This document shows, in pieces, positions 1-64,000 of a DNA stretch of 64,000 nucleotides (position 1 is the first letter of the stretch; every line of letters starts with the position of its first letter). Position numbers and translations under genes: made by a program. A model generated the notes under the pieces. It ran no database searches and was not told the origin of the DNA. It saw only the letters and a program-made list of their open reading frames with translations. Location of the stretch: positions 1-64,000 of the forward strand of contig JACQDN010000049.1 of NCBI GenBank assembly GCA_016201105.1, in the 5' to 3' direction. This DNA comes from Pseudomonadota bacterium. GTDB lineage: Bacteria > Pseudomonadota > Alphaproteobacteria > Micropepsales > Micropepsaceae.

Positions 1-660
1 GCCCAGATCGGCGGCACGGCGCTGATGCTGGCGACGATGGAGACGCGCACCTTCGTCGTCACCATCGCTTATCTCAAAACCGAGCCGATTCTGGTGGCGA
101 TTCTGGGATTCGCCTTTCTCGGCGATGCCCTGACGGTGCCGATGGTGGCTGCCATTCTGATCTCAACGTTCGGCGTAGTGCTGATCTCGTTGCGTTCCGG
201 GACCGCGGACAGCGGCGGCTGGAGGCCGGCTCTGCTGGGATTGAGTTCGGGGGGATTGTTTGCGATTTCGGCGATCGGATATCGCGGCGGAATCCTCGCG
301 CTGCACGCACCGAACTTTGTGATGGGCGCGACTTTCGCGCTCACCGTTGGTCTTTTCCTTCAGGCAACGCTACTCTCCGGCTATCTCGCGCTCAGGAACC
401 CCGACACGCTGCGCGCGATTGTGAAACTGTGGCGGCCTTCGATGCTCGCCGGATTCACCGGCGCCGCTTCATCCGAAGGCTGGTTTCTCGCTTTCGCACT
501 CGCCGCCGCGGCCAGCGTGCGCACGCTGGGGCTGATCGACGTGCTGTTCGCACAACTCGCCTCGCATCTCATCTTCAAACAGAAGACGACGGCGCGCGAA
601 GCACTCGGAATCGTGCTCCTCATCGCGGGCGCGATTCTGTTGGTATGGGTTCACCGGTAA
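1..660 (+). CDS. EamA/DMT-family transporter, C-terminal part (cut by window start)
   Basis: The frame is open from the first base, so the start lies outside the window; about 219 C-terminal residues are visible. They form hydrophobic segments separated by short polar loops, and the segment containing LKTEPILVAILGFAFLGD is typical of an EamA repeat of the drug/metabolite transporter superfamily. The family usually has ten membrane helices in about 290 residues, so roughly the first quarter is missing. It probably exports a small metabolite across the inner membrane; the substrate cannot be read from sequence. The gene converges on ilvE, and a palindromic repeat fills the gap. Confidence 0.8.
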   Translation, partial: AQIGGTALMLATMETRTFVVTIAYLKTEPILVAILGFAFLGDALTVPMVAAILISTFGVVLISLRSGTADSGGWRPALLGLSSGGLFAISAIGYRGGILALHAPNFVMGATFALTVGLFLQATLLSGYLALRNPDTLRAIVKLWRPSMLAGFTGAASSEGWFLAFALAAAASVRTLGLIDVLFAQLASHLIFKQKTTAREALGIVLLIAGAILLVWVHR

Positions 661-664
661 TGTC

Positions 665-804
665 TACCCTCCCTTGGGAGGGTCGAAAAATCTGGAGCGG
701 AGCGAAAGATTTTTCGGGGAGGATATGCGACCGAACCGCGCCTAGTCTTTCCACATCCTCCCCGAAATTTGCTTCGCAAATTTCGACCCTCCCGAGGGAG
801 GGTG
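665..804. repeat. Dispersed palindromic element, family 1, copy 1
   Basis: The element is bounded by two short hairpins (ACCCTCCC paired with GGGAGGGT). Inside are a CGAAAAATC/GATTTTTCG hairpin and then an AAATTTGC/GCAAATTT hairpin. The same modules in the opposite order lie at 12988-13132, and a lone ACCCTCCC hairpin lies at 58249. It separates convergent genes here and could end transcription in both directions, but this is inference. Confidence 0.75.
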
Positions 805-808
805 GAAT

Positions 809-1717
809 CTATTCCGCTGCCGCTGCCAGATTCACCTGGCTCACCGGACGGTTCACGTCGTCATGATAGGCGGTCATCAGCGTCCGCGTGATGTCGCCCG
901 GCTTGAAGGCGTAGGGACCGATCGAAGCCACCGGCGTGACTTCCGCCGCCGTGCCGCAGATGAAGCATTCGGAGAAATTCGCCATCTCCTCGGGCTTGAT
1001 GTGACGTTCAATGACCGGAATTTGGCGTGCCCGCGCCAGCGCCATCACCGAGCGGCGCGTGATGCCGTCGAGGAAACAATCGGCGGTCGGGGTGAGAAGC
1101 TTGCCGTCCTGCACGAAGAAAACATTGGCGCCCGTCGCCTCGGCGATATAGCCGCGATAGTCGAACATGATCGCGTCGGCATAGCCTTGCGCTTCCGCGG
1201 CATGTTTGGACAGCGTGCAGATCATGTAGAGGCCGGCCGCTTTGGCGCGCGTCGGCGTCGTGTCGGGTGCGGGACGCTTCCATTCGGAAATCGCCAGCTT
1301 GATGCCCTTCATCTTTTCGGCCGGATCGAAGTACGAGCCCCACTGCCAGGCCGCGATCGCGACGTGGATCTTGTTGGCTTGTCCCGCCACGCTCATCTGT
1401 TCGCTGCCGCGCCACACCACGGGGCGGACATAGGCGTCTTTAAAACCCTGCGCCTCGCAAGCCAGCGTGCTGGCGTCGCAAACTTCCTTCTGGGTGAAGG
1501 GAATCTTCATGTCGAGGATACGGGCGGATTCGAAGAGACGCGCGGTGTGTTCCTCGAGCTTGTAGATGCGCCCCGAATACATGCGTTCGCCTTCAAACAC
1601 GCTGGAGGCGTAGTGCAGCCCATGCGTCAGCACATGCGTCTTGGCTTCGCGCCAGGGCACGAGTTTGCCGTCCAGCCAGAGAGAACCTTCGCGATCGTCG
1701 AACGGAGTGACTGCCAT
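809..1717 (-). CDS. ilvE: Branched-chain amino acid aminotransferase
   Basis: Class IV PLP aminotransferase of 302 residues, the usual length. It makes or breaks down Val, Leu and Ile by transamination with glutamate in the cytoplasm. The PLP lysine is predicted at K159 in TRAKAAG. The phosphate-binding region EATGANVFFV and the late DGITRRSVM segment are both present. The start is the ATG just upstream of a short gap shared with the divergent marR gene. The pairing of ilvE with a MarR/response-regulator/kinase operon is, to my knowledge, common in alphaproteobacteria. It may share the operator region at 1755-1810. Confidence 0.93.
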   Translation of the reverse strand: MAVTPFDDREGSLWLDGKLVPWREAKTHVLTHGLHYASSVFEGERMYSGRIYKLEEHTARLFESARILDMKIPFTQKEVCDASTLACEAQGFKDAYVRPVVWRGSEQMSVAGQANKIHVAIAAWQWGSYFDPAEKMKGIKLAISEWKRPAPDTTPTRAKAAGLYMICTLSKHAAEAQGYADAIMFDYRGYIAEATGANVFFVQDGKLLTPTADCFLDGITRRSVMALARARQIPVIERHIKPEEMANFSECFICGTAAEVTPVASIGPYAFKPGDITRTLMTAYHDDVNRPVSQVNLAAAAE

Positions 1718-1754
1718 GGGAATCCTCTGGGCACCTGTCTTAACGGCCCGTCTC

Positions 1755-1769
1755 TAAACAACTTGTCTA
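1755..1769. promoter_or_regulatory. Imperfect palindrome, candidate MarR-type operator
   Basis: TAAACAA and TTGTCTA flank a single C; the arms match at six of seven positions. It lies midway between the divergent starts of ilvE and the MarR gene, where a repressor could control both. MarR proteins commonly bind AT-rich palindromes of this size. Function is inferred. Confidence 0.4.
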
Positions 1770-1789
1770 ACGGGCTTCGGCCGCTTAAA

Positions 1790-1810
1790 TACGTCAGTAT
1801 GTCTGACGTA
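1790..1810. promoter_or_regulatory. Perfect 8-bp inverted repeat spanning the marR start codon
   Basis: TACGTCAG and CTGACGTA are exact inverted repeats around the 5-base spacer TATGT, and the MarR start codon (ATG at 1799-1801) lies in the spacer. As DNA it could be an autoregulatory operator; as RNA the hairpin would present or hide the start codon. The perfection of the arms is seen directly; the role is inferred. Confidence 0.5.
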
Positions 1811-2299
1811 AAAACCGGTGAAAGCCGCCTTGCCTCCCCTTTATACCTTCGGGATGAGGAGTTGAAGCAGGGCGTCGATCTTCTCTTCCATGCGTTTTTG
1901 GACGTCTTCGGACAAGACGAGGCGGCTTTGCGCGCCGCCAAGCTCGGCCGCGCCCACCGGCGCGCGTTGTACTTCATCGCGCGCAATCCCGGCGTGACGG
2001 TAGCCGGACTTCTCGCCATTCTGAAAATTACCAAACAGAGCCTCAATCGCGTGCTGAATGATCTTCTTGACGGCGGATTTGTGGAACGTCGTGCCGCGCC
2101 CAATGACCGGCGCATGCGCCAGCTCCGTCTCTCGCCTAAAGGCGCTCAACTCGAAACGGCGCTGTGGGATGCGCAGCGGCCAAAGCTGGTACGCGCATTT
2201 CGCGAAGCAGGCCCCGACGCCGTTGCGGGCTTTCGTCGCGTGCTGAGCGGCCTCGCACCGGCCGAAAAGCGCAACCGCGCAATCGGGAGCATCCCATGA
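1799..2299 (+). CDS. MarR-family transcriptional regulator (PetP-like)
   Basis: Winged helix-turn-helix protein of 166 residues. The recognition-helix region LKITKQSLNRVLNDLLD and the wing with APNDRRMRQLRLSPKG are clear MarR features. The start is the first ATG after the operator-like palindrome; a longer upstream frame is only an open shadow. Its stop overlaps the start of the response regulator gene by ATGA, so the two are probably translationally coupled. Rhodobacter PetP and PetR form a similar MarR/OmpR-type pair. The ligand is unknown. Confidence 0.88.
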   Translation: MSDVKTGESRLASPLYLRDEELKQGVDLLFHAFLDVFGQDEAALRAAKLGRAHRRALYFIARNPGVTVAGLLAILKITKQSLNRVLNDLLDGGFVERRAAPNDRRMRQLRLSPKGAQLETALWDAQRPKLVRAFREAGPDAVAGFRRVLSGLAPAEKRNRAIGSIP

Positions 2300-2997
2300 G
2301 CAGCGCCGCCGATACCGCGCATCTTCTGGTGGTGGATGACGATGCGCGCCTGCGCGAACTGCTGCACCGCTACCTCACCACCAATGGCGGCTATCGCGTG
2401 AGCGCCGCGGCCGATGCCGCCGAAGCGCGCGCCTTGATGAAAAGCATCGCCTTCGATCTTCTCATCGTGGATGTGATGATGCCGGGCGAATCCGGCATAG
2501 ACCTCACCCGCGGCGTGCGCGCCCATTCGCAAGTACCGATCCTGATGCTGACGGCGCGCGGCGAAGCGGAACATCGCATCGAAGGCCTGGAGAGCGGAGC
2601 CGACGACTATCTGCCCAAACCCTTCGAACCGCGCGAGCTGGTGCTTCGCTGCAATGCGCTGCTGCGGCGCGCAACACCGACACAGCGCTCGGCCCACCGC
2701 GAAGTGAAGATGGGCGAAGCGGTGTTCGATCCCGAGCGCGGCGAATTGCGCCGCAAGGGCAAACCGGTGCGTCTCACCAGCTCGGAAGCCGCGCTTCTGA
2801 AATTGTTCGCCGCCAATGCGGGGCGATCTTTCTCGCGCACCGATCTCTGCACGCGCCTTGGCGTCACGCTGGAACGCTCCATCGACGTGCAGGTGACGCG
2901 TCTGCGCCGCAAGATCGAGGAAGATCCAAAGCTGCCGCTCTATCTGCAAACCGTGCGCGGCGTGGGCTACGTGCTCGTGCCCGATCGCGTGACCTGA
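2296..2997 (+). CDS. OmpR-family response regulator (PetR-like)
   Basis: Protein of 233 residues with an N-terminal receiver and a C-terminal winged-helix DNA-binding domain. The acidic pocket VVDDD (about residues 12-16), phosphoacceptor D59 in LLIVDVMMPG and conserved K108 in YLPKPF are present. The output domain ends in the family-typical TVRGVGYVL. It overlaps the MarR gene by ATGA and is followed four bases later by its likely partner kinase. Confidence 0.93.
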   Translation: MSSAADTAHLLVVDDDARLRELLHRYLTTNGGYRVSAAADAAEARALMKSIAFDLLIVDVMMPGESGIDLTRGVRAHSQVPILMLTARGEAEHRIEGLESGADDYLPKPFEPRELVLRCNALLRRATPTQRSAHREVKMGEAVFDPERGELRRKGKPVRLTSSEAALLKLFAANAGRSFSRTDLCTRLGVTLERSIDVQVTRLRRKIEEDPKLPLYLQTVRGVGYVLVPDRVT

Positions 2998-3001
2998 CGC
3001 G

Positions 3002-4339
3002 ATGCCCCTGCGCCCATTTCGAGCCCTCAAACGGGCCATGCCTCGCGGCCTGTTCGGCCGCTCGCTGATCATCATCGTGACGCCGGTCGTGATCCTGCAA
3101 GGCGTCGTCACCTACATATTCTTCGAGCGGCATTACGACGTCATGATCTCGCGCATGGCGCGCGGCGTGGCGGCGGACGTGGCCTTTCTCGTCAGCATCG
3201 AAGAAACCCATCCCGAAGGCGCCGCCCGCGATGCGCTGTTGAAATCGGCTTCGCGCAATCTCGGCTATCAGATCGAAGTGCAGAAGGGCGAGCGGCTGGG
3301 CCGCCCCTTCCGTCAATATGCGCCCAATCTCAAGAGTGCGATGAATCTGGTATTTAGCGGCCAGTTGGGCGAGGCGCGTCACTTCACGTCGCGCGACATC
3401 GGCAACTATGTCGATCTCAAGATCGAAGTGAAGGACGGCATCCTGCGGCTTCTCATTCCCCAGAAGCGCCTGGTGGCCTCCAACGTCGATGTCTTCATTC
3501 TCTGGATGGTTGGCTCCTCGCTGCTGCTGCTCGCCATCGCCATCCTCTTCCTGCGCAATCAGGTCCGGCCGATCGAGCGCCTCGCGCGGGCCGCCGAAGC
3601 CTTCGGCAAAGGGCGCGCCGTCGCCAACTTCAAGCCTTACGGCGCCAGCGAAGTGCGCAGCGCCGCGCAGGCCTTTCTCACCATGCGCGAACGCATCGAG
3701 CGGCATGTTTCGCAGCGCACCGAAATGCTGGCCGGAGTAAGCCACGATCTCAAGACGCCACTGACGCGATTGAAACTGCAGCTTGCCTTGATGGGCGACA
3801 ACGCCGACACGAAGGCGATCAAGCAGGACATCCACGAGATGGAGCGGATGCTCGACGAATATCTCGATTTTGCCCGGGGCGAAGGCGGTGAGGAATCGCA
3901 AGTCACCGATGTCGGGGCGCTCATGGGAGAAGCCGCGGCGGCTGCGGGACGCGCGCGCGGCGCCGGTCCCGATCGTTTGAAACTGCGGATTGAGCCCGAT
4001 ATTCAGCTGTCCGTGAAGAAACACGCGCTCAAACGCTGCGCCAGCAATCTCATCGACAACGCGCTGAAACACGGCGCGCATGTCGAAGTGACCGTGAAGC
4101 GTGCCGATCGTTTTGTCGACATTCTGATCGATGATGACGGACCGGGCATTTCCGAAGCGCGGCGCGAGGAAGCGTTCCGGCCGTTTCATCGCCTCGATGA
4201 GGGCCGCAATCTGCAAAAGGGCGGCGTCGGACTGGGCCTGGCCATTGCGCGCGATATCGCGCGCGCTCATGGCGGCGATCTGGTGCTCGGCACCGCCAAG
4301 CTGGGCGGCTTGAGGGCGGCGATCAGCCTTCCGGTTTAG
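3002..4339 (+). CDS. EnvZ-like sensor histidine kinase
   Basis: Inner-membrane kinase of 445 residues. Membrane helices lie near 21-41 and 163-184, bracketing a periplasmic sensor of about 120 residues, followed by a HAMP linker. The dimerisation/phosphoacceptor box is LAGVSHDLKTPLTR, with H248. The ATPase domain has an N box at NLIDNALKHG, a G1 box at DDDGPGI and a G2 box at GVGLGLAIA. It should phosphorylate the response regulator four bases upstream. The signal is not evident. It converges on proC across a palindromic repeat. Confidence 0.93.
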   Translation: MPLRPFRALKRAMPRGLFGRSLIIIVTPVVILQGVVTYIFFERHYDVMISRMARGVAADVAFLVSIEETHPEGAARDALLKSASRNLGYQIEVQKGERLGRPFRQYAPNLKSAMNLVFSGQLGEARHFTSRDIGNYVDLKIEVKDGILRLLIPQKRLVASNVDVFILWMVGSSLLLLAIAILFLRNQVRPIERLARAAEAFGKGRAVANFKPYGASEVRSAAQAFLTMRERIERHVSQRTEMLAGVSHDLKTPLTRLKLQLALMGDNADTKAIKQDIHEMERMLDEYLDFARGEGGEESQVTDVGALMGEAAAAAGRARGAGPDRLKLRIEPDIQLSVKKHALKRCASNLIDNALKHGAHVEVTVKRADRFVDILIDDDGPGISEARREEAFRPFHRLDEGRNLQKGGVGLGLAIARDIARAHGGDLVLGTAKLGGLRAAISLPV

Positions 4340-4340
4340 T

Positions 4341-4577
4341 GCTGGAAAAGAAGGATTCGCGCGGAGACACAGAGCCGCAGAAGCCACCGAGTTCTTTTTC
4401 TACTCCAACCAATCTGTCATGGCCGGGCTTGTCCCGGCCACCCAGGATCACCGTCGCTGATCGCGATCCTGGGTGGCCGGCATAAAGCCGGCCATGACGT
4501 TTTTGAGGGAGGTGAGAAGTAATCAAGATTCTGCGCCTCCGCGTCTCCGCGCGAATCCTTTTCTTTTTTTGCTGCAC
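4341..4577. repeat. Composite palindromic element, family 2, copy A (nested)
   Basis: An outer inverted repeat (GAAAAGAAGGATTCGCGCGG near 4346 and its complement near 4548) encloses a second palindrome at 4416-4498. The inner palindrome begins GTCATGGCCGGG, ends CCGGCCATGAC and contains ACCCAGGAT/ATCCTGGGT arms. The element fills almost exactly the gap between the convergent kinase and proC stop codons. Copy B is at 23870-24057; copy C, without this inner palindrome, is at 45498-45715. Confidence 0.8.
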
Positions 4578-4579
4578 AA

Positions 4580-5410
4580 CTACCCGCTCAACTCTTTCGC
4601 GCGCTCGTAGGCGGCTTTGACGGCGCGCGCCATCAACTCGGAAAAACCGTCTTGCGCCGTCAAGATTCGCAGCGCCGCTTCGGTGGTACCGCCCGGGCTC
4701 GTGACGTCTTTGCGAAGCTCGCTCGCCGCGCGAGGATCCGCGTCGAGCAAGGCTCCCGCGCCCGAGATGGTGGCGCGCGCGAGCTTGGCCGCGTCCTTGG
4801 GCGGCATACCTTCGGCTTCTGCCGCAGCGGCAAGAGCTTCCACCAGAAGAAACACATAAGCGGGCCCCGAACCGGACACCGCCGTGGTCACGTCGATCAA
4901 CGATTCGTTCTTGACCCAAATCGTTTCGCCCAGCGCGGAGAGCAGCGATTGGGCGAGCGCGCGGTCTTTCGCCGTAACCCCATTGGCGGCGTAGAGCGCG
5001 CTGATGCCTTTGCCGATGGCGCCCGGCGTGTTCGGCATGGCGCGGACGACGCGCACCTTCTCGCCCCAGGCCTGGCGCATGGCGGAGACGCTGGTCCCGG
5101 CTGCGATGGAGATCATCAAGGCGCCCGATTTCGCGATGGCGCCCAACTGCGCAGCTTCGGTTCGCAGGACCTGGGGTTTCAGGGCCACGACGCAGGCCGA
5201 AATCTTCGTTTTCGGCAAACCCTGCAAAGCGGCAACGAGGCGCACGCGTTTTTGCCGGCAAAGCTTGCGCAAAGCGGCGGAGGGCTTTGGTTCAACGACG
5301 GCGACGGAAGAAAATCCCCGCGACAGCCAGCCTTTGAGCAACGCGCCGCCCATGCGGCCCGCGCCGATGAGCAGAATCAATCTCGATTTAGGCTTGTCCG
5401 GCACACTCAA
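4580..5410 (-). CDS. proC: Pyrroline-5-carboxylate reductase
   Basis: Last step of proline synthesis: NAD(P)H-dependent reduction of pyrroline-5-carboxylate. The 276-residue protein has the Rossmann loop IGAGRMGGALL at residues 15-25, AMPNTPG in the middle and the C-terminal family signature SPGGTTEAAL. The start is a TTG that overlaps the end of the upstream ybjN-like gene by 23 bases; a GTG two codons later is an alternative. Overlap suggests the two genes are co-transcribed. Confidence 0.92.
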   Translation of the reverse strand: MSVPDKPKSRLILLIGAGRMGGALLKGWLSRGFSSVAVVEPKPSAALRKLCRQKRVRLVAALQGLPKTKISACVVALKPQVLRTEAAQLGAIAKSGALMISIAAGTSVSAMRQAWGEKVRVVRAMPNTPGAIGKGISALYAANGVTAKDRALAQSLLSALGETIWVKNESLIDVTTAVSGSGPAYVFLLVEALAAAAEAEGMPPKDAAKLARATISGAGALLDADPRAASELRKDVTSPGGTTEAALRILTAQDGFSELMARAVKAAYERAKELSG

Positions 5411-5891
5411 GCACGGCGGCGGCCACCGCTTCCTCGGCCGACTTGCCGCCCCACAGCACGAATTGGAAGGCCGGATAGTAATATTCGCAAGCCTCCACCG
5501 CGAGATTGAGGAGCGCTTCGCATTGCGAAGCGCTGACGTGCGCTTCGGGGAAGATCATCGCATGGCGATAGATGACTTGGCCGTCTTCCGGCCACAGATC
5601 GAAATGTCCGATCCACAGTTTCGCGTTCACATGCATGAGCAGCGAAGCGACATCGGAGCGGCGCTTCACTTCGCTCACCCGCATGTCGAAAGCGGATGAC
5701 AGATGCAGCGACTGAAGGTCGTCGCGCCAGGTGAAGCAGAAATGATGATCGCACCACTTGCCGGCCACCGACAGATTCAGCTCATCGCGGCCGCTGCGCT
5801 CGAAGGGCCAGCCATTGTCCTCCACGGTCCGCTCCAGCATGTCGAGCGGATGGGAGACGGAGACCGGTTCGTTCTGGTGGGCAAGAGACAT
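5388..5891 (-). CDS. YbjN-domain protein
   Basis: Soluble 167-residue protein of the YbjN family, which has a type III secretion chaperone-like fold. The alphaproteobacterial members are typically encoded next to proC, as here. Aromatic-rich stretches such as CDHHFCFTWRDD and EACEYYYPAFQFVLWGG are characteristic. E. coli YbjN affects stress and motility phenotypes, but the molecular role is unknown. It is the first gene of a two-gene transcript with proC. Confidence 0.8.
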   Translation of the reverse strand: MSLAHQNEPVSVSHPLDMLERTVEDNGWPFERSGRDELNLSVAGKWCDHHFCFTWRDDLQSLHLSSAFDMRVSEVKRRSDVASLLMHVNAKLWIGHFDLWPEDGQVIYRHAMIFPEAHVSASQCEALLNLAVEACEYYYPAFQFVLWGGKSAEEAVAAAVLECAGQA

Positions 5892-6020
5892 TCACAACCC
5901 CTGGGCGCAGAAACGCGAAAACGAAGCACCTGCGGTCAACCTGACACAAGATTTTGTGGTCAGACAAGAGTCCCCCGCCCCTTCTCTCTGAGCAGTTCGG
6001 GCAACCCACAGGTTTTGGAG

Positions 6021-6326
6021 TCAGGGAGTCGAAGTGCGCGATTTTGACTCATCGGGAGTCGGATTCGCCTGCGGCAGACTCTTTGGAAGCTTCGCTTCAA
6101 GAGCCGCGATGCGCGCTTCGAGCCGTTCGTTTTCGCCGCGCGCCTTGGCGGCCATCGCCTTCACGGCGTCGAATTCCTCGCGCGGCACGAAATCCATATC
6201 GGCCACCAGCTTTTCCAGGCGATGACGGACGAAGGTGTCCATTTCGTTGCGCACGCTTTGCGCCGCGCCGGCCGCGTCGGTAAAGACCTTGGCCAGTCCG
6301 TCGAGGATTCGGTTGTCGGTCTGCAT
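6021..6326 (-). CDS. ubiK: UbiK-family ubiquinone biosynthesis accessory factor
   Basis: Small 101-residue protein of the BMFP/YqiC (UbiK) family. The family forms trimers with a C-terminal coiled coil and assists the Ubi complex in ubiquinone synthesis. The N-terminal helix (residues 1-40, RHRLEKLVADMDFVPREEFD near its end) and the coiled coil with ERLEARIAALEAKL fit. The C-terminal tail is rich in Pro, Ser and Thr. Its last codons coincide with a dense run of GANTC sites. Confidence 0.82.
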   Translation of the reverse strand: MQTDNRILDGLAKVFTDAAGAAQSVRNEMDTFVRHRLEKLVADMDFVPREEFDAVKAMAAKARGENERLEARIAALEAKLPKSLPQANPTPDESKSRTSTP

Positions 6327-6345
6327 GGGGGAAGTTTAGACGGGA

Positions 6346-6453
6346 CGAATGGCGAGTGGCGAGTGGCGAATGGTAACAGTGGATTGGGCGCATTCAGGCA
6401 CGGTTTTTGCCTTTTTTCCCCCTATTCGCTATTCGCTACTCGCCACTCGCCTT
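6346..6453. repeat. Inverted direct-repeat element (GGCGAGTGGCGAATGG type)
   Basis: Short tandem units GAATGGCGAGTGGCGAGTGG near 6348 are repeated as the complement ATTCGCTACTCGCCACTCGC near 6432, separated by about 60 bases. The element fills the divergent gap between ubiK and lgt and so contains or abuts both promoters. A structurally similar but different element is at 24948-25010. Confidence 0.65.
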
Positions 6454-6463
6454 CGGGTAACCG

Positions 6464-7390
6464 ATGCACGAAGCCGCCCTCACTTTTCCCAATATCGATC
6501 CGGTCCTGATCAAAATCTGGGGACCAATCGCGATCCGCTGGTATTCGCTTTCCTACGTCGCGCTGCTCCTGATCGGCTGGTGGGCCATCGTGAGGATGCT
6601 TCACGAAAAAGCGCTGTGGACGAATCCCCCCTTCAAAGGAAAGCCGCCCGCCACTGCCGACGACATCGGCGACTTCGTGGTGTGGATTACGTTCGGCGTC
6701 ATCCTCGGCGGCCGCCTGGGCTGGGTGATCTTCTACGGCACGATTCTCTGCAGCGTCTCGCCCCAGGGCGCGATGTGCGGCGGTTTGCCGGGAGAATTCC
6801 TCACCAATCCCATTCGCATCATCTCGGCCTGGGACGGCGGCATGTCGTTTCACGGCGGCTTGATCGGCGTCATCATTGCGACGCTGTGGTTTACCCACAG
6901 GCGCAAGCTCTCCACGCTACAGATCGGCGATCTGCTCTGCGTCGTCGCCCCCATCGGCATGTTCCTCGTGCGCATGGCCAATTTCATCAATGGAGAATTG
7001 TGGGGACGCCCCACGAACGAGCCGTGGGGCATGGTCTTCTGCAATGAAACGGTGAAACGTCTACACAACGGCAATTGCCCGGCCGGAGACATCGCGCGCC
7101 ATCCCAGCCAACTCTATGAAGCTGCCCTCGAAGGCATCCTTCTCTTCATCATCATGCAGATCGGCCTGCGCGTGTTCCGCTGGCACGAAAGACCGGGGGT
7201 GCTCGCCGGCGTGATGTTCCTCTGCTACGGCCTCTTCCGTGTCTTCGTGGAGTTCTTCCGCGAGCCCGATGCGCCGTTCCTCGGGCCCATCACCATGGGC
7301 CAGATGCTCTCTTCGCTGATGTGGGCCGCGGGCGCGTTCCTTATTTGGTACGCGCTGTGGCGCAAGCCGGCGCTCCCGGCAAAGCCGTGA
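6464..7390 (+). CDS. lgt: Phosphatidylglycerol-prolipoprotein diacylglyceryl transferase
   Basis: Polytopic inner-membrane enzyme of 308 residues that attaches diacylglycerol to the lipobox cysteine of prolipoproteins. The Lgt signature is visible as RMANFINGELWGRPT, with the essential Asn, Glu and Arg. At least six hydrophobic helices are present, and the conserved HPSQLYEA follows. It heads a tight run lgt-midA-pgeF, with gaps of 10 and 4 bases. Its substrates here would include the DUF4349 lipoprotein at 15215. Confidence 0.95.
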   Translation: MHEAALTFPNIDPVLIKIWGPIAIRWYSLSYVALLLIGWWAIVRMLHEKALWTNPPFKGKPPATADDIGDFVVWITFGVILGGRLGWVIFYGTILCSVSPQGAMCGGLPGEFLTNPIRIISAWDGGMSFHGGLIGVIIATLWFTHRRKLSTLQIGDLLCVVAPIGMFLVRMANFINGELWGRPTNEPWGMVFCNETVKRLHNGNCPAGDIARHPSQLYEAALEGILLFIIMQIGLRVFRWHERPGVLAGVMFLCYGLFRVFVEFFREPDAPFLGPITMGQMLSSLMWAAGAFLIWYALWRKPALPAKP

Positions 7391-7400
7391 GCGGCGAGCC

Positions 7401-8474
7401 ATGAACGCCCTCGGTGGGCGCATTGCCCGCCTGATCGCGGCGCAAGGACCGCTCTCTGTCGCGCAGTTCATGACCATCGCGCTGCACGATCCGCAAGCCG
7501 GCACCTACGCGGCACGCGACCCCTTGGGGGCGCGCGGCGACTTCATCACCGCACCGGAAATCTGCCAGATCTTCGGCGAATTGATGGGACTGTGGTGCGT
7601 TCAGATCTGGCGCGACCAAGGTGCGCCGAAAAAGATTCGGCTGGTCGAACTAGGACCCGGTCGCGGCACGCTTATGGCGGATGCGCTGCGCGCCGCAAAG
7701 CTCGACCGCGATTTTCTTGCCGCAACGGAAGTGGTCCTCGTCGAAGCCAGCCCAACATTGCGAGATATCCAGCGCGCGCGGCTCAAGGATTCGCCGCTGC
7801 CGGTTCGTTGGTCGGACAGGTTTGACGAAACCTTGAGCGACCGTCCCTTGCTGCTGCTCGCGAATGAATTCTTCGATGCTTTGCCCGTCCGTCAGTTCGT
7901 CAAAACCGAACGGGGATGGTGCGAAAGAATGGTGATCGTCGAGGATGGCCGCCTTGCCTTTGCCTTGGCGCCCGCGATTTCCCACCTCGATATTGCGGCC
8001 GGCCGGGGCGATGCGGACATCGGCGCGGTTTACGAACTGTCTCCCGCCGCCTCGGCGCTTGGCGAAGAAATCGCGCGCGTGGTCGTCTCACAAGGCGGTG
8101 GCGCCCTCATCGTGGACTACGGCCACAACGGAACCGGTTTCGGCGAAACCCTGCAGGCTGTGCGCGAGCATCGTTTTGCGAACATTCTGGACGAACCGGG
8201 TGAAGCTGACCTCTCCGCTCATGTGGATTTCGCGAGTCTTGCCCGGGCGGCCGCGCTTGGCGGCGCAAAAGCCTTCGGACCCGTCGCGCAAGGCGCCTTC
8301 CTCGAACGCCTTGGCGTCCGCGCGCGCGCCGAAAACCTTGAGCGTGCCAATCCCGGCGAGGCAGCTCGGATTGCGGATGCGGTTCACCGCCTTGTCGATC
8401 CCCAAAAAATGGGCACCTTGTTCAAGGCACTGGCGATCTTGCCGGCGAGTGCGCTACCGCCACCCGGGTTTTGA
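7401..8474 (+). CDS. MidA/NDUFAF7-family SAM-dependent methyltransferase
   Basis: Protein of 357 residues with the SAM-binding motif LVELGPGRGTLMADALRA and the conserved LANEFFDALPVRQF of the MidA (DUF185, COG1565) family. The mitochondrial homologue NDUFAF7 dimethylates an arginine of a complex I subunit; the bacterial target is not established. It sits between lgt and pgeF, an arrangement common in alphaproteobacteria. Confidence 0.9.
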   Translation: MNALGGRIARLIAAQGPLSVAQFMTIALHDPQAGTYAARDPLGARGDFITAPEICQIFGELMGLWCVQIWRDQGAPKKIRLVELGPGRGTLMADALRAAKLDRDFLAATEVVLVEASPTLRDIQRARLKDSPLPVRWSDRFDETLSDRPLLLLANEFFDALPVRQFVKTERGWCERMVIVEDGRLAFALAPAISHLDIAAGRGDADIGAVYELSPAASALGEEIARVVVSQGGGALIVDYGHNGTGFGETLQAVREHRFANILDEPGEADLSAHVDFASLARAAALGGAKAFGPVAQGAFLERLGVRARAENLERANPGEAARIADAVHRLVDPQKMGTLFKALAILPASALPPPGF

Positions 8475-8478
8475 TTGC

Positions 8479-9243
8479 ATGTTCGTCGTCACCGCCTCCA
8501 ATTTGCGCACCAGCATCATCACGCATGGCTTCTTCGGCCGGCAAGGCGGTGTTTCGAGCGGAATCTTTGCCTCCCTCAATTGCGGCCCCGGTTCGGGCGA
8601 CGAGCGCGCCCATGTCATCGAGAACCGCAGACGCGCGCGCGAAACGCTGGGCGCAAGCGACCTCGTCAATGTGCATCAGATCCACAGCCCGCTCGCGATC
8701 GTCGTCAGCGCGCCCTGGGAGCTTGGCCAAGGTCCGCAGGCCGATGCGATGGCGACGGACGTGCCCGGCCTGGCGCTCGGCATTCTCACCGCCGATTGCG
8801 CGCCCATCCTGTTCGCCGATGCAGACGCAGGCGTGATCGGAGCGGCCCATGCCGGTTGGAAGGGAGCCCTTGGCGGCATCGTCGAATCCACCGTCCGAAA
8901 GATGGAAAAGCTGGGCGCTTCGCGTGCACGGATCGCGGCCGCGATAGGTCCCTGCATCAGCCAGAAGAACTACGAAGTGGGGCCGGAATTTCACGCGCGG
9001 TTTGCCGAGGCTGGCGCCGCCAATGGGCGATTCTTCGTCGCCAGCGACCGCGCGGACCACTGGCGTTTCGATTTGGAAAGTTTTGTGGCCGCACAATTTG
9101 TCGCTGCCGGCATAAAAAATGTGCAGGTGCTTGGTGCCTGCACCTATGCGCGCGATTCGGAGTTTTTCTCGTTCCGCAGAGCCACGCACCGGGGCGAAAA
9201 GGACTATGGACGCCAGCTTTCCGCCATTCTGTTGAAAGCCTGA
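8479..9243 (+). CDS. pgeF: Peptidoglycan editing factor PgeF / purine nucleoside phosphorylase (laccase domain)
   Basis: Protein of 254 residues of the YfiH/DUF152 family. The metal-site motifs VHQIHS, TADCAPI and AAHAGWKG are intact. Family members act as adenosine/purine nucleoside phosphorylases and deaminases, and in E. coli the protein helps exclude wrong muropeptide precursors. The start is the ATG four bases after the midA stop; an upstream open frame is a shadow of midA. Confidence 0.9.
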   Translation: MFVVTASNLRTSIITHGFFGRQGGVSSGIFASLNCGPGSGDERAHVIENRRRARETLGASDLVNVHQIHSPLAIVVSAPWELGQGPQADAMATDVPGLALGILTADCAPILFADADAGVIGAAHAGWKGALGGIVESTVRKMEKLGASRARIAAAIGPCISQKNYEVGPEFHARFAEAGAANGRFFVASDRADHWRFDLESFVAAQFVAAGIKNVQVLGACTYARDSEFFSFRRATHRGEKDYGRQLSAILLKA

Positions 9244-9348
9244 AAAGCGCCTTTCACCCACGCCTTTGCCTTGCTAGAACCCGCCCGGGTTCACCAATCT
9301 GTCAAACAAGAGGCCGGTGCTTCGATGGGCAAAGGGGACGTTCGGGGC

Positions 9349-10281
9349 ATGAAACTTCTCGCGGGCAATTCCAACCGCCCGCTGGCGGAAGCGATCGGCC
9401 AATATCTGAAGCTCCCCTTCACCAAGGCGGTGGTGCGGCGTTTCGCGGACATGGAAGTGTTCGTGGAGATTCAGGAGAACGTGCGCGGCGAAGACATCTT
9501 CGTCATCCAGTCCACCAGCTTTCCCGCCAACGACAATCTGATGGAACTGCTCATCGTGATAGACGCGCTGCGCAGAGCCAGCGCCAAGCGCATCACGGCG
9601 GTGCTGCCCTATTTCGGCTACGCGCGGCAGGACCGCAAAGTGGGTTCGCGCACGCCGATCTCGGCCAAGCTGGTCGCCAATCTCATCACCCAAGCGGGCG
9701 CCGACCGCGTGCTGACGGTGGATCTCCACGCCGGGCAGATCCAGGGCTTCTTCGATATCCCGACCGACAATCTCTACGCCCAGCCCGTGATGGTGCGCGA
9801 TATCCGCGACTATCTGGGCGGCGACAATCTGATGGTGGTGTCACCGGACGTCGGCGGCGTGGTGCGCGCGCGCGCGCTCGCCAAGCGGCTCGGCGCCGAT
9901 CTCGCCATCGTCGACAAACGCCGCGAGCGTGCGGGTGAATCCGAAGTGATGAACATCATCGGCGACGTGAAGGGGCGCTCCTGTATCCTGGTCGACGACA
10001 TCGTCGATTCCGGCGGCACCATCTGCAACGCCGCGGAAGCCTTGATCGAGAAGGGCGCCAAGGACGTCTGCGCCTATGCCACCCACGGCGTGCTCTCCGG
10101 CGGTGCGGTCGCGCGCATCCGCGGCTCCAAGCTCAAATCGATGGTGATCACCGATTCCATCGAAGCGACGGAAGAAGTGCAGAAGTGCCCGAACATAAGG
10201 CGCATCTCCATCGCCCCGCTGATCGGCGAAGCGATCCGACGCATCAATCACGAAGAGTCTGTTTCCAGCTTGTTCGATTAA
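9349..10281 (+). CDS. prs: Ribose-phosphate pyrophosphokinase
   Basis: Makes PRPP from ribose 5-phosphate and ATP for nucleotide, His and Trp synthesis. The 310-residue product has [10 protein letters not shown], the ribose-phosphate loop and the PRPP-binding motif [12 protein letters not shown]. The start [13 protein letters not shown] matches family starts; an in-frame ATG 24 bases earlier, with AAGAGG upstream, is an alternative. PRPP from this enzyme also feeds Apt at 21431. Confidence 0.95.
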
Positions 10282-10309
10282 GCTCTTCTCTACGCTATCA
10301 ACCAGAAAA

Positions 10310-10482
10310 CACTCTCCCTCTCCCTCGCGAAGCGGGGGAGAGGGTTGTGGTGAGGGGGTGCTGAAGTCGCTACCGAAGCTATCGTCTAAGGGAGTTGCTG
10401 CCGCATGCCTTTGAATTCTGTAGCGCGGAGAGACCCCCTCACCCTGCCCTCTCCCCCTGAGGGGGAGAGGGAAATGCCTTTA
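10310..10482. repeat. Paired hairpins, CTCTCCC/GGGAGAG type
   Basis: Two strong hairpins lie about 90 bases apart: CCCTCTCCC with GGGGGAGAGGG near 10316-10345, and CCCTCTCCCC with GGGGGAGAGGG near 10449-10471. The parts are also mutually complementary (GGTGAGGGGGT with ACCCCCTCACC). This is a typical dispersed intergenic repeat. It follows prs and could stop transcription. Confidence 0.65.
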
Positions 10483-10501
10483 ATTTGGTGAGAGATCGCT
10501 A

Positions 10502-10610
10502 TGCCGACACCAGCTGAAAGAGCTCGAAGCTCTCCTCCGCGAAGGCTACACGCGCCGTGCGCAACCCCTCACCGAAGAAGCGATCCGCCGCGCCAAGACG
10601 GTAAAGGTTT
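10502..10610 (+). pseudogene. Coding-like fragment of unknown origin
   Basis: Read in the frame starting at 10502, this stretch gives a helix-like, coding-looking peptide containing LKELEALLREGYTRR and PLTEEAIRRAK. It has no plausible start and then runs into arginine-rich antisense of the racemase gene. It looks like the end or middle of a lost gene at a rearrangement point; I do not recognise the family. Confidence 0.25.
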
Positions 10611-11297
10611 CTCGCTCACGGCGACCTCAACGGCCGCGCGCGCGAGCAGCCTGGTGCTGTCGAGCGTGGGAAGGGGTGATGTCGAATCGTCGAGCAGCAT
10701 GGGCAATTCGGTGCAACCCAGCACGACCGCATCGCAGCCCTGATCTTTCATTGTGGAAACGACGGCAGCGAACCTGTTACGCGACCCATCGCGAATACTG
10801 CCGCGCACAAGTTCGTCGAAGATGATGGCCTGGATGATTTCGCGTTCATCTTCTTCCGGCGCGAGACTTTGCAAACCCCGCTTCGCAAATTCGCGCGGAT
10901 AGATCGGACCCTCCATCGTCCAGCGCGTGCCCGTGACGGCGATCTTCGAGAACCCACGCCGCTTGGCCTCGTCGGCGACGACGCCGGCGATGTGCAGGCC
11001 CGGCAGTGCGAAGTCCGCGCCCGGCGCTTCCAGCGCCAGATGCGCCGTGTTGTCGGGACAGATGAAGAAATCGGCGCCGGCCGCCGCCAAGCGGTGAACC
11101 GAATTTGCGAAGCGGGCGCGAACGGGCGCCAGGTCGAGGCTTTCCCAATCCGCCATGCTCGCGCCCATCGCTTCGATGTCCATGACGATGTGGGGGTGAA
11201 AATGCGCGCCCCGTTTGCGCTCGCCCTCGTGCACGGCGGCGAGAAAGCAAAGCGCGGCGCCTTCGCCGCTATGGGCCAAAATTCCGATGCGTTTCAT
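10569..11297 (-). CDS. Aspartate/glutamate racemase-family protein
   Basis: Protein of 242 residues with the two catalytic cysteines of PLP-independent Asp/Glu racemases: ICPDNTAH in the first half and VLGCTELPML in the second. The start MKRIGILAHSGEGA is preferred over an ATG 11 codons upstream because it matches family starts. The C-terminal SEKPLPSWRGGSLLR goes a little past the usual LLARAAL end and meets the coding-like fragment, so its 3' end may have been altered by rearrangement. The substrate is not determined. Confidence 0.8.
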   Translation of the reverse strand: MKRIGILAHSGEGAALCFLAAVHEGERKRGAHFHPHIVMDIEAMGASMADWESLDLAPVRARFANSVHRLAAAGADFFICPDNTAHLALEAPGADFALPGLHIAGVVADEAKRRGFSKIAVTGTRWTMEGPIYPREFAKRGLQSLAPEEDEREIIQAIIFDELVRGSIRDGSRNRFAAVVSTMKDQGCDAVVLGCTELPMLLDDSTSPLPTLDSTRLLARAAVEVAVSEKPLPSWRGGSLLR

Positions 11298-11490
11298 GGG
11301 ATGAACTATGGCGCAGGACGGGCGCGCCAAAAGAGCGTTCGGCGCATCGCGGTTGCGCGTCTGGGGCTTGCGGAAAAGCGTGCCAGAACGCGCGGTTGCG
11401 TTGATTGTGCCCTTCCGCTAAAAGCCTCGCCTTTCCGGCCCCGATGGGACGTCTCGCTGGCAACAGCGTTGAAAATCAAGGACTTACGCC

Positions 11491-12258
11491 ATGCGCGAGA
11501 TGCAGGAGCTGCGTGCGGAAGCACGCCAAGGCACGGGCAAGGGCCCGTCTTACCGGACCCGTCTGAAGGGTCTCGTCCCCGGCATCGTCTATGGCGGCAA
11601 TGGTGAGCCGCAAACCGTCGCGGTTCCGCGGCGCGATCTCGAGCGTCACGCCGAGACCGGCACCTTCCTCACCACGCTCATCATGCTCGATATCGACGGC
11701 CAGAAGACCCGCGTGATTCCGCGCCAGTTGCAGCTCGATCCCGTCAGCGATCGCCCGGTCCATGTCGACTTCATGCGGCTGGCCGAAGGCGCGACGGTGC
11801 GCCTGCACATTCCCGTGCGCTTCAAGAACCATTCGGAGTCGCCCGGCCTCAAGCGCGGCGGCGTGCTCAACATCGTGCGCCACGAGATCCTAATGCTCTG
11901 CCCGGCCGACAGCATTCCGGAATATATCGAAGGCGATCTGACAGGCCTGGAAATCCATGGCACCTTGCACATATCCTCGATCGAATTGCCCAAGGGCGTG
12001 AAGCCGCTCGTCCGCGAGAAGGACTTCACCATCGCCTCCATCGTGGCACCGACCAGCGTCATCGAAGAGCAGCGCGCGGCGCAGGAAGCGGCTGCTGCCG
12101 CCGCCGCGGCGCCTGTCGTCGAAGGCGTCGAAGGTGCGGTGCCTGCCGAAGGCGCAGCTCCCGCGGCTGGCGCGGCGCCTGCTGCCGGTGCAGCGCCTGC
12201 TGCCGGTGCGGCTCCCGCCGCCGGTGCGGCCGCCGCCAAGGCGCCTGCAAAGAAGTAA
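11491..12258 (+). CDS. rplY: 50S ribosomal protein L25/general stress protein Ctc
   Basis: Binds 5S rRNA in the large subunit. The N-terminal L25 domain covers about residues 1-95 (RTRLKGLVPGIVYGG) and the TL5/Ctc C-terminal domain about 100-185, as in most alphaproteobacteria. The last 60 or so residues are a low-complexity tail of repeated Ala-Pro-Ala-Ala-Gly units ending in Lys, encoded by near-identical 18-base repeats. It heads the rplY-pth-ychF-maoC-maoC group. Confidence 0.95.
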   Translation: MREMQELRAEARQGTGKGPSYRTRLKGLVPGIVYGGNGEPQTVAVPRRDLERHAETGTFLTTLIMLDIDGQKTRVIPRQLQLDPVSDRPVHVDFMRLAEGATVRLHIPVRFKNHSESPGLKRGGVLNIVRHEILMLCPADSIPEYIEGDLTGLEIHGTLHISSIELPKGVKPLVREKDFTIASIVAPTSVIEEQRAAQEAAAAAAAAPVVEGVEGAVPAEGAAPAAGAAPAAGAAPAAGAAPAAGAAAAKAPAKK

Positions 12259-12260
12259 TT

Positions 12261-12358
12261 CATGCCCTTCGGGGCATCGCTTGCGCGATGCACCTCAGGG
12301 TGACGCCGCACTGCCGTCATGGTGAGGTGCGAGCGAAGCGAGCCTCGAACCATGATGG
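12261..12358. repeat. Dispersed palindromic repeats, family 3, two adjacent copies
   Basis: Two related palindromes lie side by side: one built on GCATCGCTTGCGCGATGC (near 12274) and one on GTGAGGTGCGAGCGAAGCGAG (near 12320). This is the common alphaproteobacterial repeat that reads as CCTGAGGTGCGAGC...CTCGAAGGATGA. The second copy runs through the pth start, so the ATGATG of pth is part of the repeat. A further copy is at 54184-54295. Confidence 0.7.
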
Positions 12359-12966
12359 ACACTCCCCTTCTCGTCGCCGGGCTTGGAAATCCCGGCGTGG
12401 AATACGCGCGCAACCGCCACAACGCCGGCTTCATGGCCGTGGACACGATCCACGAGAGCTACGCGTTCGGGCCGTGGCGCGTGCGCTTTCACGGTTTCTT
12501 CAGCGAGGGCACGCTGGGCGGGCGCAAGAGCTATCTGCTGAAGCCGCAGACCTACATGAACGAGAGCGGCCTCTCGATCGGCCCGGCGATGCGCTTCTTC
12601 AAGCTACCGCTCTCGGCGCTGGTCGTCATCCACGACGAGATCGACCTGGCCGCGGCCAAGCTGAAAGTGAAGACCGGCGGCGGCGACGCCGGCAACAACG
12701 GCGCGCGTTCCATCACCGCAGCTCTGGGCCCCGACTATCGGCGCGTGCGCATCGGCATCGGCCATCCCGGCGAAAAGGGCCGCGTGCACGGCCACGTGCT
12801 CGGCAATTTCTCCAAGGCCGACGAGCAATGGATCGTACCGATGTTGACCGCCATCGCCGAAGCGGCCCCGCTGCTGGCGCGCGACGACGATGTCGGTTTC
12901 ATGAACAAGGTGACGCTCGCGCTGAATCCGCCGGTGAAGAAAAACAAAAAGGACGAAACAGAGTGA
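12352..12966 (+). CDS. pth: Peptidyl-tRNA hydrolase
   Basis: Recycles peptidyl-tRNA released from stalled ribosomes. The 204-residue protein has AGLGNPGVEY, the catalytic-His motif NRHNAGFMAVD, and LLKPQTYMNESG. The start is one of two tandem ATG codons inside a dispersed repeat; the upstream in-frame ATG lies within the repeat and adds residues not seen in the family. The C-terminal tail is Lys-rich. Next to rplY and ychF, as usual. Confidence 0.94.
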   Translation: MMDTPLLVAGLGNPGVEYARNRHNAGFMAVDTIHESYAFGPWRVRFHGFFSEGTLGGRKSYLLKPQTYMNESGLSIGPAMRFFKLPLSALVVIHDEIDLAAAKLKVKTGGGDAGNNGARSITAALGPDYRRVRIGIGHPGEKGRVHGHVLGNFSKADEQWIVPMLTAIAEAAPLLARDDDVGFMNKVTLALNPPVKKNKKDETE

Positions 12967-12987
12967 GTGTGATGAAGTTTTCCGTTT

Positions 12988-13132
12988 CACCTCCCCCTTG
13001 TGGGGAGGTCGAAATTTGCGAAGCAAATTTCGGGTGGGGGGAAGCCTCTCCACCCAGCTCTATTCTTCCCCCTCACCCGAAAAATCTTTCGCTGCGCTCA
13101 AGATTTTTCGACCTCTCCACAAGGGAGAGGTG
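12988..13132. repeat. Dispersed palindromic element, family 1, copy 2
   Basis: Same modules as 665-804 but in reverse order: the AAATTTGC/GCAAATTT hairpin first, then CGAAAAATC/GATTTTTCG, bounded by CACCTCCCCC and GGGAGAGGTG. The last bases GGGAGAGGTG end five bases before the ychF start codon and look like its ribosome-binding site. Confidence 0.75.
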
Positions 13133-13137
13133 ATTAA

Positions 13138-14235
13138 ATGGGTTTCAAATGCGGCATCGTCGGATTGCCGAATGTCGGCAAGTCGACGCTCTTCAACGCG
13201 CTGACGCAGACCGCCGCCGCGCAAGCCGCGAACTATCCGTTCTGCACCATCGAGCCGAATGTCGGCGATGTGGCGGTTCCCGATCCGCGTCTGGACAAGC
13301 TGGCGCAAATCGCGGGCTCCGCGCAGGAACTTCCCACCCGCATCACCTTCGTGGATATCGCGGGGCTGGTGCGCGGCGCATCGAAGGGTGAAGGACTGGG
13401 CAATCAATTCCTCGCCAACATCCGCGAAGTCGACGCCGTCGCGCATGTGCTGCGCTGTTTTGTCGATGACGACATCACCCATGTCGAAGGACGCATCGAT
13501 CCCGTCGGCGACGCCGATACGGTGGAAACCGAATTGATGCTGGCCGATCTGGAGAGCCTGGAACGCCGCGCGATTCCCATCGAGAAGAAGGCGAAATCCG
13601 GGGAGAAGGAAGCCAAGGAGCAGTTCGCGCTGATGAGCAAGGCGCTGGTTCTGCTGCGTGAGGGCAAGCCGGCGCGCCAGGCGGAGCTGACACCGGAAGA
13701 ACGCGAGCCCTATCGCCAACTCGGGTTGATGACGCAGAAGCCCGTTCTCTATGTCTGCAATGTGGACGAGGCGTCCGCCGCCAAGGGCAACGAATATTCC
13801 AACCGTGCGGAAGAGAAAGCCAAGCGCGAAGGCGCGGCGTGCGTGGTGATCTCCGCTCGCATCGAAGAAGAAGTCGCGCAGCTGCCGGAAGGCGAGCGCG
13901 AGGAATTCCTGCACAGCCTTGGGCTGGAAGAGCCCGGGCTCAATCGCCTCATCCGCGCGGGCTATGGCTTGCTCGGCCTCATCACCTTTTTCACGGCAGG
14001 TCCCAAAGAAGCGCGCGCCTGGACGGTGACCAAGGGTTCCAAGGCGCCGCAAGCGGCGGGCGTCATCCATACCGATTTCGAACACGGTTTCATCCGCGCC
14101 GAGACCATCGCCTTTGACGACTTCGTATCGCTGAACGGCGAAGCGGGCGCCAAGGATGCCGGCAAGATGCGGCTGGAAGGAAAAGAATACATCGTTCAGG
14201 ACGGCGACGTAATGCACTTCCGGTTCAACGCGTAA
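13138..14235 (+). CDS. ychF: Redox-regulated ATPase/GTPase YchF (Obg family)
   Basis: Translation-associated P-loop ATPase of 365 residues, full length. G1 is GLPNVGKST at residues 9-17. The NKxD motif is replaced by NVDE (in YVCNVDEAS), the change that gives YchF its ATP preference. A coiled-coil insertion and a C-terminal TGS domain ending in [11 protein letters not shown] follow. Its Shine-Dalgarno appears to be supplied by the palindromic repeat upstream. MaoC genes follow six bases later. Confidence 0.95.
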
Positions 14236-14240
14236 TCCGC

Positions 14241-14693
14241 ATGTTGCATTTTGAAGATTTTTCCGTGGGTCAGCGTTTCGCGCTGGGCCCCTACAACGTG
14301 ACGAAAGAAGAGATCATCGAATTCGCGCGCGAATTCGATCCCCAGCCGCATCATCTCGACGAAGACGCCGCGAAGACATCCATGCTGGGCGGGCTTTCGG
14401 CGTCCGGCTGGCATACCTCCGTCATGGCGATGCGCATGTTCGTGGACGGGCTTCTCAACAACACCGCCACGCGCGGCGGCGCCGGCGTGGAAGATGCGCG
14501 CTGGATCAAGCCGGTGCGCCCGGACGACGTATTGCGGATGGATGTAGAGGTGATCGAAACCCGCGCCGGCAAGCGCAAGCTCGATTTCGGCTATGTGAAA
14601 TGCAGCTGGACCGTATTCAACCAGCGCGAACAGGTGGCGAAGTTCATCGTGAGCGCCGCCGTGCTGCATCGCGGGGTTGACGATGTGGTTTGA
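14241..14693 (+). CDS. MaoC-family (R)-specific enoyl-CoA hydratase-like protein
   Basis: Hot-dog fold protein of 150 residues. The hydratase signature is present as FAREFDPQPHHLDEDAA followed by GLSASGWHTSVMAMR. It probably hydrates or dehydrates acyl-CoA substrates in the cytoplasm; the substrate is unknown. Its last codons overlap the next gene, a paralogue, and the two may form a heteromer or a double hot-dog pair. Confidence 0.88.
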   Translation: MLHFEDFSVGQRFALGPYNVTKEEIIEFAREFDPQPHHLDEDAAKTSMLGGLSASGWHTSVMAMRMFVDGLLNNTATRGGAGVEDARWIKPVRPDDVLRMDVEVIETRAGKRKLDFGYVKCSWTVFNQREQVAKFIVSAAVLHRGVDDVV

Positions 14694-15147
14694 AGATATC
14701 GTCATCGGCTCCAGGCGCGTTCTGGGCACCCACGCCTTCAGCGAAGACGAGATCATTGCCTTCGCAAAGAAGTACGACCCGCAGCCGTTTCATATCGACC
14801 GCGAAGCGGCGAAGGCATCCATCTTCGGCGGCATTATCGCCAGCGGCTGGCACACCGCTTGTATCTGGATGCGGCTCGGCATCGAAAGCCGCAAGCGCGA
14901 AGCCGTTGAAGGCGATCCGCTGCAGCGCGCCGGCGTGTCGCCCGGCTTCGAGAATTTGCGCTGGCTGAGGCCGGTGCGTCCGGGCGTGGCGCTGACCTAC
15001 ACCTCGACGGTCGTCGAAAAAGTCGAGTTGAAATCGCGGCCGGAGCTCGGTCTCGTCAAAACCCTCAACGAAGCCCGCGATGCCGACGGCAAGCTCTATA
15101 TGAGCTTTACCGGCAAGGGCTTCGTGCAAAGGCGCCCGAAAAGCTGA
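14683..15147 (+). CDS. MaoC-family dehydratase, second copy
   Basis: Paralogue of the preceding gene, 154 residues, with FAKKYDPQPFHIDREAA and IIASGWHTACIWMR. The start is the ATG inside the end of the first MaoC gene; a TTG two codons earlier is an alternative. The overlapping tandem arrangement with a shared fold suggests a stable two-subunit enzyme. Confidence 0.88.
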   Translation: MWFEDIVIGSRRVLGTHAFSEDEIIAFAKKYDPQPFHIDREAAKASIFGGIIASGWHTACIWMRLGIESRKREAVEGDPLQRAGVSPGFENLRWLRPVRPGVALTYTSTVVEKVELKSRPELGLVKTLNEARDADGKLYMSFTGKGFVQRRPKS

Positions 15148-15214
15148 TCGCCCAACTTCTGCCGCAACGCGGACCGACGCTTCCAGTGCTGGGAAGCGAA
15201 GGGAGCGGATCATC

Positions 15215-16075
15215 ATGTTTCGCAGGATCTTTCTTTTGGTTCTTTGCGTTGCAGCTTTGGCCGGCTGTGGCGAAAGCGCAAACCGGTCGCTGCCGAGCGA
15301 CAAGAATCTGGCCGACCGGGTTTCAGCCGAAGGTGCCCAGCAATTCAGCTACACGCATTTTCTGTCCTATGTCATGGCGCATGACGCGATCAATCCGCGC
15401 TATGAACGGGCGCGCCAGCGCTGCCTCTACGACGGCGCGCTTCACTGCAAGCTGCTCTCTGCCAATATCAGCCTGGGAGACGGGTCAAACGATTCCTACT
15501 CTTCCGCACAACTCGATCTGCTCCTGCCGCACGATCAGATCGAGAAATTCCAGAAGAGCATTCTCGAGCCTCTGCCAGGCCAAGCACCGGGCGACGTCGT
15601 GCTGCGGTCCCGCTCGACGCGCGCTCAAAGCGTGGAAGACGCGGCGGGGCAAGCGACCCGCAAAGTCGCGCAGCTGACAGTTTATCGCGACCGTCTCCTG
15701 GCCTTGTCCAAACGGCCCAATCTGAGTGTGGACGACGTGATCAAGGTGGAGTCCGAACTCTCCCGTGTGCAGGGCGAACTGGATGATGCGGTCGGCACCA
15801 AGGACGACGTGCAGGGACGCATTGCGCGCGAAGAGGTCAACATCTCCTTCGAGGAACGCGCCAGCACGGCGGGGCCGTTGGCGCAGGTCTGGCGCGACGC
15901 TTCGTCCACCTTCATGGACAGCACTGCCTCGGCCCTGCGCTTCTTCATCCAGCTCATCCCCTGGCTGCCGGTCATGGCAGCTCTGATTTTCTTCGTGTCT
16001 TGGGTTTGGCGGTTGTTTCGGCGGCGGCAAAAAGCCATCGTTGCGGTCGAAAAAAATCCACCCACCGGAGGCTGA
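15215..16075 (+). CDS. DUF4349 lipoprotein
   Basis: Membrane-anchored protein of 286 residues. The signal peptide ends in a lipobox (LAGC, Cys18), so Lgt should acylate it. The extracytoplasmic part contains a coiled-coil region with LSVDDVIKVESELSRVQGEL, the hallmark of DUF4349, and there is a membrane helix near residues 245-267 (PWLPVMAALIFFVSWVW) followed by a basic tail. The function of the family is unknown. One base separates it from the dienelactone hydrolase gene. Confidence 0.82.
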   Translation: MFRRIFLLVLCVAALAGCGESANRSLPSDKNLADRVSAEGAQQFSYTHFLSYVMAHDAINPRYERARQRCLYDGALHCKLLSANISLGDGSNDSYSSAQLDLLLPHDQIEKFQKSILEPLPGQAPGDVVLRSRSTRAQSVEDAAGQATRKVAQLTVYRDRLLALSKRPNLSVDDVIKVESELSRVQGELDDAVGTKDDVQGRIAREEVNISFEERASTAGPLAQVWRDASSTFMDSTASALRFFIQLIPWLPVMAALIFFVSWVWRLFRRRQKAIVAVEKNPPTGG

Positions 16076-16076
16076 C

Positions 16077-16757
16077 ATGGCGCTCAAGGGCAAGATGATC
16101 AAAATGAAGATGGGCGACGGCGCCGAGATCGGCGTCTATCACGTCGACGCGCAAGGCAAGCGCCGCGGCGGCTTGGTGCTCATCCAGGAGATCTTCGGCG
16201 TCACCGAGCACATCATGGAACTGTGCGACGGCTACGCGGCCGACGGTTACGAAGTGCTGGGGCCCGCACTTTACGATCGCGAGGAGCCCAACTTCCAGGC
16301 CACCTATTCGCCGGAGGATATTCAGAAGGCGATCAAGATCGCGCGCGGCGAGCATCCCTTCGATCTTTCCGTGCAGGACACGCAAGTGTGCATCAACGCG
16401 CTGAAGAGCAAGGGCCCGGTGTTCATCACCGGCTATTGCTACGGCGGCACGGTGACGTGGGCGGCCGCGTGCAAGTGCGACGGGCTGGCGGCCGCGTCAG
16501 GCTATTACGGCGGGCAGATTCCCCAGATGGCGGAATGGAAGCCGAAATGCCCGACCATCCTGCATTTCGGCGAACACGACCACGGCATCCCCAAGGAAGG
16601 CGTCGACAAGGTGCAGAAGCTGCATCCCGAGGTGAAAGTGTTCGTCTACAACGCCGGCCACGGCTTCAACTCCGACCGCCGCACCGACTACAACGAAGCC
16701 TGCGCCAAGCTCGCACGCGAACGCACGCTGGAATTGTTCCGGGCGAATGGGGGCTGA
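16077..16757 (+). CDS. Dienelactone hydrolase-family protein
   Basis: Alpha/beta hydrolase of 226 residues with a cysteine nucleophile in ITGYCYGG and the Asp and His of the triad in GEHDHGIP and NAGHGFNSD. The family includes carboxymethylenebutenolidase, but no aromatic degradation gene is nearby, so the natural substrate is open. The start is the ATG after CGGAGG, one base after the lipoprotein stop. Confidence 0.88.
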   Translation: MALKGKMIKMKMGDGAEIGVYHVDAQGKRRGGLVLIQEIFGVTEHIMELCDGYAADGYEVLGPALYDREEPNFQATYSPEDIQKAIKIARGEHPFDLSVQDTQVCINALKSKGPVFITGYCYGGTVTWAAACKCDGLAAASGYYGGQIPQMAEWKPKCPTILHFGEHDHGIPKEGVDKVQKLHPEVKVFVYNAGHGFNSDRRTDYNEACAKLARERTLELFRANGG

Positions 16758-17286
16758 CGGATTGGTCGGGCTCTTTCACGTCAGTGAAGAGCCGGACATC
16801 CAGCTCTTCGAGCCAAGGCCTCCGCCCTCACCCGATGCTGGCGTGACCGGCGACGCCGTCTGGGCAATCGACGAAGATCATCTGCCGAACTACCTGCTGC
16901 CGCGCGATTGTCGGCGGGTGACGTATGCTATCGGGCCAAACACATCAGTGGACGATGTCGCGCGTTATTGCGATGATGCCAACGCGAAGCGCTTTCTCGT
17001 GCTGGAGGAAAAACTGGCGGCAGCGGATCGACCGAGTGACACTCCATATCTACGAGCTGCCCGGCGCGCCGTTTTAACTCGTCGACAGTTCGGCTGGCTA
17101 CCACATCTCGCACGCCGCAGTCGCACCAGTCGCGGTCCGCATCTTGCGCAAGCCATTGGGGAAATAGCGACCAGAGGCTGCTCTGTGCGCTTTTTCGAAA
17201 GTATCTCGCCGCTGCGCGACGCTGTCACGAAGTCGAGTCTCGACTATTCGATCATTCGAATGCGCAATGCCGCAAGGAAAGAGTGA
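16747..17286 (+). pseudogene. DUF6886-family gene with compensating frameshifts
   Basis: The start (GLFHVSEEPDIQLFEPRP, AIDEDHLPNYLLPRDC) and the end (ISPLRDAVTKSSLDYSIIRMRNA) match the DUF6886 family as I remember it, but the middle in this frame does not. The family-like middle (VTLHIYELPGAPF, AGYHISHAAVAP) appears in another frame. It is entered at a run of five A near 17010 that would need four, and left at a run of four G near 17157 that would need five. A TAA at 17075-17077 interrupts it. The continuous 179-codon frame is therefore probably an accident of two opposite indels. It begins inside the end of the dienelactone hydrolase gene. Confidence 0.6.
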
Positions 17287-17319
17287 CTACGTTTGATTCG
17301 AGAAGAGCGGCACCGCGGC

Positions 17320-18027
17320 CTATAGAGGACGTCCCGTCTTCACGTCGCGTTCTTGTATCCGAGCAATCGTCGCAACAAGAGGACCAGGAAATCGTCTTTC
17401 TAAGCGAATTGCTGACGCAAGTTGCAGGTAGTCGGGAATTTGGAGATCGCCAAATCGATCATCACGAATAAGTACACCTTGCGAAGCGCGGGACAAATTG
17501 TACACCATCAGTTGGAATGGACAGGCCCAAAAGCACCCATAGACGAAGCCAACATCAAGTGATTGCCACGGGCCCATTTCACTAACTACGTCAGATCCAG
17601 CAACCTTCTCTGCCTCGGATTCGAACATCCAGTGCCGTATTGCGTTGCGATTCGGTTGCTTCATTTCCACGTCTCGATAGCGCGGTACGTAGATTTCGGC
17701 AGGACAAAAGCCTTCAGCGCTAGGCACTTCACCGCCAATATCGCGACATTCCGGAAGGCTCATAACGCGCGTGCAAGTTTCATCGGCGGAATACAGCGCG
17801 TACCATTTTCCATCTTGCTCAAACGGTTCAAAGGTCTGCGCCCCAAGATTGCAATAGGGCCGCTTGTAGGCTCCGATTTCCGTACCGGATTGGAAAATGC
17901 GAACTTCGTCATCCGTCCAATTGGATGCGGGGCGTTCGTCATTTGTCAGCGCGTAAAAAGGCCGAGCCGCGTCACCAGCCCGTCTCGGCAACAAATCGAA
18001 AAATTGCTGATACTTGTCGTGCGTCAC
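17320..18027 (-). CDS. Unknown protein, 235 residues
   Basis: Not recognised. A GTG start overlaps the aldolase stop as GTGA, so translation may be coupled. The protein is soluble by eye, rich in Asp, Glu and aromatic residues, and has several Cys (KRPYCNLGAQ, DETCTRVMSLPEC, GFCPAEIYVPR, CFWACPF). The base composition looks more AT-rich than its neighbours, and it lies beside a decayed gene, which suggests acquisition by transfer. No signal peptide is visible. Confidence 0.6.
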   Translation of the reverse strand: MTHDKYQQFFDLLPRRAGDAARPFYALTNDERPASNWTDDEVRIFQSGTEIGAYKRPYCNLGAQTFEPFEQDGKWYALYSADETCTRVMSLPECRDIGGEVPSAEGFCPAEIYVPRYRDVEMKQPNRNAIRHWMFESEAEKVAGSDVVSEMGPWQSLDVGFVYGCFWACPFQLMVYNLSRASQGVLIRDDRFGDLQIPDYLQLASAIRLERRFPGPLVATIARIQERDVKTGRPL

Positions 18028-20084
18028 CGCATCGCTGCTTCGATGTTGCCGCCGTCGACGGTGATGACGCCGGCGGTCGTCTTTTCGGCGTGGGCGAGAT
18101 AGACGAAGGCTTCGGCGACTTCGTCGGCATAGACCTCGCGGCCCAGAAGATTGCCGCCCATATATTGCGACTCCGAGACGCCACGCGCTTTGGCGCGGGC
18201 AGCCACCATGTCGTCGGTCAGAAGGCCTGAGCGGATGCGGTCGGCGTTTACGGCGTTGGCGCGGATGCCGTCCTTGCCGTGATCGAGCGCGTATTGGCGC
18301 ACCAGGAAGAGCGTCGCCGCCTTCGGCAAGCCGTAAGGTCCGAAATCTTTCCCGGGATTCACCGCCTGTTTGGAGGTGTTGAACAGCAGGCAGCCATAGG
18401 TGCCTTGCGCCTTCATCAGGCGCACGGCGTTCTGCGCCACGCTTTGATGGGCGAAGAAGTTGAGCTCGAAGCTCTGGCGCAAGGTCTCGTCGTCGACGCT
18501 GCCGATATTGCCCTGCCAGGCCGCGCCGGCGTTGGAGACAAGGATGTCGACGCCGCCGAAGGTTTCGGCGATCTTGTCGAAGGCCGCGCGTACGTCGTCA
18601 GGCTTGGTCACGTCGCAGGCGAGCGCCAGCGCCTTGCCGCCGATCTGCTTGGCGACCGCTTTCGCGGCTTCGAGATCGCGATCGAGCACGGCAACTTCGG
18701 CGCCTTCCTTCGCCATGGCGCGCGCCGTGGCCGCGCCGATGCCGGAACCACCGCCGGTGACGGCGCAGACCTGGCGCGCCAGAACCTTCTCCACCGCTTT
18801 GCCGAGCTTGGCCTGCTCCAGCGACCAGTATTCCACGTCGAACATGTCTGCTTCGGAAATGCAGCGATATTCGCCGATGGCTTCGGCATCGGCGATCACT
18901 TCGACGGTGTTCTCGGCGATATCGGCGGCGATGGCGGCATCCTTGGCGCTGGCGCCGAGGCCGAAGAGGCCGACGCCGGGCACGAGGACGACGCGCGGGA
19001 GGGAATCGAACTCTTTCTTCTTCGGCTCCGCGCGTGCGTTGTTGCGGGCGAAATAGGCGTGATAGTGCGCGACGAATTTTTCGACCGCCGCCTTCACCGT
19101 CGCCTGCCACTCGTCGAGCTTGTCTTGTTCCGGCGCAGGCACCAGCAGCGGCCAGTTCTTGGTGCGGATGGTGTGATCGGGCGTCACGACACCGGTCTGA
19201 CTGTAGCGCGCGACATCCTTGCCGTTCACGTAGCTCAGGATCGCGGGCGACGTGCGGAAGCAGAGGATCTGGCGCTTCACCGTGCCCGCCATCTCGTTCT
19301 TTTCCAGCGCCACGGCGCCGCGCAAGATCGGCGCGATGTCGGCGACACGCGCGAGCGATTTCGGCAACGAAGCCTGCGCCAAGGACTTGCGGCCCTGGCG
19401 ATGCAGACGCTCTTCGGCCATCGAGACGAATTCGATCATGCGCTCGTAGGCGGTCTTCGCATCGTCGGCGAAGGTGAAAATGCCGTGCTGCAGCAGCACG
19501 AGGCCTTGCACCTTGGGATGCTTCGCGAACACCTCGGCGACGCTCTTGGCCAGCGCAAAACCAGGAATGGTGTAGGGCACATAGGCGACGCGATCGCCAT
19601 AGACCTCGCGCACCACCTTCTCGCCGTCCGGCTGATCGGTCAGCGACAGCACAGCAGTGGAATGGGTGTGATCGATGAATTTATGCGGCAGGAAGGCGTG
19701 CAGCAGCGTCTCGACGGACGGATTGGGCGCGGAGGAATCCAGCAAATTGATGCGCTGGTAGTTGACCATGTCTTCATCGCTGAGCCTAGGCAGCGCGAGC
19801 AGCTTTTGCAGCGGCGCGAGCTTCACAGCCGGCAATCCCTGCGGCTCGATATTGCCCATGTCCCAGCCCGAACCCTTGACGCAAATGACGTCGACGTCTT
19901 CGCCGAGGAGGTCCTTGGTTTTGGTCTTCACCGACGTGTTGCCGCCGCCGTGCAGCACGAGCTTGGGATCGCCGCCCAGCAGACGCGTCGTATAGGTGCG
20001 CAACGCCAGATCCGCATTCACGCCTTTGGGCGCGTAGTGCGAGATGAAGTCGTCGGCGTCTTTATCGGACCAGCGGGATTTCAT
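18024..20084 (-). CDS. Bifunctional class II aldolase/short-chain dehydrogenase (RhaD-like)
   Basis: Fusion of 686 residues. The N-terminal class II aldolase/adducin-type domain has LHGGGNTSVK, the likely zinc histidines in FIDHTHSTA (H139, H141) and LLQHGIFTF (H200). The C-terminal SDR domain has TGGGSGIG at 443-450, SNAG and the YGLPK catalytic pair Y584/K588. Known relatives cleave rhamnulose 1-phosphate to DHAP and lactaldehyde and oxidise the latter. No other rhamnose gene is present; instead the gene belongs to the apt-mtnA transcript, which points to methylthioribulose 1-phosphate or a related deoxypentulose phosphate as the substrate (inference). The start overlaps the upstream gene by ATGA. 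Confidence 0.9.
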   Translation of the reverse strand: MKSRWSDKDADDFISHYAPKGVNADLALRTYTTRLLGGDPKLVLHGGGNTSVKTKTKDLLGEDVDVICVKGSGWDMGNIEPQGLPAVKLAPLQKLLALPRLSDEDMVNYQRINLLDSSAPNPSVETLLHAFLPHKFIDHTHSTAVLSLTDQPDGEKVVREVYGDRVAYVPYTIPGFALAKSVAEVFAKHPKVQGLVLLQHGIFTFADDAKTAYERMIEFVSMAEERLHRQGRKSLAQASLPKSLARVADIAPILRGAVALEKNEMAGTVKRQILCFRTSPAILSYVNGKDVARYSQTGVVTPDHTIRTKNWPLLVPAPEQDKLDEWQATVKAAVEKFVAHYHAYFARNNARAEPKKKEFDSLPRVVLVPGVGLFGLGASAKDAAIAADIAENTVEVIADAEAIGEYRCISEADMFDVEYWSLEQAKLGKAVEKVLARQVCAVTGGGSGIGAATARAMAKEGAEVAVLDRDLEAAKAVAKQIGGKALALACDVTKPDDVRAAFDKIAETFGGVDILVSNAGAAWQGNIGSVDDETLRQSFELNFFAHQSVAQNAVRLMKAQGTYGCLLFNTSKQAVNPGKDFGPYGLPKAATLFLVRQYALDHGKDGIRANAVNADRIRSGLLTDDMVAARAKARGVSESQYMGGNLLGREVYADEVAEAFVYLAHAEKTTAGVITVDGGNIEAAMR

Positions 20085-20338
20085 GAAGACATCTTCCGAG
20101 TGATGAAGCGGGGCACGAAATACAACGCGCCGCTCACAAGAACAATTCCGACGAATGGCAAGAAAAAAGCCATTCCTATCAGGGGGCCGGCAGCGCTCCA
20201 CTGGATTGCGCCGGTCTGAGTGTCGACAAACTCTCCCTGGGGATTGTGGTCGAACGCCATGATACCGACAACCATGGCAATGAGCAGACCCATCAGTGAT
20301 CCCACGATCAATGTCGCAATCAGCCAGTTTCGCCGCAT
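20081..20338 (-). CDS. Small two-helix membrane protein
   Basis: Unrecognised 85-residue protein with two clear membrane helices, near residues 6-28 and 49-75, and a short polar loop between them (DHNPQGEFVDTQTGA). It is placed four bases after mtnA and overlaps the aldolase start by ATGA, so it is firmly in the apt-mtnA-aldolase transcript. It could be an exporter subunit or membrane anchor for the pathway, but the sequence does not say. Confidence 0.7.
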   Translation of the reverse strand: MRRNWLIATLIVGSLMGLLIAMVVGIMAFDHNPQGEFVDTQTGAIQWSAAGPLIGMAFFLPFVGIVLVSGALYFVPRFITRKMSS

Positions 20339-20342
20339 CGGG

Positions 20343-21428
20343 TCAAACTTCCGGAAACAGCGATCGCAGGCCTTTTTTGCTCGCCTCGCAGAGCCCGCGC
20401 TCGGTGATGAAACCGGTCACCAGCCGCGCCGGGGTGACGTCGAAACCGGGATTGGCAGCGGGTGAGCCTGGCGCCGCGATTTCGACCGTCGCCAAGGCCC
20501 CGGACGGCGTGCGCCCCGTCATTTTCAAGAGTTCGTCGGCGGAGCGTTCTTCGATGGGGATCGCATCGCCGGATTTCAACGTCCAGTCGATGGTGGACGA
20601 CGGCAGCGCGACATAAAACGGCACGCGATTGTCCGCCGCCGCCAGCGCTTTGGGGTACGTGCCGATCTTGTTGGCGACGTCGCCATTCGCCGTCACGCGA
20701 TCGGTGCCGACGATGCAGAGATCGACTTTCTTCTGGCGCATGTAAAGCCCACCGGCATTGTCGGCGATGATGGTGTGCGGCACGCCGTGACTGCCCAGTT
20801 CGAATGCTGTGAGCGAGGCGCCCTGGTTGCGCGGGCGGGTTTCATCCACCCAGACATGCAGCTTGATGCCTTCGTCGTGCGCCATATAGACAGCCGCCAG
20901 TGCCGTGCCCCAGTCGACGCAAGCAAGCCAACCCGCGTTGCAATGGGTGAGCACATTCAGAGTTTCGTCTGGTTTCTTTTTCGCCGCGGCTTCACGGAAG
21001 ATCTTGAGACCGTGTTCGCCGATGGAGCGGCAGGTCTCGACATCTTCGTCGCAGAGCTTTGCGGCTTCCGTCCACGCGAGCGCTGCGCGCGTCTCGCGCG
21101 GCTGGTTGCGCAGTGCATCGCGCATGCGCTTCAGGGCCCAATGCAGATTGATGGCGGTGGGACGCGTCTCCAGCAGGAGGTCGTGCGCACGCTCGAGGTT
21201 TTCATCCGAGGGATCTTCGCGCATGGCGAGCGCGATACCGTAAGCGGCCGCTGCACCGATCAGCGGCGCACCGCGCACGACCATGGCCCGGATGGCATTG
21301 GCGCAATCGGACGCGCTCTTCAGCGTGCGGGTGCGGAATTCATGCGGCAGCTTGGTCTGATCGATAACCTCAACCGCGTTCTCACTGATCGGCCAGATCG
21401 TGCGATAAGCTTTGCCGGAAATCTTCAA
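20343..21428 (-). CDS. mtnA: S-methyl-5-thioribose-1-phosphate isomerase
   Basis: Converts methylthioribose 1-phosphate to methylthioribulose 1-phosphate. The 361-residue protein has the conserved [15 protein letters not shown], the catalytic cysteine region [16 protein letters not shown] and the catalytic Asp in [17 protein letters not shown]. The start is a TTG two bases after the apt stop, with GAGGGG as ribosome-binding site; the longer open frame upstream is antisense-like. No mtnB, mtnC, mtnD or mtnE is in the window, so the product may not go through the universal methionine salvage pathway. Confidence 0.93.
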
Positions 21429-21430
21429 TG

Positions 21431-21958
21431 TCAGTGCCCCTCGAACGCCACCAAGGTCGTCACGTCTTTGCCGAGGGCGCGGATCTTGTCGGCGCCGCCG
21501 AGCTCGGGCAGATCGATTACAAACGAACAACCCACCACTTTGGCGCCGGCCCGCTCCAGCAATTTTATGGCCGCGAAACAGGTCCCCCCCGTGGCGATGA
21601 GATCGTCCACGATGATGACGCTTTCGCCCTTCTTCAAGGCGTCGGCGTGGATCTCCACCCGGTCCTTGCCGTATTCCAGATCGTAGTCCTCGCCGATCAC
21701 CGTGTGCGGCAGCTTTCCCTTCTTGCGCACCGGTACGAAGCCGACGGATAGCTGATGGGCCACGGCGCCGCCCAGGATGAAGCCGCGTGCCTCGATGCCC
21801 ACGACCTTGTCGATGCGCACGCCCGCATAGGGCTGCACCAGCTCGTCCACCGCGCGGCGGAAGGCCCGCGCGTTGCCCAGAAGCGTAGTGATATCGCGAA
21901 ACTGGATTCCCTTTTTGGGGTAATCGGGAATGGTGCGGATGACAGTTTTGAAATCCAT
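21431..21958 (-). CDS. apt: Adenine phosphoribosyltransferase
   Basis: Converts adenine and PRPP to AMP. The 175-residue protein has [15 protein letters not shown], the [12 protein letters not shown] loop and the PRPP motif [13 protein letters not shown]. The start is the ATG giving [14 protein letters not shown], the normal family start. It is the first gene of the apt-mtnA-membrane protein-aldolase transcript and would recycle the adenine released by MtnP. Confidence 0.95.
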
Positions 21959-22086
21959 GGGGTCCTCGCGAAGGCAGGCAGCCGGGCTTACAAAGGAGGG
22001 CTTTCGCACCGATTCCCCAATCCGGTCAAGCAAACGCCACGATCCGCTTCAACACTCGGTTTTGTCGCATCGAAGGGCTCAAAAGT

Positions 22087-23862
22087 GTGACGCTTCCTCG
22101 CGCCAATTTGGCAGGCTCCGAACTGGCCGCTGTTCTGGCGCCGCGCCGCTTTCCCGAGAAGAGCGTTCCCTCGCGTTTTTCCGCGCTTGTGTTCGACGCC
22201 AAGGTGGCGGTGTTCCGAGCCCGGCGCCTGATTGTGGATAGCTGGAGCGGCCCCGTTCGGTTGGCGAAAGGCGCGGCGGGCGAATTTACAATTCCGCATG
22301 CGGAATCGCGCACGCCCTTGTGGAGCGATGCGCGCACCTCGGAACGCGCGATGCAGCTGGGCAAGGTCCACAATCTGCGCCGCGCCGCGCGGGTGTTGGA
22401 CGGCGCGGTGCTGACGCCCGGTGCCGTGTTCAGCTTCTGGAAGCAGCTCGGCAAAACTTCGCGCGCCCGCGGTTTCGCGACGGGACGCATGCTGAAAGAA
22501 GGCTGCCTCGTGCCGGCGACCGGCGGCGGCCTCTGCCAGCTTTCCAACGCGCTCTACGACGTTGCGCTGAGGGCCGGATGCGAAATCGTGGAGCGTCACG
22601 GCCATTCGCGGCTGGTACCTGGCTCTGCCGCCATGACCGGCCGCGACGCGACGATCGCGTGGAACTATGTGGACCTGAGATTTCGTAGCGCACGGCCCCT
22701 GATGCTGCGCGTGGCGCTGGATCGTGAATCGCTCATCGTGCGCCTGACGGGATACGACGATCGCGCAATTGCCGAACGGCGTCTCTCCACTCCCGAAGAC
22801 AGGCGTCCGGAAGCCGCGAGCTGCGGCGACTGTCAGAAAACCCAATGTTTCCGGCACGAAACGGTACATGTCCCGGCAGGACATCGTGCTTATCTGGTAG
22901 ATGACTATTGGCCGGAATTTGAGCGCTACATTCAAGAAATCAGGGACGAACGCGATGTCTTGTGCGTGCCCATTGACGGCGCGCGCTGGAAACTGGAGCG
23001 CTATCGCTGGAAGCCGGACGGTTTTTCACAGGTTCGCCGCGCCACGCTGCAAACACTGCTGCGCAGCTGGAAGTCGCGACGCCTGGCGCAGCAAGGGCCG
23101 GCGCGGCGCCAGGCAGAGCTCGACGCAGCCGACGCTTTGGCGGGATGCTACGCCACAGCGCTCGGACCCGAGGTCACGGATGTATGCATCACCCAATCGT
23201 TGTTGCCCATGCTGTGGCGCGACGGCCATCTCGCAGGACGGCGATTTCGCGTGCTGATGCAGCGTTTGCCGATGGCGGAGATTCAGGCGCGGCTTGACAC
23301 AGCGGCGCGCGCGCATCCTGAGCGCAAAACGCTATCCGATTTCCGCGCCGACCCGGCGCTGATCGCGCTCGAAAGCGAGGCGCTGGCGGCCGCGGATGCC
23401 GTCGTCACACCGCATACCGAGATTGCGGCACTGTTCGGCGAACGGGCGATCAAACTCAATTGGGTGATGCCGCTCACCACCAAACTAGAGCGTGCACCCG
23501 TGCCCCGCCGCATTGCTTTCGTCGGTCCAACCATCGCGCGCAAAGGCGCCTACGAATTGCGCGAAGCCGCGAAGGCGCTTGATCTGGAAGTTGTCCTGCT
23601 CGGCAGCGAACTCGAAGGCGATGGTTTCTGGAACGGCGTGCGGGTCTTGCGCGCGGATGGACACGACTGGATGCGCACCATCTGCGCCGTCGTTCAGCCT
23701 GCTCTGCTGGAGGAAAAACCGCGGACACTGCTGGCGGCCCGGGCTCAAGGGATTCCTGTCATCGCAACACGTGCGTGCGGACTGGATGACGCGGATGGGG
23801 TGACGATTGTTCCGGAGAGTGATGTTACGGCGCTTACCGCCGCAATCCGCCGCACAATCTAA
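22087..23862 (+). CDS. VanW-domain protein fused to a glycosyltransferase-like domain
   Basis: 591 residues from a GTG start. Residues 75-225 form a VanW domain (LTPGAVFSFWKQLGKTSRAR, ATGGGLCQLSNALYDVALRA, RHGHSRLVPG). Next comes a cysteine cluster C246-x2-C249-x4-C254 in SCGDCQKTQC. Residues about 435-590 look like the C-terminal half of a GT4-type glycosyltransferase: VVTPHTEIAALFG, RRIAFVGPTIARKGAYELRE, a PALLEEKPRTLLAARAQGIP donor-site-like segment and VIATRACG. VanW proteins have no established enzymatic role. No signal peptide is seen. It is divergent from apt and convergent with mtnP; function unknown. Confidence 0.75.
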   Translation: MTLPRANLAGSELAAVLAPRRFPEKSVPSRFSALVFDAKVAVFRARRLIVDSWSGPVRLAKGAAGEFTIPHAESRTPLWSDARTSERAMQLGKVHNLRRAARVLDGAVLTPGAVFSFWKQLGKTSRARGFATGRMLKEGCLVPATGGGLCQLSNALYDVALRAGCEIVERHGHSRLVPGSAAMTGRDATIAWNYVDLRFRSARPLMLRVALDRESLIVRLTGYDDRAIAERRLSTPEDRRPEAASCGDCQKTQCFRHETVHVPAGHRAYLVDDYWPEFERYIQEIRDERDVLCVPIDGARWKLERYRWKPDGFSQVRRATLQTLLRSWKSRRLAQQGPARRQAELDAADALAGCYATALGPEVTDVCITQSLLPMLWRDGHLAGRRFRVLMQRLPMAEIQARLDTAARAHPERKTLSDFRADPALIALESEALAAADAVVTPHTEIAALFGERAIKLNWVMPLTTKLERAPVPRRIAFVGPTIARKGAYELREAAKALDLEVVLLGSELEGDGFWNGVRVLRADGHDWMRTICAVVQPALLEEKPRTLLAARAQGIPVIATRACGLDDADGVTIVPESDVTALTAAIRRTI

Positions 23863-23869
23863 GGAAGAA

Positions 23870-24057
23870 TTCTCACGCGGAGGCGCGGAGCCGCGGAGTA
23901 CGTACCTCTACTACTACCACCCAAAAAACGTCATGGCCGGGCTTGTCCCGGCCACCCAGGAACACCCATGCACAGCGAGATCCTGGGTGGCCGCCACAAG
24001 GGCGGCCATGACGAGTGAAGGGAATTTTCTCTGCGGCTCCGCGGCTCCGCGTGAGAT
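23870..24057. repeat. Composite palindromic element, family 2, copy B (nested)
   Basis: The outer arms TCTCACGCGGAGGCGCGGAG and GGCTCCGCGGCTCCGCGTGAGA enclose the inner palindrome at 23930-24012, which is nearly identical to that of copy A (GTCATGGCCGGGCTTGTCCC at its left end). It fills the gap between the convergent VanW and mtnP genes and ends at the mtnP stop codon. Confidence 0.8.
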
Positions 24058-24933
24058 TCACTTTTTCAGCACGCGACCTGCGACGGCGTCCAGCTTCGCG
24101 AACAAAGCCGGATCGCGCTTTTCGGGGGCGGTGATGAGGGCGGTATCGAGCACGTGCTCGATGCCGAGCGGCGACGGCGTGCGCTCGGGTCCCAGCTTTG
24201 GCGCCGCGCGCATCACCAGCCGTCGCGCATTCTCGGCATTGCCGGTAAGCACCCGGATGACGGTCTCGACCGTCACATGGTCATGGTCGGGATGCCAGCA
24301 ATCGTAGTCCGTGACCATGGCCACCAGCGCGTAGGGAATTTCCGCTTCGCGCGCGAGCTTGGCTTCCGGCATCGCCGTCATGCCGATGACGCTGCAACCC
24401 CACGAGCGGTAGAGATTGGATTCGGCGAGCGTGGAGAACTGCGGGCCTTCCATCGCGAGATAGGTACCACCCTTGGCGCAGGGCACGCCAATCTCTTTCG
24501 CCGATTCATAAAGCGCGTCGGCCAGCTTGGGACAGACCGGATGCGCCAGCGAGACATGCGCCACGAATCCGCGGCCAAAGAAGGTTTTCTCGCGGGCATG
24601 GGTGCGGTCTATGAACTGATCGACGATGACGAAGGCGCCGGGCGCCAATTCCTCCTTGAACGAACCGCAGGCGGAGACCGAAACGATGTCGGTCACGCCC
24701 ACGCGCTTGAGCGCATCGATATTGGCGCGATAGTTGATCGAGGTCGGCGAATGAACATGGCCGCGGCCGTGGCGTGGCAGGAACACCATGTCCACGCCGG
24801 ACAGCGTGCCGCGCAGCACTTCGTCGGACGGCTCGCCCCAGGGGCTTTTCACCCGCTCCCAGCGTGCGTTTTCGAGACCGGCGATGTCGTAGACGCCGCT
24901 ACCGCCGATGATGCCGAGAACGGTTTTTGTCAT
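24058..24933 (-). CDS. mtnP: S-methyl-5'-thioadenosine phosphorylase
   Basis: Splits methylthioadenosine into adenine and methylthioribose 1-phosphate. The 291-residue protein starts with VLGIIGGSGVYDI and has FLPRHGRGHVHSPTSINYRAN in part, plus MEGPQFSTLAESNLYR and VAMVTDYDCWH of the MTA phosphorylase subfamily. Its products feed MtnA and Apt, encoded on the same strand 2 kb downstream beyond the VanW gene. The stop codon abuts a dispersed repeat. Confidence 0.95.
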   Translation of the reverse strand: MTKTVLGIIGGSGVYDIAGLENARWERVKSPWGEPSDEVLRGTLSGVDMVFLPRHGRGHVHSPTSINYRANIDALKRVGVTDIVSVSACGSFKEELAPGAFVIVDQFIDRTHAREKTFFGRGFVAHVSLAHPVCPKLADALYESAKEIGVPCAKGGTYLAMEGPQFSTLAESNLYRSWGCSVIGMTAMPEAKLAREAEIPYALVAMVTDYDCWHPDHDHVTVETVIRVLTGNAENARRLVMRAAPKLGPERTPSPLGIEHVLDTALITAPEKRDPALFAKLDAVAGRVLKK

Positions 24934-24947
24934 GCGCTACCAGAGGT

Positions 24948-25010
24948 CAGGTATCAGGCATCAGGTATCAGAATAATTGCACGCCTGATACCCGATTCCC
25001 GGTCCCTGCC
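24948..25010. repeat. Short direct/inverted repeat (CAGGTATCAGG type)
   Basis: CAGGTATCAGGCATCAGGTATCAG is followed about 15 bases later by the complement CCTGATACC. It lies between petC (stop side) and the mtnP start, so any mtnP promoter lies within or beside it. It resembles the tandem-and-inverted layout of the element at 6346. Confidence 0.55.
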
Positions 25011-25018
25011 GTCTGACG

Positions 25019-25810
25019 TCAGTGCGCGTCTTTCCACACCCGGCGGTAGGAGAGATAGAGCAGCCCCGACAGCGCCAGCAGGAAGATCATCACGTCGAAG
25101 CCTAGATGCTTGCGCTCCTCCATCTTGGGCTCAGAGGTCCAAGACAGGAATGTGGCGACGTCGTGCGCTTCCTGGTCGACGGTTGCCTTGGTGCCGTCGT
25201 TGAAGGTGACCTGATTGTCGGTCAGCGGCGGCGGCATGGCGATCTGCCGCCCCGGGAAATACGGGTTGTAGTACATGCCCGTCTGCATCTTCACGTCAGC
25301 CGGCGGCTTCTGGCCGAATCCGGTCAGGATCGAATAGACGTAATGCGCCCCACCGGCGCGCTCCTTCACGATCAGCGATAGATCGGGCGGCAGCGCGCCG
25401 TTGTTGGCCGCGCGCGCTGCGTTCTCGTTGGCGAACGGCCCCGGGAAATAATCGCTGGGCGTGCCGGCGCGCTTCAGGCGATTGCCTTTGGCGTCGAAGA
25501 TATCGCCCTGTTCATTGGGATCGGCGTCGATCTGATAGCCCGCGGCGATCGCCTTCATTTCGGCTTCGCTGAATTCGGGACCGCCGGATTCGTCGAGCGT
25601 GTGGAATGCAACGCGGTTGAGACTGTGACAGGCCGAGCAGACTTCCTTGTAAACTTGAAAGCCGCGCTGCAGCGCGGCGCGGTCGTAATGGCCGAAGGGG
25701 CCTTCGAAAGAGAAACTGACGTCCTTCGGCGGAAGGTTGGTGTCGTCGGCGAGCGCGGCCGTCGACACCATCGCGGCGAAAGCCAGACCGAGCGGGAGAG
25801 CAATGCGCAT
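25019..25810 (-). CDS. petC: Cytochrome c1
   Basis: Heme-bearing subunit of the cytochrome bc1 complex, passing electrons from the Rieske centre to cytochrome c. The 263-residue precursor has a signal peptide ending near ALA-D (residue 21), the heme motif CSACH at 58-62, a candidate axial Met in QIAMPPPL and a C-terminal anchor helix (FLLALSGLLYLSYRRVW). The ATG 12 codons into the longer open frame gives a proper signal peptide. It is the last gene of petABC. Confidence 0.94.
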   Translation of the reverse strand: MRIALPLGLAFAAMVSTAALADDTNLPPKDVSFSFEGPFGHYDRAALQRGFQVYKEVCSACHSLNRVAFHTLDESGGPEFSEAEMKAIAAGYQIDADPNEQGDIFDAKGNRLKRAGTPSDYFPGPFANENAARAANNGALPPDLSLIVKERAGGAHYVYSILTGFGQKPPADVKMQTGMYYNPYFPGRQIAMPPPLTDNQVTFNDGTKATVDQEAHDVATFLSWTSEPKMEERKHLGFDVMIFLLALSGLLYLSYRRVWKDAH

Positions 25811-25820
25811 GGTTGTCTCC

Positions 25821-27101
25821 TTACTCGGCCGGCATCGGCTGAGCATTGCCGAGCACGGATTTTGCGATGCTGTCGGGCAAGGCTTTGGGCTTCTCGAACA
25901 ATCCCACCAAAGGCAGGAGCACCCAGAAAAAGCCGAAATAGTAGGCGGTGGCGAAGCGTGCCACCCAAACGAGCGGCAAGTCTATGCCGGCGAGATTCCA
26001 CGCGGCATCCACGCTCTGCGAACCGAGATAACCCAGCAGAATGCAGTCCACGACGAAGAACCAAAAGAAGAACTTCATCTGCGGACGGAAGCGGCAAGAG
26101 CGCACTTTGGAAGTGTCCAGCCACGGCACGAAGAAGAGCGTCACGATGGCGCCAGCCAGTACCAGCACGCCGAGCAACTTCTGCGGGACCGAGCGCAACA
26201 TGGCGTAGAACGGCAGCAGATACCATTCCGGAACGATATCCGGCGGCGTCACGACCGGATTGGCGGGAATGTAGTTGTCGGGATTGCCGGTGAGATCGGG
26301 ATTGTAAAACACCACCGCCATATAAAGCACAACGAACAGCGCCACGTAGAAGGCGTCCTTCGCCGTGTAGTAGGGGTGGAACGGCAAGGTGTCCTGCGGC
26401 CCCTTCACGTCGATTCCGAGCGGATTGTTGTTGCCCGGCACATGAAGTGCCCAAATGTGCAACCCGACAACAGCGGCAATCGCGAACGGCAAGAGGTAGT
26501 GCAGCGAGAAGAAGCGGTTGAGAGTTGCGTCGCCCACCGCGAAGCCACCCCACAGCCAAGTCGCTATCGCCGTCCCCACATGCGGCACAATTTGGTCGAG
26601 CGAGCTGAAGAGATTGGTAATGACGGTGGCGGCCCAGAACGACATCTGGCCCCACACCAGCACGTAGCCGAGGAATGCCGTTGCCATCATCAGCACATAG
26701 ATGACGACGCCCAGGATCCACAGCACTTCGCGCGGCGCCTTGTAGGAACCGTAATAGAGGCCGCGGAACATGTGGACGTAGACAGCGAGGAAAAAGAACG
26801 AGGCACCGTTGGCGTGCATGTAGCGCAGCAGCCAGCCGTAATTCACGTCTCGCATAATGCTTTCGACGGAATCGAAGGCGAGATTCTCGTTCGGCACATA
26901 GTGCATCGCCAACACGATGCCGGTGACGATCTGGATGCCGAGGAAGACGGTGAGGATGGCGCCGAACGCGTACCAGAAATTCAGATTCCTGGGCGTTGGG
27001 AACGTCAGCATCGTGTCGTTCGCGAAGCGGATGATCGGCAAGCGCGCGTCGAGCCAGCGTGAGAACGCGGTCTTGGGAACGTAGGTGGATGGACCTGACA
27101 T
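25821..27101 (-). CDS. petB: Cytochrome b of the bc1 complex
   Basis: Integral membrane subunit of 426 residues with eight or nine helices carrying both b hemes. Recognisable parts are [51 protein letters not shown] and the Qo-site motif [12 protein letters not shown]. The length suits alphaproteobacterial PetB, including the C-terminal extension. It lies 11 bases after petA and 10 before petC. Confidence 0.96.
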
Positions 27102-27112
27102 CTATCGCTCCC

Positions 27113-27682
27113 TCAACCGACTTTAAGACGCGTAGCGGACAAGAAACTGTACGGCGGCACGGCGAGGTTCTCCGGCGCGGGTCCTTTGCGGATGCGCCCG
27201 GCGGTGTCGTATTGCGAGCCGTGACAGTGGCAAAGCCAGCCGCCGTATTCGCCTTGCGGCACTTGCGGAGTGCTCACGGTCGGCGTGCAGCCCAGATGCG
27301 TGCAGACGCCGACAAGCACGAGCCATTCGGGCTTGGTGCTGCGGTTCCTGTCCGTCGCCGGAGCGTCCTCGGCGAGATTCGCGTTGCGCGCGAGCGGATC
27401 CTTCAAATCCGACAGCGCCACGCCGTTGGCTTCGGCGATTTCCTTCGGCGTGCGGCGGCGCACGAAGAGCGGATGGCCGCGCCATTTGAAGGTGACAGAT
27501 TGGCCCGGCTGGATCGACGCAATGTCGACTTCGATGGAGGCCAGGGCGAGAACCGCAGAGGACGGATTCATCTGATCGATGAACGGCCAAGCTGCGAGCG
27601 CGCCGCCGACGGCTGCCGCCGCCCCCGTCGCGATATAGATAAAGTCGCGCCGCGTGGGTTCGGCTGCTGTCGTCGTGGCCAC
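27113..27682 (-). CDS. petA: Rieske iron-sulfur subunit of the bc1 complex
   Basis: The 189-residue protein has a Tat-like N-terminal anchor (TRRDFIYIATGAAAAVGG) and the two [2Fe-2S] ligand boxes CTHLGC and CHCHGS. The start is the GTG giving MATTTAAEPTRRDF, chosen because AAGGTG lies six bases upstream and because the longer frame adds basic residues foreign to the family. It is the first gene of petABC; the promoter should lie in 27683-27871, where I could not single one out. Confidence 0.94.
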   Translation of the reverse strand: MATTTAAEPTRRDFIYIATGAAAAVGGALAAWPFIDQMNPSSAVLALASIEVDIASIQPGQSVTFKWRGHPLFVRRRTPKEIAEANGVALSDLKDPLARNANLAEDAPATDRNRSTKPEWLVLVGVCTHLGCTPTVSTPQVPQGEYGGWLCHCHGSQYDTAGRIRKGPAPENLAVPPYSFLSATRLKVG

Positions 27683-27871
27683 AGGTTCACCTTCTGAGAT
27701 CAGGTGCTTCCGAGATTGAGGGAGGACTGAAGCGCGCCGTCCCCGGATTCCAACGCGCTGTCGAATTCGCGCCGTAAAATAGAGAGTCGATTTTGGAGGG
27801 TCTTGCGGCACGATGACGCAGAAAATCCTAGATTCTCCCGGGCCTTGCGCGCCTGAGTGTCTAGCGTTCGG

Positions 27872-28288
27872 TCAGCATTCAAGTGCGCTCAAATGCCCTT
27901 CTTTCGCATAGTCCAGAAGCGCACGATCGCGCGTCATCACCGTGAGTCCGTACTCGCGCGCTGTGGCCGCGATGATGCGGTCAACTGGATCGCGATTGAG
28001 CCTCCCCGGCAAAAAACAAGATGCGATCAGCACTTGTGGCGGAAGCTCCGTCAATTGGATGCCATGAGTCTCGGTCAACTTGTGAAACCAGCGATCGGGG
28101 GACAGAGTGGACCTGAAGCTTTTACGCGTGGCCAGCGATCCAATTTCCCAAGCCGATATCGGCGAAATGAAAGTCGGAATCTGCAAGTCGGAGGCGCGAT
28201 CCATCGCTTCGACCGCCTCCCTCGACATTCGCGCGTTGTCGAAAATCCAAATCGCGGCGCATGTATCAAGCAACAAAGGCGCGTTCAT
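27872..28288 (-). CDS. PIN-domain toxin (VapC-like ribonuclease)
   Basis: 138-residue PIN protein. The acidic metal-binding residues are all present: D8 in LLLDTCAA, E48 in ISAWEIGSL, D100/D103 in NRDPVDRIIAATA and D121 in TRDRALL. VapC toxins cleave tRNA or rRNA when freed from the antitoxin. Its start overlaps the stop of the upstream antitoxin-like gene by four bases, the usual toxin-antitoxin order. Confidence 0.85.
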   Translation of the reverse strand: MNAPLLLDTCAAIWIFDNARMSREAVEAMDRASDLQIPTFISPISAWEIGSLATRKSFRSTLSPDRWFHKLTETHGIQLTELPPQVLIASCFLPGRLNRDPVDRIIAATAREYGLTVMTRDRALLDYAKEGHLSALEC

Positions 28289-28743
28289 TTGCCCAGCAGA
28301 CGGTCGAATTTAGCAACCATCTCTTGCTCAATTTCCGCCCACTCTTCCGCCGGCATCGCTGGTTGAGTCAGATCGTATCCTGGCTCTATAGTGAATGTGC
28401 CTTTCATTGCTCCAAACGCGGGATGGCGGCGGGATTCTTTGGCTTGGTCAGGTGGCTGATATCTGCGCTCCACTTCGGACATACCACTCACCTTTTTTTT
28501 CCTGCGCTGGAATACGAGCTTCTTTGCTTTCGGATTGACTTGCTCTGTCTCGAATCCCGATGAGAGCCATGCTTGCGCCTGGACATGGCTCTTGCCTTCA
28601 TCATTCGCCCACCATGCGGGATGCTTATAAGCGGAAGCCGGCAGTTTGCTTCCAAGCACCCTTTCAATTTCCGCGAAAGTCATCGGCACCTGAACGGTGG
28701 TCTGAGTTTTCAAGAATTCTGACAACGGGTCGTATTTTGACAT
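28285..28743 (-). CDS. DUF7662-containing antitoxin-like protein
   Basis: 152 residues. The N-terminal half (YDPLSEFLKTQ, VPMTFAEIERVLGSKLPASA, HPAWWAN) matches the small DUF7662 domain as I recall it, found alone or fused to restriction- and toxin-associated proteins. The C-terminal half is charged and ends with AEEWAEIEQEMVAKFDRLL, a helix that could occupy the toxin. It is not a normal AbrB, RHH or Phd antitoxin, so its role is inferred from position: it precedes and overlaps the PIN gene and has a promoter with an embedded palindrome. Confidence 0.65.
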   Translation of the reverse strand: MSKYDPLSEFLKTQTTVQVPMTFAEIERVLGSKLPASAYKHPAWWANDEGKSHVQAQAWLSSGFETEQVNPKAKKLVFQRRKKKVSGMSEVERRYQPPDQAKESRRHPAFGAMKGTFTIEPGYDLTQPAMPAEEWAEIEQEMVAKFDRLLGK

Positions 28744-28772
28744 CGTATGCAGTCCAAGTTACTGTGGAAAAG

Positions 28773-28801
28773 TATATACTATCCTATGAATAGTAAGTCA
28801 A
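28773..28801 (-). promoter_or_regulatory. Sigma-70-type promoter with operator palindrome for the antitoxin-toxin pair
   Basis: On the minus strand TTGACT (28796-28801) and TATATA (28773-28778) are exactly 17 bases apart, close to the sigma-70 consensus. Between and overlapping them TACTAT and ATAGTA form a perfect 6-base inverted repeat with a 7-base spacer (28777-28795). A repressor bound there would block the promoter, as expected for an autoregulated toxin-antitoxin operon. The site ends two bases from the trmL start codon. Confidence 0.7.
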
Positions 28802-28802
28802 G

Positions 28803-29261
28803 ATGCGCCTCGCCCTCTTCGAGCCTGACATTCCCCAGAACGCCGGCGCGCTGATCCGGCTCTGCGCCTGCTTGAATGTGACGCTCGACATCGTCGAGCC
28901 CTGCGGCTTTCTCTTCACCGACAGGCACCTGAAGCGCGCCGGCATGGATTATCTGGAGCAGGCGGAGATCGTGCGGTATGCCACGTGGAATGCCTTTCAG
29001 GACGCCTGCAAAAAGCTGGAGAGACGGCTCGTTCTCTTGACGTCGAAAGCCAGCCTTCCCTACACCGATTTCGCGTTCGCGCAGGGGGACACCATCCTAC
29101 TCGGCCGCGAAAGCGCCGGCGTTCCGGATTTCGTCCATGAGGCGGCCAATGCCCGTTTGCGGATTCCTTTGAGAAAGGGATTGCGTTCGATCAATGTGGC
29201 GCAGGCCGGTGCCATGGCCTTGGGGGAAGCCTTGCGACAGACAGACGGATTTCCCGCGTGA
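28803..29261 (+). CDS. trmL: tRNA (cytidine(34)-2'-O)-methyltransferase
   Basis: SPOUT-class methyltransferase of 152 residues that modifies the wobble base of some leucine tRNAs. Motifs: [19 protein letters not shown] at the start, [11 protein letters not shown] in the middle and the knot region [20 protein letters not shown]. It overlaps hemF by four bases (GTGA). The toxin-antitoxin promoter on the other strand abuts its start codon. Confidence 0.94.
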
Positions 29262-30139
29262 GCGAGGCGCAGATCGAAGCGCAAAAGTCGCGCGCCCGCG
29301 CCTGGTTCGAAGAACTTCGCGATTCGATCTGCGCCGAATTCGAGAAGATCGAAGACGACTATGCAGGGCCCTTGGCGGAGCCCCCCGCCGGACGTTTCGC
29401 GCGCAAAGCCTGGTCGCGTCCGAGCGAGGACGGCGGAGATACTCATGAAGACTCTGGCGGCGGCGTGATGAGCATCATGCACGGCCGCGTTTTCGAGAAA
29501 GTGGGTGTCAACGTCTCCACCGTCTACGGCAAATTCAGTCCAGAATTCGCAAAACAGATTCAGGGCGCGGAGAGCAATCCGCGCTTTTGGGCCAGCGGCA
29601 TCTCGATGGTCGCTCACATGCAAAGCCCGCACGTGCCAGCCGTGCACATGAACACCCGTCATATCGTGACCACAAAGAACTGGTTCGGCGGCGGCGCCGA
29701 CCTCACGCCGATGTTTCCCAACGACGAAGACACCAGGGATTTTCACGCGGCCCTCGAAAAGGCCTGTGCGGCTCACGGCGCGGACTACTACCCCCGCTTC
29801 AAGAAATGGTGCGACGAATACTTTTATTTGCCGCACCGCAGCGAAGCCCGGGGGGCCGGCGGGATATTCTATGACCACCTGAACACGGGAAATTGGGAGG
29901 CCGATTTCGCATTTACCCGCGCGGTGGGACTGGCATTCCTCAAGGTCTATCCCCAGATCGTAAGGCGAAGGATGGGGCGATCCTGGACGCCGGCCGAGCG
30001 CGAGCATCAACTCGTCCGCCGGGGACGGTATGTGGAGTTCAATCTGCTTTACGACCGTGGAACCCAGTTCGGCCTGAAAACCGGGGGCAATGTGGACGCC
30101 ATTCTGATGTCCCTGCCGCCGCAAGCGCGCTGGCCGTAG
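29258..30139 (+). CDS. hemF: Oxygen-dependent coproporphyrinogen III oxidase
   Basis: Aerobic heme synthesis enzyme, 293 residues. Conserved segments include [47 protein letters not shown] and the end SLPPQARW. The start is a GTG overlapping the trmL stop. It supplies heme for the bc1 complex encoded nearby, among others. Full length. Confidence 0.96.
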
Positions 30140-30154
30140 AGGCCGAGGCTGACC

Positions 30155-30790
30155 GTGGGACACGCTGCCTTTGTCGCGCTTTTGCAGGTCATCCTGATCG
30201 ACATCGTGCTGGCAGGCGACAACGCCGTCGTCATCGGCATGGCGGCGGCCCGCGTGCCGGCCGAGAAGCGCCGCAAGGTCATTGTCTGGGGGCTCGCTGC
30301 CGCGGTCGTGCTGCGCGTGGCGCTCGCAACTATGACCGCCACAGTGCTCGAAGTCATTGGGCTGATGTTCGCCGGCGGCATTCTGCTTTTGTGGGTCTGC
30401 TGGCGGCTTTATCGCGACATCACGCAGTCGCGCGAAGAGGCCGAAGGCGCCAAGGCTATCTCGGAGAATGCGCTGCCCGGCAGCAGCCTTTCCGTTCCGA
30501 TGAAGATGGAGACAAATACCCGCCGGGCGATTGTCCAAATCGTCATCGCCGATCTTTCGATGTCGCTCGACAATGTACTCGCGGTTGCGGGCGCTGCGAC
30601 CTATCACGTCTGGGTGCTGGCGATCGGACTGCTGCTGTCCATCGCGCTGATGGGACTTGCCGCGTCCATGATCGCCAATTTGCTGCAGCGCTATCCCTGG
30701 ATCAGCTATGCCGGCCTCATCATCGTGCTCTATGTCGCCGTGCGCATGATCTATGACGGGGGCATGGAAATCTTCCATGCCGCAGCTTAG
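30155..30790 (+). CDS. TerC-family integral membrane protein (YjbE-like)
   Basis: 211 residues, GTG start, about seven membrane helices. The two repeats each carry a helix with acidic residues: VILIDIVLAGDNAVVIGMA and IADLSMSLDNVLAVAG. TerC proteins are linked to tellurite resistance and to metal (Mn) export, and YjbE-type members are of uncertain role. The stop codon shares bases with the stop of the convergent phosphatase gene. Confidence 0.88.
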   Translation: MGHAAFVALLQVILIDIVLAGDNAVVIGMAAARVPAEKRRKVIVWGLAAAVVLRVALATMTATVLEVIGLMFAGGILLLWVCWRLYRDITQSREEAEGAKAISENALPGSSLSVPMKMETNTRRAIVQIVIADLSMSLDNVLAVAGAATYHVWVLAIGLLLSIALMGLAASMIANLLQRYPWISYAGLIIVLYVAVRMIYDGGMEIFHAAA

Positions 30791-31635
30791 GAAATCTTGA
30801 GCAGCACTGCCGTCGCATCGTCGCTCTTTTTAAAGCGCGGAAACTTTGTTCCGTCCGGATCGGTCTCTTCGATGGCGCGCGCTTCTTCGCCCAGCGCTTT
30901 CAAGCCTTTCTCCTTTGCCGCGCTTAATAGCGTATCGGCCGTGTAGCGTCCGTAGTCGCTGGCGAGCGCGAGGAACCCGTCGCTTGCGAGCAAAACGAGC
31001 GTTCCTGGCTGCGCCTTGGTATGCGCCTTCGCGACATGAGCAGCCGCGCTCGCATCCGGCGAAAACGCCCAGCCGCCCTTTTCGCTGTTGACCGTGTTGC
31101 GTGCCGCACGCAAGGCCGCGAGATATTCGGGACGATTCACCCCGGCTGCAGGCGTCAATCCTTTGGCTTGCGCGAGCTTCGCCACGCGTTGAGATTCTTT
31201 CGCGCGCTTGGCAAAGGCTTCGCCAATCACCTCTGCCATTTGGTTGGGACGCTTCACCAGCGCCGCACAATCGCCATACCAGAGAGCGTCGAATCCGCCT
31301 TTCGCGTCCACCACGAGCATCATCGAAGCAAGCGGCGTTTCGTATTTTTCCAGCGGAGGGCGGCGGCGCAATGCCTTGAAAGACTTTTCCGCATCTTCCA
31401 GCGCGAACCGCACCGCGTCGTTGGCGTTGCTGCCGTCGCTAAGATGCGCCATCAGCCGGCGCGCGCCGAACTGCGCGATCCAGGCCGCGTCGCTCTGACC
31501 GGGCATCAACAGGTCGCCCAAGCCGGTCGCGCCGTCGAGCACCACCGCGGCGCGGTCGATCGCGCCGAACGCGTCGTCATTGGGTTTTTCAGGATTGCCG
31601 GGAAGCGAAATCGAATCGAGAAGTTCGAAGGTCAT
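30787..31635 (-). CDS. PP2C-type protein phosphatase-like protein
   Basis: 282 residues with the Asp motifs of the PPM/PP2C fold: EKPNDDAFG near the start, VLDGATGLGD, LLASDGFLALASDY and KKSDDATAVLLKIS at the end. These would hold the two metals of a Ser/Thr phosphatase. It lacks other domains and is cytoplasmic by eye. No kinase gene is adjacent, so the target is unknown. Confidence 0.78.
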   Translation of the reverse strand: MTFELLDSISLPGNPEKPNDDAFGAIDRAAVVLDGATGLGDLLMPGQSDAAWIAQFGARRLMAHLSDGSNANDAVRFALEDAEKSFKALRRRPPLEKYETPLASMMLVVDAKGGFDALWYGDCAALVKRPNQMAEVIGEAFAKRAKESQRVAKLAQAKGLTPAAGVNRPEYLAALRAARNTVNSEKGGWAFSPDASAAAHVAKAHTKAQPGTLVLLASDGFLALASDYGRYTADTLLSAAKEKGLKALGEEARAIEETDPDGTKFPRFKKSDDATAVLLKIS

Positions 31636-31700
31636 CTGGGTCTTGCGCGCTAGCCGGTGTCACGCTGCCCGCATCGCGCGTGGCTTGCAAGTGAGAGAGG

Positions 31701-32246
31701 CTAGCTGACCCAGGATCCGTCGCGAGGTACATAGACGCTCGCCGTCACGATGTGATCGACGCGGTCGTCGCTGGGCCCGAACGGAAGATAGACGGACTCG
31801 TGATAAACGAAACGCACGTCGGGAAAATCGCGGCCCATCAGGCCTCGAAACGCAAGCGGGCGCTTCTTGATGCGCACGTTGTCGTAAGCGGCCTTGAGCG
31901 CCGCCCCAAAGGCAGGGGATGCCGCGATAAGATCGCTCATCTTCTTGCCCTGGAAGCTCGCCTCATAAGCCTCGACATGGGCATCGCCGATGATACGGAA
32001 TTCATAGTCGCGCCCTTCATCGAGTGCGTAAACGATGGAGATGTTGCGCAAGAAACGCCCGATGGATTTCGGCGTCAATTCGGTGCGCGCCGGAAACGGC
32101 CTCTCCCGGCGCATCCGATTCCAGTTTTCCGTCAGCGAAATCAGCGGCGCATTTTCGAGTTCATCCAGGGCGATACGTCCGCCGGAGGAAACCTTCGGCA
32201 GGACGGCGACGCCATCCTTCCAGGTAATGGAGGAACGGTTGAACAT
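31701..32246 (-). CDS. PAS-domain protein (PAS_5 type)
   Basis: 181 residues. The central part (WNRMRRERPFPARTELTP, IVYALDEGRDYEFRIIGD, VYLPFGPSDDRVDHIVTAS) follows the PAS_5 family, common in multiple copies in alphaproteobacteria as single-domain proteins without an output module. It is probably a cytoplasmic sensor or adaptor of unknown signal. It stands alone between the phosphatase and cca operons. Confidence 0.78.
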   Translation of the reverse strand: MFNRSSITWKDGVAVLPKVSSGGRIALDELENAPLISLTENWNRMRRERPFPARTELTPKSIGRFLRNISIVYALDEGRDYEFRIIGDAHVEAYEASFQGKKMSDLIAASPAFGAALKAAYDNVRIKKRPLAFRGLMGRDFPDVRFVYHESVYLPFGPSDDRVDHIVTASVYVPRDGSWVS

Positions 32247-32365
32247 GAGCCCGCAACGATAGCCTTCGCAGCAAGCCTAGCCGCCAGATGCTTAATATTG
32301 TGATTTCGTGTAACGTCCGTTCCGCGAAGAAGAAGAAAAAGAGCAACTGCAGGTGGTAGTGCCGC

Positions 32366-33607
32366 CTAGTAAGCGGTCGCTTGCACCACGGCTTTGAGCC
32401 GCTCCGCCAGCGAAAACTCGTCGTCGGTGAAGTCGCTGTCGATCCACCAGTCCTCGACTTCATCCAATATGCGCCCGACCAGCGGGCCTTCCGGCACGCC
32501 CGCTTGCATCACTTTGCGGCCCGTCAACGGAAAGACCGGCCGTTCCCAGGCATCGGCCATCGCCAGCATCGCGCGCCATTGAATGTAGTTCGATGCCTTG
32601 GAGTCCTCGGCCCAGCGCAGGAACGTGCGGTCCTTGAAGCGCGCAGTGCCCAAACGATAGAGCAGTTTTCGCACCTCGCGGATGGAAAGATAAGACACGA
32701 CCCGCTCCGTCGCCGTCGAAAGATCGATCAACCGTTCACGATCGGCATTGGAGAGTTTCAAGCGGTCGGCCACCACGCGCACCGTCACAACGTCGCCCGG
32801 CAGAAGTGCGGCGAGCCGCAACACAGCGTCGGGCGTGAAGAAGTTTCCAGCATCGATGGCCACCAGCCGTTCCAGGCGCACGATGTTCAAATCACCCGGT
32901 AGGATCTCGCCCAAGATTCCCGACGCCGCCATGCTGCGCAAAACCGGTACCGGGCTTTCCGCTTCCAGCAGCCGCAGCAGTTCTTTTTGGATGCGTTCGC
33001 CGGAAAGCTGGGCAAGGCCGGATTTCTCCGCGGCTGCCGCGCGCAGGCCCGTAGAATCGAGATCGCCCTTGCCGTACCAGGCATGAAAACGGAACAGCCT
33101 GAGGATTCGCAAATAGTCTTCGCGGATGCGCGTTGCGGGATCGCCGACAAAACGCACGCGCCCCGCTTTCAAGTCTTTGACCCCGCCGACGCTGTCGGAG
33201 ATTTCGCCGTCGGCATCGGCATAGAGCGCGTTCATGGTGAAGTCGCGGCGCTGCGCGTCTTCGGCCCAGTCTTTGGTGAAAGCAACCGTCGCCCGCCTTC
33301 CGTCAGTAGAAACGTCGCGCCGCAAGGTGGTGACTTCAAATGGCTTGCCGTTGGAGATCGCGGTGACAGTGCCGTGTTCGATGCCGGTCGGAACCACGCC
33401 GAGACCGGCGGCTTGCAAACGTTTCGTCACGTCATCGGGTGTCAAAGGCGTGGCGATATCGATGTCGGAGATTTCGCGCCCGAGCAAGGCATTGCGCACC
33501 ACACCGCCCACGAAGCGCGCTTCGCCGCCGTCCTTCATCAATGCGTCGAGGACCGCGCGCGTTTCAGGCGCGCGCATCCAGGAATGCATTTTGGGATCGA
33601 GCTTCAT
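32366..33607 (-). CDS. cca: CCA tRNA nucleotidyltransferase / poly(A) polymerase family
   Basis: 413 residues. The nucleotidyltransferase core has RFVGGVVRNALLGREISDID, giving the GG motif and the DxD metal site, and a second motif at RRDFTMNALYAD. RNA-binding helices follow (REDYLRILRLFRFHAWYG). It adds or repairs the tRNA 3' CCA end. It is the last of four genes whose ends overlap by four bases each: DUF1285, Nudix, DUF6111, cca. Confidence 0.94.
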   Translation of the reverse strand: MKLDPKMHSWMRAPETRAVLDALMKDGGEARFVGGVVRNALLGREISDIDIATPLTPDDVTKRLQAAGLGVVPTGIEHGTVTAISNGKPFEVTTLRRDVSTDGRRATVAFTKDWAEDAQRRDFTMNALYADADGEISDSVGGVKDLKAGRVRFVGDPATRIREDYLRILRLFRFHAWYGKGDLDSTGLRAAAAEKSGLAQLSGERIQKELLRLLEAESPVPVLRSMAASGILGEILPGDLNIVRLERLVAIDAGNFFTPDAVLRLAALLPGDVVTVRVVADRLKLSNADRERLIDLSTATERVVSYLSIREVRKLLYRLGTARFKDRTFLRWAEDSKASNYIQWRAMLAMADAWERPVFPLTGRKVMQAGVPEGPLVGRILDEVEDWWIDSDFTDDEFSLAERLKAVVQATAY

Positions 33608-33861
33608 GGGGTCTTCTTCGGCTCCGTATGGCCGGGCACGAGCTTTCCGTTTTCGACGTGCGGCGGCACGTATCTCTCGTCCGGCGCGCTGCCTTCGGTC
33701 AATCCCACATAGACGAAGCTGCCGGCCACAAGGACAAGTCCGGCGATGAAAAGCCCGAGCCAGGGCCTCGGATTGGCCTGCCGCGCGATGGCACGATAAA
33801 TCTCGTAGAGCGCGAACGGCACGAGAAAAACGAGCACGCGCACGAGAATGATGCGGATCAT
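33604..33861 (-). CDS. DUF6111 small membrane protein
   Basis: 85 residues with two membrane helices (IILVRVLVFLVPFALYEIY and PWLGLFIAGLVLVAGSFVYV) and a polar C-terminal tail with PPHVENGKLVPGH. This is the DUF6111 family, found almost always between the Nudix and cca genes in alphaproteobacteria. Function unknown. Confidence 0.85.
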   Translation of the reverse strand: MIRIILVRVLVFLVPFALYEIYRAIARQANPRPWLGLFIAGLVLVAGSFVYVGLTEGSAPDERYVPPHVENGKLVPGHTEPKKTP

Positions 33862-34511
33862 GCGCTGAGCCTCTCGGTGAAATTCACCAGGATGGCCGCC
33901 GTCGCGCCCCAGATGTAATGGCCGTCATGGGTGAAGGCATAGAACTCGCGCCTCTTGCCTTGCCATTCGCGGCTGTGGCGTTCGCGGTTTTTGGAATCGA
34001 GGAGGAATTCGAGCGGCACTTCGAACACGTCGGCCACTTCGTTGGCATCGGGCACAAGCGCGAAGCCTTCAGCGAGCAGCCCCACGACCGGCAGAATTGC
34101 GTAGCCGGTGCCGGTTTCGTAGGGATCGAGAAAGCCGGCGATGGAAACGAAGGCCGGTTCGATGCCTGTCTCTTCCTGGGTTTCGCGCAAAGCGGTTTCC
34201 ACCAGCGTCAGATCGCCCGAATGCGCGCGCCCGCCGGGGAAGCTCACCTGCCCCGCGTGACGCGGCAGGTGCTCCGTGCGCTGCGTGAAAAGAATGGTCG
34301 GCGTCTCGCGCATCACGATCGCAAGCAGCACCGCGGCAGGCGCAAGTTCGCGGCGCTCCTGCGGGCGCGTGTGAGGATTGAGATCGTAATCGCTGCGCGA
34401 AGGAACAAGCGGGATTTCCGGCTGTTCGGGAATAAGCCGCGGGCGCAGAAATCCCATGCCGCCTTCGGCGACGCGTTTTACGATTCCCGGTGGATCCTTG
34501 GTTTCGCTCAT
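33858..34511 (-). CDS. Nudix hydrolase, CoA pyrophosphatase type
   Basis: 217 residues. The Nudix box is GRAHSGDLTLVETALRETQE followed by ETGI, and LPRHAGQVSFPGG upstream is the CoA-diphosphatase (NudL/YeaB) signature. It probably cleaves CoA or its oxidised forms to phosphopantetheine and 3',5'-ADP. The start MSETKDPPG overlaps the DUF1285 stop by four bases. Confidence 0.92.
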   Translation of the reverse strand: MSETKDPPGIVKRVAEGGMGFLRPRLIPEQPEIPLVPSRSDYDLNPHTRPQERRELAPAAVLLAIVMRETPTILFTQRTEHLPRHAGQVSFPGGRAHSGDLTLVETALRETQEETGIEPAFVSIAGFLDPYETGTGYAILPVVGLLAEGFALVPDANEVADVFEVPLEFLLDSKNRERHSREWQGKRREFYAFTHDGHYIWGATAAILVNFTERLSA

Positions 34512-35077
34512 GGGGTGCGACCTAGCGGAAAGAAAATGCCACCGCTCCACACGCCCAACTTTCCCTTGAAACCGCTCTCGCCCGGCACCGCCAAATCGGC
34601 GAGCTGATAGAAGACGCTTCTGGCGATACGCGCTTCGAGACCTTTGCGCACATGCACGTAGGGCGCGGGCTCTTCCGTCTCGGAATTGGTTTCGACGCGA
34701 ATAGGATTCGCCGCGCCCGCGATCGTTTCGTCGCCCACATTGGTGGTGAAGATCAAATTCTGGTTCTTGTCCTCGCCTTCGTTTCGCATCAGCACGGCGA
34801 TGAACGGCGCGTCCTCGACCTTGATGCGCATCTTCTCGGCCGGCGTGACGAGGTGAAAGCCGTCGTGATCCTTGCGCAGGATGGTGGAGAACAGCCGCAC
34901 CAGCTCTTTGCGGCCGATCGGCGTGCCCTGATGGAACCACGCGCCGTCTCGCGCGATTCGGATGTCGATATCGCCGCAATGCGCCGGATTCCACTTCTCG
35001 ACCGGGGGCAGCTTGCGCCCGGCCGCCGCTTCACGCTGCAGGCTTGCAAGGCCGATGGGAAACCCGTTCTCCGACAT
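34508..35077 (-). CDS. DUF1285-domain protein
   Basis: 189 residues; recognisable by PPVEKWNPAHCGDIDIRIARDG and WFHQGTPIGRKELVRLFSTIL. It is a two-subdomain protein of unknown function and heads the conserved alphaproteobacterial DUF1285-Nudix-DUF6111-cca operon. It is divergent from the MoxR gene. Confidence 0.88.
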   Translation of the reverse strand: MSENGFPIGLASLQREAAAGRKLPPVEKWNPAHCGDIDIRIARDGAWFHQGTPIGRKELVRLFSTILRKDHDGFHLVTPAEKMRIKVEDAPFIAVLMRNEGEDKNQNLIFTTNVGDETIAGAANPIRVETNSETEEPAPYVHVRKGLEARIARSVFYQLADLAVPGESGFKGKLGVWSGGIFFPLGRTP

Positions 35078-35086
35078 GGCTCATAT

Positions 35087-35122
35087 GATCCGATTGGCGA
35101 TCCGGTTAGAGGCGATCCGATT
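35087..35122. promoter_or_regulatory. Three direct GATCCGRTT repeats in the DUF1285/moxR divergent region
   Basis: GATCCGATT at 35087, GATCCGGTT at 35099 and GATCCGATT at 35114, spaced 12 and 15 bases, just upstream of the DUF1285 start. They could be a regulator-binding array. The repeats are seen directly; the function is inferred. Confidence 0.3.
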
Positions 35123-35182
35123 GCAGGGCGTTAATCTCACGGCGATGTGCGGATTTGGCCTGCCGCAAACAAGGTTTCCACG

Positions 35183-35213
35183 TTGCGCTTCTGCGGTCGA
35201 GGTGCGGTATAAG
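35183..35213 (+). promoter_or_regulatory. Weak candidate promoter of the MoxR operon
   Basis: TTGCGC and TATAAG, 19 bases apart, end about 75 bases before the MoxR start codon. The spacing is longer than ideal, so this is a weak prediction. Confidence 0.25.
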
Positions 35214-35288
35214 GCTCATCCGGAAGCGCGGATTCCACGATAGGCGCGCCCTCCACATGCGGCAACCTCCGCGAACGGATGGATAGTC

Positions 35289-36311
35289 ATGACAGAGACC
35301 CAGACCCTGGCTGGTACGTCGGCCCATACCGCCGACAGTTCAGCCGTCGCGCGCGCCGAACAGGTGGCCGCCGCGTTCGCCAAGGTGCGCGAAGGGATCG
35401 GCAAAGTGATCTTCGGCCAGCGCGAAGTTGTCGATCAGGCGCTGATCACGCTGCTGGCGGGCGGTCACGGCCTTCTCATCGGCGTGCCGGGTCTGGCCAA
35501 AACCCGTCTGGTCGAAACGCTGGGCATTGCGCTCGGTCTCGATTGGAAGCGCATCCAATTTACCCCCGACCTCATGCCCGCCGACATCATCGGTTCGGAA
35601 GTGCTGGAAGAGGCCGACGGTGGTCGCCGCTCCTTTCGCTTTCTCAAAGGCCCCGTCTTCACCCAGCTTTTGATGGCCGATGAAATCAATCGCGCCAGTC
35701 CGCGCACGCAATCCGCACTGCTGCAAGCGATGCAGGAAAAACATGTGACGGTGGCAGGTCAGCGCTACGATCTGCCCAAGCCGTTCCATGTGCTCGCCAC
35801 CCAGAACCCGCTGGAGCAAGAAGGCACCTATCCGCTTCCCGAAGCCCAGCTCGACCGTTTTCTCCTGCAGATCGACATCGGCTATCCCGATCTTGAATCC
35901 GAAAAGCGCATGCTTGCCGCCACGACTTTCGGCGAAGAAAATCCCGTGCAAGCGGTGTTCACGCCGCAAGCGCTGGTGGACGCACAAAGCATCGTACGCC
36001 GTCTTCCAGTCGGCGAAAAAGTCGTGGAAGCGATTCTGCGTGTGGTGCGCGCAGCACGTCCAGACGACGGCGGCGATCCGGCGTTGCGCGACTACATTTC
36101 GTGGGGACCGGGTCCGCGCGCGAGTCAGGCCTTCATGCTCGCCGTACGCGCGCGCGCGCTGATCGACGGACGTTTCGCGCCCAGCGTCGACGATGTCGTC
36201 GCCCTGGCACAGCCGATCCTGCGTCATCGCATGGCGCTGAACTTCTCGGCCCGTGCCGAAGGCACCACCATCGGCGATGTTGTCGACCGGCTTTGCCGGA
36301 GCATTCTTTGA
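35289..36311 (+). CDS. MoxR-family AAA+ ATPase
   Basis: 340 residues. Walker A is GVPGLAKT at 65-72 and Walker B LLMADEI at 127-133, followed by NRASPRTQSALLQAMQE, all typical of MoxR. These ATPases act as chaperones for vWA-domain or DUF58 partners, often in envelope stress or metal insertion into enzymes. It heads a four-gene operon with DUF58, DUF4159 and a large membrane protein, as in Bat-like aerotolerance loci. Confidence 0.94.
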   Translation: MTETQTLAGTSAHTADSSAVARAEQVAAAFAKVREGIGKVIFGQREVVDQALITLLAGGHGLLIGVPGLAKTRLVETLGIALGLDWKRIQFTPDLMPADIIGSEVLEEADGGRRSFRFLKGPVFTQLLMADEINRASPRTQSALLQAMQEKHVTVAGQRYDLPKPFHVLATQNPLEQEGTYPLPEAQLDRFLLQIDIGYPDLESEKRMLAATTFGEENPVQAVFTPQALVDAQSIVRRLPVGEKVVEAILRVVRAARPDDGGDPALRDYISWGPGPRASQAFMLAVRARALIDGRFAPSVDDVVALAQPILRHRMALNFSARAEGTTIGDVVDRLCRSIL

Positions 36312-37225
36312 CGGAAAGCTTTCAAGCACGCGATCCGCGGCGCGAGGCCAAATGGTCGCCGCTGCGCGAACAGGCGGAGCGGCTTTCCGCCTCGCTTCCT
36401 CCATTGCTCGTTGCAGCCGAGCGCCTTGCGTCCGCCGTCAGTCTTGGCGTGCATGGAAGGCGCAAATCCGGCATGGGCGAGAGCTTTTGGCAATTCCGCC
36501 GCTATCAAAGCGAAGACCCGACGACCGCGATCGACTGGCGTCAATCGGCAAAGTCGCAGAATCTCTACGTGCGCGAGCGTGAATGGGAAGCGGCCGAGGC
36601 GGTGTGGTTCTGGCGCGACAGCTCGCCGGGCATGCGCTTCAAATCCGAATACAGCGAAGTATCGAAGATCGACCGCGCCACGGTGCTGGCGCTGGCCACG
36701 GCATCGCTCCTGGTGCGCGGCGGCGAGCGCATTGCTTTGCTCGGCGACGGTCACGCACCTTCCACGGGCCGCGTGCCGCTGTGGCGCATCGCGCATGAAC
36801 TGACCGATCTTGCGCCCGGCGACACCGCCCTTCCGCCCGACGCCCCGATCACCAAGAATTCGCAGTTCATCTGGTTGAGCGATTTTCTCAGCCCGCTCGG
36901 CGACATCGAAGCAACGATGCGCCGCCTCGCGAGGTCCGGTCTCACCGGACATCTCGTTCATGTCGTGGATCCCGTCGAAGAGGATTTTCCCTTCAAGGGC
37001 CGCACCCGCTTCGAAGCGGCGAACGCGCGCTTGAGCGAAATCCTCGGCCGCGCCGAAACCGTGCAAGGCGCCTATCGCACGCGCTTCAGAGCGCATAGCG
37101 AAGCGGTGGCGGCTCTCGCCAAACGGCTGGGCTGGACCTATCTCATGCACCGCACGGACAAAGGCGCGCAAACCGCGCTCGTCGCCCTCTACATGGGTGT
37201 CGGCGGCGATAAAGCGGCGATCTGA
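36308..37225 (+). CDS. DUF58-domain protein
   Basis: 305 residues from a TTG that overlaps the MoxR stop (TTGA). The DUF58 core is recognised by GRRKSGMGESFWQFRRYQSE and TAIDWRQSAKSQNLYVRERE. The domain is related to vWA folds and is the usual MoxR partner. It is cytoplasmic by eye. The start was chosen because the longer frame is only antisense-like sequence within moxR. Confidence 0.88.
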   Translation: MTESFQARDPRREAKWSPLREQAERLSASLPPLLVAAERLASAVSLGVHGRRKSGMGESFWQFRRYQSEDPTTAIDWRQSAKSQNLYVREREWEAAEAVWFWRDSSPGMRFKSEYSEVSKIDRATVLALATASLLVRGGERIALLGDGHAPSTGRVPLWRIAHELTDLAPGDTALPPDAPITKNSQFIWLSDFLSPLGDIEATMRRLARSGLTGHLVHVVDPVEEDFPFKGRTRFEAANARLSEILGRAETVQGAYRTRFRAHSEAVAALAKRLGWTYLMHRTDKGAQTALVALYMGVGGDKAAI

Positions 37226-37232
37226 TCGCACC

Positions 37233-39980
37233 ATGAGCTTGTTTTCCGGACTCAGCTTCGCGACGCCCTGGATTCTCGCAGCGCTCGTCGTGCTGCCGGC
37301 GATCTGGTGGCTGCTGCGGGTAACCCCGCCTGCTCCGCGGCGGGTGGTGTTTCCGCCGCTGCGCTTACTGCTGGGATTGACGGCGCAAGAGGAAACGCCG
37401 GCCCGCACGCCATGGTGGCTGCTGCTCCTGCGCATGCTGGCTGCCGCTCTCATCATCGTCGCGCTGTCAGAGCCCACGCTCGGCGAACGGCCGAAGGCGG
37501 CAAGCAGCGGCCCGCTCATTCTCTTCGTCGACAATGGCTGGCCGGCGGCGCACGCGTGGAAGGATCGCGAAGCGGCACTCAACGATGCGCTCAGCGGCGC
37601 CGCACAAGCCTCGCGACCGGTCGCGGTCATCGCCACAGCCAGTGCCTTGGAACCAAACGTGAGTCTGCTCGACGCGGGCAAGGCGGCGCGCGCATTGCGC
37701 GATCTCGAGCCAAAATCCTGGCTGCCCGATCGCGCGCGGGCATTGAACTCTCTGGCCAAAGCGAAATTCGCCGACACGCCGGAAATCGTCTGGCTCAGCG
37801 ACGGCCTCGATTACGGCGACGCAAACCGGACGGCGACCGCGCTCGCAAAACTTGGGCATTTGAAAATCCTGGCCGACGCGCCCGGCAAAGATCCGTTGGG
37901 ATTGAAGCCTGAAGGCAACGAAACCGACGGCTTCAAGATCACCGTCATCCGCAGCGGCAATGAAGGAGAGCGGCACGGGCGGGTGATCGCTTTGGGAGCG
38001 CACGGCGAAGATCTTGCCGGCACTTCGTTCCGGTTCGCGCCGGGCAAGAACGAAACCACCGCCAAACTCGGCCTGCCGCTGGAAGTGCGCAACGAAACGC
38101 GCCGCATCGCGATCGCCAGCGAAGACTCGGCGGGCGCATTGCGCCTTCTGGGGGCGGGCTCGCAACGCCGCGCCGTCGGCCTCGTCTCTGCAAGCAATGC
38201 CGAGAACGAGCAACCGCTTCTATCCGACGTTTACTATCTCGAACGCGCCCTCGCGCCTTATGCCGAGCTGCGCAAGGGCACGATCGAGAGCGTGCTGTCG
38301 CAGAATGTTTCGGTGTTGCTGCTCGCCGATATCGGCAAGATCGCGGGCGCGGACTACGACCGCGTCGCGCGTTTTGTCAGCGACGGCGGATTGCTGATCC
38401 GTTTCGCCGGCGGGCGCATGACCGCCAATGTCGACGATCTGGTTCCGGTAAAACTGCGTCTAGGCGGACGCTATCTCGGCAGCGCATTGTCCTGGGCCGA
38501 ACCGCAACATGTCGCCGCGTTTCCCGATGCCAGTCCCTTCAATGGCCTCGCCGTGCCGCGCGAAGTCACCGTGACGACGCAGGTGCTCGCCGAACCTTCC
38601 GTGGAATTGGCCGAACACAGTTGGGCCCGGCTCGCCGACGGCACACCGCTGGTCACCGCATCGCGCAAGGGCAAAGGCTGGATCGTTCTTTTTCACGTTA
38701 CGGCAGGGCCGGCTTGGTCGTCGCTGCCGCTCTCCGGACTCTATGTGGAGATGATGCGCCGCCTGCTCGATCTGGCGGGCGGCGCCCATCCCAACGATCT
38801 GGCGACCGATGCAGCGACGGCCTTCCCGCCGCTTTCCACGCTCGACGGTTTCGGCCGCGCCCAAAAACCGCCGGCCGAAGTGCTTGCCATTCGCGGCTCT
38901 GAACTTGCCAAGCTCAAGCCGTCGCCGAAACATCCGGCCGGTCTCTATGGCGCGGAAGGAAGCGAAATCGCGCTCAACGCCGTAGACGACGGCACGGTGC
39001 TTCTGCCGTTCGGTTCGCTGAGCGTGCCCGTCGAAGGCTATTCCGGATCGCAGGCCGTCGCGCTGCAACCCCTGCTGCTCACGCTTGCTCTGCTCATCCT
39101 GCTTCTCGACGCCGTATTGTCCTTGTGGTTGCGGGGATTGATCGCGATGCCGCGCCGCGCAGTGCGCGCGGGAGTGGCGGCATTTTTCGCGTTCGTATTC
39201 TTTGTACCTTCCCCCCACGTCCGCGCCGAAGAAAATTTCGACATGAGCGCCGCGAACGATACGCGGCTCGCCTATGTCGTGACCGGACTTCCCGACGTCG
39301 ACAGCATCAGCAAAGCCGGCCTCACCGGCCTCGGCCTCGTGCTCAAGACGCGCACATCCTACGAGCCGGAAGCGCCGGTGGGCGTCAATCTCGCCAAAGA
39401 CAATCTCGCCTTCTTCCCGCTGATCTATTGGCCGATGGATCCGCGCGAAAAAGACCTGGCGCCGGAGACCATCAGCAAGCTGTCCGAATACATGCGCAAC
39501 GGCGGAACGATCCTGTTCGACACGCGCGATCTTTCGCTCGGCCCCCTGCGCGGTCCGAACTCGCCGGGCGAACAGACGCTGCGCCGGCTTCTTTCAAGAC
39601 TCGATATCCCGCCGCTGCAGCCGGTGCCGCCCGATCACGTGCTGACCAAGGCCTTCTATCTGCTGCAGAGTTTCCCTGGACGCTGGGACGGCGGCAAAGT
39701 CTGGGTTGAAGCGCTGCCGCCGCGCGATCCTGATGCCGGCCCCGAACCGGCGCGCGGCGGTGACGGCGTTTCACCCGTCATCATCGGCGGCAACGATTGG
39801 GCCGCGGCCTGGGCGGTGGATTCCACGGGCCAACCGATCATGGCGGCGGTGCCGGGCGGCGCCGAGCAGCGCGAGATGGCGTTCCGCTTCGGCGTCAACG
39901 TCGTGATGTACGCGCTCACCGGCAACTACAAGACCGACCAGGTGCACGTGCCCGCGCTGCTGGAGCGCTCGGGCAAATGA
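37233..39980 (+). CDS. BatA-like/DUF4159 membrane protein
   Basis: 915 residues. The N-terminal BatA-type module has two membrane helices (FATPWILAALVVLPAIWWLL and a second near residue 70). A large vWA-like and glutamine-amidotransferase-like region follows, then helices near 620 and 650, and a C-terminal periplasmic DUF4159 domain (RLAYVVTGLPDVDSISKAG, NLAFFPLIYWPMD, YMRNGGTILFDTRD). Third gene of the MoxR operon; it probably assembles with the next gene product in the inner membrane. Confidence 0.85.
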   Translation: MSLFSGLSFATPWILAALVVLPAIWWLLRVTPPAPRRVVFPPLRLLLGLTAQEETPARTPWWLLLLRMLAAALIIVALSEPTLGERPKAASSGPLILFVDNGWPAAHAWKDREAALNDALSGAAQASRPVAVIATASALEPNVSLLDAGKAARALRDLEPKSWLPDRARALNSLAKAKFADTPEIVWLSDGLDYGDANRTATALAKLGHLKILADAPGKDPLGLKPEGNETDGFKITVIRSGNEGERHGRVIALGAHGEDLAGTSFRFAPGKNETTAKLGLPLEVRNETRRIAIASEDSAGALRLLGAGSQRRAVGLVSASNAENEQPLLSDVYYLERALAPYAELRKGTIESVLSQNVSVLLLADIGKIAGADYDRVARFVSDGGLLIRFAGGRMTANVDDLVPVKLRLGGRYLGSALSWAEPQHVAAFPDASPFNGLAVPREVTVTTQVLAEPSVELAEHSWARLADGTPLVTASRKGKGWIVLFHVTAGPAWSSLPLSGLYVEMMRRLLDLAGGAHPNDLATDAATAFPPLSTLDGFGRAQKPPAEVLAIRGSELAKLKPSPKHPAGLYGAEGSEIALNAVDDGTVLLPFGSLSVPVEGYSGSQAVALQPLLLTLALLILLLDAVLSLWLRGLIAMPRRAVRAGVAAFFAFVFFVPSPHVRAEENFDMSAANDTRLAYVVTGLPDVDSISKAGLTGLGLVLKTRTSYEPEAPVGVNLAKDNLAFFPLIYWPMDPREKDLAPETISKLSEYMRNGGTILFDTRDLSLGPLRGPNSPGEQTLRRLLSRLDIPPLQPVPPDHVLTKAFYLLQSFPGRWDGGKVWVEALPPRDPDAGPEPARGGDGVSPVIIGGNDWAAAWAVDSTGQPIMAAVPGGAEQREMAFRFGVNVVMYALTGNYKTDQVHVPALLERSGK

Positions 39981-42037
39981 GCTACAGCATCGACATTGCG
40001 CCGCATGTACCGCTGGCGGTGTTGTGGATTCTGCTCGCGGCTTCGATGGCGCTGACGATCTGGCTTTCCATCATTCGCGCGCGCGGCGCCTGGGCGCGCG
40101 GCCTAGCGTTGATTGTGGTGCTGGCAGCCCTCGCCAATCCGCTGATGGTGCGCGAAACGCGCGAGCCGCTGAGCGATGTTGTTGCGCTCATCGTCGATCA
40201 TTCCCAAAGCATGACCATCCGCGACCGCCTCGCCCTGGCCGACAAGGCAGCAGCCGAACTCAAGAAGAAGCTGCGAGCGGACAAATCTCTTGAAATCCGG
40301 GAGGCTGATGTTGTCACCCGCAGCGGCGATGACGCCGGCACGCAGGTCTTCGCCGCTCTCGGCGGCGCGCTGGCGGACGTGCCGCCCGACAGGATCGCCG
40401 GCGCCGTCGTTGTCACCGACGGCGAAGTCCACGACGCTCCGCAGAACGGCAAGCCTGCACTGCATTCGCCGCTGCAGGCGATCATCGTCGGCCAGCGCAA
40501 TGAGCGCGACCGCAAGCTCACGGTTCTCAGTGCCTCGCGTTTCTCCATTGTCGGGCAAGACGCGGACATCGCGCTGCAAGTCGACGACTATGGCAGCAAC
40601 GAACAAACCGCGGCCGACGTGACCGTGCGCGTCGACGGCGTCGACACCGGCACGCGCGTGGTGGAAGTGGGCAAGCCTGCAAGGATTAAAGTGCCGATAG
40701 CGCATGGCGGCGAGAATGTCATCGAACTGGAAGCCAAGCCCGGTCCGGCCGAGCTCACGCTGCAGAACAACCGCGCCGTCGTCGCCGTCTCCGGCGTGCG
40801 CGACCGTTTGAGGGTGCTGCTGGTGTCAGGCGAGCCGCACGCCGGCGAGCGCGTCTGGCGCACGCTTTTGAAGGCCGACCCGTCCGTCGATCTCGTGCAC
40901 TTCACCATTCTGCGCCCGCCGGACAAACAGGATTCCACACCCATCGAAGAATTGTCGCTCATCGCCTTTCCGACGCGCGAACTCTTCGCCGAGAAACTCA
41001 ACTCGTTCGATCTCATCGTGTTCGACCGTTATCGCGAACGCGGGATTCTTCCGCTCATTTATTTCGTGAATATTGCGCGCTATGTGGAAGGAGGCGGCGC
41101 GCTGCTGGTTTCGTCGGGTCCGGAATATGCGAGCCCCATGAGCATCTACCGCACGCCGCTTTCCGCCGTCCTGCCCGCACAACCGACGGGCGATGTCATC
41201 GCACAGGGATTCAAGCCCACGGTGACAGACGCCGGCCTCGCCCATCCGGTGACGCGCGGACTTGCGGGCGGCAACAGTGAAGGCAAGCCGCCCAGCTGGG
41301 GGCGCTGGTTCCGCCTGATCGGCGCCAACAAAGTCTCCGGCGAAACGGTGATGTCTGGCCCGAGCGACAAGCCGCTTCTCGTGCTCGACCGTGTGAAGGA
41401 CGGCCGCGTCGCCGAATTGCTTTCGGACCAGGCGTGGCTGTGGGCGCGCGGTTACGAAGGTGGCGGCCCGCAGGCCGAATTGCTGCGCCGCCTCGCGCAT
41501 TGGCTGATGAAAGAGCCGGAGCTGGAAGAAGAGCGTCTCTCCGCCACCATCGCCGGCGGTGAAATCGCCATCGAACGGCGCACGATGGCGCCGAGCGCGC
41601 AGCCGATCACTGTCACCTTCCCGTCCGGCAAAGAGAAAGTCGTTCCGCTGACCAAGACCGAGCCCGGCCTGTGGCGCGGCACGGCGCAAGCCGATGAGCT
41701 GGGGCTCTACCGCATGACCGACGGTACGCTGAATGCCGTCGCCGCCGCCGGTCCGCTCAATCCCAAAGAAGTCGCCGACATGCGCGCCACCGATTCCATC
41801 CTCGCGGAACCCACACGCCTCACCGGCGGATCAGTACATTGGCTGGTGGACGGCTTGCCGGACATCCGCCGCGTCGATCGCGGTAGCGGCACTTTCGGCA
41901 GCGATTGGATCGGGCTTGCGCGCAACGGCGCCTATCGCGTGACCGCGGTGGAACAGGAAGCGCTGCTGCCGCCTTGGCTGGCGCTGGTGCTGCTGCTGGG
42001 AATGCTTCTGCTCGCCTGGCGGGTGGAAGGACGCTGA
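39977..42037 (+). CDS. Large membrane protein of the MoxR operon, vWA/glutamine-amidotransferase-like
   Basis: 686 residues. Two N-terminal helices (LAVLWILLAASMALTIWLSI and the following ALIVVLAALANPL) and one at the C terminus (PPWLALVLLLGMLLLAW) bracket a long extracytoplasmic part. The VVALIVDHSQSMTIRDR segment is like a vWA MIDAS start (DxSxS), and later sequence (LRVLLVSGEPHAGERVWRTL, GGALLVSSGPEY) resembles class I glutamine amidotransferase folds without a clear catalytic set. It overlaps the preceding stop by ATGA. Partner of MoxR; molecular role unknown. Confidence 0.82.
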   Translation: MSYSIDIAPHVPLAVLWILLAASMALTIWLSIIRARGAWARGLALIVVLAALANPLMVRETREPLSDVVALIVDHSQSMTIRDRLALADKAAAELKKKLRADKSLEIREADVVTRSGDDAGTQVFAALGGALADVPPDRIAGAVVVTDGEVHDAPQNGKPALHSPLQAIIVGQRNERDRKLTVLSASRFSIVGQDADIALQVDDYGSNEQTAADVTVRVDGVDTGTRVVEVGKPARIKVPIAHGGENVIELEAKPGPAELTLQNNRAVVAVSGVRDRLRVLLVSGEPHAGERVWRTLLKADPSVDLVHFTILRPPDKQDSTPIEELSLIAFPTRELFAEKLNSFDLIVFDRYRERGILPLIYFVNIARYVEGGGALLVSSGPEYASPMSIYRTPLSAVLPAQPTGDVIAQGFKPTVTDAGLAHPVTRGLAGGNSEGKPPSWGRWFRLIGANKVSGETVMSGPSDKPLLVLDRVKDGRVAELLSDQAWLWARGYEGGGPQAELLRRLAHWLMKEPELEEERLSATIAGGEIAIERRTMAPSAQPITVTFPSGKEKVVPLTKTEPGLWRGTAQADELGLYRMTDGTLNAVAAAGPLNPKEVADMRATDSILAEPTRLTGGSVHWLVDGLPDIRRVDRGSGTFGSDWIGLARNGAYRVTAVEQEALLPPWLALVLLLGMLLLAWRVEGR

Positions 42038-42085
42038 TCCGGCCGCTATCGTGCGGCGTATAGCTCGCGAAGGGGCAAGCGCGCG

Positions 42086-43012
42086 ATGAACAAGCCTGAA
42101 CGCATTCATACCTATACCGACATGATCTTCGACAGCGCGCGCTGGGATAATTTCCACCCGCGCAAGGGCGATGTCATCGTGGCGACGCCGGCCAAATGCG
42201 GCACGACCTGGACACAGATGTTGTGCGCGCTGCTGGTGCATCAGACGCCGAACCTGCCGCAGCCGCTCACGGTGTTGTCGCGATGGCTCGACCGGCACAG
42301 CGAGCCTGTCGAAGACGTCGTCGCGCATTTTAACAAGCAGCCCCACCGGCGCATCGTCAAAACTCACACTCCGCTCGACGGCCTGCCCTATTGGGACGAC
42401 GTGCACTACGTGTTTTGCGGCCGCGATCCGCGCGACGCGTTTCTCTCGGCGATGGACCACATGTCGAATGTGTCCGAACAATCGATGGCCCAAGCGCGCC
42501 GGCGGGGAAATCTTCCCGACGATTTTCAGCTTCCCACCGACCCCAACGCGATGTTTCCCCTTTGGCTGACGACGGGAACGCAGCCCTGGGTGAGCGACGG
42601 TTTTCCGGCCGGCTCGGTGCTTTATTTTACGAGCACCTATTGGAAATACCGCGACTTGCCGAACATTGTCTTTCTTCACTACGCCGATCTGATGGCGAAT
42701 CGCGAGACGGAAATGCGCCGGCTGTCGAAGGCTCTGGGCATTCCCATTCAAGAGGAACGCTGGCCGACCCTCATTGAAGCGGCAGGGTTCGCAGCCATGA
42801 AGGAGCACGCGAGCGACAACGCGCCGGGCGCCCATCTCGGCGAGTGGGCGAAAGACGGCGACTTCTTCCGCAAGGCGCGCAGCGCGGAATGGCGCGACGC
42901 GCTGAGCGCTGAGAATCAAGCCCTCTACGAGCGCATTTCCACAGAACGCCTCGAACCCAATCTCAAGAAGTGGCTCGAAGGCGGTCGCAAAGCGTTCGAT
43001 CCGGCGGGCTAA
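42086..43012 (+). CDS. Sulfotransferase-family protein
   Basis: 308 residues. The 5'-phosphosulfate loop of PAPS-dependent enzymes is VATPAKCGTTWTQMLCALL, and the 3'-phosphate motif is seen in YVFCGRDPRDAFLSAMDHM. The acceptor could be a lipid, a saccharide or a small alcohol; no neighbour identifies it. It ends convergent with the CPBP gene, the two stop codons overlapping by four bases. Confidence 0.88.
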   Translation: MNKPERIHTYTDMIFDSARWDNFHPRKGDVIVATPAKCGTTWTQMLCALLVHQTPNLPQPLTVLSRWLDRHSEPVEDVVAHFNKQPHRRIVKTHTPLDGLPYWDDVHYVFCGRDPRDAFLSAMDHMSNVSEQSMAQARRRGNLPDDFQLPTDPNAMFPLWLTTGTQPWVSDGFPAGSVLYFTSTYWKYRDLPNIVFLHYADLMANRETEMRRLSKALGIPIQEERWPTLIEAAGFAAMKEHASDNAPGAHLGEWAKDGDFFRKARSAEWRDALSAENQALYERISTERLEPNLKKWLEGGRKAFDPAG

Positions 43013-43872
43013 ACCGGGATCGGCGCCATGTTCACGTCCATCCGCTTGGACCAGAACCAGAGCGCCAGGATCGTAAGCGTGATACCCATGCCGATGCCGA
43101 ATTCGGTGGTGATGTAGACCGCTTTGCCGGTCGTCGCTGTCATGCCGTCGAAGATGTGCTGGATGAAGAGGTTGTGGCTCGCGTGCAATATCGCGCACGG
43201 CCACAGGCTCTTGGACTTTAACCGCAGCCAGCCGATGACAAAGCTCATCGCGATCACCATCAGCGTGAAGCAGCCAATCTCGTAAACTTGGGGCGTGCCG
43301 GCCTCATAGCCAGCGCCGATGATCGCGGGGTAGTGCCAGACGGCCCAGATCGCACCGCTTGCCAGACAACCAAGCGTGAATCCCAGGCGCGTGGTCAGAC
43401 GCGGTAGCAGGAAGCCGCGCCAGCCGATCTCTTCACCCAACGCGGAGGATACGCCGCGGATGACGCCAATGGTGGCCGAAAGCGGGATGGTCAAAAACCA
43501 CGTCGCCAAATTCGGTGAATCCGGCCAATTCCAGGCCTTGGCCTGCGCCTGCGCGAAACTGTCATAGGCAAACGCGCCATCGACGGCGAGCCAGGTGATG
43601 ATATAGACCGGCGTCGCATAGAGCAGCGGCAGCAGGTAACCGATCCACTCGTATTTTGCAGGCCGCCAGTTCCAACCCAGCGTCGCCACGTCGATGCGAA
43701 ACAGCGCGCAGGTGATGAACGCGGCGAGCGCCGGACACCACATCACCGCATAGACAGCGAACCCGCCCCCGATCTGCATGCCGCCGCGCGCAAGCAACAC
43801 AGCTTCGGGAATCGCGCTGAGTGCAAATGTGAGAACGAGAAAGACCAGAATCTGCCACGTGATGGATGACAT
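43009..43872 (-). CDS. CPBP-family intramembrane metalloprotease
   Basis: 287 residues, about eight membrane helices. The catalytic motif is EEIGWRGFLLPRL (EExxxR) and later conserved pieces are GAIWAVWHYPAI and CAILHASHNLF (HxxxN), the Abi/CPBP set. These are CAAX-prenyl-protease-like glutamic or metal endopeptidases often tied to self-immunity or membrane stress. The ATG at MSSITWQILVF gives a natural first helix; an earlier frame adds 17 odd residues. Confidence 0.9.
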   Translation of the reverse strand: MSSITWQILVFLVLTFALSAIPEAVLLARGGMQIGGGFAVYAVMWCPALAAFITCALFRIDVATLGWNWRPAKYEWIGYLLPLLYATPVYIITWLAVDGAFAYDSFAQAQAKAWNWPDSPNLATWFLTIPLSATIGVIRGVSSALGEEIGWRGFLLPRLTTRLGFTLGCLASGAIWAVWHYPAIIGAGYEAGTPQVYEIGCFTLMVIAMSFVIGWLRLKSKSLWPCAILHASHNLFIQHIFDGMTATTGKAVYITTEFGIGMGITLTILALWFWSKRMDVNMAPIPV

Positions 43873-43919
43873 CGCCGAATTCCCCCAACCCTTGCGGAAA
43901 GCGTAGCAGATTCGCGCGC

Positions 43920-44456
43920 TCAACCTGCACCCAGCGGCGCGCCGTCGGCGCAGACGGGGTTGTCGATGTGCGGACGCCGCACCGCGCCGGCCAAGGTCAG
44001 CGCGGCGCCCGGTTGGAGCGATAAAGCCAGCACGCGCGAAGGATCGACCGGGCCGGGGAACTGGATGCGTTTGGCAGACAGCCTCGCGAACCCGACGCGT
44101 GCGTAATAGGGTTCGTCGCCGACCAGAATGATGCTTGCGAATCCCGACTTGCGCGCTTCTTCGATGCCGCGCTCCATCAATGCGATGCCGATACCGCGGC
44201 CGCGCTCGGCCGACTTGACCGCGAGTGGCCCCAGCAGAAGAGATTTTTCACTGCCCACCGCGACGGGCCAAAAGCGCACCGAACCGCGCAGCGCGCCCTC
44301 TTCGATCGCGACGAAACTCAGTGCTGCCACCGGGCCGACGCCGTCGCGCAAACGATAGGCCGATTTGGCGTAGCGTCCCGGACCAAAGCATTCCTCCACG
44401 AGCGCTTCGACCGACGCAGCGTCCCCGGGCAATTCCTGTCTGATGTTCCAGGCCAT
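43920..44456 (-). CDS. GNAT-family N-acetyltransferase (YhbS-like)
   Basis: 178 residues. The acetyl-CoA loop is AVKSAERGRGIGIALMERGI, followed by FASIILVGDEPYYARVGFAR, which marks the YhbS/COG3153 subgroup. The substrate is unknown. It stands alone on the minus strand, divergent from the SDR gene. Confidence 0.88.
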   Translation of the reverse strand: MAWNIRQELPGDAASVEALVEECFGPGRYAKSAYRLRDGVGPVAALSFVAIEEGALRGSVRFWPVAVGSEKSLLLGPLAVKSAERGRGIGIALMERGIEEARKSGFASIILVGDEPYYARVGFARLSAKRIQFPGPVDPSRVLALSLQPGAALTLAGAVRRPHIDNPVCADGAPLGAG

Positions 44457-44534
44457 GCGCTCTCCCGACCCACTTGGACACTCCGCGCGCGCTCGCTAGG
44501 CTTGCGGCAGAGAAAAACGGATGGAGGTAATCCC

Positions 44535-45452
44535 ATGGGCGTGCTCGATGGCAAGGTCGTTCTCGTCACCGGCGGAGGAAACGGCATTGGCAAGGAATGC
44601 GCGCTGCTGGCGGCCAAGGAAGGCGCCAAGGTCGTCGTCAACGATCTGGGCGGCGGTGCGTCCGGTGGCGATGCGGGCTCGGCAGGTCCCGCCGAAGCGG
44701 TGGTGAAAGAGATCAAGGCCGCCGGCGGCGAAGCGGTGTCCAATTCGGAAAGCGTCACCAGTCGCCCGGCCGTTGCGCGCATGATCGAACAGGCGCTCGA
44801 CACCTACAAAGGCCTGCACGCCATCATCAACCCAGCCGGCATTTTGCGCGACAAGATGTTTCATAAGATGACGGACGAGGATTGGGACATCGTCATCGAC
44901 GTGCATCTGAACGGCAGCTACAACGTCACCCACGCGGCGATCAATCATTTCCGCGAGCAGGAAGAAGGCTCGTTCGTTCTCTTCACGTCCACCTCCGGCC
45001 TGATCGGCAATGTCGGCCAGGCGAATTACGCGGCCGCGAAGATGGGCATCGTCGGGCTCTCACGCATCGTCGCCATGGAAGGCGCCCAGAAGAACGTGCG
45101 CTCCAACGTCATCGCGCCGTTCGCGTGGTCGCGGTTGATTGCCACCATCCCCGTGAAGGACGAGGCCAGCGCCAAGCGCGTGGAGCGCATGAAGAACATG
45201 ATGCGCGCCGATCAGATGGCGCAGCTTTCCGTCGCGCTGGCCTCGCCTGCCTGCAAAGATGTTTCGGGGCAAATCTTCGCCGCGCGCGGCAACGAAATCT
45301 TCCTGATGAGTCAACCGCGTCCGATCCGCGGCCTCGGCAAAGTGGAAGGCTGGACGCCGGAGACCATTGCCAATCACTGCATGCCGGCCATGAAACCGAG
45401 CTTCGTCGATCTGGCGCCCACCACCGGCACGTTTGGCTGGGATCCGATCTGA
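44535..45452 (+). CDS. Short-chain dehydrogenase, 3-hydroxyacyl-CoA dehydrogenase (MFE-2) type
   Basis: 305 residues. The cofactor loop is LVTGGGNGIGKECALLAA; NDLGGGASGGDAGS is characteristic of the multifunctional-enzyme-2/HSD17B4 group. Other marks are INPAGILRD and the active-site YAAAKMG, with TSTSGLIGN before it. It probably oxidises a 3-hydroxyacyl-CoA with NAD+. The start MGVLDGKV has GGAGG upstream; a longer frame is less likely. Confidence 0.88.
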   Translation: MGVLDGKVVLVTGGGNGIGKECALLAAKEGAKVVVNDLGGGASGGDAGSAGPAEAVVKEIKAAGGEAVSNSESVTSRPAVARMIEQALDTYKGLHAIINPAGILRDKMFHKMTDEDWDIVIDVHLNGSYNVTHAAINHFREQEEGSFVLFTSTSGLIGNVGQANYAAAKMGIVGLSRIVAMEGAQKNVRSNVIAPFAWSRLIATIPVKDEASAKRVERMKNMMRADQMAQLSVALASPACKDVSGQIFAARGNEIFLMSQPRPIRGLGKVEGWTPETIANHCMPAMKPSFVDLAPTTGTFGWDPI

Positions 45453-45497
45453 GCCAAGACCGCCGTCACAGCGGCTCGGCAGCGTGGGAAAAAAGAG

Positions 45498-45715
45498 GGA
45501 TTCACGCGAAGACGCGGGTCCGGCTTCGGCCGGACCACAGAGATAGCGAGTGTTCGGCGCGAACCTTCACAAGATATCCTGGCGCGCTTCGCGCGCCGAG
45601 CGCGTTTTCGTAAGCCGCGAAGAATGAGATGGTCTTGCCAAATCTTCTCCGTATTCTCCGTGGCGCGGCAAAGCCGCGCCCGCGTCTCCGCGTGAATCCT
45701 TCTTTCTTTTTACAG
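45498..45715. repeat. Composite palindromic element, family 2, copy C; fills the 306-base gap 45453-45758
   Basis: The outer arms GGATTCACGCGAAGACGCGGG and CCCGCGTCTCCGCGTGAATCC enclose two hairpins, GGTCCGGC/GCCGGACC and GGCGCGGC/GCCGCGCC, and a central GGCGCGCTTCGCGCGCC. The trailing TTCTTTCTTTTT then CAGCAC is shared with copy A. It lacks the inner GTCATGGCCGGG palindrome of copies A and B. I see no gene in this gap; it separates the convergent SDR and Nudix genes. Confidence 0.75.
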
Positions 45716-45758
45716 CACATGACGCGTAGCACCAGCATGGGCTTCAGCAAGTTGCAGA

Positions 45759-46229
45759 TCACCAATAAGGCGAGTGGGGCGCGCCGCTGGTTATTTCCGC
45801 GAGCCGGCGCCGCACACCCATGGCCGTGCCTTCGGGCGGCGCGCCAAGGGGTGCAAATTGGATTTTGCGGATTTCCCAATTGGGCCTGAAGGTGAATTTG
45901 GCTTCACGTACGCGATAGAGCGCGATCAAGTTTGTCGTCCAGCCGAGCCTACGGGTAAACAAACTCATAAATTCCGGCGGGGCGGAACTTTCCAGGCCGA
46001 TCTCTTCGCGCAATTCCCGCAAGATCGCCTTGACCGGATCTTCGCCGAGACCCACGCCGCCGCCGGGCAGAAGCCAGCCGCGCGTATAGCTTTGCTTCAC
46101 CAGCAGCACGCGGCCTTCACCGTCTTCGACAATCGCGTTAACCCCAAAGGTGACGGGAGCGCCAAGAGCGCGCAGCCACGCGAAAATCGCTAGGGCCATG
46201 CGGCGCAACACAAATAATGCAGTATCCAT
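45759..46229 (-). CDS. Nudix-domain protein
   Basis: 156 residues. The Nudix box is GGGVGLGEDPVKAILRELRE followed by EIGL. A hydrophobic N-terminal stretch (ALFVLRRMALAIFAWLRALG) precedes the core, as in a subgroup found in alphaproteobacteria. The substrate is not predictable. The start MDTALFVLRR was chosen over a longer frame with atypical residues. Confidence 0.85.
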   Translation of the reverse strand: MDTALFVLRRMALAIFAWLRALGAPVTFGVNAIVEDGEGRVLLVKQSYTRGWLLPGGGVGLGEDPVKAILRELREEIGLESSAPPEFMSLFTRRLGWTTNLIALYRVREAKFTFRPNWEIRKIQFAPLGAPPEGTAMGVRRRLAEITSGAPHSPYW

Positions 46230-46375
46230 GGGCTTCCGCCGCGTCACGCGTAAGGGTTTGGTAACGCAAAACTCATAGCTTGTTGACGCTGTCCATTCAC
46301 GGTCACCACCTTGCCGTACCGTTACGCATGTCCACAAGTGCTGCACCACACTGCATTCGCGGGAGCCCGCCTGTC

Positions 46376-46891
46376 ATGAGTTATGCCGCGTTCGACAGCC
46401 TCAAGGCGCTTGTCATCGAGGACAACCAGCACATGCGCACGCTGCTGCGCTCCCTCTTGATCGCGCTCGGCGTCAAGAATGTCTTTGAAGCGGCGGACGG
46501 CGAGACCGGCTTTGATGAACTGCGCAATCGCCGCCCCGACTTCGTGCTCACCGATCTTTCGATGAAACCGACCGACGGCATCGAGTTCACCAAGCGCGTG
46601 CGCCAAAGCAACGAGAGTCCCAACCCTTACGTGCCGATCGTCATGGTGACGGGCCATACCGAGCGACTGCGCGTCGAAGCTGCGCGCGATTCGGGCGTGA
46701 CCGAGTTCCTCGCCAAGCCGATCACCGCGCAAAACCTCCTGCTTCGCCTCGCCGAAATCGTAGAGCGGCCGCGTCCGTTCGTACGCTGCGACGGCTATTT
46801 CGGGCCGGATCGCCGCCGTCATCGCGACGAAAGCTATACCGGCCCGTGGCGCCGCCAGGACGACTTCAAAGACGATATCGCGATCGCTTGA
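46376..46891 (+). CDS. Single-domain response regulator (CheY-like receiver)
   Basis: 171 residues. The receiver has E15/D16, phosphoacceptor D60 in FVLTDLSMKPTDG, T in VMVTGHTE and K in FLAKPIT. There is no DNA-binding domain, only a basic tail (GPDRRRHRDES). The start MSYAAFDSLK fits the receiver; upstream in-frame starts exist. An Hpt-like gene follows 13 bases later and motA lies downstream, so a phosphorelay role touching motility is possible. Confidence 0.87.
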   Translation: MSYAAFDSLKALVIEDNQHMRTLLRSLLIALGVKNVFEAADGETGFDELRNRRPDFVLTDLSMKPTDGIEFTKRVRQSNESPNPYVPIVMVTGHTERLRVEAARDSGVTEFLAKPITAQNLLLRLAEIVERPRPFVRCDGYFGPDRRRHRDESYTGPWRRQDDFKDDIAIA

Positions 46892-46904
46892 GCGGAGACG
46901 GCCG

Positions 46905-47411
46905 ATGACGAGCAAATATGTCAGACGTATCGACGTCATCCCGCCGCAGGCCTATCCGCAAATGATGCGCCGCGCCGACGCGCTCAAATTCATATTGCTG
47001 GCGGGAAGCCAAGAAGCGCTGCAGCGCGCCGTCCGGGCCGTCGCCAATTGCTCCACCGAATTGAAACACGCCGTGTTCGATCACGTCGAACGCCTGCAGG
47101 AAGCAACCAGCCAAGCCCAGGTGCAGGCCGTGTACGACGAAGCGCACGAAATCCGCGGCATCGCCGCAACCATCGGGCTCATCTCCACCGGACGCATCGC
47201 CAACAGCCTTTGCACCTATATCGACGCCACGCAGCGCGCCGCCGTGGCCGCCGATGCCGCCGTGATTACGTTGCATGTCGAAGCGATTGCACGCGCCGCC
47301 TTCGCCGAAGACGAAGCCACGCGTCTGGGCGACGAAGTGGCCGATGAGCTTTCTTCGCTCGTCACCTACAAGCTCGGCGAAAACGCACCGTCGAAGAAGA
47401 CGACGCATTAA
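46905..47411 (+). CDS. Hpt-like histidine phosphotransfer protein
   Basis: 168 residues, mostly helical. The motif AHEIRGIAATIGL (H81 predicted phosphorylated, with the following G at +4) is like the HxxKG motif of Hpt domains. It is directly downstream of a lone receiver, 13 bases away, so the two probably exchange phosphate. No catalytic kinase is encoded nearby. Confidence 0.6.
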   Translation: MTSKYVRRIDVIPPQAYPQMMRRADALKFILLAGSQEALQRAVRAVANCSTELKHAVFDHVERLQEATSQAQVQAVYDEAHEIRGIAATIGLISTGRIANSLCTYIDATQRAAVAADAAVITLHVEAIARAAFAEDEATRLGDEVADELSSLVTYKLGENAPSKKTTH

Positions 47412-47555
47412 GGGTCTGTTTACGGACTGCGTTCACCCGCTTTTGCCCCGTTCTCCGCGCTCTTCATCGCTCTTTAAGGGCTCCTCTTAATAATGAAACT
47501 CCCGTAGGCGGAACGCTGAATTCCGCTGCGTATCGAGTTTCTGTGGGCTCCTTTC

Positions 47556-48428
47556 ATGTTTCAAATCGGCGGCATCGTCGTTCTATTCGCTGCGGTGTTC
47601 GGGGGCTTCCTGATTTCTGGCGGCTCCATGAACGTCATCGCCGAAGCGCTGCCGCATGAAATGCTGACCATCGGAGGCGCGGCGGTTGCGGCGTTGCTCA
47701 TTGGCGGCTCGATGTATTCGCTGAAGAAGATCTTCGGTGAGTTCGGCAAAGTCATTTCCGGTTCGAAATGGAAGCTGTCGGACTATCGCGACCTGTTGTG
47801 TCTCCTTTTCCTGCTCACCAAGACGATGAAGTCCAAGGGGCTTATCGCGCTCGAAGCCCATATCGAAAAGCCCGAAGACTCCTCCATCTTCAAGCGCTAT
47901 CCGCGCATCGCCAAAGATCATTTCGCGCTGACCTTCATTTGCGACACGCTGCGCATGATGACCATGAGCCTGGAGGACCCGCACCAGGTCGAGACGGCGA
48001 TGGAGAAGCAGCTGGAGAAGCATCACCAGGAAGCCCTCCATCCCGCGGCCGCGCTGCAGACTATGGCCGACGGCTTGCCCGCTCTGGGCATCGTCGCCGC
48101 CGTGCTCGGCGTCATTAAAACCATGGGCGCGATTTCCGAGCCTCCCGAAGTACTGGGCGGCATGATCGGCTCCGCCCTCGTCGGCACATTCCTTGGCGTG
48201 TTTCTGGCTTACGGAATCGTGGGCCCCATCGCCACGCGGCTGAAATCGCTGGTCGATGAGGAAGCCCAGTTCTATCACGTGATCCGCGACATTCTCGTCG
48301 CGCACTTGCACGGCAATGCCGCGCAGGTTTCGGTGGAAATCGGCCGCGGCAGCGTGCCGACGGAAGCCCAGCCTACCTTCCAGGAATTGGAAGAGGCGCT
48401 CGGCGCCATTCCGCCCGACCACGGCTAA
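47556..48428 (+). CDS. motA: Flagellar motor stator protein MotA
   Basis: 290 residues, four membrane helices: about 5-22, 33-55, 170-190 and 203-225. The long cytoplasmic loop carries EAHIEKPEDSSIFKRYP, and the helix-3 region has MADGLPALGIVAAVLGVIKTM. MotA with MotB forms the proton channel driving rotation. motB is not in the window, which is common in this class. The receiver/Hpt pair lies upstream. Confidence 0.94.
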   Translation: MFQIGGIVVLFAAVFGGFLISGGSMNVIAEALPHEMLTIGGAAVAALLIGGSMYSLKKIFGEFGKVISGSKWKLSDYRDLLCLLFLLTKTMKSKGLIALEAHIEKPEDSSIFKRYPRIAKDHFALTFICDTLRMMTMSLEDPHQVETAMEKQLEKHHQEALHPAAALQTMADGLPALGIVAAVLGVIKTMGAISEPPEVLGGMIGSALVGTFLGVFLAYGIVGPIATRLKSLVDEEAQFYHVIRDILVAHLHGNAAQVSVEIGRGSVPTEAQPTFQELEEALGAIPPDHG

Positions 48429-48431
48429 AAG

Positions 48432-48608
48432 TCAGATCCTGACGCGAACGCGCGCTTTTTCCTGGTAGTCGCTCAGCGCGACGAAATAGGTCGCCAGTGC
48501 GCCCGCGAACAGACCCAGCGGCATCGCCAGGAACACGTCGGCGTCGCACCCGAAGACAATGATGGCGGTGACGGCCAAGCCGGTCCATTGCGCCACGGTT
48601 TTCGGCAT
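48432..48608 (-). CDS. Small two-helix membrane protein, 58 residues
   Basis: Starts MPKTVAQWTGLAVTAIIVFG and contains a second hydrophobic stretch (FLAMPLGLFAGALATYFVAL) before a basic end. Unrecognised. It is convergent with motA, three bases apart. A start 14 codons upstream is also open. Confidence 0.5.
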   Translation of the reverse strand: MPKTVAQWTGLAVTAIIVFGCDADVFLAMPLGLFAGALATYFVALSDYQEKARVRVRI

Positions 48609-48720
48609 CTCCCCTGAACTCCCCAAGTAACGCACCGAGCCTAGGCGCAAGGCCCACGCGCGCGAAGGAAAGGCTTAAGAGGAGGTTAATGCGGCCGGTA
48701 AACTTGGCCCGATTGAGGGA

Positions 48721-50208
48721 TCACACGGCGAACTCGATGCCCTGCGCCAGCGGCAGCGCATCCGAATAATTGATGGTGGCGGTCTGGCGGCGCATGTAGG
48801 CCTTCCAGGCATCAGAGCCGCTTTCGCGTCCGCCGCCGGTTTCTTTTTCACCGCCGAACGCGCCACCGATCTCCGCCCCGCTCGGCCCGATATTCACATT
48901 GGCGATGCCGCAGTCCGATCCAGACGCCGACACGAACTTCTCCGCTTCCTGCATGTCCTGCGTGAAGATGCAGGAGGAAAGTCCCTGCGGCACGGCGTTT
49001 TGCTTTGCTACCGCTTCATCAAACTTGCTGTAGCGCATGACGTAGAGGATCGGCGCAAAGGTCTCGTGGCAGACGGTCGGCGTTTGATCCTTCATCTCCA
49101 CAATTGCCGGCTTCACATAAAATGCGTGAGGGAATCTGTCGGTCAGCACGCGGCCGCCGCCGCTGATCTTGCCGGCTTCGTCGCGCGCAGAGCCGAGCGC
49201 GCGCTCCATATTGTCGAATGCCTGTTTGTCGATCAGCGGACCGACGAGTGTGCTCTGGTCCAGCGGATTGCCGATCGGCAGCTTTGCATAGACCGCCTTC
49301 AGTTGCGGTACGAGCGTGTCGTAGATCGAGTCATGCACGAAGAGACGGCGCAGACTGGTGCAGCGTTGGCCGGCCGTCCCCACCGCCGAGAACAGGATCG
49401 CGCGCAGGGCGAGATCGAGCTTGGCGCTGGGCGCCACGATCATGGCGTTGTTGCCGCCAAGTTCGAGAATGGGTTTTCCGAAGCGCGCGGCCACAACCGG
49501 CGCCAATTCCCGGCCCATGCGGGTAGAGCCCGTCGCGCTCACCACAGGCACACGCGGATCTCTGGCCATGGCTTCGCCGACGTCGCGCAGGCCGAGGATG
49601 ACTTGCGAAAGATGGGCCGGCGCGCCGGCGAAGCGTTTCGCCGCCCGCTCGAACAAGACCTGGCAGGCCAGCGCCGTCAGCGGCGTCTTTTCGCTCGGCT
49701 TCCAGATCACGCTGTCGCCGCAGACAAGCGCGAGCGCTGCGTTCCAGGCCCACACCGCCACGGGAAAATTGAACGCCGAAACGATGCCGACGACACCGGC
49801 CGGCAACCACTGTTCCATCATGCGATGGCCGGGACGTTCCGAAGCGATGGTGAGGCCGTAAAGCTGACGCGAGAGACCGACCGCAAAATCGCAGATATCT
49901 ATCATCTCCTGCACTTCGCCGAGCCCTTCCTGGACGATCTTGCCGGCTTCCAACGTGACGAGGCGGCCGAGCGGCTCCTTGTTGGCGCGCAAGTCATCGC
50001 CGAACAGGCGCACCAGCTCGCCGCGCTTGGGCGCAGGCACCTCGCGCCAGGCTTTGAACGCCTGGACGCTCTTGCCAATTTTCTCTTCCACGCTCTTGGC
50101 GTCGTCGTAAGCCACCCGGCCGATTTCGGCACCGTCGATGGGAGAATGCACGATCTGCGTGCCGGACGGCTTGAGGCCAAAATGCGCGAGAATGTCGGAC
50201 GTGTTCAT
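48721..50208 (-). CDS. amaB: Aldehyde dehydrogenase, ALDH7 (antiquitin/AmaB) type
   Basis: 495 residues. The catalytic Glu is in LELGGNNAMIVAP, a form typical of ALDH7, and the nucleophilic Cys in VGTAGQRCTSLRRL. Later parts, LPIGNPLDQSTLVGPL and HETFAPILYVMRY, also fit. ALDH7 oxidises alpha-aminoadipate semialdehyde to aminoadipate, the step after lysine 6-dehydrogenase or saccharopine cleavage, and a matching dehydrogenase is encoded upstream on the same strand. The gene symbol rests on this context. Confidence 0.88.
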   Translation of the reverse strand: MNTSDILAHFGLKPSGTQIVHSPIDGAEIGRVAYDDAKSVEEKIGKSVQAFKAWREVPAPKRGELVRLFGDDLRANKEPLGRLVTLEAGKIVQEGLGEVQEMIDICDFAVGLSRQLYGLTIASERPGHRMMEQWLPAGVVGIVSAFNFPVAVWAWNAALALVCGDSVIWKPSEKTPLTALACQVLFERAAKRFAGAPAHLSQVILGLRDVGEAMARDPRVPVVSATGSTRMGRELAPVVAARFGKPILELGGNNAMIVAPSAKLDLALRAILFSAVGTAGQRCTSLRRLFVHDSIYDTLVPQLKAVYAKLPIGNPLDQSTLVGPLIDKQAFDNMERALGSARDEAGKISGGGRVLTDRFPHAFYVKPAIVEMKDQTPTVCHETFAPILYVMRYSKFDEAVAKQNAVPQGLSSCIFTQDMQEAEKFVSASGSDCGIANVNIGPSGAEIGGAFGGEKETGGGRESGSDAWKAYMRRQTATINYSDALPLAQGIEFAV

Positions 50209-50221
50209 GAAACCCTCGTGA

Positions 50222-51910
50222 TTACTTTTTCGCAGCGTCGCGAAGCTTGCTGAGCGTCGTCGTGGGCGAGATCGCCTCGGGATCGACGCTGATATGGATG
50301 AGCGCGGGCTTTCCCGCGCGCGCGGCCTCGCGATAGGCATCGGCAAAATCTTCGGTGCGTTTCACGTGAAACCCGACGGCGCCATAAGCGCGCGCCAGCG
50401 CCACAAAATCGGGATTCTGCAGATCGGTGCCCAGGACGCGTCCGGGAAATTCGCGCTCCTGATGCATGCGGATGGTACCGTACATCTGATTGTCGAACAC
50501 CAGCACAATGATGTTGGCGTTATACTGCACGGCGGTCGCCAATTCCTGACCGTTCATCAGGAAGCAGCCGTCGCCTGCCGCGCACAGCACGGTACGATCG
50601 GGATAGAGAATTTTCGCCGCCACGGCGGCCGGCACACCGTAGCCCATCGCGCCGCTGGTCGGGCCCAGCAGAGTGGGAAACCCGCGATAGAGATAGAAGC
50701 GATGCAGCCAGGCGGCATAGTTGCCCGCGCCATTGGCGATAATCGCATTGGCTGGAAGATGCGCGGTCAGCCACGCCCAGATATCGGCGGGATTGACGTC
50801 GCCCGGTGCCGTCACGGGTTTGGCCCAGGCTTCGTAATCGGCGCGGGCCTCGCGCCGCCATGCGCGCCATTTCACGTTGGCGGGTGTCGAAAGGTCGGAC
50901 ACCGCGCGCGCGAACGGGGCCGCATTGGAGGCAATCGCCACTTCCGCCTGATAGACGCGGTTCAACTCATCGGCGCTGGGATGCACATGGATCAGCGGCT
51001 GCCTGGGCGACGGCACCGTGAGCCGCGTGTAGCCATCGGTCGTCATTTCGCCCAGCCGCGCGCCGACCACGATGAGCAGATCGCTCTCCTCGATGCGCTT
51101 GACCAGCTTGGGATCGGCGCCGATGCCAAGATCGCCGCAATAGTTGCGATGGGTGTTGTCGAAGCGATCTTTGGCGCGGAACGAGGTGCAGACCGGCAGA
51201 TCGAACTTGTCGGCGAAACTCTTGATGTCGGCGATGGCGTTCTGATTCCAGCCCGTCCCGCCCAATACCAGGAACGGCCGCTGGGCTTGCATCAGCATCG
51301 TGTGCAGACGCCGAATGACGTCTGGCGATGGCGAGACTTCCGTTTTGCGAACCGGCTTTGCCTGAGGCGCAGTGCAAGGCGCGCTGAGCACATCTTCCGG
51401 CAGCGACAGCACCACGGGACCCGGACGTCCCGACATCGCGACGTGAAAGGCCCGGGCGACATATTCAGAAATGCGGTTCGCGTCGCGGATTTCCGCCGAC
51501 CATTTGGCCAGCGGCGCGAACATGGCGCGGAAGTCCACTTCCTGAAACGCTTCGCGGTCCAGCATGGACTGATCGGCCTGCCCGACGAAAAGGATCATCG
51601 GGGTGGAATCCTGGAACGCCGTATGCACGCCGATCGAGGCATTGGTGGCGCCCGGTCCGCGGGTCACCAAGCAGATGCCGGGACGGCCCGTCAGTTTGCC
51701 GAAGGCTTCGGCCATGTTGGCCGCGCCGCCTTCCTGGCGGCAGGTGATGAGCTTGATACTGTCGCGCGCGTCGTAGAGCGCGTCGAGCGCGGCAAGATAG
51801 GATTCGCCCGGCACACAGAACGCGTGCGTGGTGCCGTGAATCTTCAGCGCTTCAACGAGCGCTTGTCCACCGGAACGCACGGGCAACACATTTCGATCGA
51901 TTTCAGGCAT
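50222..51910 (-). CDS. Thiamine pyrophosphate-binding enzyme, acetolactate synthase-like
   Basis: 562 residues. The activating Glu is in CRQEGGAANMAEAFGKLTG, and the TPP/Mg site is seen from GDGCFLMNGQEL to LVFDNQMYGTIR. It is a stand-alone enzyme without a regulatory subunit gene, so probably not biosynthetic acetolactate synthase. In this cluster a 2-oxoacid from lysine breakdown could be the substrate, but that is inference. Its ATG shares one base with the stop of the upstream ClpP-like gene (TAATG). Confidence 0.85.
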   Translation of the reverse strand: MPEIDRNVLPVRSGGQALVEALKIHGTTHAFCVPGESYLAALDALYDARDSIKLITCRQEGGAANMAEAFGKLTGRPGICLVTRGPGATNASIGVHTAFQDSTPMILFVGQADQSMLDREAFQEVDFRAMFAPLAKWSAEIRDANRISEYVARAFHVAMSGRPGPVVLSLPEDVLSAPCTAPQAKPVRKTEVSPSPDVIRRLHTMLMQAQRPFLVLGGTGWNQNAIADIKSFADKFDLPVCTSFRAKDRFDNTHRNYCGDLGIGADPKLVKRIEESDLLIVVGARLGEMTTDGYTRLTVPSPRQPLIHVHPSADELNRVYQAEVAIASNAAPFARAVSDLSTPANVKWRAWRREARADYEAWAKPVTAPGDVNPADIWAWLTAHLPANAIIANGAGNYAAWLHRFYLYRGFPTLLGPTSGAMGYGVPAAVAAKILYPDRTVLCAAGDGCFLMNGQELATAVQYNANIIVLVFDNQMYGTIRMHQEREFPGRVLGTDLQNPDFVALARAYGAVGFHVKRTEDFADAYREAARAGKPALIHISVDPEAISPTTTLSKLRDAAKK

Positions 51911-52881
51911 TAGTGCTTCTTGCTTTTCGCGATCTCATAGTTCTGCAAACCCGTGCGATCGCATTCCTCCAAGTGGGCGGAACACCAATCCATGCCCGAA
52001 ACGAACAATCTCCGGTCCCTGTCGAGCACACCGGTAACAAGGCCCTGGACGATCGCCTCGCGCATCGTGGGATAGTATAGCGACGTCTTTCCGCGATACT
52101 TGCGGAACTTTGCGATAAATTCCGGGGAAAGTCCCGCGCCGCGGTAAAACTCATCCTCTTGAGCGCTCTGATCGGGGATAATATCCGCATTTTCGAAGCC
52201 GTCCACGGAACTTGAATGCAATCCGATCAGCGTCGTCGGTGTAGTGAACCGATCGGCTCCGGCGGCGAGCACCATCGCGCACCCCGATGCGCATTGACCG
52301 ACAGCGACAACCTCCAACTTCTTTGCCTTGACGGCTTGAGCGAGTTTCAGCGCGGGACCGACAAACCCACCATTGCTGTCGATGATCAATCTTGTCGTAT
52401 TCTTGCGCTCCAACAATGGCAACGCAGCTTTCGTCGACTCGAAAGTGATCGTACCGCTGAATTCGACGATATTGCCCTTCGCATGGACAGCGAATGCAGA
52501 GTTCGAGTCCTTCAGCGCGCCATTGACCAGGGCAACACCGAACACGAAAAGCATCACAAGAAACACGAGGATCACCAGCAGATTCAAGATCATGATAATC
52601 CGCGCAATCCACGCCCAGAATTTCCTGCCTTCGGTTATGGACCGCCCGGCGCTGCGCCAGATACCCACGATTTGCCAGATGAAAAATGGAATGGACATCA
52701 CAATGGGCAACATGATCCATTCGAGCGCCCATAGTGGAGAAAACGACTGGTCGTATTTTACGATCGCGTCGATAGTCCGGAAGTAAATATTCAGCGGCAG
52801 ACCAAATAGAACACCATTCACCCAATAGGCGTGCGGCAGCGAAAATTCCCCGCGCCAGTGCTTGCGGATGTAGTTGATCAC
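51910..52881 (-). CDS. Membrane protein with ClpP/crotonase-like domain (COG3904-like)
   Basis: 323 residues. Three N-terminal membrane helices (about 20-37, 52-75 and 90-120) are followed by a ClpP-fold domain: TTRLIIDSNGGFVGPALKLA, VVAVGQCASGCAMVLAAGAD, TLIGLHSSSVDGFE. CASGCAM carries the serine equivalent to the ClpP nucleophile, so it may be an active periplasmic or membrane serine protease; the His/Asp partners are not certain. Placement inside the lysine cluster is unexplained. Confidence 0.75.
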   Translation of the reverse strand: MINYIRKHWRGEFSLPHAYWVNGVLFGLPLNIYFRTIDAIVKYDQSFSPLWALEWIMLPIVMSIPFFIWQIVGIWRSAGRSITEGRKFWAWIARIIMILNLLVILVFLVMLFVFGVALVNGALKDSNSAFAVHAKGNIVEFSGTITFESTKAALPLLERKNTTRLIIDSNGGFVGPALKLAQAVKAKKLEVVAVGQCASGCAMVLAAGADRFTTPTTLIGLHSSSVDGFENADIIPDQSAQEDEFYRGAGLSPEFIAKFRKYRGKTSLYYPTMREAIVQGLVTGVLDRDRRLFVSGMDWCSAHLEECDRTGLQNYEIAKSKKH

Positions 52882-52996
52882 GGTTTGGCCCTGCCCCGAG
52901 AAGTTTGAGCCAATTTAGCGGCAGTCGCGAACCAATTGCATCTGCTACGCGAAGAAAACTGCGATCGGCATAAAGTGGCGTTCGTCAGATCAACGG

Positions 52997-54079
52997 TCAC
53001 AATCCCTTGGCGTAGTACCGGCCGAAGCGGTTGTTCAGAAAATCGCTGAGCCTGGCTTCTTCCTGACGCACGAAACCTTTTTGCGGCAGTTTGCCCTCGA
53101 ACAAAAGATCGGTCATCGCGCAAATGCCGCACGCCGTCGTCACCTGAATGGCGCTCATCAGACGGTCGCCCACGGTCTGGGCATAGATCTTCTTGGCATA
53201 ACTTTCCTGCGTCAGCCGGCCCTCGCGCCAGCCGGACACCGTCACGAAGATCAGCACCACGTCCTGGTAGGTGATGGGGATCGCCGTTTCCAGGACGTCC
53301 TTCAGCACGTCGCGGCGCATGCCCAGGCGCAGATCGCGTACCAGCATTTTGACGATGTCGCGGTGGCCCGGATAGCGCACCGTCTTGTAGTTGAGATTGT
53401 CGACCTTGCCTTCCAGCGTGTCGCACAGCGTGCCGAGCCCGCCCGAAGTGTTGAAAGCTTCGTATTCGGTGCCGTCGAGCGCGAACTCTTCGAGTTCCTC
53501 CAGCGCCGGCACCTCGCCGCGATGGCCGTCGCGAATGGATTCGCACGGATTGCAATATTCGTTGATGAGGCCGTCGGTGGACCAAGTGAGATTGTACTTG
53601 AGCGCATTGTGCGGAAACACCGGCAGCGCACCCACCCGCATGTTCACGTCGCGCAGCTTCTCGAACTTCAAGGTGAGATCGTTGGCGACGATCGAGATGA
53701 AGCCCGGCGCGAGACCGCATTGGGGGATGAACGCCGTTTTGGCGCCTTCGGCGAGCTTCTTGATATGCCGCGTGGATTCGACGTCTTCGGTGAGATCGAG
53801 ATAGTGCGCGCCCGCGCGTTTGGCGGCGTCGGCCACCGTGTTCGTCAGGTGATAGGGCGTCGCAGAGAGCACGACGTCATGGCCTTCGATTTCGTGACTG
53901 AATTCGTGCGCATCGCTGATGTCCACCTGACGCAGCTCGACGCTGCTCTTGTGCGGCATGCGCTCGAGACTGGCCCGGTCGCGATCGGCGACGGTGACGC
54001 GATAGTCGCCGGAGCCTGAGAGGAATTCGGTGATGGCGACGCCGATTTTGCCGCCGCCGACGAGCATGACTTTCTTCAC
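52997..54079 (-). CDS. Lysine 6-dehydrogenase/saccharopine dehydrogenase-family oxidoreductase
   Basis: 360 residues. The Rossmann start is VMLVGGGKIGVAITEFL, with VVLSATPYHLT, HYLDLTEDVES and PQCGLAPGFISIVAND of the LYS9/lysine-dehydrogenase family. It probably oxidises the epsilon-amino group of lysine (or splits saccharopine) to aminoadipate semialdehyde for the ALDH7 enzyme. The start is a GTG preceded by GGAGGA, better than the TTG six codons earlier. Divergent from the Lrp gene, its likely regulator. Confidence 0.85.
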   Translation of the reverse strand: MKKVMLVGGGKIGVAITEFLSGSGDYRVTVADRDRASLERMPHKSSVELRQVDISDAHEFSHEIEGHDVVLSATPYHLTNTVADAAKRAGAHYLDLTEDVESTRHIKKLAEGAKTAFIPQCGLAPGFISIVANDLTLKFEKLRDVNMRVGALPVFPHNALKYNLTWSTDGLINEYCNPCESIRDGHRGEVPALEELEEFALDGTEYEAFNTSGGLGTLCDTLEGKVDNLNYKTVRYPGHRDIVKMLVRDLRLGMRRDVLKDVLETAIPITYQDVVLIFVTVSGWREGRLTQESYAKKIYAQTVGDRLMSAIQVTTACGICAMTDLLFEGKLPQKGFVRQEEARLSDFLNNRFGRYYAKGL

Positions 54080-54183
54080 GAGAATTCCTCCGGTCAAAAC
54101 AGGGACTTAGTACGCCCCTGACGTGACGGGCGGGAGGCGGCGAAGTGCCGGAAATTGATCTATGATCCGGCGAATCGCAGGAC

Positions 54184-54295
54184 CTTCCGGCGATCTGCCG
54201 TGCTTCGGGGCCGCCGAGGCGGCACCTCAGCACGACGAAGGCGTCATCCTGAGGTGCGATCCGCAGCGAAGCGAAGGAGAGCCCCGAAGGATGAG
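54184..54295. repeat. Dispersed palindromic repeat, family 3, further copy
   Basis: GCACCTCAGCACGACGAAGG and GTCATCCTGAGGTGCGATCC are parts of the CCTGAGGTGCGAGC repeat family. The right end, AAGGAGAGCCCCGAAGGATGAG, contains both the Shine-Dalgarno-like AAGGAG and the start codon of the Lrp gene. Confidence 0.65.
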
Positions 54296-54716
54296 GCCCG
54301 GCGATGCCGAACTCGTTTCTCTTTTGAAGGCCAATGCCCGCGAACCGACTGCGTCGCTGGCCCGCAAGCTCGGCTTGGCGCGCTCCACCGTGCAGGAGCG
54401 CCTGGCCCGGCTCGAACGCGAAGGTACCATCAAGGGCTATACCGTCAGGCTCTCCGAAGCCGCCGAGACGCGAAAGCTGCGCGCCATCGTGATGATTTCG
54501 GCCGATCCCAAACAGGCCGACCGCGTCTCTTCGGAACTCAAGCGCATGGCGGAAGTGCGCTCGCTATCCGCAGTTTCCGGAGGATATGACATGATCGCCA
54601 TGGTCGAGACCGACACGCCGTCCAAGATGGACGCCATTCTGGATCGCATCGGAAAAGCCACCGGCGTGGCGCGCACGGTGTCATCCATCATTCTTTCGGA
54701 AAAATTCAGCAGGTAA
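54291..54716 (+). CDS. Lrp/AsnC-family regulator
   Basis: 141 residues. The helix-turn-helix is SLARKLGLARSTVQERLARL, the AsnC-type effector domain has AIVMISADPKQADRVSSEL and a GGYDMIAMV segment. Divergent from the lysine dehydrogenase gene, it probably controls lysine catabolism in response to lysine or a product. Start codon and ribosome-binding site lie in a dispersed repeat; no better start is visible because the upstream frame is repeat sequence. Confidence 0.9.
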   Translation: MRPGDAELVSLLKANAREPTASLARKLGLARSTVQERLARLEREGTIKGYTVRLSEAAETRKLRAIVMISADPKQADRVSSELKRMAEVRSLSAVSGGYDMIAMVETDTPSKMDAILDRIGKATGVARTVSSIILSEKFSR

Positions 54717-54777
54717 CGGATCTCGTTTCCGCCAATTTCCTCCCGTGGTATCGTCATGGGTCAGCAAGCGGATCACC

Positions 54778-56280
54778 ATGGCGAAACCTCTGACTACCCC
54801 CCGAGGACGGGTCGGTCGCGCGATTGAGCGTGCGCGAAAACCCGACCGCGAAAAAATGGATGTGCACAAGCAGCGCGTTCCATTCTGGTTCGTTTTCGCA
54901 TTGCTGTTCGTGCTGGCGTCCTATCAGATCGTGATGAACCCGTTCGGATTCAGCGACCTCACCCAACGCTACACGCAGGATGTTTCCGAGCTTCTCATCA
55001 CAGGTCCCTATCTCTACCCCAGAACTGGACACGAGAAGGTGTCGGTTGCGCTCATCAGTGAAAATACACTGCACCTGACCGATACCGGTTGGCCATGGAA
55101 GTACGGAAAGCACGCCATCGCGCTGGACGCTTTGCTGGCGTTGCAACCCAAAGCGGTCGTGGTGGATTTTCTCTTCGTCGATCAAAGAAAAGATGACGGC
55201 ACGCTTCCCGATCTTCTAGAAGAAATCGATCGTTACAAGAAACAAGGTGTTCCGCTCTATTTTGAGTTCGCCAACGACGTGCCGGATGGTGCCAACGCCG
55301 TTTTACCCCAACTCGCCAAGAAGAACGTCACGTTTCTTGATCCCACCATCCTCGTCAATCATGGAATCGTGCGGCAGTACCCGATTGAAGGCAAATGTTT
55401 TGCCAATGGCAAAGTCGGCGGAACGTGCCCGTCCCTTGCCTTGCGCGTCTATGAGGATCTGTACCACAAAAAGCCGAGGGTCTCGCCGGAAGGCTTGATG
55501 GAACTTGTCTGGGGGACGCGTTCCGATCCCATCAACGCCAAATGGATGCACCTGACCGACGAGAAAGGCCGGCTTCGATCCTGCGAATTGAATCTGGGTT
55601 TCTGGCGCCGCATCTTTCTCGCCTTCTTCGACACAGACGCCGTCAAATCGCGCTGCCCCTATAGCAGCATCATTCCCGTAGAATCGCTGATGAGGGGCGA
55701 CAACGACGCCGACGTCGCGCACCTCGCCAAGGACCGCATCGTCTTTTACGGCGGCGGCCTGGAAGGCGCGCAAGACAAGTCCTTCACGCCCGTGAACGGA
55801 CTTCAGTCAAACGTTTTCGTCCACGCCATGGCAATGGACAATCTGATCACCTTGAACGGCAAGCCTGAGCAGAATGTTGTTGAAATTGGAGGCATGACAT
55901 TCGACAGCAATCCGGTGCAGGTGGCGGCGATTATTCCCGTCATCATCATCCTGACCTGGATTCACATGCGTCGACTGCGCCGCGAACGCCAGAAGCGTGA
56001 AGAACCGAGGCGCGGCGAACTGCTCGAGTATTTCGTGGAAAAGCTGGCCGAACAGGCCTGGCATTGGCTGGGCTTCGGATTGGCGCTCGGCGCCGGCCTG
56101 GTGTTAACCCTGGCGGCAGGACTTTCTGTTGCAAACTGGGTCGAAGTGGTCTTCGTGGCGGTGGAATTGGCGGCGATGCTGCTGTTCCGCGTTCCCGACA
56201 CAATTTGGGGCTATATCCGCCACGTCATCGGTGAAATCGAATTGCTCGAAAACAACCCGCAAGAGGAGAGCGTAACGTGA
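54778..56280 (+). CDS. CHASE2-domain membrane protein without an output domain
   Basis: 500 residues. The first membrane helix is near 36-53 (FWFVFALLFVLASYQIVM). The periplasmic CHASE2 domain runs to about 375, with LITGPYLYPRTGHEKVSVAL, AVVVDFLFVDQRKDDG, DRIVFYGGGLEGAQD and FVHAMAMDNLIT. Three more helices follow near 385-405, 437-458 and 460-480. CHASE2 is usually joined to a cyclase, kinase or GGDEF; none is present. It is coupled by overlaps to a small exported protein and an M48 protease, which may be the output. Confidence 0.82.
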   Translation: MAKPLTTPRGRVGRAIERARKPDREKMDVHKQRVPFWFVFALLFVLASYQIVMNPFGFSDLTQRYTQDVSELLITGPYLYPRTGHEKVSVALISENTLHLTDTGWPWKYGKHAIALDALLALQPKAVVVDFLFVDQRKDDGTLPDLLEEIDRYKKQGVPLYFEFANDVPDGANAVLPQLAKKNVTFLDPTILVNHGIVRQYPIEGKCFANGKVGGTCPSLALRVYEDLYHKKPRVSPEGLMELVWGTRSDPINAKWMHLTDEKGRLRSCELNLGFWRRIFLAFFDTDAVKSRCPYSSIIPVESLMRGDNDADVAHLAKDRIVFYGGGLEGAQDKSFTPVNGLQSNVFVHAMAMDNLITLNGKPEQNVVEIGGMTFDSNPVQVAAIIPVIIILTWIHMRRLRRERQKREEPRRGELLEYFVEKLAEQAWHWLGFGLALGAGLVLTLAAGLSVANWVEVVFVAVELAAMLLFRVPDTIWGYIRHVIGEIELLENNPQEESVT

Positions 56281-56672
56281 AGTGTGTATCCTTCGCCGCG
56301 TTGTGCGGCCTTGGCCTTGTCGCTGCCACACCGGCGCTTGCCGCCTGCGACACCTCCCGCGATGTTGTGATTGCAGCGCGCACACCACAGGTCGATCTCT
56401 ACGATGCCGCCGACGGCAAGCGCGTGCTGACGATGGACAAGGACAAGTTTCCCGCATGCACGCCGATCCAGGACCGTGCGTCCAATCTGATGCTGAAGGT
56501 CACCGTGAACGGCACGGCCTATTGGGTGCCGCCGCACATGGTCAATTATCATTTCAACGGCAAGACGGCGGCGGTGTGCCGCAACCTGGCGCTGGGCAGC
56601 AACGAGGCCCGCACCGGTGCGACGCGCGGCCTCGGCGAGGGTTGCCCGAAACCGAAAGCGCCCAGTCCATGA
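56277..56672 (+). CDS. Small exported protein, unknown
   Basis: 131 residues from a GTG overlapping the CHASE2 stop (GTGA). The signal peptide ends in ATPALA-A near residue 23. The mature part has four Cys (ACDTSR, FPACTP, AAVCRN, EGCPKP), which could form disulfides, and a Val/Trp-rich region (VTVNGTAYWVPPHMV) reminiscent of SH3-like folds. It ends with ATGA overlap into the protease gene, so the three products probably work together. Confidence 0.75.
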   Translation: MKCVSFAALCGLGLVAATPALAACDTSRDVVIAARTPQVDLYDAADGKRVLTMDKDKFPACTPIQDRASNLMLKVTVNGTAYWVPPHMVNYHFNGKTAAVCRNLALGSNEARTGATRGLGEGCPKPKAPSP

Positions 56673-58243
56673 ACGTCAAACCTTCACGCCGCGCGCTCGC
56701 GGCTTGCACGATCCTGTGCGGCTCACTGGCGTTCTCGCCGGTGGCCGATGCCAGCCTGTTCGGTAGCAGCAGCGGTTATCCCAAGAGCGGCAAGGCGATC
56801 GACAATTTCCAGCCGGCGGTCAACTACAGCGACGTGATCCAGGGCCGTCCGCGCTCGCTCGGCATCATGCGCGCCCGCGCGCAAGGTTTCGTGCCGTCGC
56901 CGGAACTGCACGACTACGTCAAGAGCGTGCTGATGCGCGTGCTGGCCGGTGAGCAGCTGCCGCCGAGTTTCCAACCCGAAGTGCGCGTGCTGGCCGCGCC
57001 GGAATTCACCGCGCTCTGCACGCCGGACGGCACCATCGTCGTCACCATCGGCTTGCTCGAATTGCTGGAAAACGAAGACGAACTCGCTTTTGTCCTCGCC
57101 CATGAAGTGAGCCACGCGATCCTGCGCCATCACGATTCGGATTGGTACAAGAAATCCCAGTACTACATGGTGGTGAACGGCGCCGCGGTCGATACCGTCG
57201 CCAAGAAGGTTTCGTTCAATATCGGCGGCGTCAACACCGGCGAAGCCTACGAAGCCGCCACACATCTCTACAAACTCTCTGGCAACGTGCTCGCGCCGCA
57301 GCACGATCCCGAGCAGGAAGACCAGGCTGATGCGCTCGGTTTCGATTTGATGGTGAAGGCCGGTTACGATCCCGACGCGGCGATCTCGGTGATGGACAAA
57401 CTCGCCCAGCAGGAGGCCGAAGCCGCCGCCGCCGTCAAGGACGCGCAGGACAGCAAGAAGAAAGAAGGCAAAGGCGACGATGACGACGACATTCCCACCG
57501 GCTTGACCAGTCTGAGCATCGGCGGGCTCACATTCGGCGAGAGTCAGGGCACCGGCATCGCCTCGCTGGCCATGTCGCTGTTCAATTCCGCCGTGGATTC
57601 GATGTCCGACGAAGCGACCTCGCATCATCCCGCCAAGGAACGCATCGATTTGCTCAGCAATTACGAATTCCGCGAGTATCGCGATCTGCGACCGCGCCAA
57701 CCCACCCCGCTCGCGTGGTCGCCCGACAGCAAACTTGCCTCGCGCCCGGTTCTGACCAACCTCCTGGATCACTACAGCCGGGCCGAAGATGCCGCCGAAT
57801 TCGTTGCTGCGAAGACGGACGGCACGACGCCGCCGCGTCCGGAACCCGTCGCAAAGGCCGCGTTGCAGAAATCGACCGGCGCACCGACGCAGAACCACGC
57901 CTATACGCAGTTCGTCGCTTACGAATATTACGACTACGCCAAGCAGCCAACGCAGTCTGAAGCGTCCCTCGAGGCAGCCGTGAACGGGCCCGAACCGTCG
58001 TGGGAAGTCTATGCGCGCCTCACCGACATCCATATCCAGCGCAAGGACTACGCCGGCGCGCAGAAGCTGATGGATCAGGCGGTGACGCGCTTCGACAATT
58101 CGCCGGTCTTGCTGCCCAAGCGTATCGAAGTTCTCGAAGGCCAGGGGCGCGACAGTGAAGCCAAAGCGCTGCTGCCGCAGTGCAAGGGCTACGACATTCC
58201 CGAACTCTACGATCAATGCCAGAAATACGCGGCGAAAAGTTGA
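56669..58243 (+). CDS. M48-family zinc metalloprotease with C-terminal TPR region
   Basis: 524 residues. A signal peptide is followed by the protease domain with AHEVSHAILRHH (H145, E146, H149) and the third ligand E217 in QEDQADALGFDL. An acidic low-complexity insertion (GKGDDDDDIPTG) follows, and the C terminus has TPR-like helices (EVYARLTDIHIQRKDYAGAQ). It resembles BepA-type periplasmic proteases that act on outer-membrane proteins. The start overlaps the preceding stop by ATGA. Confidence 0.88.
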   Translation: MNVKPSRRALAACTILCGSLAFSPVADASLFGSSSGYPKSGKAIDNFQPAVNYSDVIQGRPRSLGIMRARAQGFVPSPELHDYVKSVLMRVLAGEQLPPSFQPEVRVLAAPEFTALCTPDGTIVVTIGLLELLENEDELAFVLAHEVSHAILRHHDSDWYKKSQYYMVVNGAAVDTVAKKVSFNIGGVNTGEAYEAATHLYKLSGNVLAPQHDPEQEDQADALGFDLMVKAGYDPDAAISVMDKLAQQEAEAAAAVKDAQDSKKKEGKGDDDDDIPTGLTSLSIGGLTFGESQGTGIASLAMSLFNSAVDSMSDEATSHHPAKERIDLLSNYEFREYRDLRPRQPTPLAWSPDSKLASRPVLTNLLDHYSRAEDAAEFVAAKTDGTTPPRPEPVAKAALQKSTGAPTQNHAYTQFVAYEYYDYAKQPTQSEASLEAAVNGPEPSWEVYARLTDIHIQRKDYAGAQKLMDQAVTRFDNSPVLLPKRIEVLEGQGRDSEAKALLPQCKGYDIPELYDQCQKYAAKS

Positions 58244-58248
58244 GATCG

Positions 58249-58267
58249 ACCCTCCCTGAGGGAGGGT
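58249..58267. terminator. Perfect short hairpin after the M48 gene
   Basis: ACCCTCCC and GGGAGGGT pair perfectly around TGA, five bases past the M48 stop codon. It is the terminal module of repeat family 1. There is no following U run, so termination is only suggested. Confidence 0.4.
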
Positions 58268-58272
58268 GAGTT

Positions 58273-58512
58273 TCAGCTGTGCGTGGCGCGCACGCTTTGG
58301 GCGTGCGAACGAATGACGAAGCCGGCGGCAGTCAATGTCTTGCGGATTTCGAGGCCGTGGGCGGCATCGCGCGCCTCGATGGTGATGCCGAGATCGGCCG
58401 ATTTCACCGGCATGTCCGTCATCATGCGGTTGTGCGACACATCGAGGATGTTGCTGCCGGCTTCGCCGATGACAGTGGTAATGCGCGCTTCCGGTGACAG
58501 CGCTCTTCGATT
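58273..58512 (-). pseudogene. ilvA: C-terminal ACT-domain remnant of threonine dehydratase
   Basis: About 80 codons ending at a TGA encode ARITTVIGEAGSNILDVSHN, then DMPVKSADLGITIEARD and a final LTAAGFVIRSH. This is the end of the ACT domain found at the C terminus of TdcB/IlvA-type threonine ammonia-lyases. The rest of the ACT domain and the whole catalytic part are missing, and no start codon or ribosome site is present. The break falls beside the end of the DUF4198 gene, so insertion of the following region probably truncated the gene. Confidence 0.7.
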
Positions 58513-58513
58513 G

Positions 58514-59380
58514 TTAAGGGCGACTGGAAGGAAAGCCGAAACTTAGGCTCGAAAAGGTCGTTTCAAAGTCCGTGTCTCGCGACATCGGCTGTGGCTTGGT
58601 CCAGACCACGTTCAGCAGCCAATACCCGTTCGTGGGCATCTTGAAACGCGCCCGTCCTGCACGGTCGGTTCGATGCATTTCGACCGGCGCGGCATCATGT
58701 TCGAGATTGGTGAGCATGATGAGGGCACCTGCCAGGCGTCGCCCCTCGAAGATTACGCACACCGGCAAAGTCGGAGGGCGCGGCTCTGAATACGGATTCG
58801 CTTCAGGCACGATCTCAAGCGGCAAACCCAGCGGCTCGGTGATCCGGCTCTGCGACGCCGGCACGGGTGGTCCCACTTGCACGATCGATTTGGCCACGCG
58901 GCTGTAGTTCTCCGATCCGTCCGCATCCATCTGGTGGGTGCGTTTCCTTTGTTCCAAGGCGAGCGTGAGCCCCTCGAAATTGAGATAGTCGTTGAAGCGG
59001 ATGGCCGGCAGGAAGCTCTGCGCATGATCGTCCGTCTTAAAGACTATTACGTAAGCGCCCGGGGCCCGGAAACGGAAAGCGCCGTCCTCGGTTTTGGCGC
59101 CGAGGTGCAGATTCGCGCGCAGATCAATCACTCCCCTATCCGGCGCAACCGCCATGAAGCGGGTGATCCTGTGCAAGGGGATGGGAGAGCGCTGCCGAAA
59201 AGGTCCGTGGCCCACCTGCAAAGTCACGGTCGTCTCAGCTTGGGGCTTGACCCAGTACGCCTGCGGCTGGACCCAGAAATCATGCGCCGCGGCTGAGTTG
59301 GCGGCGATAAGACTGGCCATTGCCGCGAACAGCGCAGCGCGACGCAGATCGATCAGCCGCTGGCGGAAGGGAGCGGGCAC
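58514..59380 (-). CDS. DUF4198 periplasmic protein
   Basis: 288 residues. The signal peptide ends near ANSAAA-HDFWVQP, the typical HDFWV start of mature DUF4198 proteins. GAYVIVFKTDD and GYWLLNVVWTKP fit the beta-rich family. Relatives (NikK-like) work with nickel or cobalt uptake systems. It ends two bases from the threonine dehydratase remnant and is the last gene of the minus-strand HupE group. Confidence 0.82.
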   Translation of the reverse strand: MPAPFRQRLIDLRRAALFAAMASLIAANSAAAHDFWVQPQAYWVKPQAETTVTLQVGHGPFRQRSPIPLHRITRFMAVAPDRGVIDLRANLHLGAKTEDGAFRFRAPGAYVIVFKTDDHAQSFLPAIRFNDYLNFEGLTLALEQRKRTHQMDADGSENYSRVAKSIVQVGPPVPASQSRITEPLGLPLEIVPEANPYSEPRPPTLPVCVIFEGRRLAGALIMLTNLEHDAAPVEMHRTDRAGRARFKMPTNGYWLLNVVWTKPQPMSRDTDFETTFSSLSFGFPSSRP

Positions 59381-59389
59381 GATTGAGCC

Positions 59390-59902
59390 TTACTCCAAAT
59401 GGTCGGGCATGTAGCCCGGAGTCACAGGCAGAAATTGCAGCGTCGCGGCTAGAACCGCCACGGCGATCAGCCAGCTCGAAACTACCTTCACGATGATTGG
59501 TGTATGCCGACGGACAATCCACGCGGCAGGAACAAGAATGAATACGCAAGGCAGCGCCTTGACCAAATCAAGACGTGAGCCAGAAAGCGCGATCACCGCA
59601 CCGCACCAAATGCCGGTGTTGAGAGACAGCGCGAGCGCTCCGCGTGAAGTGATCCCGCCAGGCAAGTGAACGCTTGCAGCATTTGCGGCCACACTAATCC
59701 AGGTGGCTAGAAAAACGGCCTCCAGCCATGCCGCCGGCAAAGGCGCGAAGGTGACGGCGATCGCTGTCACCGCGAGTCCGACAACGCTCTTCGCCCAAGA
59801 GTCTCGCGGCGCGAAAGCCAGCGCCAACCCGAGTGCGGCGCAGATCAGTGCCGGTGGGAGCGCTCCGCCCCTCAAAGGCCGATTGCCTTTTTGAGAAACC
59901 AA
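59390..59902 (-). CDS. Hydrophobic membrane protein beside HupE
   Basis: 170 residues with five or so membrane helices (LICAALGLALAFAP, VVGLAVTAIAVTFAP, FLATWISVAANAA, WLIAVAVLAATLQFLP). No family recognised. Its start lies 31 bases inside the end of hupE, so it is translationally linked to it and might be a second permease subunit or accessory. Confidence 0.65.
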   Translation of the reverse strand: MVSQKGNRPLRGGALPPALICAALGLALAFAPRDSWAKSVVGLAVTAIAVTFAPLPAAWLEAVFLATWISVAANAASVHLPGGITSRGALALSLNTGIWCGAVIALSGSRLDLVKALPCVFILVPAAWIVRRHTPIIVKVVSSWLIAVAVLAATLQFLPVTPGYMPDHLE

Positions 59903-60510
59903 GCGCCCACAATGGCGATGACAACACCCAAGCTTTGCGTCGCGACGGCGCAGCCGGAGCGATCCTTGAGAAGCCCGATGCCGATACCCACGACGTGCAA
60001 CGAGCCAGTCGCGAGTACAAAACCTATACTATAACCGATTGGATCGGCCGCCGACGGCAGTTCTCTTCCGTGCGCGTAGCCATGGAACACGGCAAATGTG
60101 CCAACGATGAGAGAGGCTGCCCAGACCGGCACCTTGACTGCCAGCGCAATACAACCGCCCAACACCATCACGGAAAGCGCGATGCCTATCTCGACGGGGG
60201 GCAGAACGACGTCGAACATTCCCATTGCCGCGCCGCCCACCATCACGACGGGGAAGATGACGGGAAGTGTGTAGATCAGAGGCCGACCGAGGAACGCGCC
60301 CCAGAGTCCGACCGAAATCATCGCCAACAGATGGTCGAGGCCCGTGAATGGATGTTCGAAGCCCGACACGAAGCCGCCGGGAAGGCCGGTGCCCGTGTGC
60401 GCCATCGCCGGATTGGCGAAGGTCACAAGCATTGCGACGCTGACTGCGAGGAGCGCCGCCACGTGCACTGGCCGTGTAGATTGCCGAGACAAATTCACGC
60501 TAAACCTCAC
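59872..60510 (-). CDS. hupE: HupE/UreJ-family metal permease-like protein
   Basis: 212 residues. A signal-like first helix ends at NPAMAHTGTG, then the HupE/UreJ signature FEHPFTGLDHLLAMISVGLW, and later VFHGYAHGREL. Seven membrane helices. HupE/UreJ proteins take up nickel or cobalt. It is flanked by a DUF4198 gene and a DUF4331 gene, a plausible metal-handling set. Confidence 0.85.
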   Translation of the reverse strand: MRFSVNLSRQSTRPVHVAALLAVSVAMLVTFANPAMAHTGTGLPGGFVSGFEHPFTGLDHLLAMISVGLWGAFLGRPLIYTLPVIFPVVMVGGAAMGMFDVVLPPVEIGIALSVMVLGGCIALAVKVPVWAASLIVGTFAVFHGYAHGRELPSAADPIGYSIGFVLATGSLHVVGIGIGLLKDRSGCAVATQSLGVVIAIVGAWFLKKAIGL

Positions 60511-60532
60511 CCAGCCGTCGGCGTCGCGCCGT

Positions 60533-61753
60533 TTAGTACTTCGGCGCCACGCTCGGGCCTGGCGCCGCCAAGAACGGAAACGCCGTCACGGAAGTGGGTC
60601 GGTCGGCGCGCTCAACTCCATCGTCGACGCTGGTGTTTGTCCCATCGACCAAGCGCGATCTGTAAACGTTTGAAGTGTTGTAATCGATCGTTCTGCCCCC
60701 ACAGTCCCAACGCAACGCAGTCTGGCCGCCCAGATTGGCGAGTTCGACGGCAAAGAGCTGCGTGCATACCGATGAGGCGCTATTGACCCAAAGGCGATCG
60801 TCCACGAGCAACGTCGCAAGCCTGTGGTAGCGAATCGATGGCGAGGCTTCCGGATCGGCGAACAACTGATTTCCGCACTTGCCGTCAAAGCCATCATACA
60901 GAGCCAGAGATTTCTCGATTTCTGGCACGAACTGTTTCGATGTGGCCGGGCTTGCCGCAGCATATTGTTCTTTCAACCTGTCGCTCGCATCATCGCGCGT
61001 CAGCGGTCGCAGCAATGCTTGTTGCGTCAGAGGCCGGCCTTCGCGATTAAGTTGCCGATCGGGTGCAACCGTTGCACCCCAAATCGCCAGCAATTTTCCG
61101 CCTTTGTTGACGAGGTCGAGATCGACCGAAATAACAAGCGCCGACGCCGACCAGCCAGCGAGAAAATTCGTCGCCGGACCGCCATCGGTATGCTGCCATT
61201 GATCCATGATTGCTTGGGAAGCCGCCCGGCTGAAGACTGGACATCCCGCCGAATCCGCCGCAGTTCCATTCGTCAAAGCCGCTGCTGCCGTTTGATACGC
61301 CGCCCTTGTTCCCCTGACATTGTTGAAGAATGGATCGGCCCGTAATCCGGCGAAAACGCGGAAACGATGGTTGCGCCCGTAGAGGCCGTCTAGGCCGCTG
61401 GGATCGCCGCGCGCTTCATCGGCCCTGCCCGCTCGGCAATCCACTGCCGTCGAGGATTGGAACCGGCAAACAATTGTCGTCGTCGCGATCGTTTTGCCAA
61501 ACTGCTTTCCGCTGTCAATGTGAAATACATATTGCAACCTGTCGGAAAAACTATGACCCACGATTGTCATTACAAGATTCAAGTGTCGCCCGTCGGTTGC
61601 CGTCCAGGCGTAAACATCGCCGATGTCTGCCTGTGGATTGGCGATGACACTCGGCGCATCAAGATGATTTGACGCAAGCGACGTGCAGACACCCCCGACC
61701 AGTCCAGTTGCGATGACCGTTGCTGCCGGCAACCATTTCAATCGTTCGATCAT
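60533..61753 (-). CDS. DUF4331 exported protein
   Basis: 406 residues with a signal peptide (WLPAATVIATGLVGGVCTSL) and the DUF4331 start SNHLDAPSVIANPQADIGD, then YAWTATDGRHLNLVMTIVG. This family of secreted beta-rich proteins has no known function. The start MIERLKWLP lies at the right place for the signal peptide; the longer open frame upstream is not coding. It precedes hupE by 22 bases. Confidence 0.82.
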   Translation of the reverse strand: MIERLKWLPAATVIATGLVGGVCTSLASNHLDAPSVIANPQADIGDVYAWTATDGRHLNLVMTIVGHSFSDRLQYVFHIDSGKQFGKTIATTTIVCRFQSSTAVDCRAGRADEARGDPSGLDGLYGRNHRFRVFAGLRADPFFNNVRGTRAAYQTAAAALTNGTAADSAGCPVFSRAASQAIMDQWQHTDGGPATNFLAGWSASALVISVDLDLVNKGGKLLAIWGATVAPDRQLNREGRPLTQQALLRPLTRDDASDRLKEQYAAASPATSKQFVPEIEKSLALYDGFDGKCGNQLFADPEASPSIRYHRLATLLVDDRLWVNSASSVCTQLFAVELANLGGQTALRWDCGGRTIDYNTSNVYRSRLVDGTNTSVDDGVERADRPTSVTAFPFLAAPGPSVAPKY

Positions 61754-61820
61754 GTCTCTCACTTTGCTTTCATCCCGTCGCAAGCCGCAGCCCGTCATCC
61801 GATCGATGGTGCGGTTGCGC

Positions 61821-62096
61821 TCACTCACCGGCGTACAGCAGTTCCGTGGCGCGCAAATAATGCCGGACGCCCCGGTCATATCTGAGAGCCGCACAGTTTC
61901 GCTCACCCAAGCGACCCTGTGCGCGAGCATCATCGGTCGCCTTTCCCGGTTGCGCCGTTTTTAGGGAAGCGGCAACGCTTTGACCAAAGTAAATACAATC
62001 GCTGGGGCCCCAATGAACGGTGGCGCTGCTTTTGCCTGCAACAGTGCTGCTGCACAGAAGGAGCAGCGCAATTCCCGATACCAATGAGCGCATCAT
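61821..62096 (-). CDS. Small exported protein, unknown, 91 residues
   Basis: The signal peptide (SLVSGIALLLLCSSTVAG) is followed by about 68 residues with two Cys (GPSDCIYF and GERNCAALR), which may pair. Two ATG codons begin the frame, with AGGAAA nine bases upstream. The start overlaps the stop of the hydrolase fragment. It lies upstream of DUF4331 on the same strand and probably belongs to that transcript. Confidence 0.55.
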   Translation of the reverse strand: MMRSLVSGIALLLLCSSTVAGKSSATVHWGPSDCIYFGQSVAASLKTAQPGKATDDARAQGRLGERNCAALRYDRGVRHYLRATELLYAGE

Positions 62097-62206
62097 AGCG
62101 GCGTTTCCTGCGACTGGACCGGCCCCTCGCCCACTTCTACGTAGCCGATCTTGCCGGACGCCGTAGGCACACTGAGCCTTCGCCCGACTGGACGTTTCCG
62201 ATTCAT
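62093..62206 (-). pseudogene. N-terminal fragment of an alpha/beta hydrolase, 37 codons
   Basis: Reads GRRLSVPTASGKIGYVEVG then EGPV, which resembles the RRFLSLEYGEIAYVECGHGP part of the hydrolase at 63544, just before the oxyanion-hole LHGWPL. After EGPV the similarity ends and a TGA follows. It has an ATG and a weak ribosome-binding site (AAAGAGCAGAG), so it may be translated, but it looks like a truncated copy. Confidence 0.5.
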
Positions 62207-62246
62207 CTCTGCTCTTTCAAAAGGGAAGTTAGACGAACGTCGCCGA

Positions 62247-62390
62247 CTACTTCTTGGCCGGAGCGTTCGCTTCGCCCAATTTTTGGGCGCATTCGTCGCA
62301 GCACACCTCGACGGTCTTTCCGCCGATCTTCACCTTGATGGGATTTGCATCGAGCTTGCAGTCGCAAGCCGCACAGGTCTTTTCCGCCAT
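62247..62390 (-). CDS. Cys-rich small metal-binding (TRASH-like) protein, 47 residues
   Basis: The 47 residues contain TCAACDCKLDANPIKVKIGG and EVCCDECAQKL, a C-x2-C...C-x2-C pattern typical of small TRASH/heavy-metal-binding proteins. It is AUG-started with GGAG ten bases upstream; another ATG four codons earlier is an alternative. Two Cys pairs could hold a zinc or copper ion. Its position beside HupE, DUF4198 and an AraC regulator supports a metal-related locus. Confidence 0.7.
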   Translation of the reverse strand: MAEKTCAACDCKLDANPIKVKIGGKTVEVCCDECAQKLGEANAPAKK

Positions 62391-62464
62391 GATCTTCTCC
62401 ATTCATGCCGTCAATCGGCGGAGGGACATTAATCACAAGGGATTTTTGGCCGCTTTCGAAATCT

Positions 62465-63322
62465 TTAGCGACCCTGTTTGCTGAGCACGATATCCTTGAA
62501 AGCGCTGGGAGAGCGCCCGTAGGCCTGGCGAAAAGCCGACGTAAAATGGCTGTGATTGGAGAAGCCCAGATCCAGCGCGATGCTTGTCAGATCCTTCTCC
62601 TTCCCGATGAGATCCAGCGCCTGAGCGAGCCGCAAGCGCAGTTGATAGCGATAGAGCGGAACTCCCTCCACGCGCTGAAACACCTGGGTGAGGTAGACCG
62701 GCGAGACACCGACTTCGGCCGCAATGTCGCTCAGCGCCCAGCGCCGCGATAGGTCGCCCGACAGCACCAATTTTGTCCTATCAACGAGCTTGCGGTGACC
62801 ACTGCTGCCCGTGGGTTCGCGGGAGGTGTTTGGACCCAGCGTGCGGCGAATCAGCGTCAGCGCCAAGCTTTCCGCCTCGAGCTGCTCGATGACCCCGGTT
62901 TTCAGGCTGTGACGCAGCAGAGCGGCCAGCGCTTGTGCTCGCGTGTCCAGCCTCGAGCGTTGGATGCGAAAGCGGAGCGGCTCGCCATCGAGCAACCGTT
63001 CCTTGGGCGCCAGCTCGCGGAGGATGGACTCTTCAGGCTCCACCACGAAGCTTGAATCGCCTCCGGCGATGGGATGACTGACGCGGTAGCTTTCTCCCGC
63101 ATTGAAATAGAGCACCTGATTGGGTTCAGCGACGGAGTCGTCGACGCCGACATGGCGTACATAGATGCCCCGGTAGGGGTAGACCAAATAGGTTCGAACC
63201 GCACGCTCCTCCGCACCCATGTGTCGGCGGCTACCCTCGCAGCGGACGTCGCGAATACGCACAGTCGGCGTCGCAAGCAGCTGAGTGATTTGAAATTCCG
63301 CCGGGGGAGCGAGCGAATTCAT
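62465..63322 (-). CDS. AraC-family transcriptional regulator
   Basis: 285 residues. The C-terminal double HTH is clear: RWALSDIAAEVGVSPVYLTQ and SIALDLGFSNHSHFTSAFRQ then AYGRSPSAFK. The N-terminal part is a cupin-like sensor (VLYFNAGESYRVSHPIAGG). The start MNSLAPPAEFQ is preferred over upstream ATGs. It lies between the metal-type genes and the hydrolase, divergent from the latter, so it may control either. Confidence 0.9.
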   Translation of the reverse strand: MNSLAPPAEFQITQLLATPTVRIRDVRCEGSRRHMGAEERAVRTYLVYPYRGIYVRHVGVDDSVAEPNQVLYFNAGESYRVSHPIAGGDSSFVVEPEESILRELAPKERLLDGEPLRFRIQRSRLDTRAQALAALLRHSLKTGVIEQLEAESLALTLIRRTLGPNTSREPTGSSGHRKLVDRTKLVLSGDLSRRWALSDIAAEVGVSPVYLTQVFQRVEGVPLYRYQLRLRLAQALDLIGKEKDLTSIALDLGFSNHSHFTSAFRQAYGRSPSAFKDIVLSKQGR

Positions 63323-63543
63323 GACGGAAGTATAGGCACTGGGCTGCGGTTGCGCCAGAAAGCGGATGTGTCCCGGTCGTCTGCGGGCCATTGCCAGACT
63401 TGAATGGCATCGCTTCGACCATCCTTCGAGCAATTCGGCCCGCGCATCGACGATTTGCTAAAGAATTCGACAGCGGGTCCGCAGACATCATGGCTTTCTA
63501 GACGGGGTCGGAATCCGCACGCGACGAGGTCAGGGCCAACGAC

Positions 63544-64000
63544 ATGAGGGAAAGCAACTGTAGTGCGCTTAACCGGCGCACATTTCTAACACGGAGTGTG
63601 GGAGCAATGGCGGCTGGTCTTGTGGGAGTGGGAGCCTCTGAGGCGTCTCCGTTTGTCGAAGATTCTGTGTGTGCATTTCGCGCGGCACGGCGTTTCCTCA
63701 GTTTAGAATACGGCGAGATTGCTTACGTCGAGTGCGGACATGGACCCGCCGCCGTCTTCCTGCATGGGTGGCCTCTCAACGGGTATCACTGGCGCGGTTC
63801 GATGGTGCGCCTCGCGAACACGCGTCGCTGCATTGCGGTGGATTTCATGGGACTGGGCTATACGCGAGTTCCCGCCGACCAGGACCTGTCGCCCTTGAAC
63901 CAATCTCAGATGATTGTTTCGGCCATGGACGCGCTGAACATCGATCGCGCAGATCTCATCGCCAACGACAGCGGAACGGCAGTTGCTCAACTCTTGGCCG
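63544..64000 (+). CDS. Tat-exported alpha/beta hydrolase, N-terminal part (cut by window end)
   Basis: 152 codons are visible. A twin-arginine-type signal (NRRTFLTRSVGAMAAGLVG) is followed by a hydrolase core: EYGEIAYVECGHGPAAVFLH, GWPLNGYHWRG (oxyanion loop) and FMGLGYTRVP. A nucleophile elbow may be IANDSGTAVAQ, where the acidic D takes the position used by haloalkane dehalogenases. The substrate is unknown. A short relic of a similar gene lies across the AraC gene at 62093. Confidence 0.8.
   Translation, partial: MRESNCSALNRRTFLTRSVGAMAAGLVGVGASEASPFVEDSVCAFRAARRFLSLEYGEIAYVECGHGPAAVFLHGWPLNGYHWRGSMVRLANTRRCIAVDFMGLGYTRVPADQDLSPLNQSQMIVSAMDALNIDRADLIANDSGTAVAQLLA

Follow-up and report, generated by a model that had tools for sequence, protein, structure and literature searches.

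In the 64,000-nucleotide stretch of DNA analyzed here (the window), two overlapping minus-strand genes are likely to form a type II toxin-antitoxin operon, in which a VapC-like PIN toxin would be neutralized by the Phd-type tail of its antitoxin, and DUF7662, a domain standing in for the Phd DNA-binding half, would bind the operon's own promoter. Because the modularity of antitoxins is well known (PMC10440598 and PMC1626090, as far as their accessible text goes), we read the DUF7662-PIN combination as a variant of type II systems rather than as a new kind. The Phd-type tail, the domain swap and the association of DUF7662 with other PIN toxins all go beyond the original prediction, which had proposed a toxin-antitoxin locus with DUF7662 as its operator-binding domain.

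The DUF7662-PIN gene pair and its genomic site

The toxin gene (27872..28288, minus strand) encodes a protein of 138 residues that matches the PIN family PF01850 with 54.8 bits, against a Pfam cut-off of 23.6. Its acidic residues D8, E48, D103 and D121 are unchanged in all 34 distinct aligned loci (35 rows, with the window present twice), which bears out the original claim of a full acidic active site. The protein scores below the cut-off of the NCBIfam VapC equivalog NF047959 (14.3 bits versus 80). We infer that it would act as a VapC-like ribonuclease toxin.

The upstream antitoxin gene (28285..28743, minus strand) encodes 152 residues, and its reading frame overlaps that of the toxin, on the same strand, by the 4 bp ATGA. 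Its product passes the gathering cut-off of PF24698, DUF7662, with 63.7 bits versus 26. This is its sole Pfam domain, so the description of an overlapping upstream gene with DUF7662 and no known antitoxin DNA-binding fold was accurate. By this match, tail homology and a structure model, the protein comprises DUF7662 at residues 4-80 (28504..28734, minus strand; 64.5 bits in a genome search), which is the proposed operator-binding, winged-helix-like domain; a linker at about 81-104; a putative Phd-type toxin-binding tail at about 105-140; and then a C-terminal helix. No usable name came from NCBIfam, PADLOC or PHROGs, sequence searches against solved structures returned nothing relevant for either protein, and no antitoxin relative turned up when viral contigs were scanned.

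DUF7662 occurs in 30 of 96 genomes of the window's taxonomic family, with 33 matches. The original prediction had asked for a search for other DUF7662-PIN pairs, and this found a PIN gene after the DUF7662 gene in 32 of the 33 cases (26 pairs, three more by a looser reading, L031, L047 and L053, and three at loci fetched later). Thirty-one of these 32 PIN proteins are of the window's type, the remaining one (L147) being of another; the one exception to the pairing, L052, has after DUF7662 a small gene that reads by eye as HNH-like. Beyond the family the domain is rare (15 of 385 class genomes and 17 of 349 genomes in a phylum sample). The 34 out-of-family loci, made up of 15 from the class sample, 15 new ones from the phylum sample and 4 from a contig search, include 11 with the window's PIN type, 5 with other PIN types and 18 with no PIN neighbor seen, one of the last (L024) falling under the Pfam cut-off. 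The two genes are a real, conserved pair, and the prediction of a toxin-antitoxin locus is well supported at the level of sequence: the genes stay together and overlap, the active site of the toxin is intact, and the antitoxin has the Phd-type tail described below.

By their coordinates, 22 of the 33 family matches have a divergent trmL-like gene no more than about 140 bp away. In the window this gene occupies 28803-29261 on the plus strand, with its start codon 2 nt from the start of the promoter's TTGACT box, and a bound operator might also affect it. In 4 of 13 DUF7662-free genomes checked, a gap of 212-401 bp without the pair separates the trmL-like gene from a petA-like motif; in the other nine, the patterns used missed the gene start or the petA-like motif. 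A stretch at 27774-27820 (TGCGTCATCGTGCCGCAAGACCCTCC...), between the toxin gene and the petA-like gene, recurs in pair-free trmL-petA gaps (L123, L126, L130 and, in part, L137) and could be a regulatory element for the petA operon.

The antitoxin tail and its relation to Phd/YefM

A search of 372 class genomes with the PIN toxin found 27 places in 25 genomes, six of them with a DUF7662 partner. Upstream of 18 of the 21 DUF7662-free relatives is a gene that, on reading the sequence by eye, is Phd/YefM-like; of the other three, two had no PIN by the pattern used and one had no upstream gene. For two relatives on plasmids, the annotation names Phd/YefM or prevent-host-death antitoxins.

The tails themselves are similar. 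A profile of 34 DUF7662 antitoxin tails compared with one of 10 Phd tails (10 of 20 Phd antitoxins, the other ten having been missed by the regular expression) gave a probability of 95.4% and a score of 39.3, whereas column-shuffled controls reached a maximum of 13.5, with none of 100 as high as 39.3. The Phd tail profile was weaker against single sequences: 19 of 34 antitoxins beat the best of 3400 shuffles, and the window antitoxin alone scored 12.9 bits against 7.1 for the best shuffle. A profile of the Phd N-terminal half recovered 4 of 4 held-out Phd proteins (E 3.6e-9 to 7.6e-23). By this profile that half is absent from the DUF7662 antitoxins, with a best E of 0.49, an E of 3.9 for the window antitoxin and no Pfam match. 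By inference from Phd-type antitoxins, the tail would wrap the PIN toxin and so neutralize it.

A tree of 62 PIN proteins places all 42 DUF7662-partnered toxins on one side of a single branch (SH-aLRT 93), and three Phd-partnered PINs (L061, L062 and L082) adjoin this group; the tree comes from a quick search with a small Phd sample and leaves 26 of 59 inner branches open. The position of all 42 toxins on one side suggests that the DNA-binding half of a Phd/YefM antitoxin was probably replaced by DUF7662 once, with the tail retained. This would be an exchange of antitoxin domains caught with its source (Phd-VapC) visible and with an approximate breakpoint, at about residue 90.

The operon thus resembles Phd/YefM-VapC (PHD-PIN) systems in its PIN lineage, its tail, the position of the antitoxin gene first and the short overlap or gap, but differs from them in having DUF7662 in place of the Phd DNA-binding half. 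With VapBC systems that have RHH or AbrB antitoxins it shares a PIN toxin beside a small upstream gene, whereas the window antitoxin has only DUF7662 by Pfam. Makarova et al. 2009 (PMC2701414) predicted PIN-COG2442 and PIN-MerR pairs, which likewise have a predicted DNA-binding antitoxin family adjoining a PIN gene; according to the descriptions in the accessible text of that paper, COG2442 is a 3-helical bundle and the MerR type a truncated MerR, both unlike the window antitoxin. The literature searched, with subscription papers and preprints outside its scope, yielded no mention of DUF7662 or PF24698, and among work on hybrid or winged-helix VapC antitoxins no title or abstract was recognized as describing a DUF7662-PIN pair.

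The promoter and its covariation with DUF7662

A putative promoter, TTGACT-17-TATATA, lies at 28773..28801 on the minus strand (TTGACT, 28801-28796; 17 nt; TATATA, 28778-28773). The boxes and their spacing are as originally claimed; the term near-consensus was generous, as TATATA agrees with TATAAT at 4 of 6 positions, and it was missed by a promoter scan in which position 6 must be T. The putative operator, TACTAT-N7-ATAGTA (28777..28795, minus strand), has perfect arms (TACTAT, 28795-28790; ATAGTA, 28782-28777) around a 7-nt spacer, also as claimed, but instead of lying strictly between the boxes it reaches 2 nt into the -10 box. The exact 20-base site is found at a single place in the 3.85-Mb genome. 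The window palindrome alone was rejected as evidence, since 9.2% of 500 promoter shuffles equal it (P 0.09).

Across 29 same-family promoters, the best inverted-repeat arm averages 5.9 bp, versus 2.7 (sd 0.5) in shuffles, and none of 40 shuffle rounds reached that mean. Three of the 29 have no arm of at least 5, and a few best arms fall outside the promoter boxes (for example, in L008 and L032). The promoters also fall into motif classes that match classes of DUF7662 sequence. TTACTAT is present in 6 of 7 WWA-class loci (the window and five relatives, L032 being the one without it) and in none of the 22 WWS-class loci; TTTCCTTTA is present in 7 of 7 YDRLG-class loci and in 0 of 22 others. These classes were picked after inspection; the Mantel tests below are independent of the motifs.

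In 27 family loci (L032 and L046 lying outside this set), promoter distance tracks DUF7662 distance, given tail and PIN, with r 0.16, 0.22 and 0.25 at k 5, 6 and 7 (P 0.011, also 0.012; 0.0015; 0.001). Given DUF7662, it tracks neither tail nor PIN (P 0.10 to 0.28), although the unconditioned comparison with PIN reaches P 0.046 at k 5. The tail, in turn, tracks PIN (r 0.40, P 0.001), and DUF7662 does not track PIN given the tail (P 0.12). With all 29 family loci the promoter-DUF7662 correlation is r 0.19-0.20 (P 0.002-0.007). When five out-of-family loci are added, DUF7662 still tracks the promoter (P 0.011-0.023) and so now do tail and PIN (P 0.001-0.003), which we take as deep ancestry. In sliding windows along the antitoxin, the promoter is tracked at residues 1-70 and 71-100, weakly at 61-80 (P 0.10) and not from 91-110 on; PIN is tracked from 91 on, and additionally in the windows 1-20 (P 0.04) and 61-80 (P 0.002).

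The predicted structure was compared with known folds. The model of residues 1-84 has a mean pLDDT of 88.8 and the order H-E-H-H-H-H-E-E. Its best match, a weak one, is residues 158-246 of the RepE chain 1rep_C (Z 5.1, rmsd 3.2, 74 aligned), and the next, also weak, is CtsR 3h0d_B (Z 4.7, rmsd 2.8, 64 aligned). Further matches include RbkR, CooA, SarA and CAP, as well as a methyltransferase (Z 4.5), MAGE and Stn1, the unrelated ones being at Z 4.5 and below. RepE, CtsR and similar proteins bind DNA through winged helices. Foldseek gave a best E of 0.3, and nothing below E 0.001 against a viral library. The model's weak resemblance to a winged helix is suggestive only.

Three indirect lines agree with the original proposal that DUF7662 is an operator-binding domain: its place where Phd has a DNA-binding half, the weak winged-helix likeness and the promoter covariation within the family. 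From these sequence and model data, DUF7662 is probably the reader of its own promoter. It would bind the promoter repeats, which overlap the polymerase site, so that the antitoxin or the complex would repress transcription; loss of the antitoxin would then free both the toxin and the promoter.

The main rival to this operator claim accepts a true toxin-antitoxin pair and makes DUF7662 a dimerization, sensor or toxin-contact domain, with the promoter simply co-inherited with the 5' end of the gene. Such linkage could cause part of the covariation, and it would predict what we see within the domain, whose first half tracks the promoter better (P 0.004 given the second half; 0.25 for the second given the first, at k 6). 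A sensor role has a precedent in Panacea domains, which the accessible text of PMC10440598 describes as proposed sensors, not neutralizers, in multidomain antitoxins. Against this rival, the tracking does not fade smoothly: residues 71-100 still show it, and from 91-110 on there is none. Moreover, the divergent trmL-like gene, just across the promoter, does not track it (r 0.03, P 0.35-0.39, 16 loci, a subset in which the promoter-DUF7662 test gives P 0.09 at k 6 and 0.03 at k 7). Against any role other than DNA reading stand also the position of DUF7662 in place of a DNA-binding half and its weak winged-helix resemblance, and we regard this explanation as unlikely.

We give far less credence still to a chromosomal operon unrelated to toxin-antitoxin systems, in which the PIN protein would serve as a housekeeping nuclease and its DUF7662 partner as a simple regulator or chaperone. 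The location of the genes at one chromosomal site beside trmL in 22 of 33 cases would suit it, but the pair is patchy (30 of 96 genomes), the same site is a short pair-free gap in four genomes, the tail covaries with the toxin, and relatives with Phd-type antitoxins are annotated as toxin-antitoxin systems.

DUF7662 in other contexts

Four PIN types partner DUF7662. Besides the window's type, one locus (L089) combines a VapB-like C terminus with a VapC-like PIN; its tail is similar to annotated VapB genes, with E 4e-6 at best, and one of those genes has a PIN gene after it. A third type, shared by L087 and L147 on reading by eye, goes with antitoxins whose sequences we read as RHH-like; neither Pfam nor NCBIfam assigned the L147 antitoxin or the L089 tail to any known antitoxin domain. 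The fourth is found at L022, L023 and L026. A plasmid search found no match for the SREQIYD tail of L026 or for the L087 tail, and ten plasmid records contain relatives of the L026 toxin. A search for that toxin hit 3 of 289 class genomes: DUF7662 accompanied it in two, and the third hit was a fragment. With no plasmid match for the tails, and with the L026 toxin finding only DUF7662 or a fragment, a domain swap is not supported for the L026 and L087 types.

Combination with several toxin types recalls the Panacea antitoxins, where one domain occurs with several toxins and with exchangeable neutralizing elements, including a Phd-C tail, according to the accessible text of PMC10440598. The two domains are unrelated and, by the same account, standalone Panacea itself neutralizes; the window antitoxin instead has a tail, with DUF7662 as the proposed DNA binder. 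Since all partners in our promiscuity test are PIN proteins, the range of DUF7662 is also narrower than that of Panacea.

Outside PIN pairs, DUF7662 is fused to a Swt1-type HEPN domain in L025 and appears under records annotated as HNH endonuclease, DUF4268 protein and RloF, contexts that would fit a nucleic-acid-recognition module. Tentatively, and as slightly less likely than not, we suggest that DUF7662 is a general, exchangeable operator reader of prokaryotic conflict systems, recruited separately into four PIN-type antitoxins and into Swt1-type HEPN and HNH proteins, and that the promoter classes (TTACTAT, TTTCCTTTA and others) together with the domain sequences form a readable DNA-recognition code. 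The main reading, with DUF7662 as the operator binder of the window's pair, offers a function open to testing for a domain that had none assigned and that turned up in bacteria, in phage records and on an archaeal plasmid. The pairs of promoter and domain that occur in nature would allow direct tests of DNA specificity.

Several single loci add to this variety. In genome G279 (contig C54), a HEPN-type DUF7662 protein with the L025 architecture (L017) lies about 1.2 kb from the DUF7662-PIN pair L026. Two DUF7662 proteins with no PIN neighbor, L016 and L018, share the tail LTIAEAKAGLAxxFGVxxxxIEITI. Finally, one genus-level group of genomes repeatedly carries a divergent short form of DUF7662 (LPRAAxRASWW; L027 and L095-L100) as a gene on its own.
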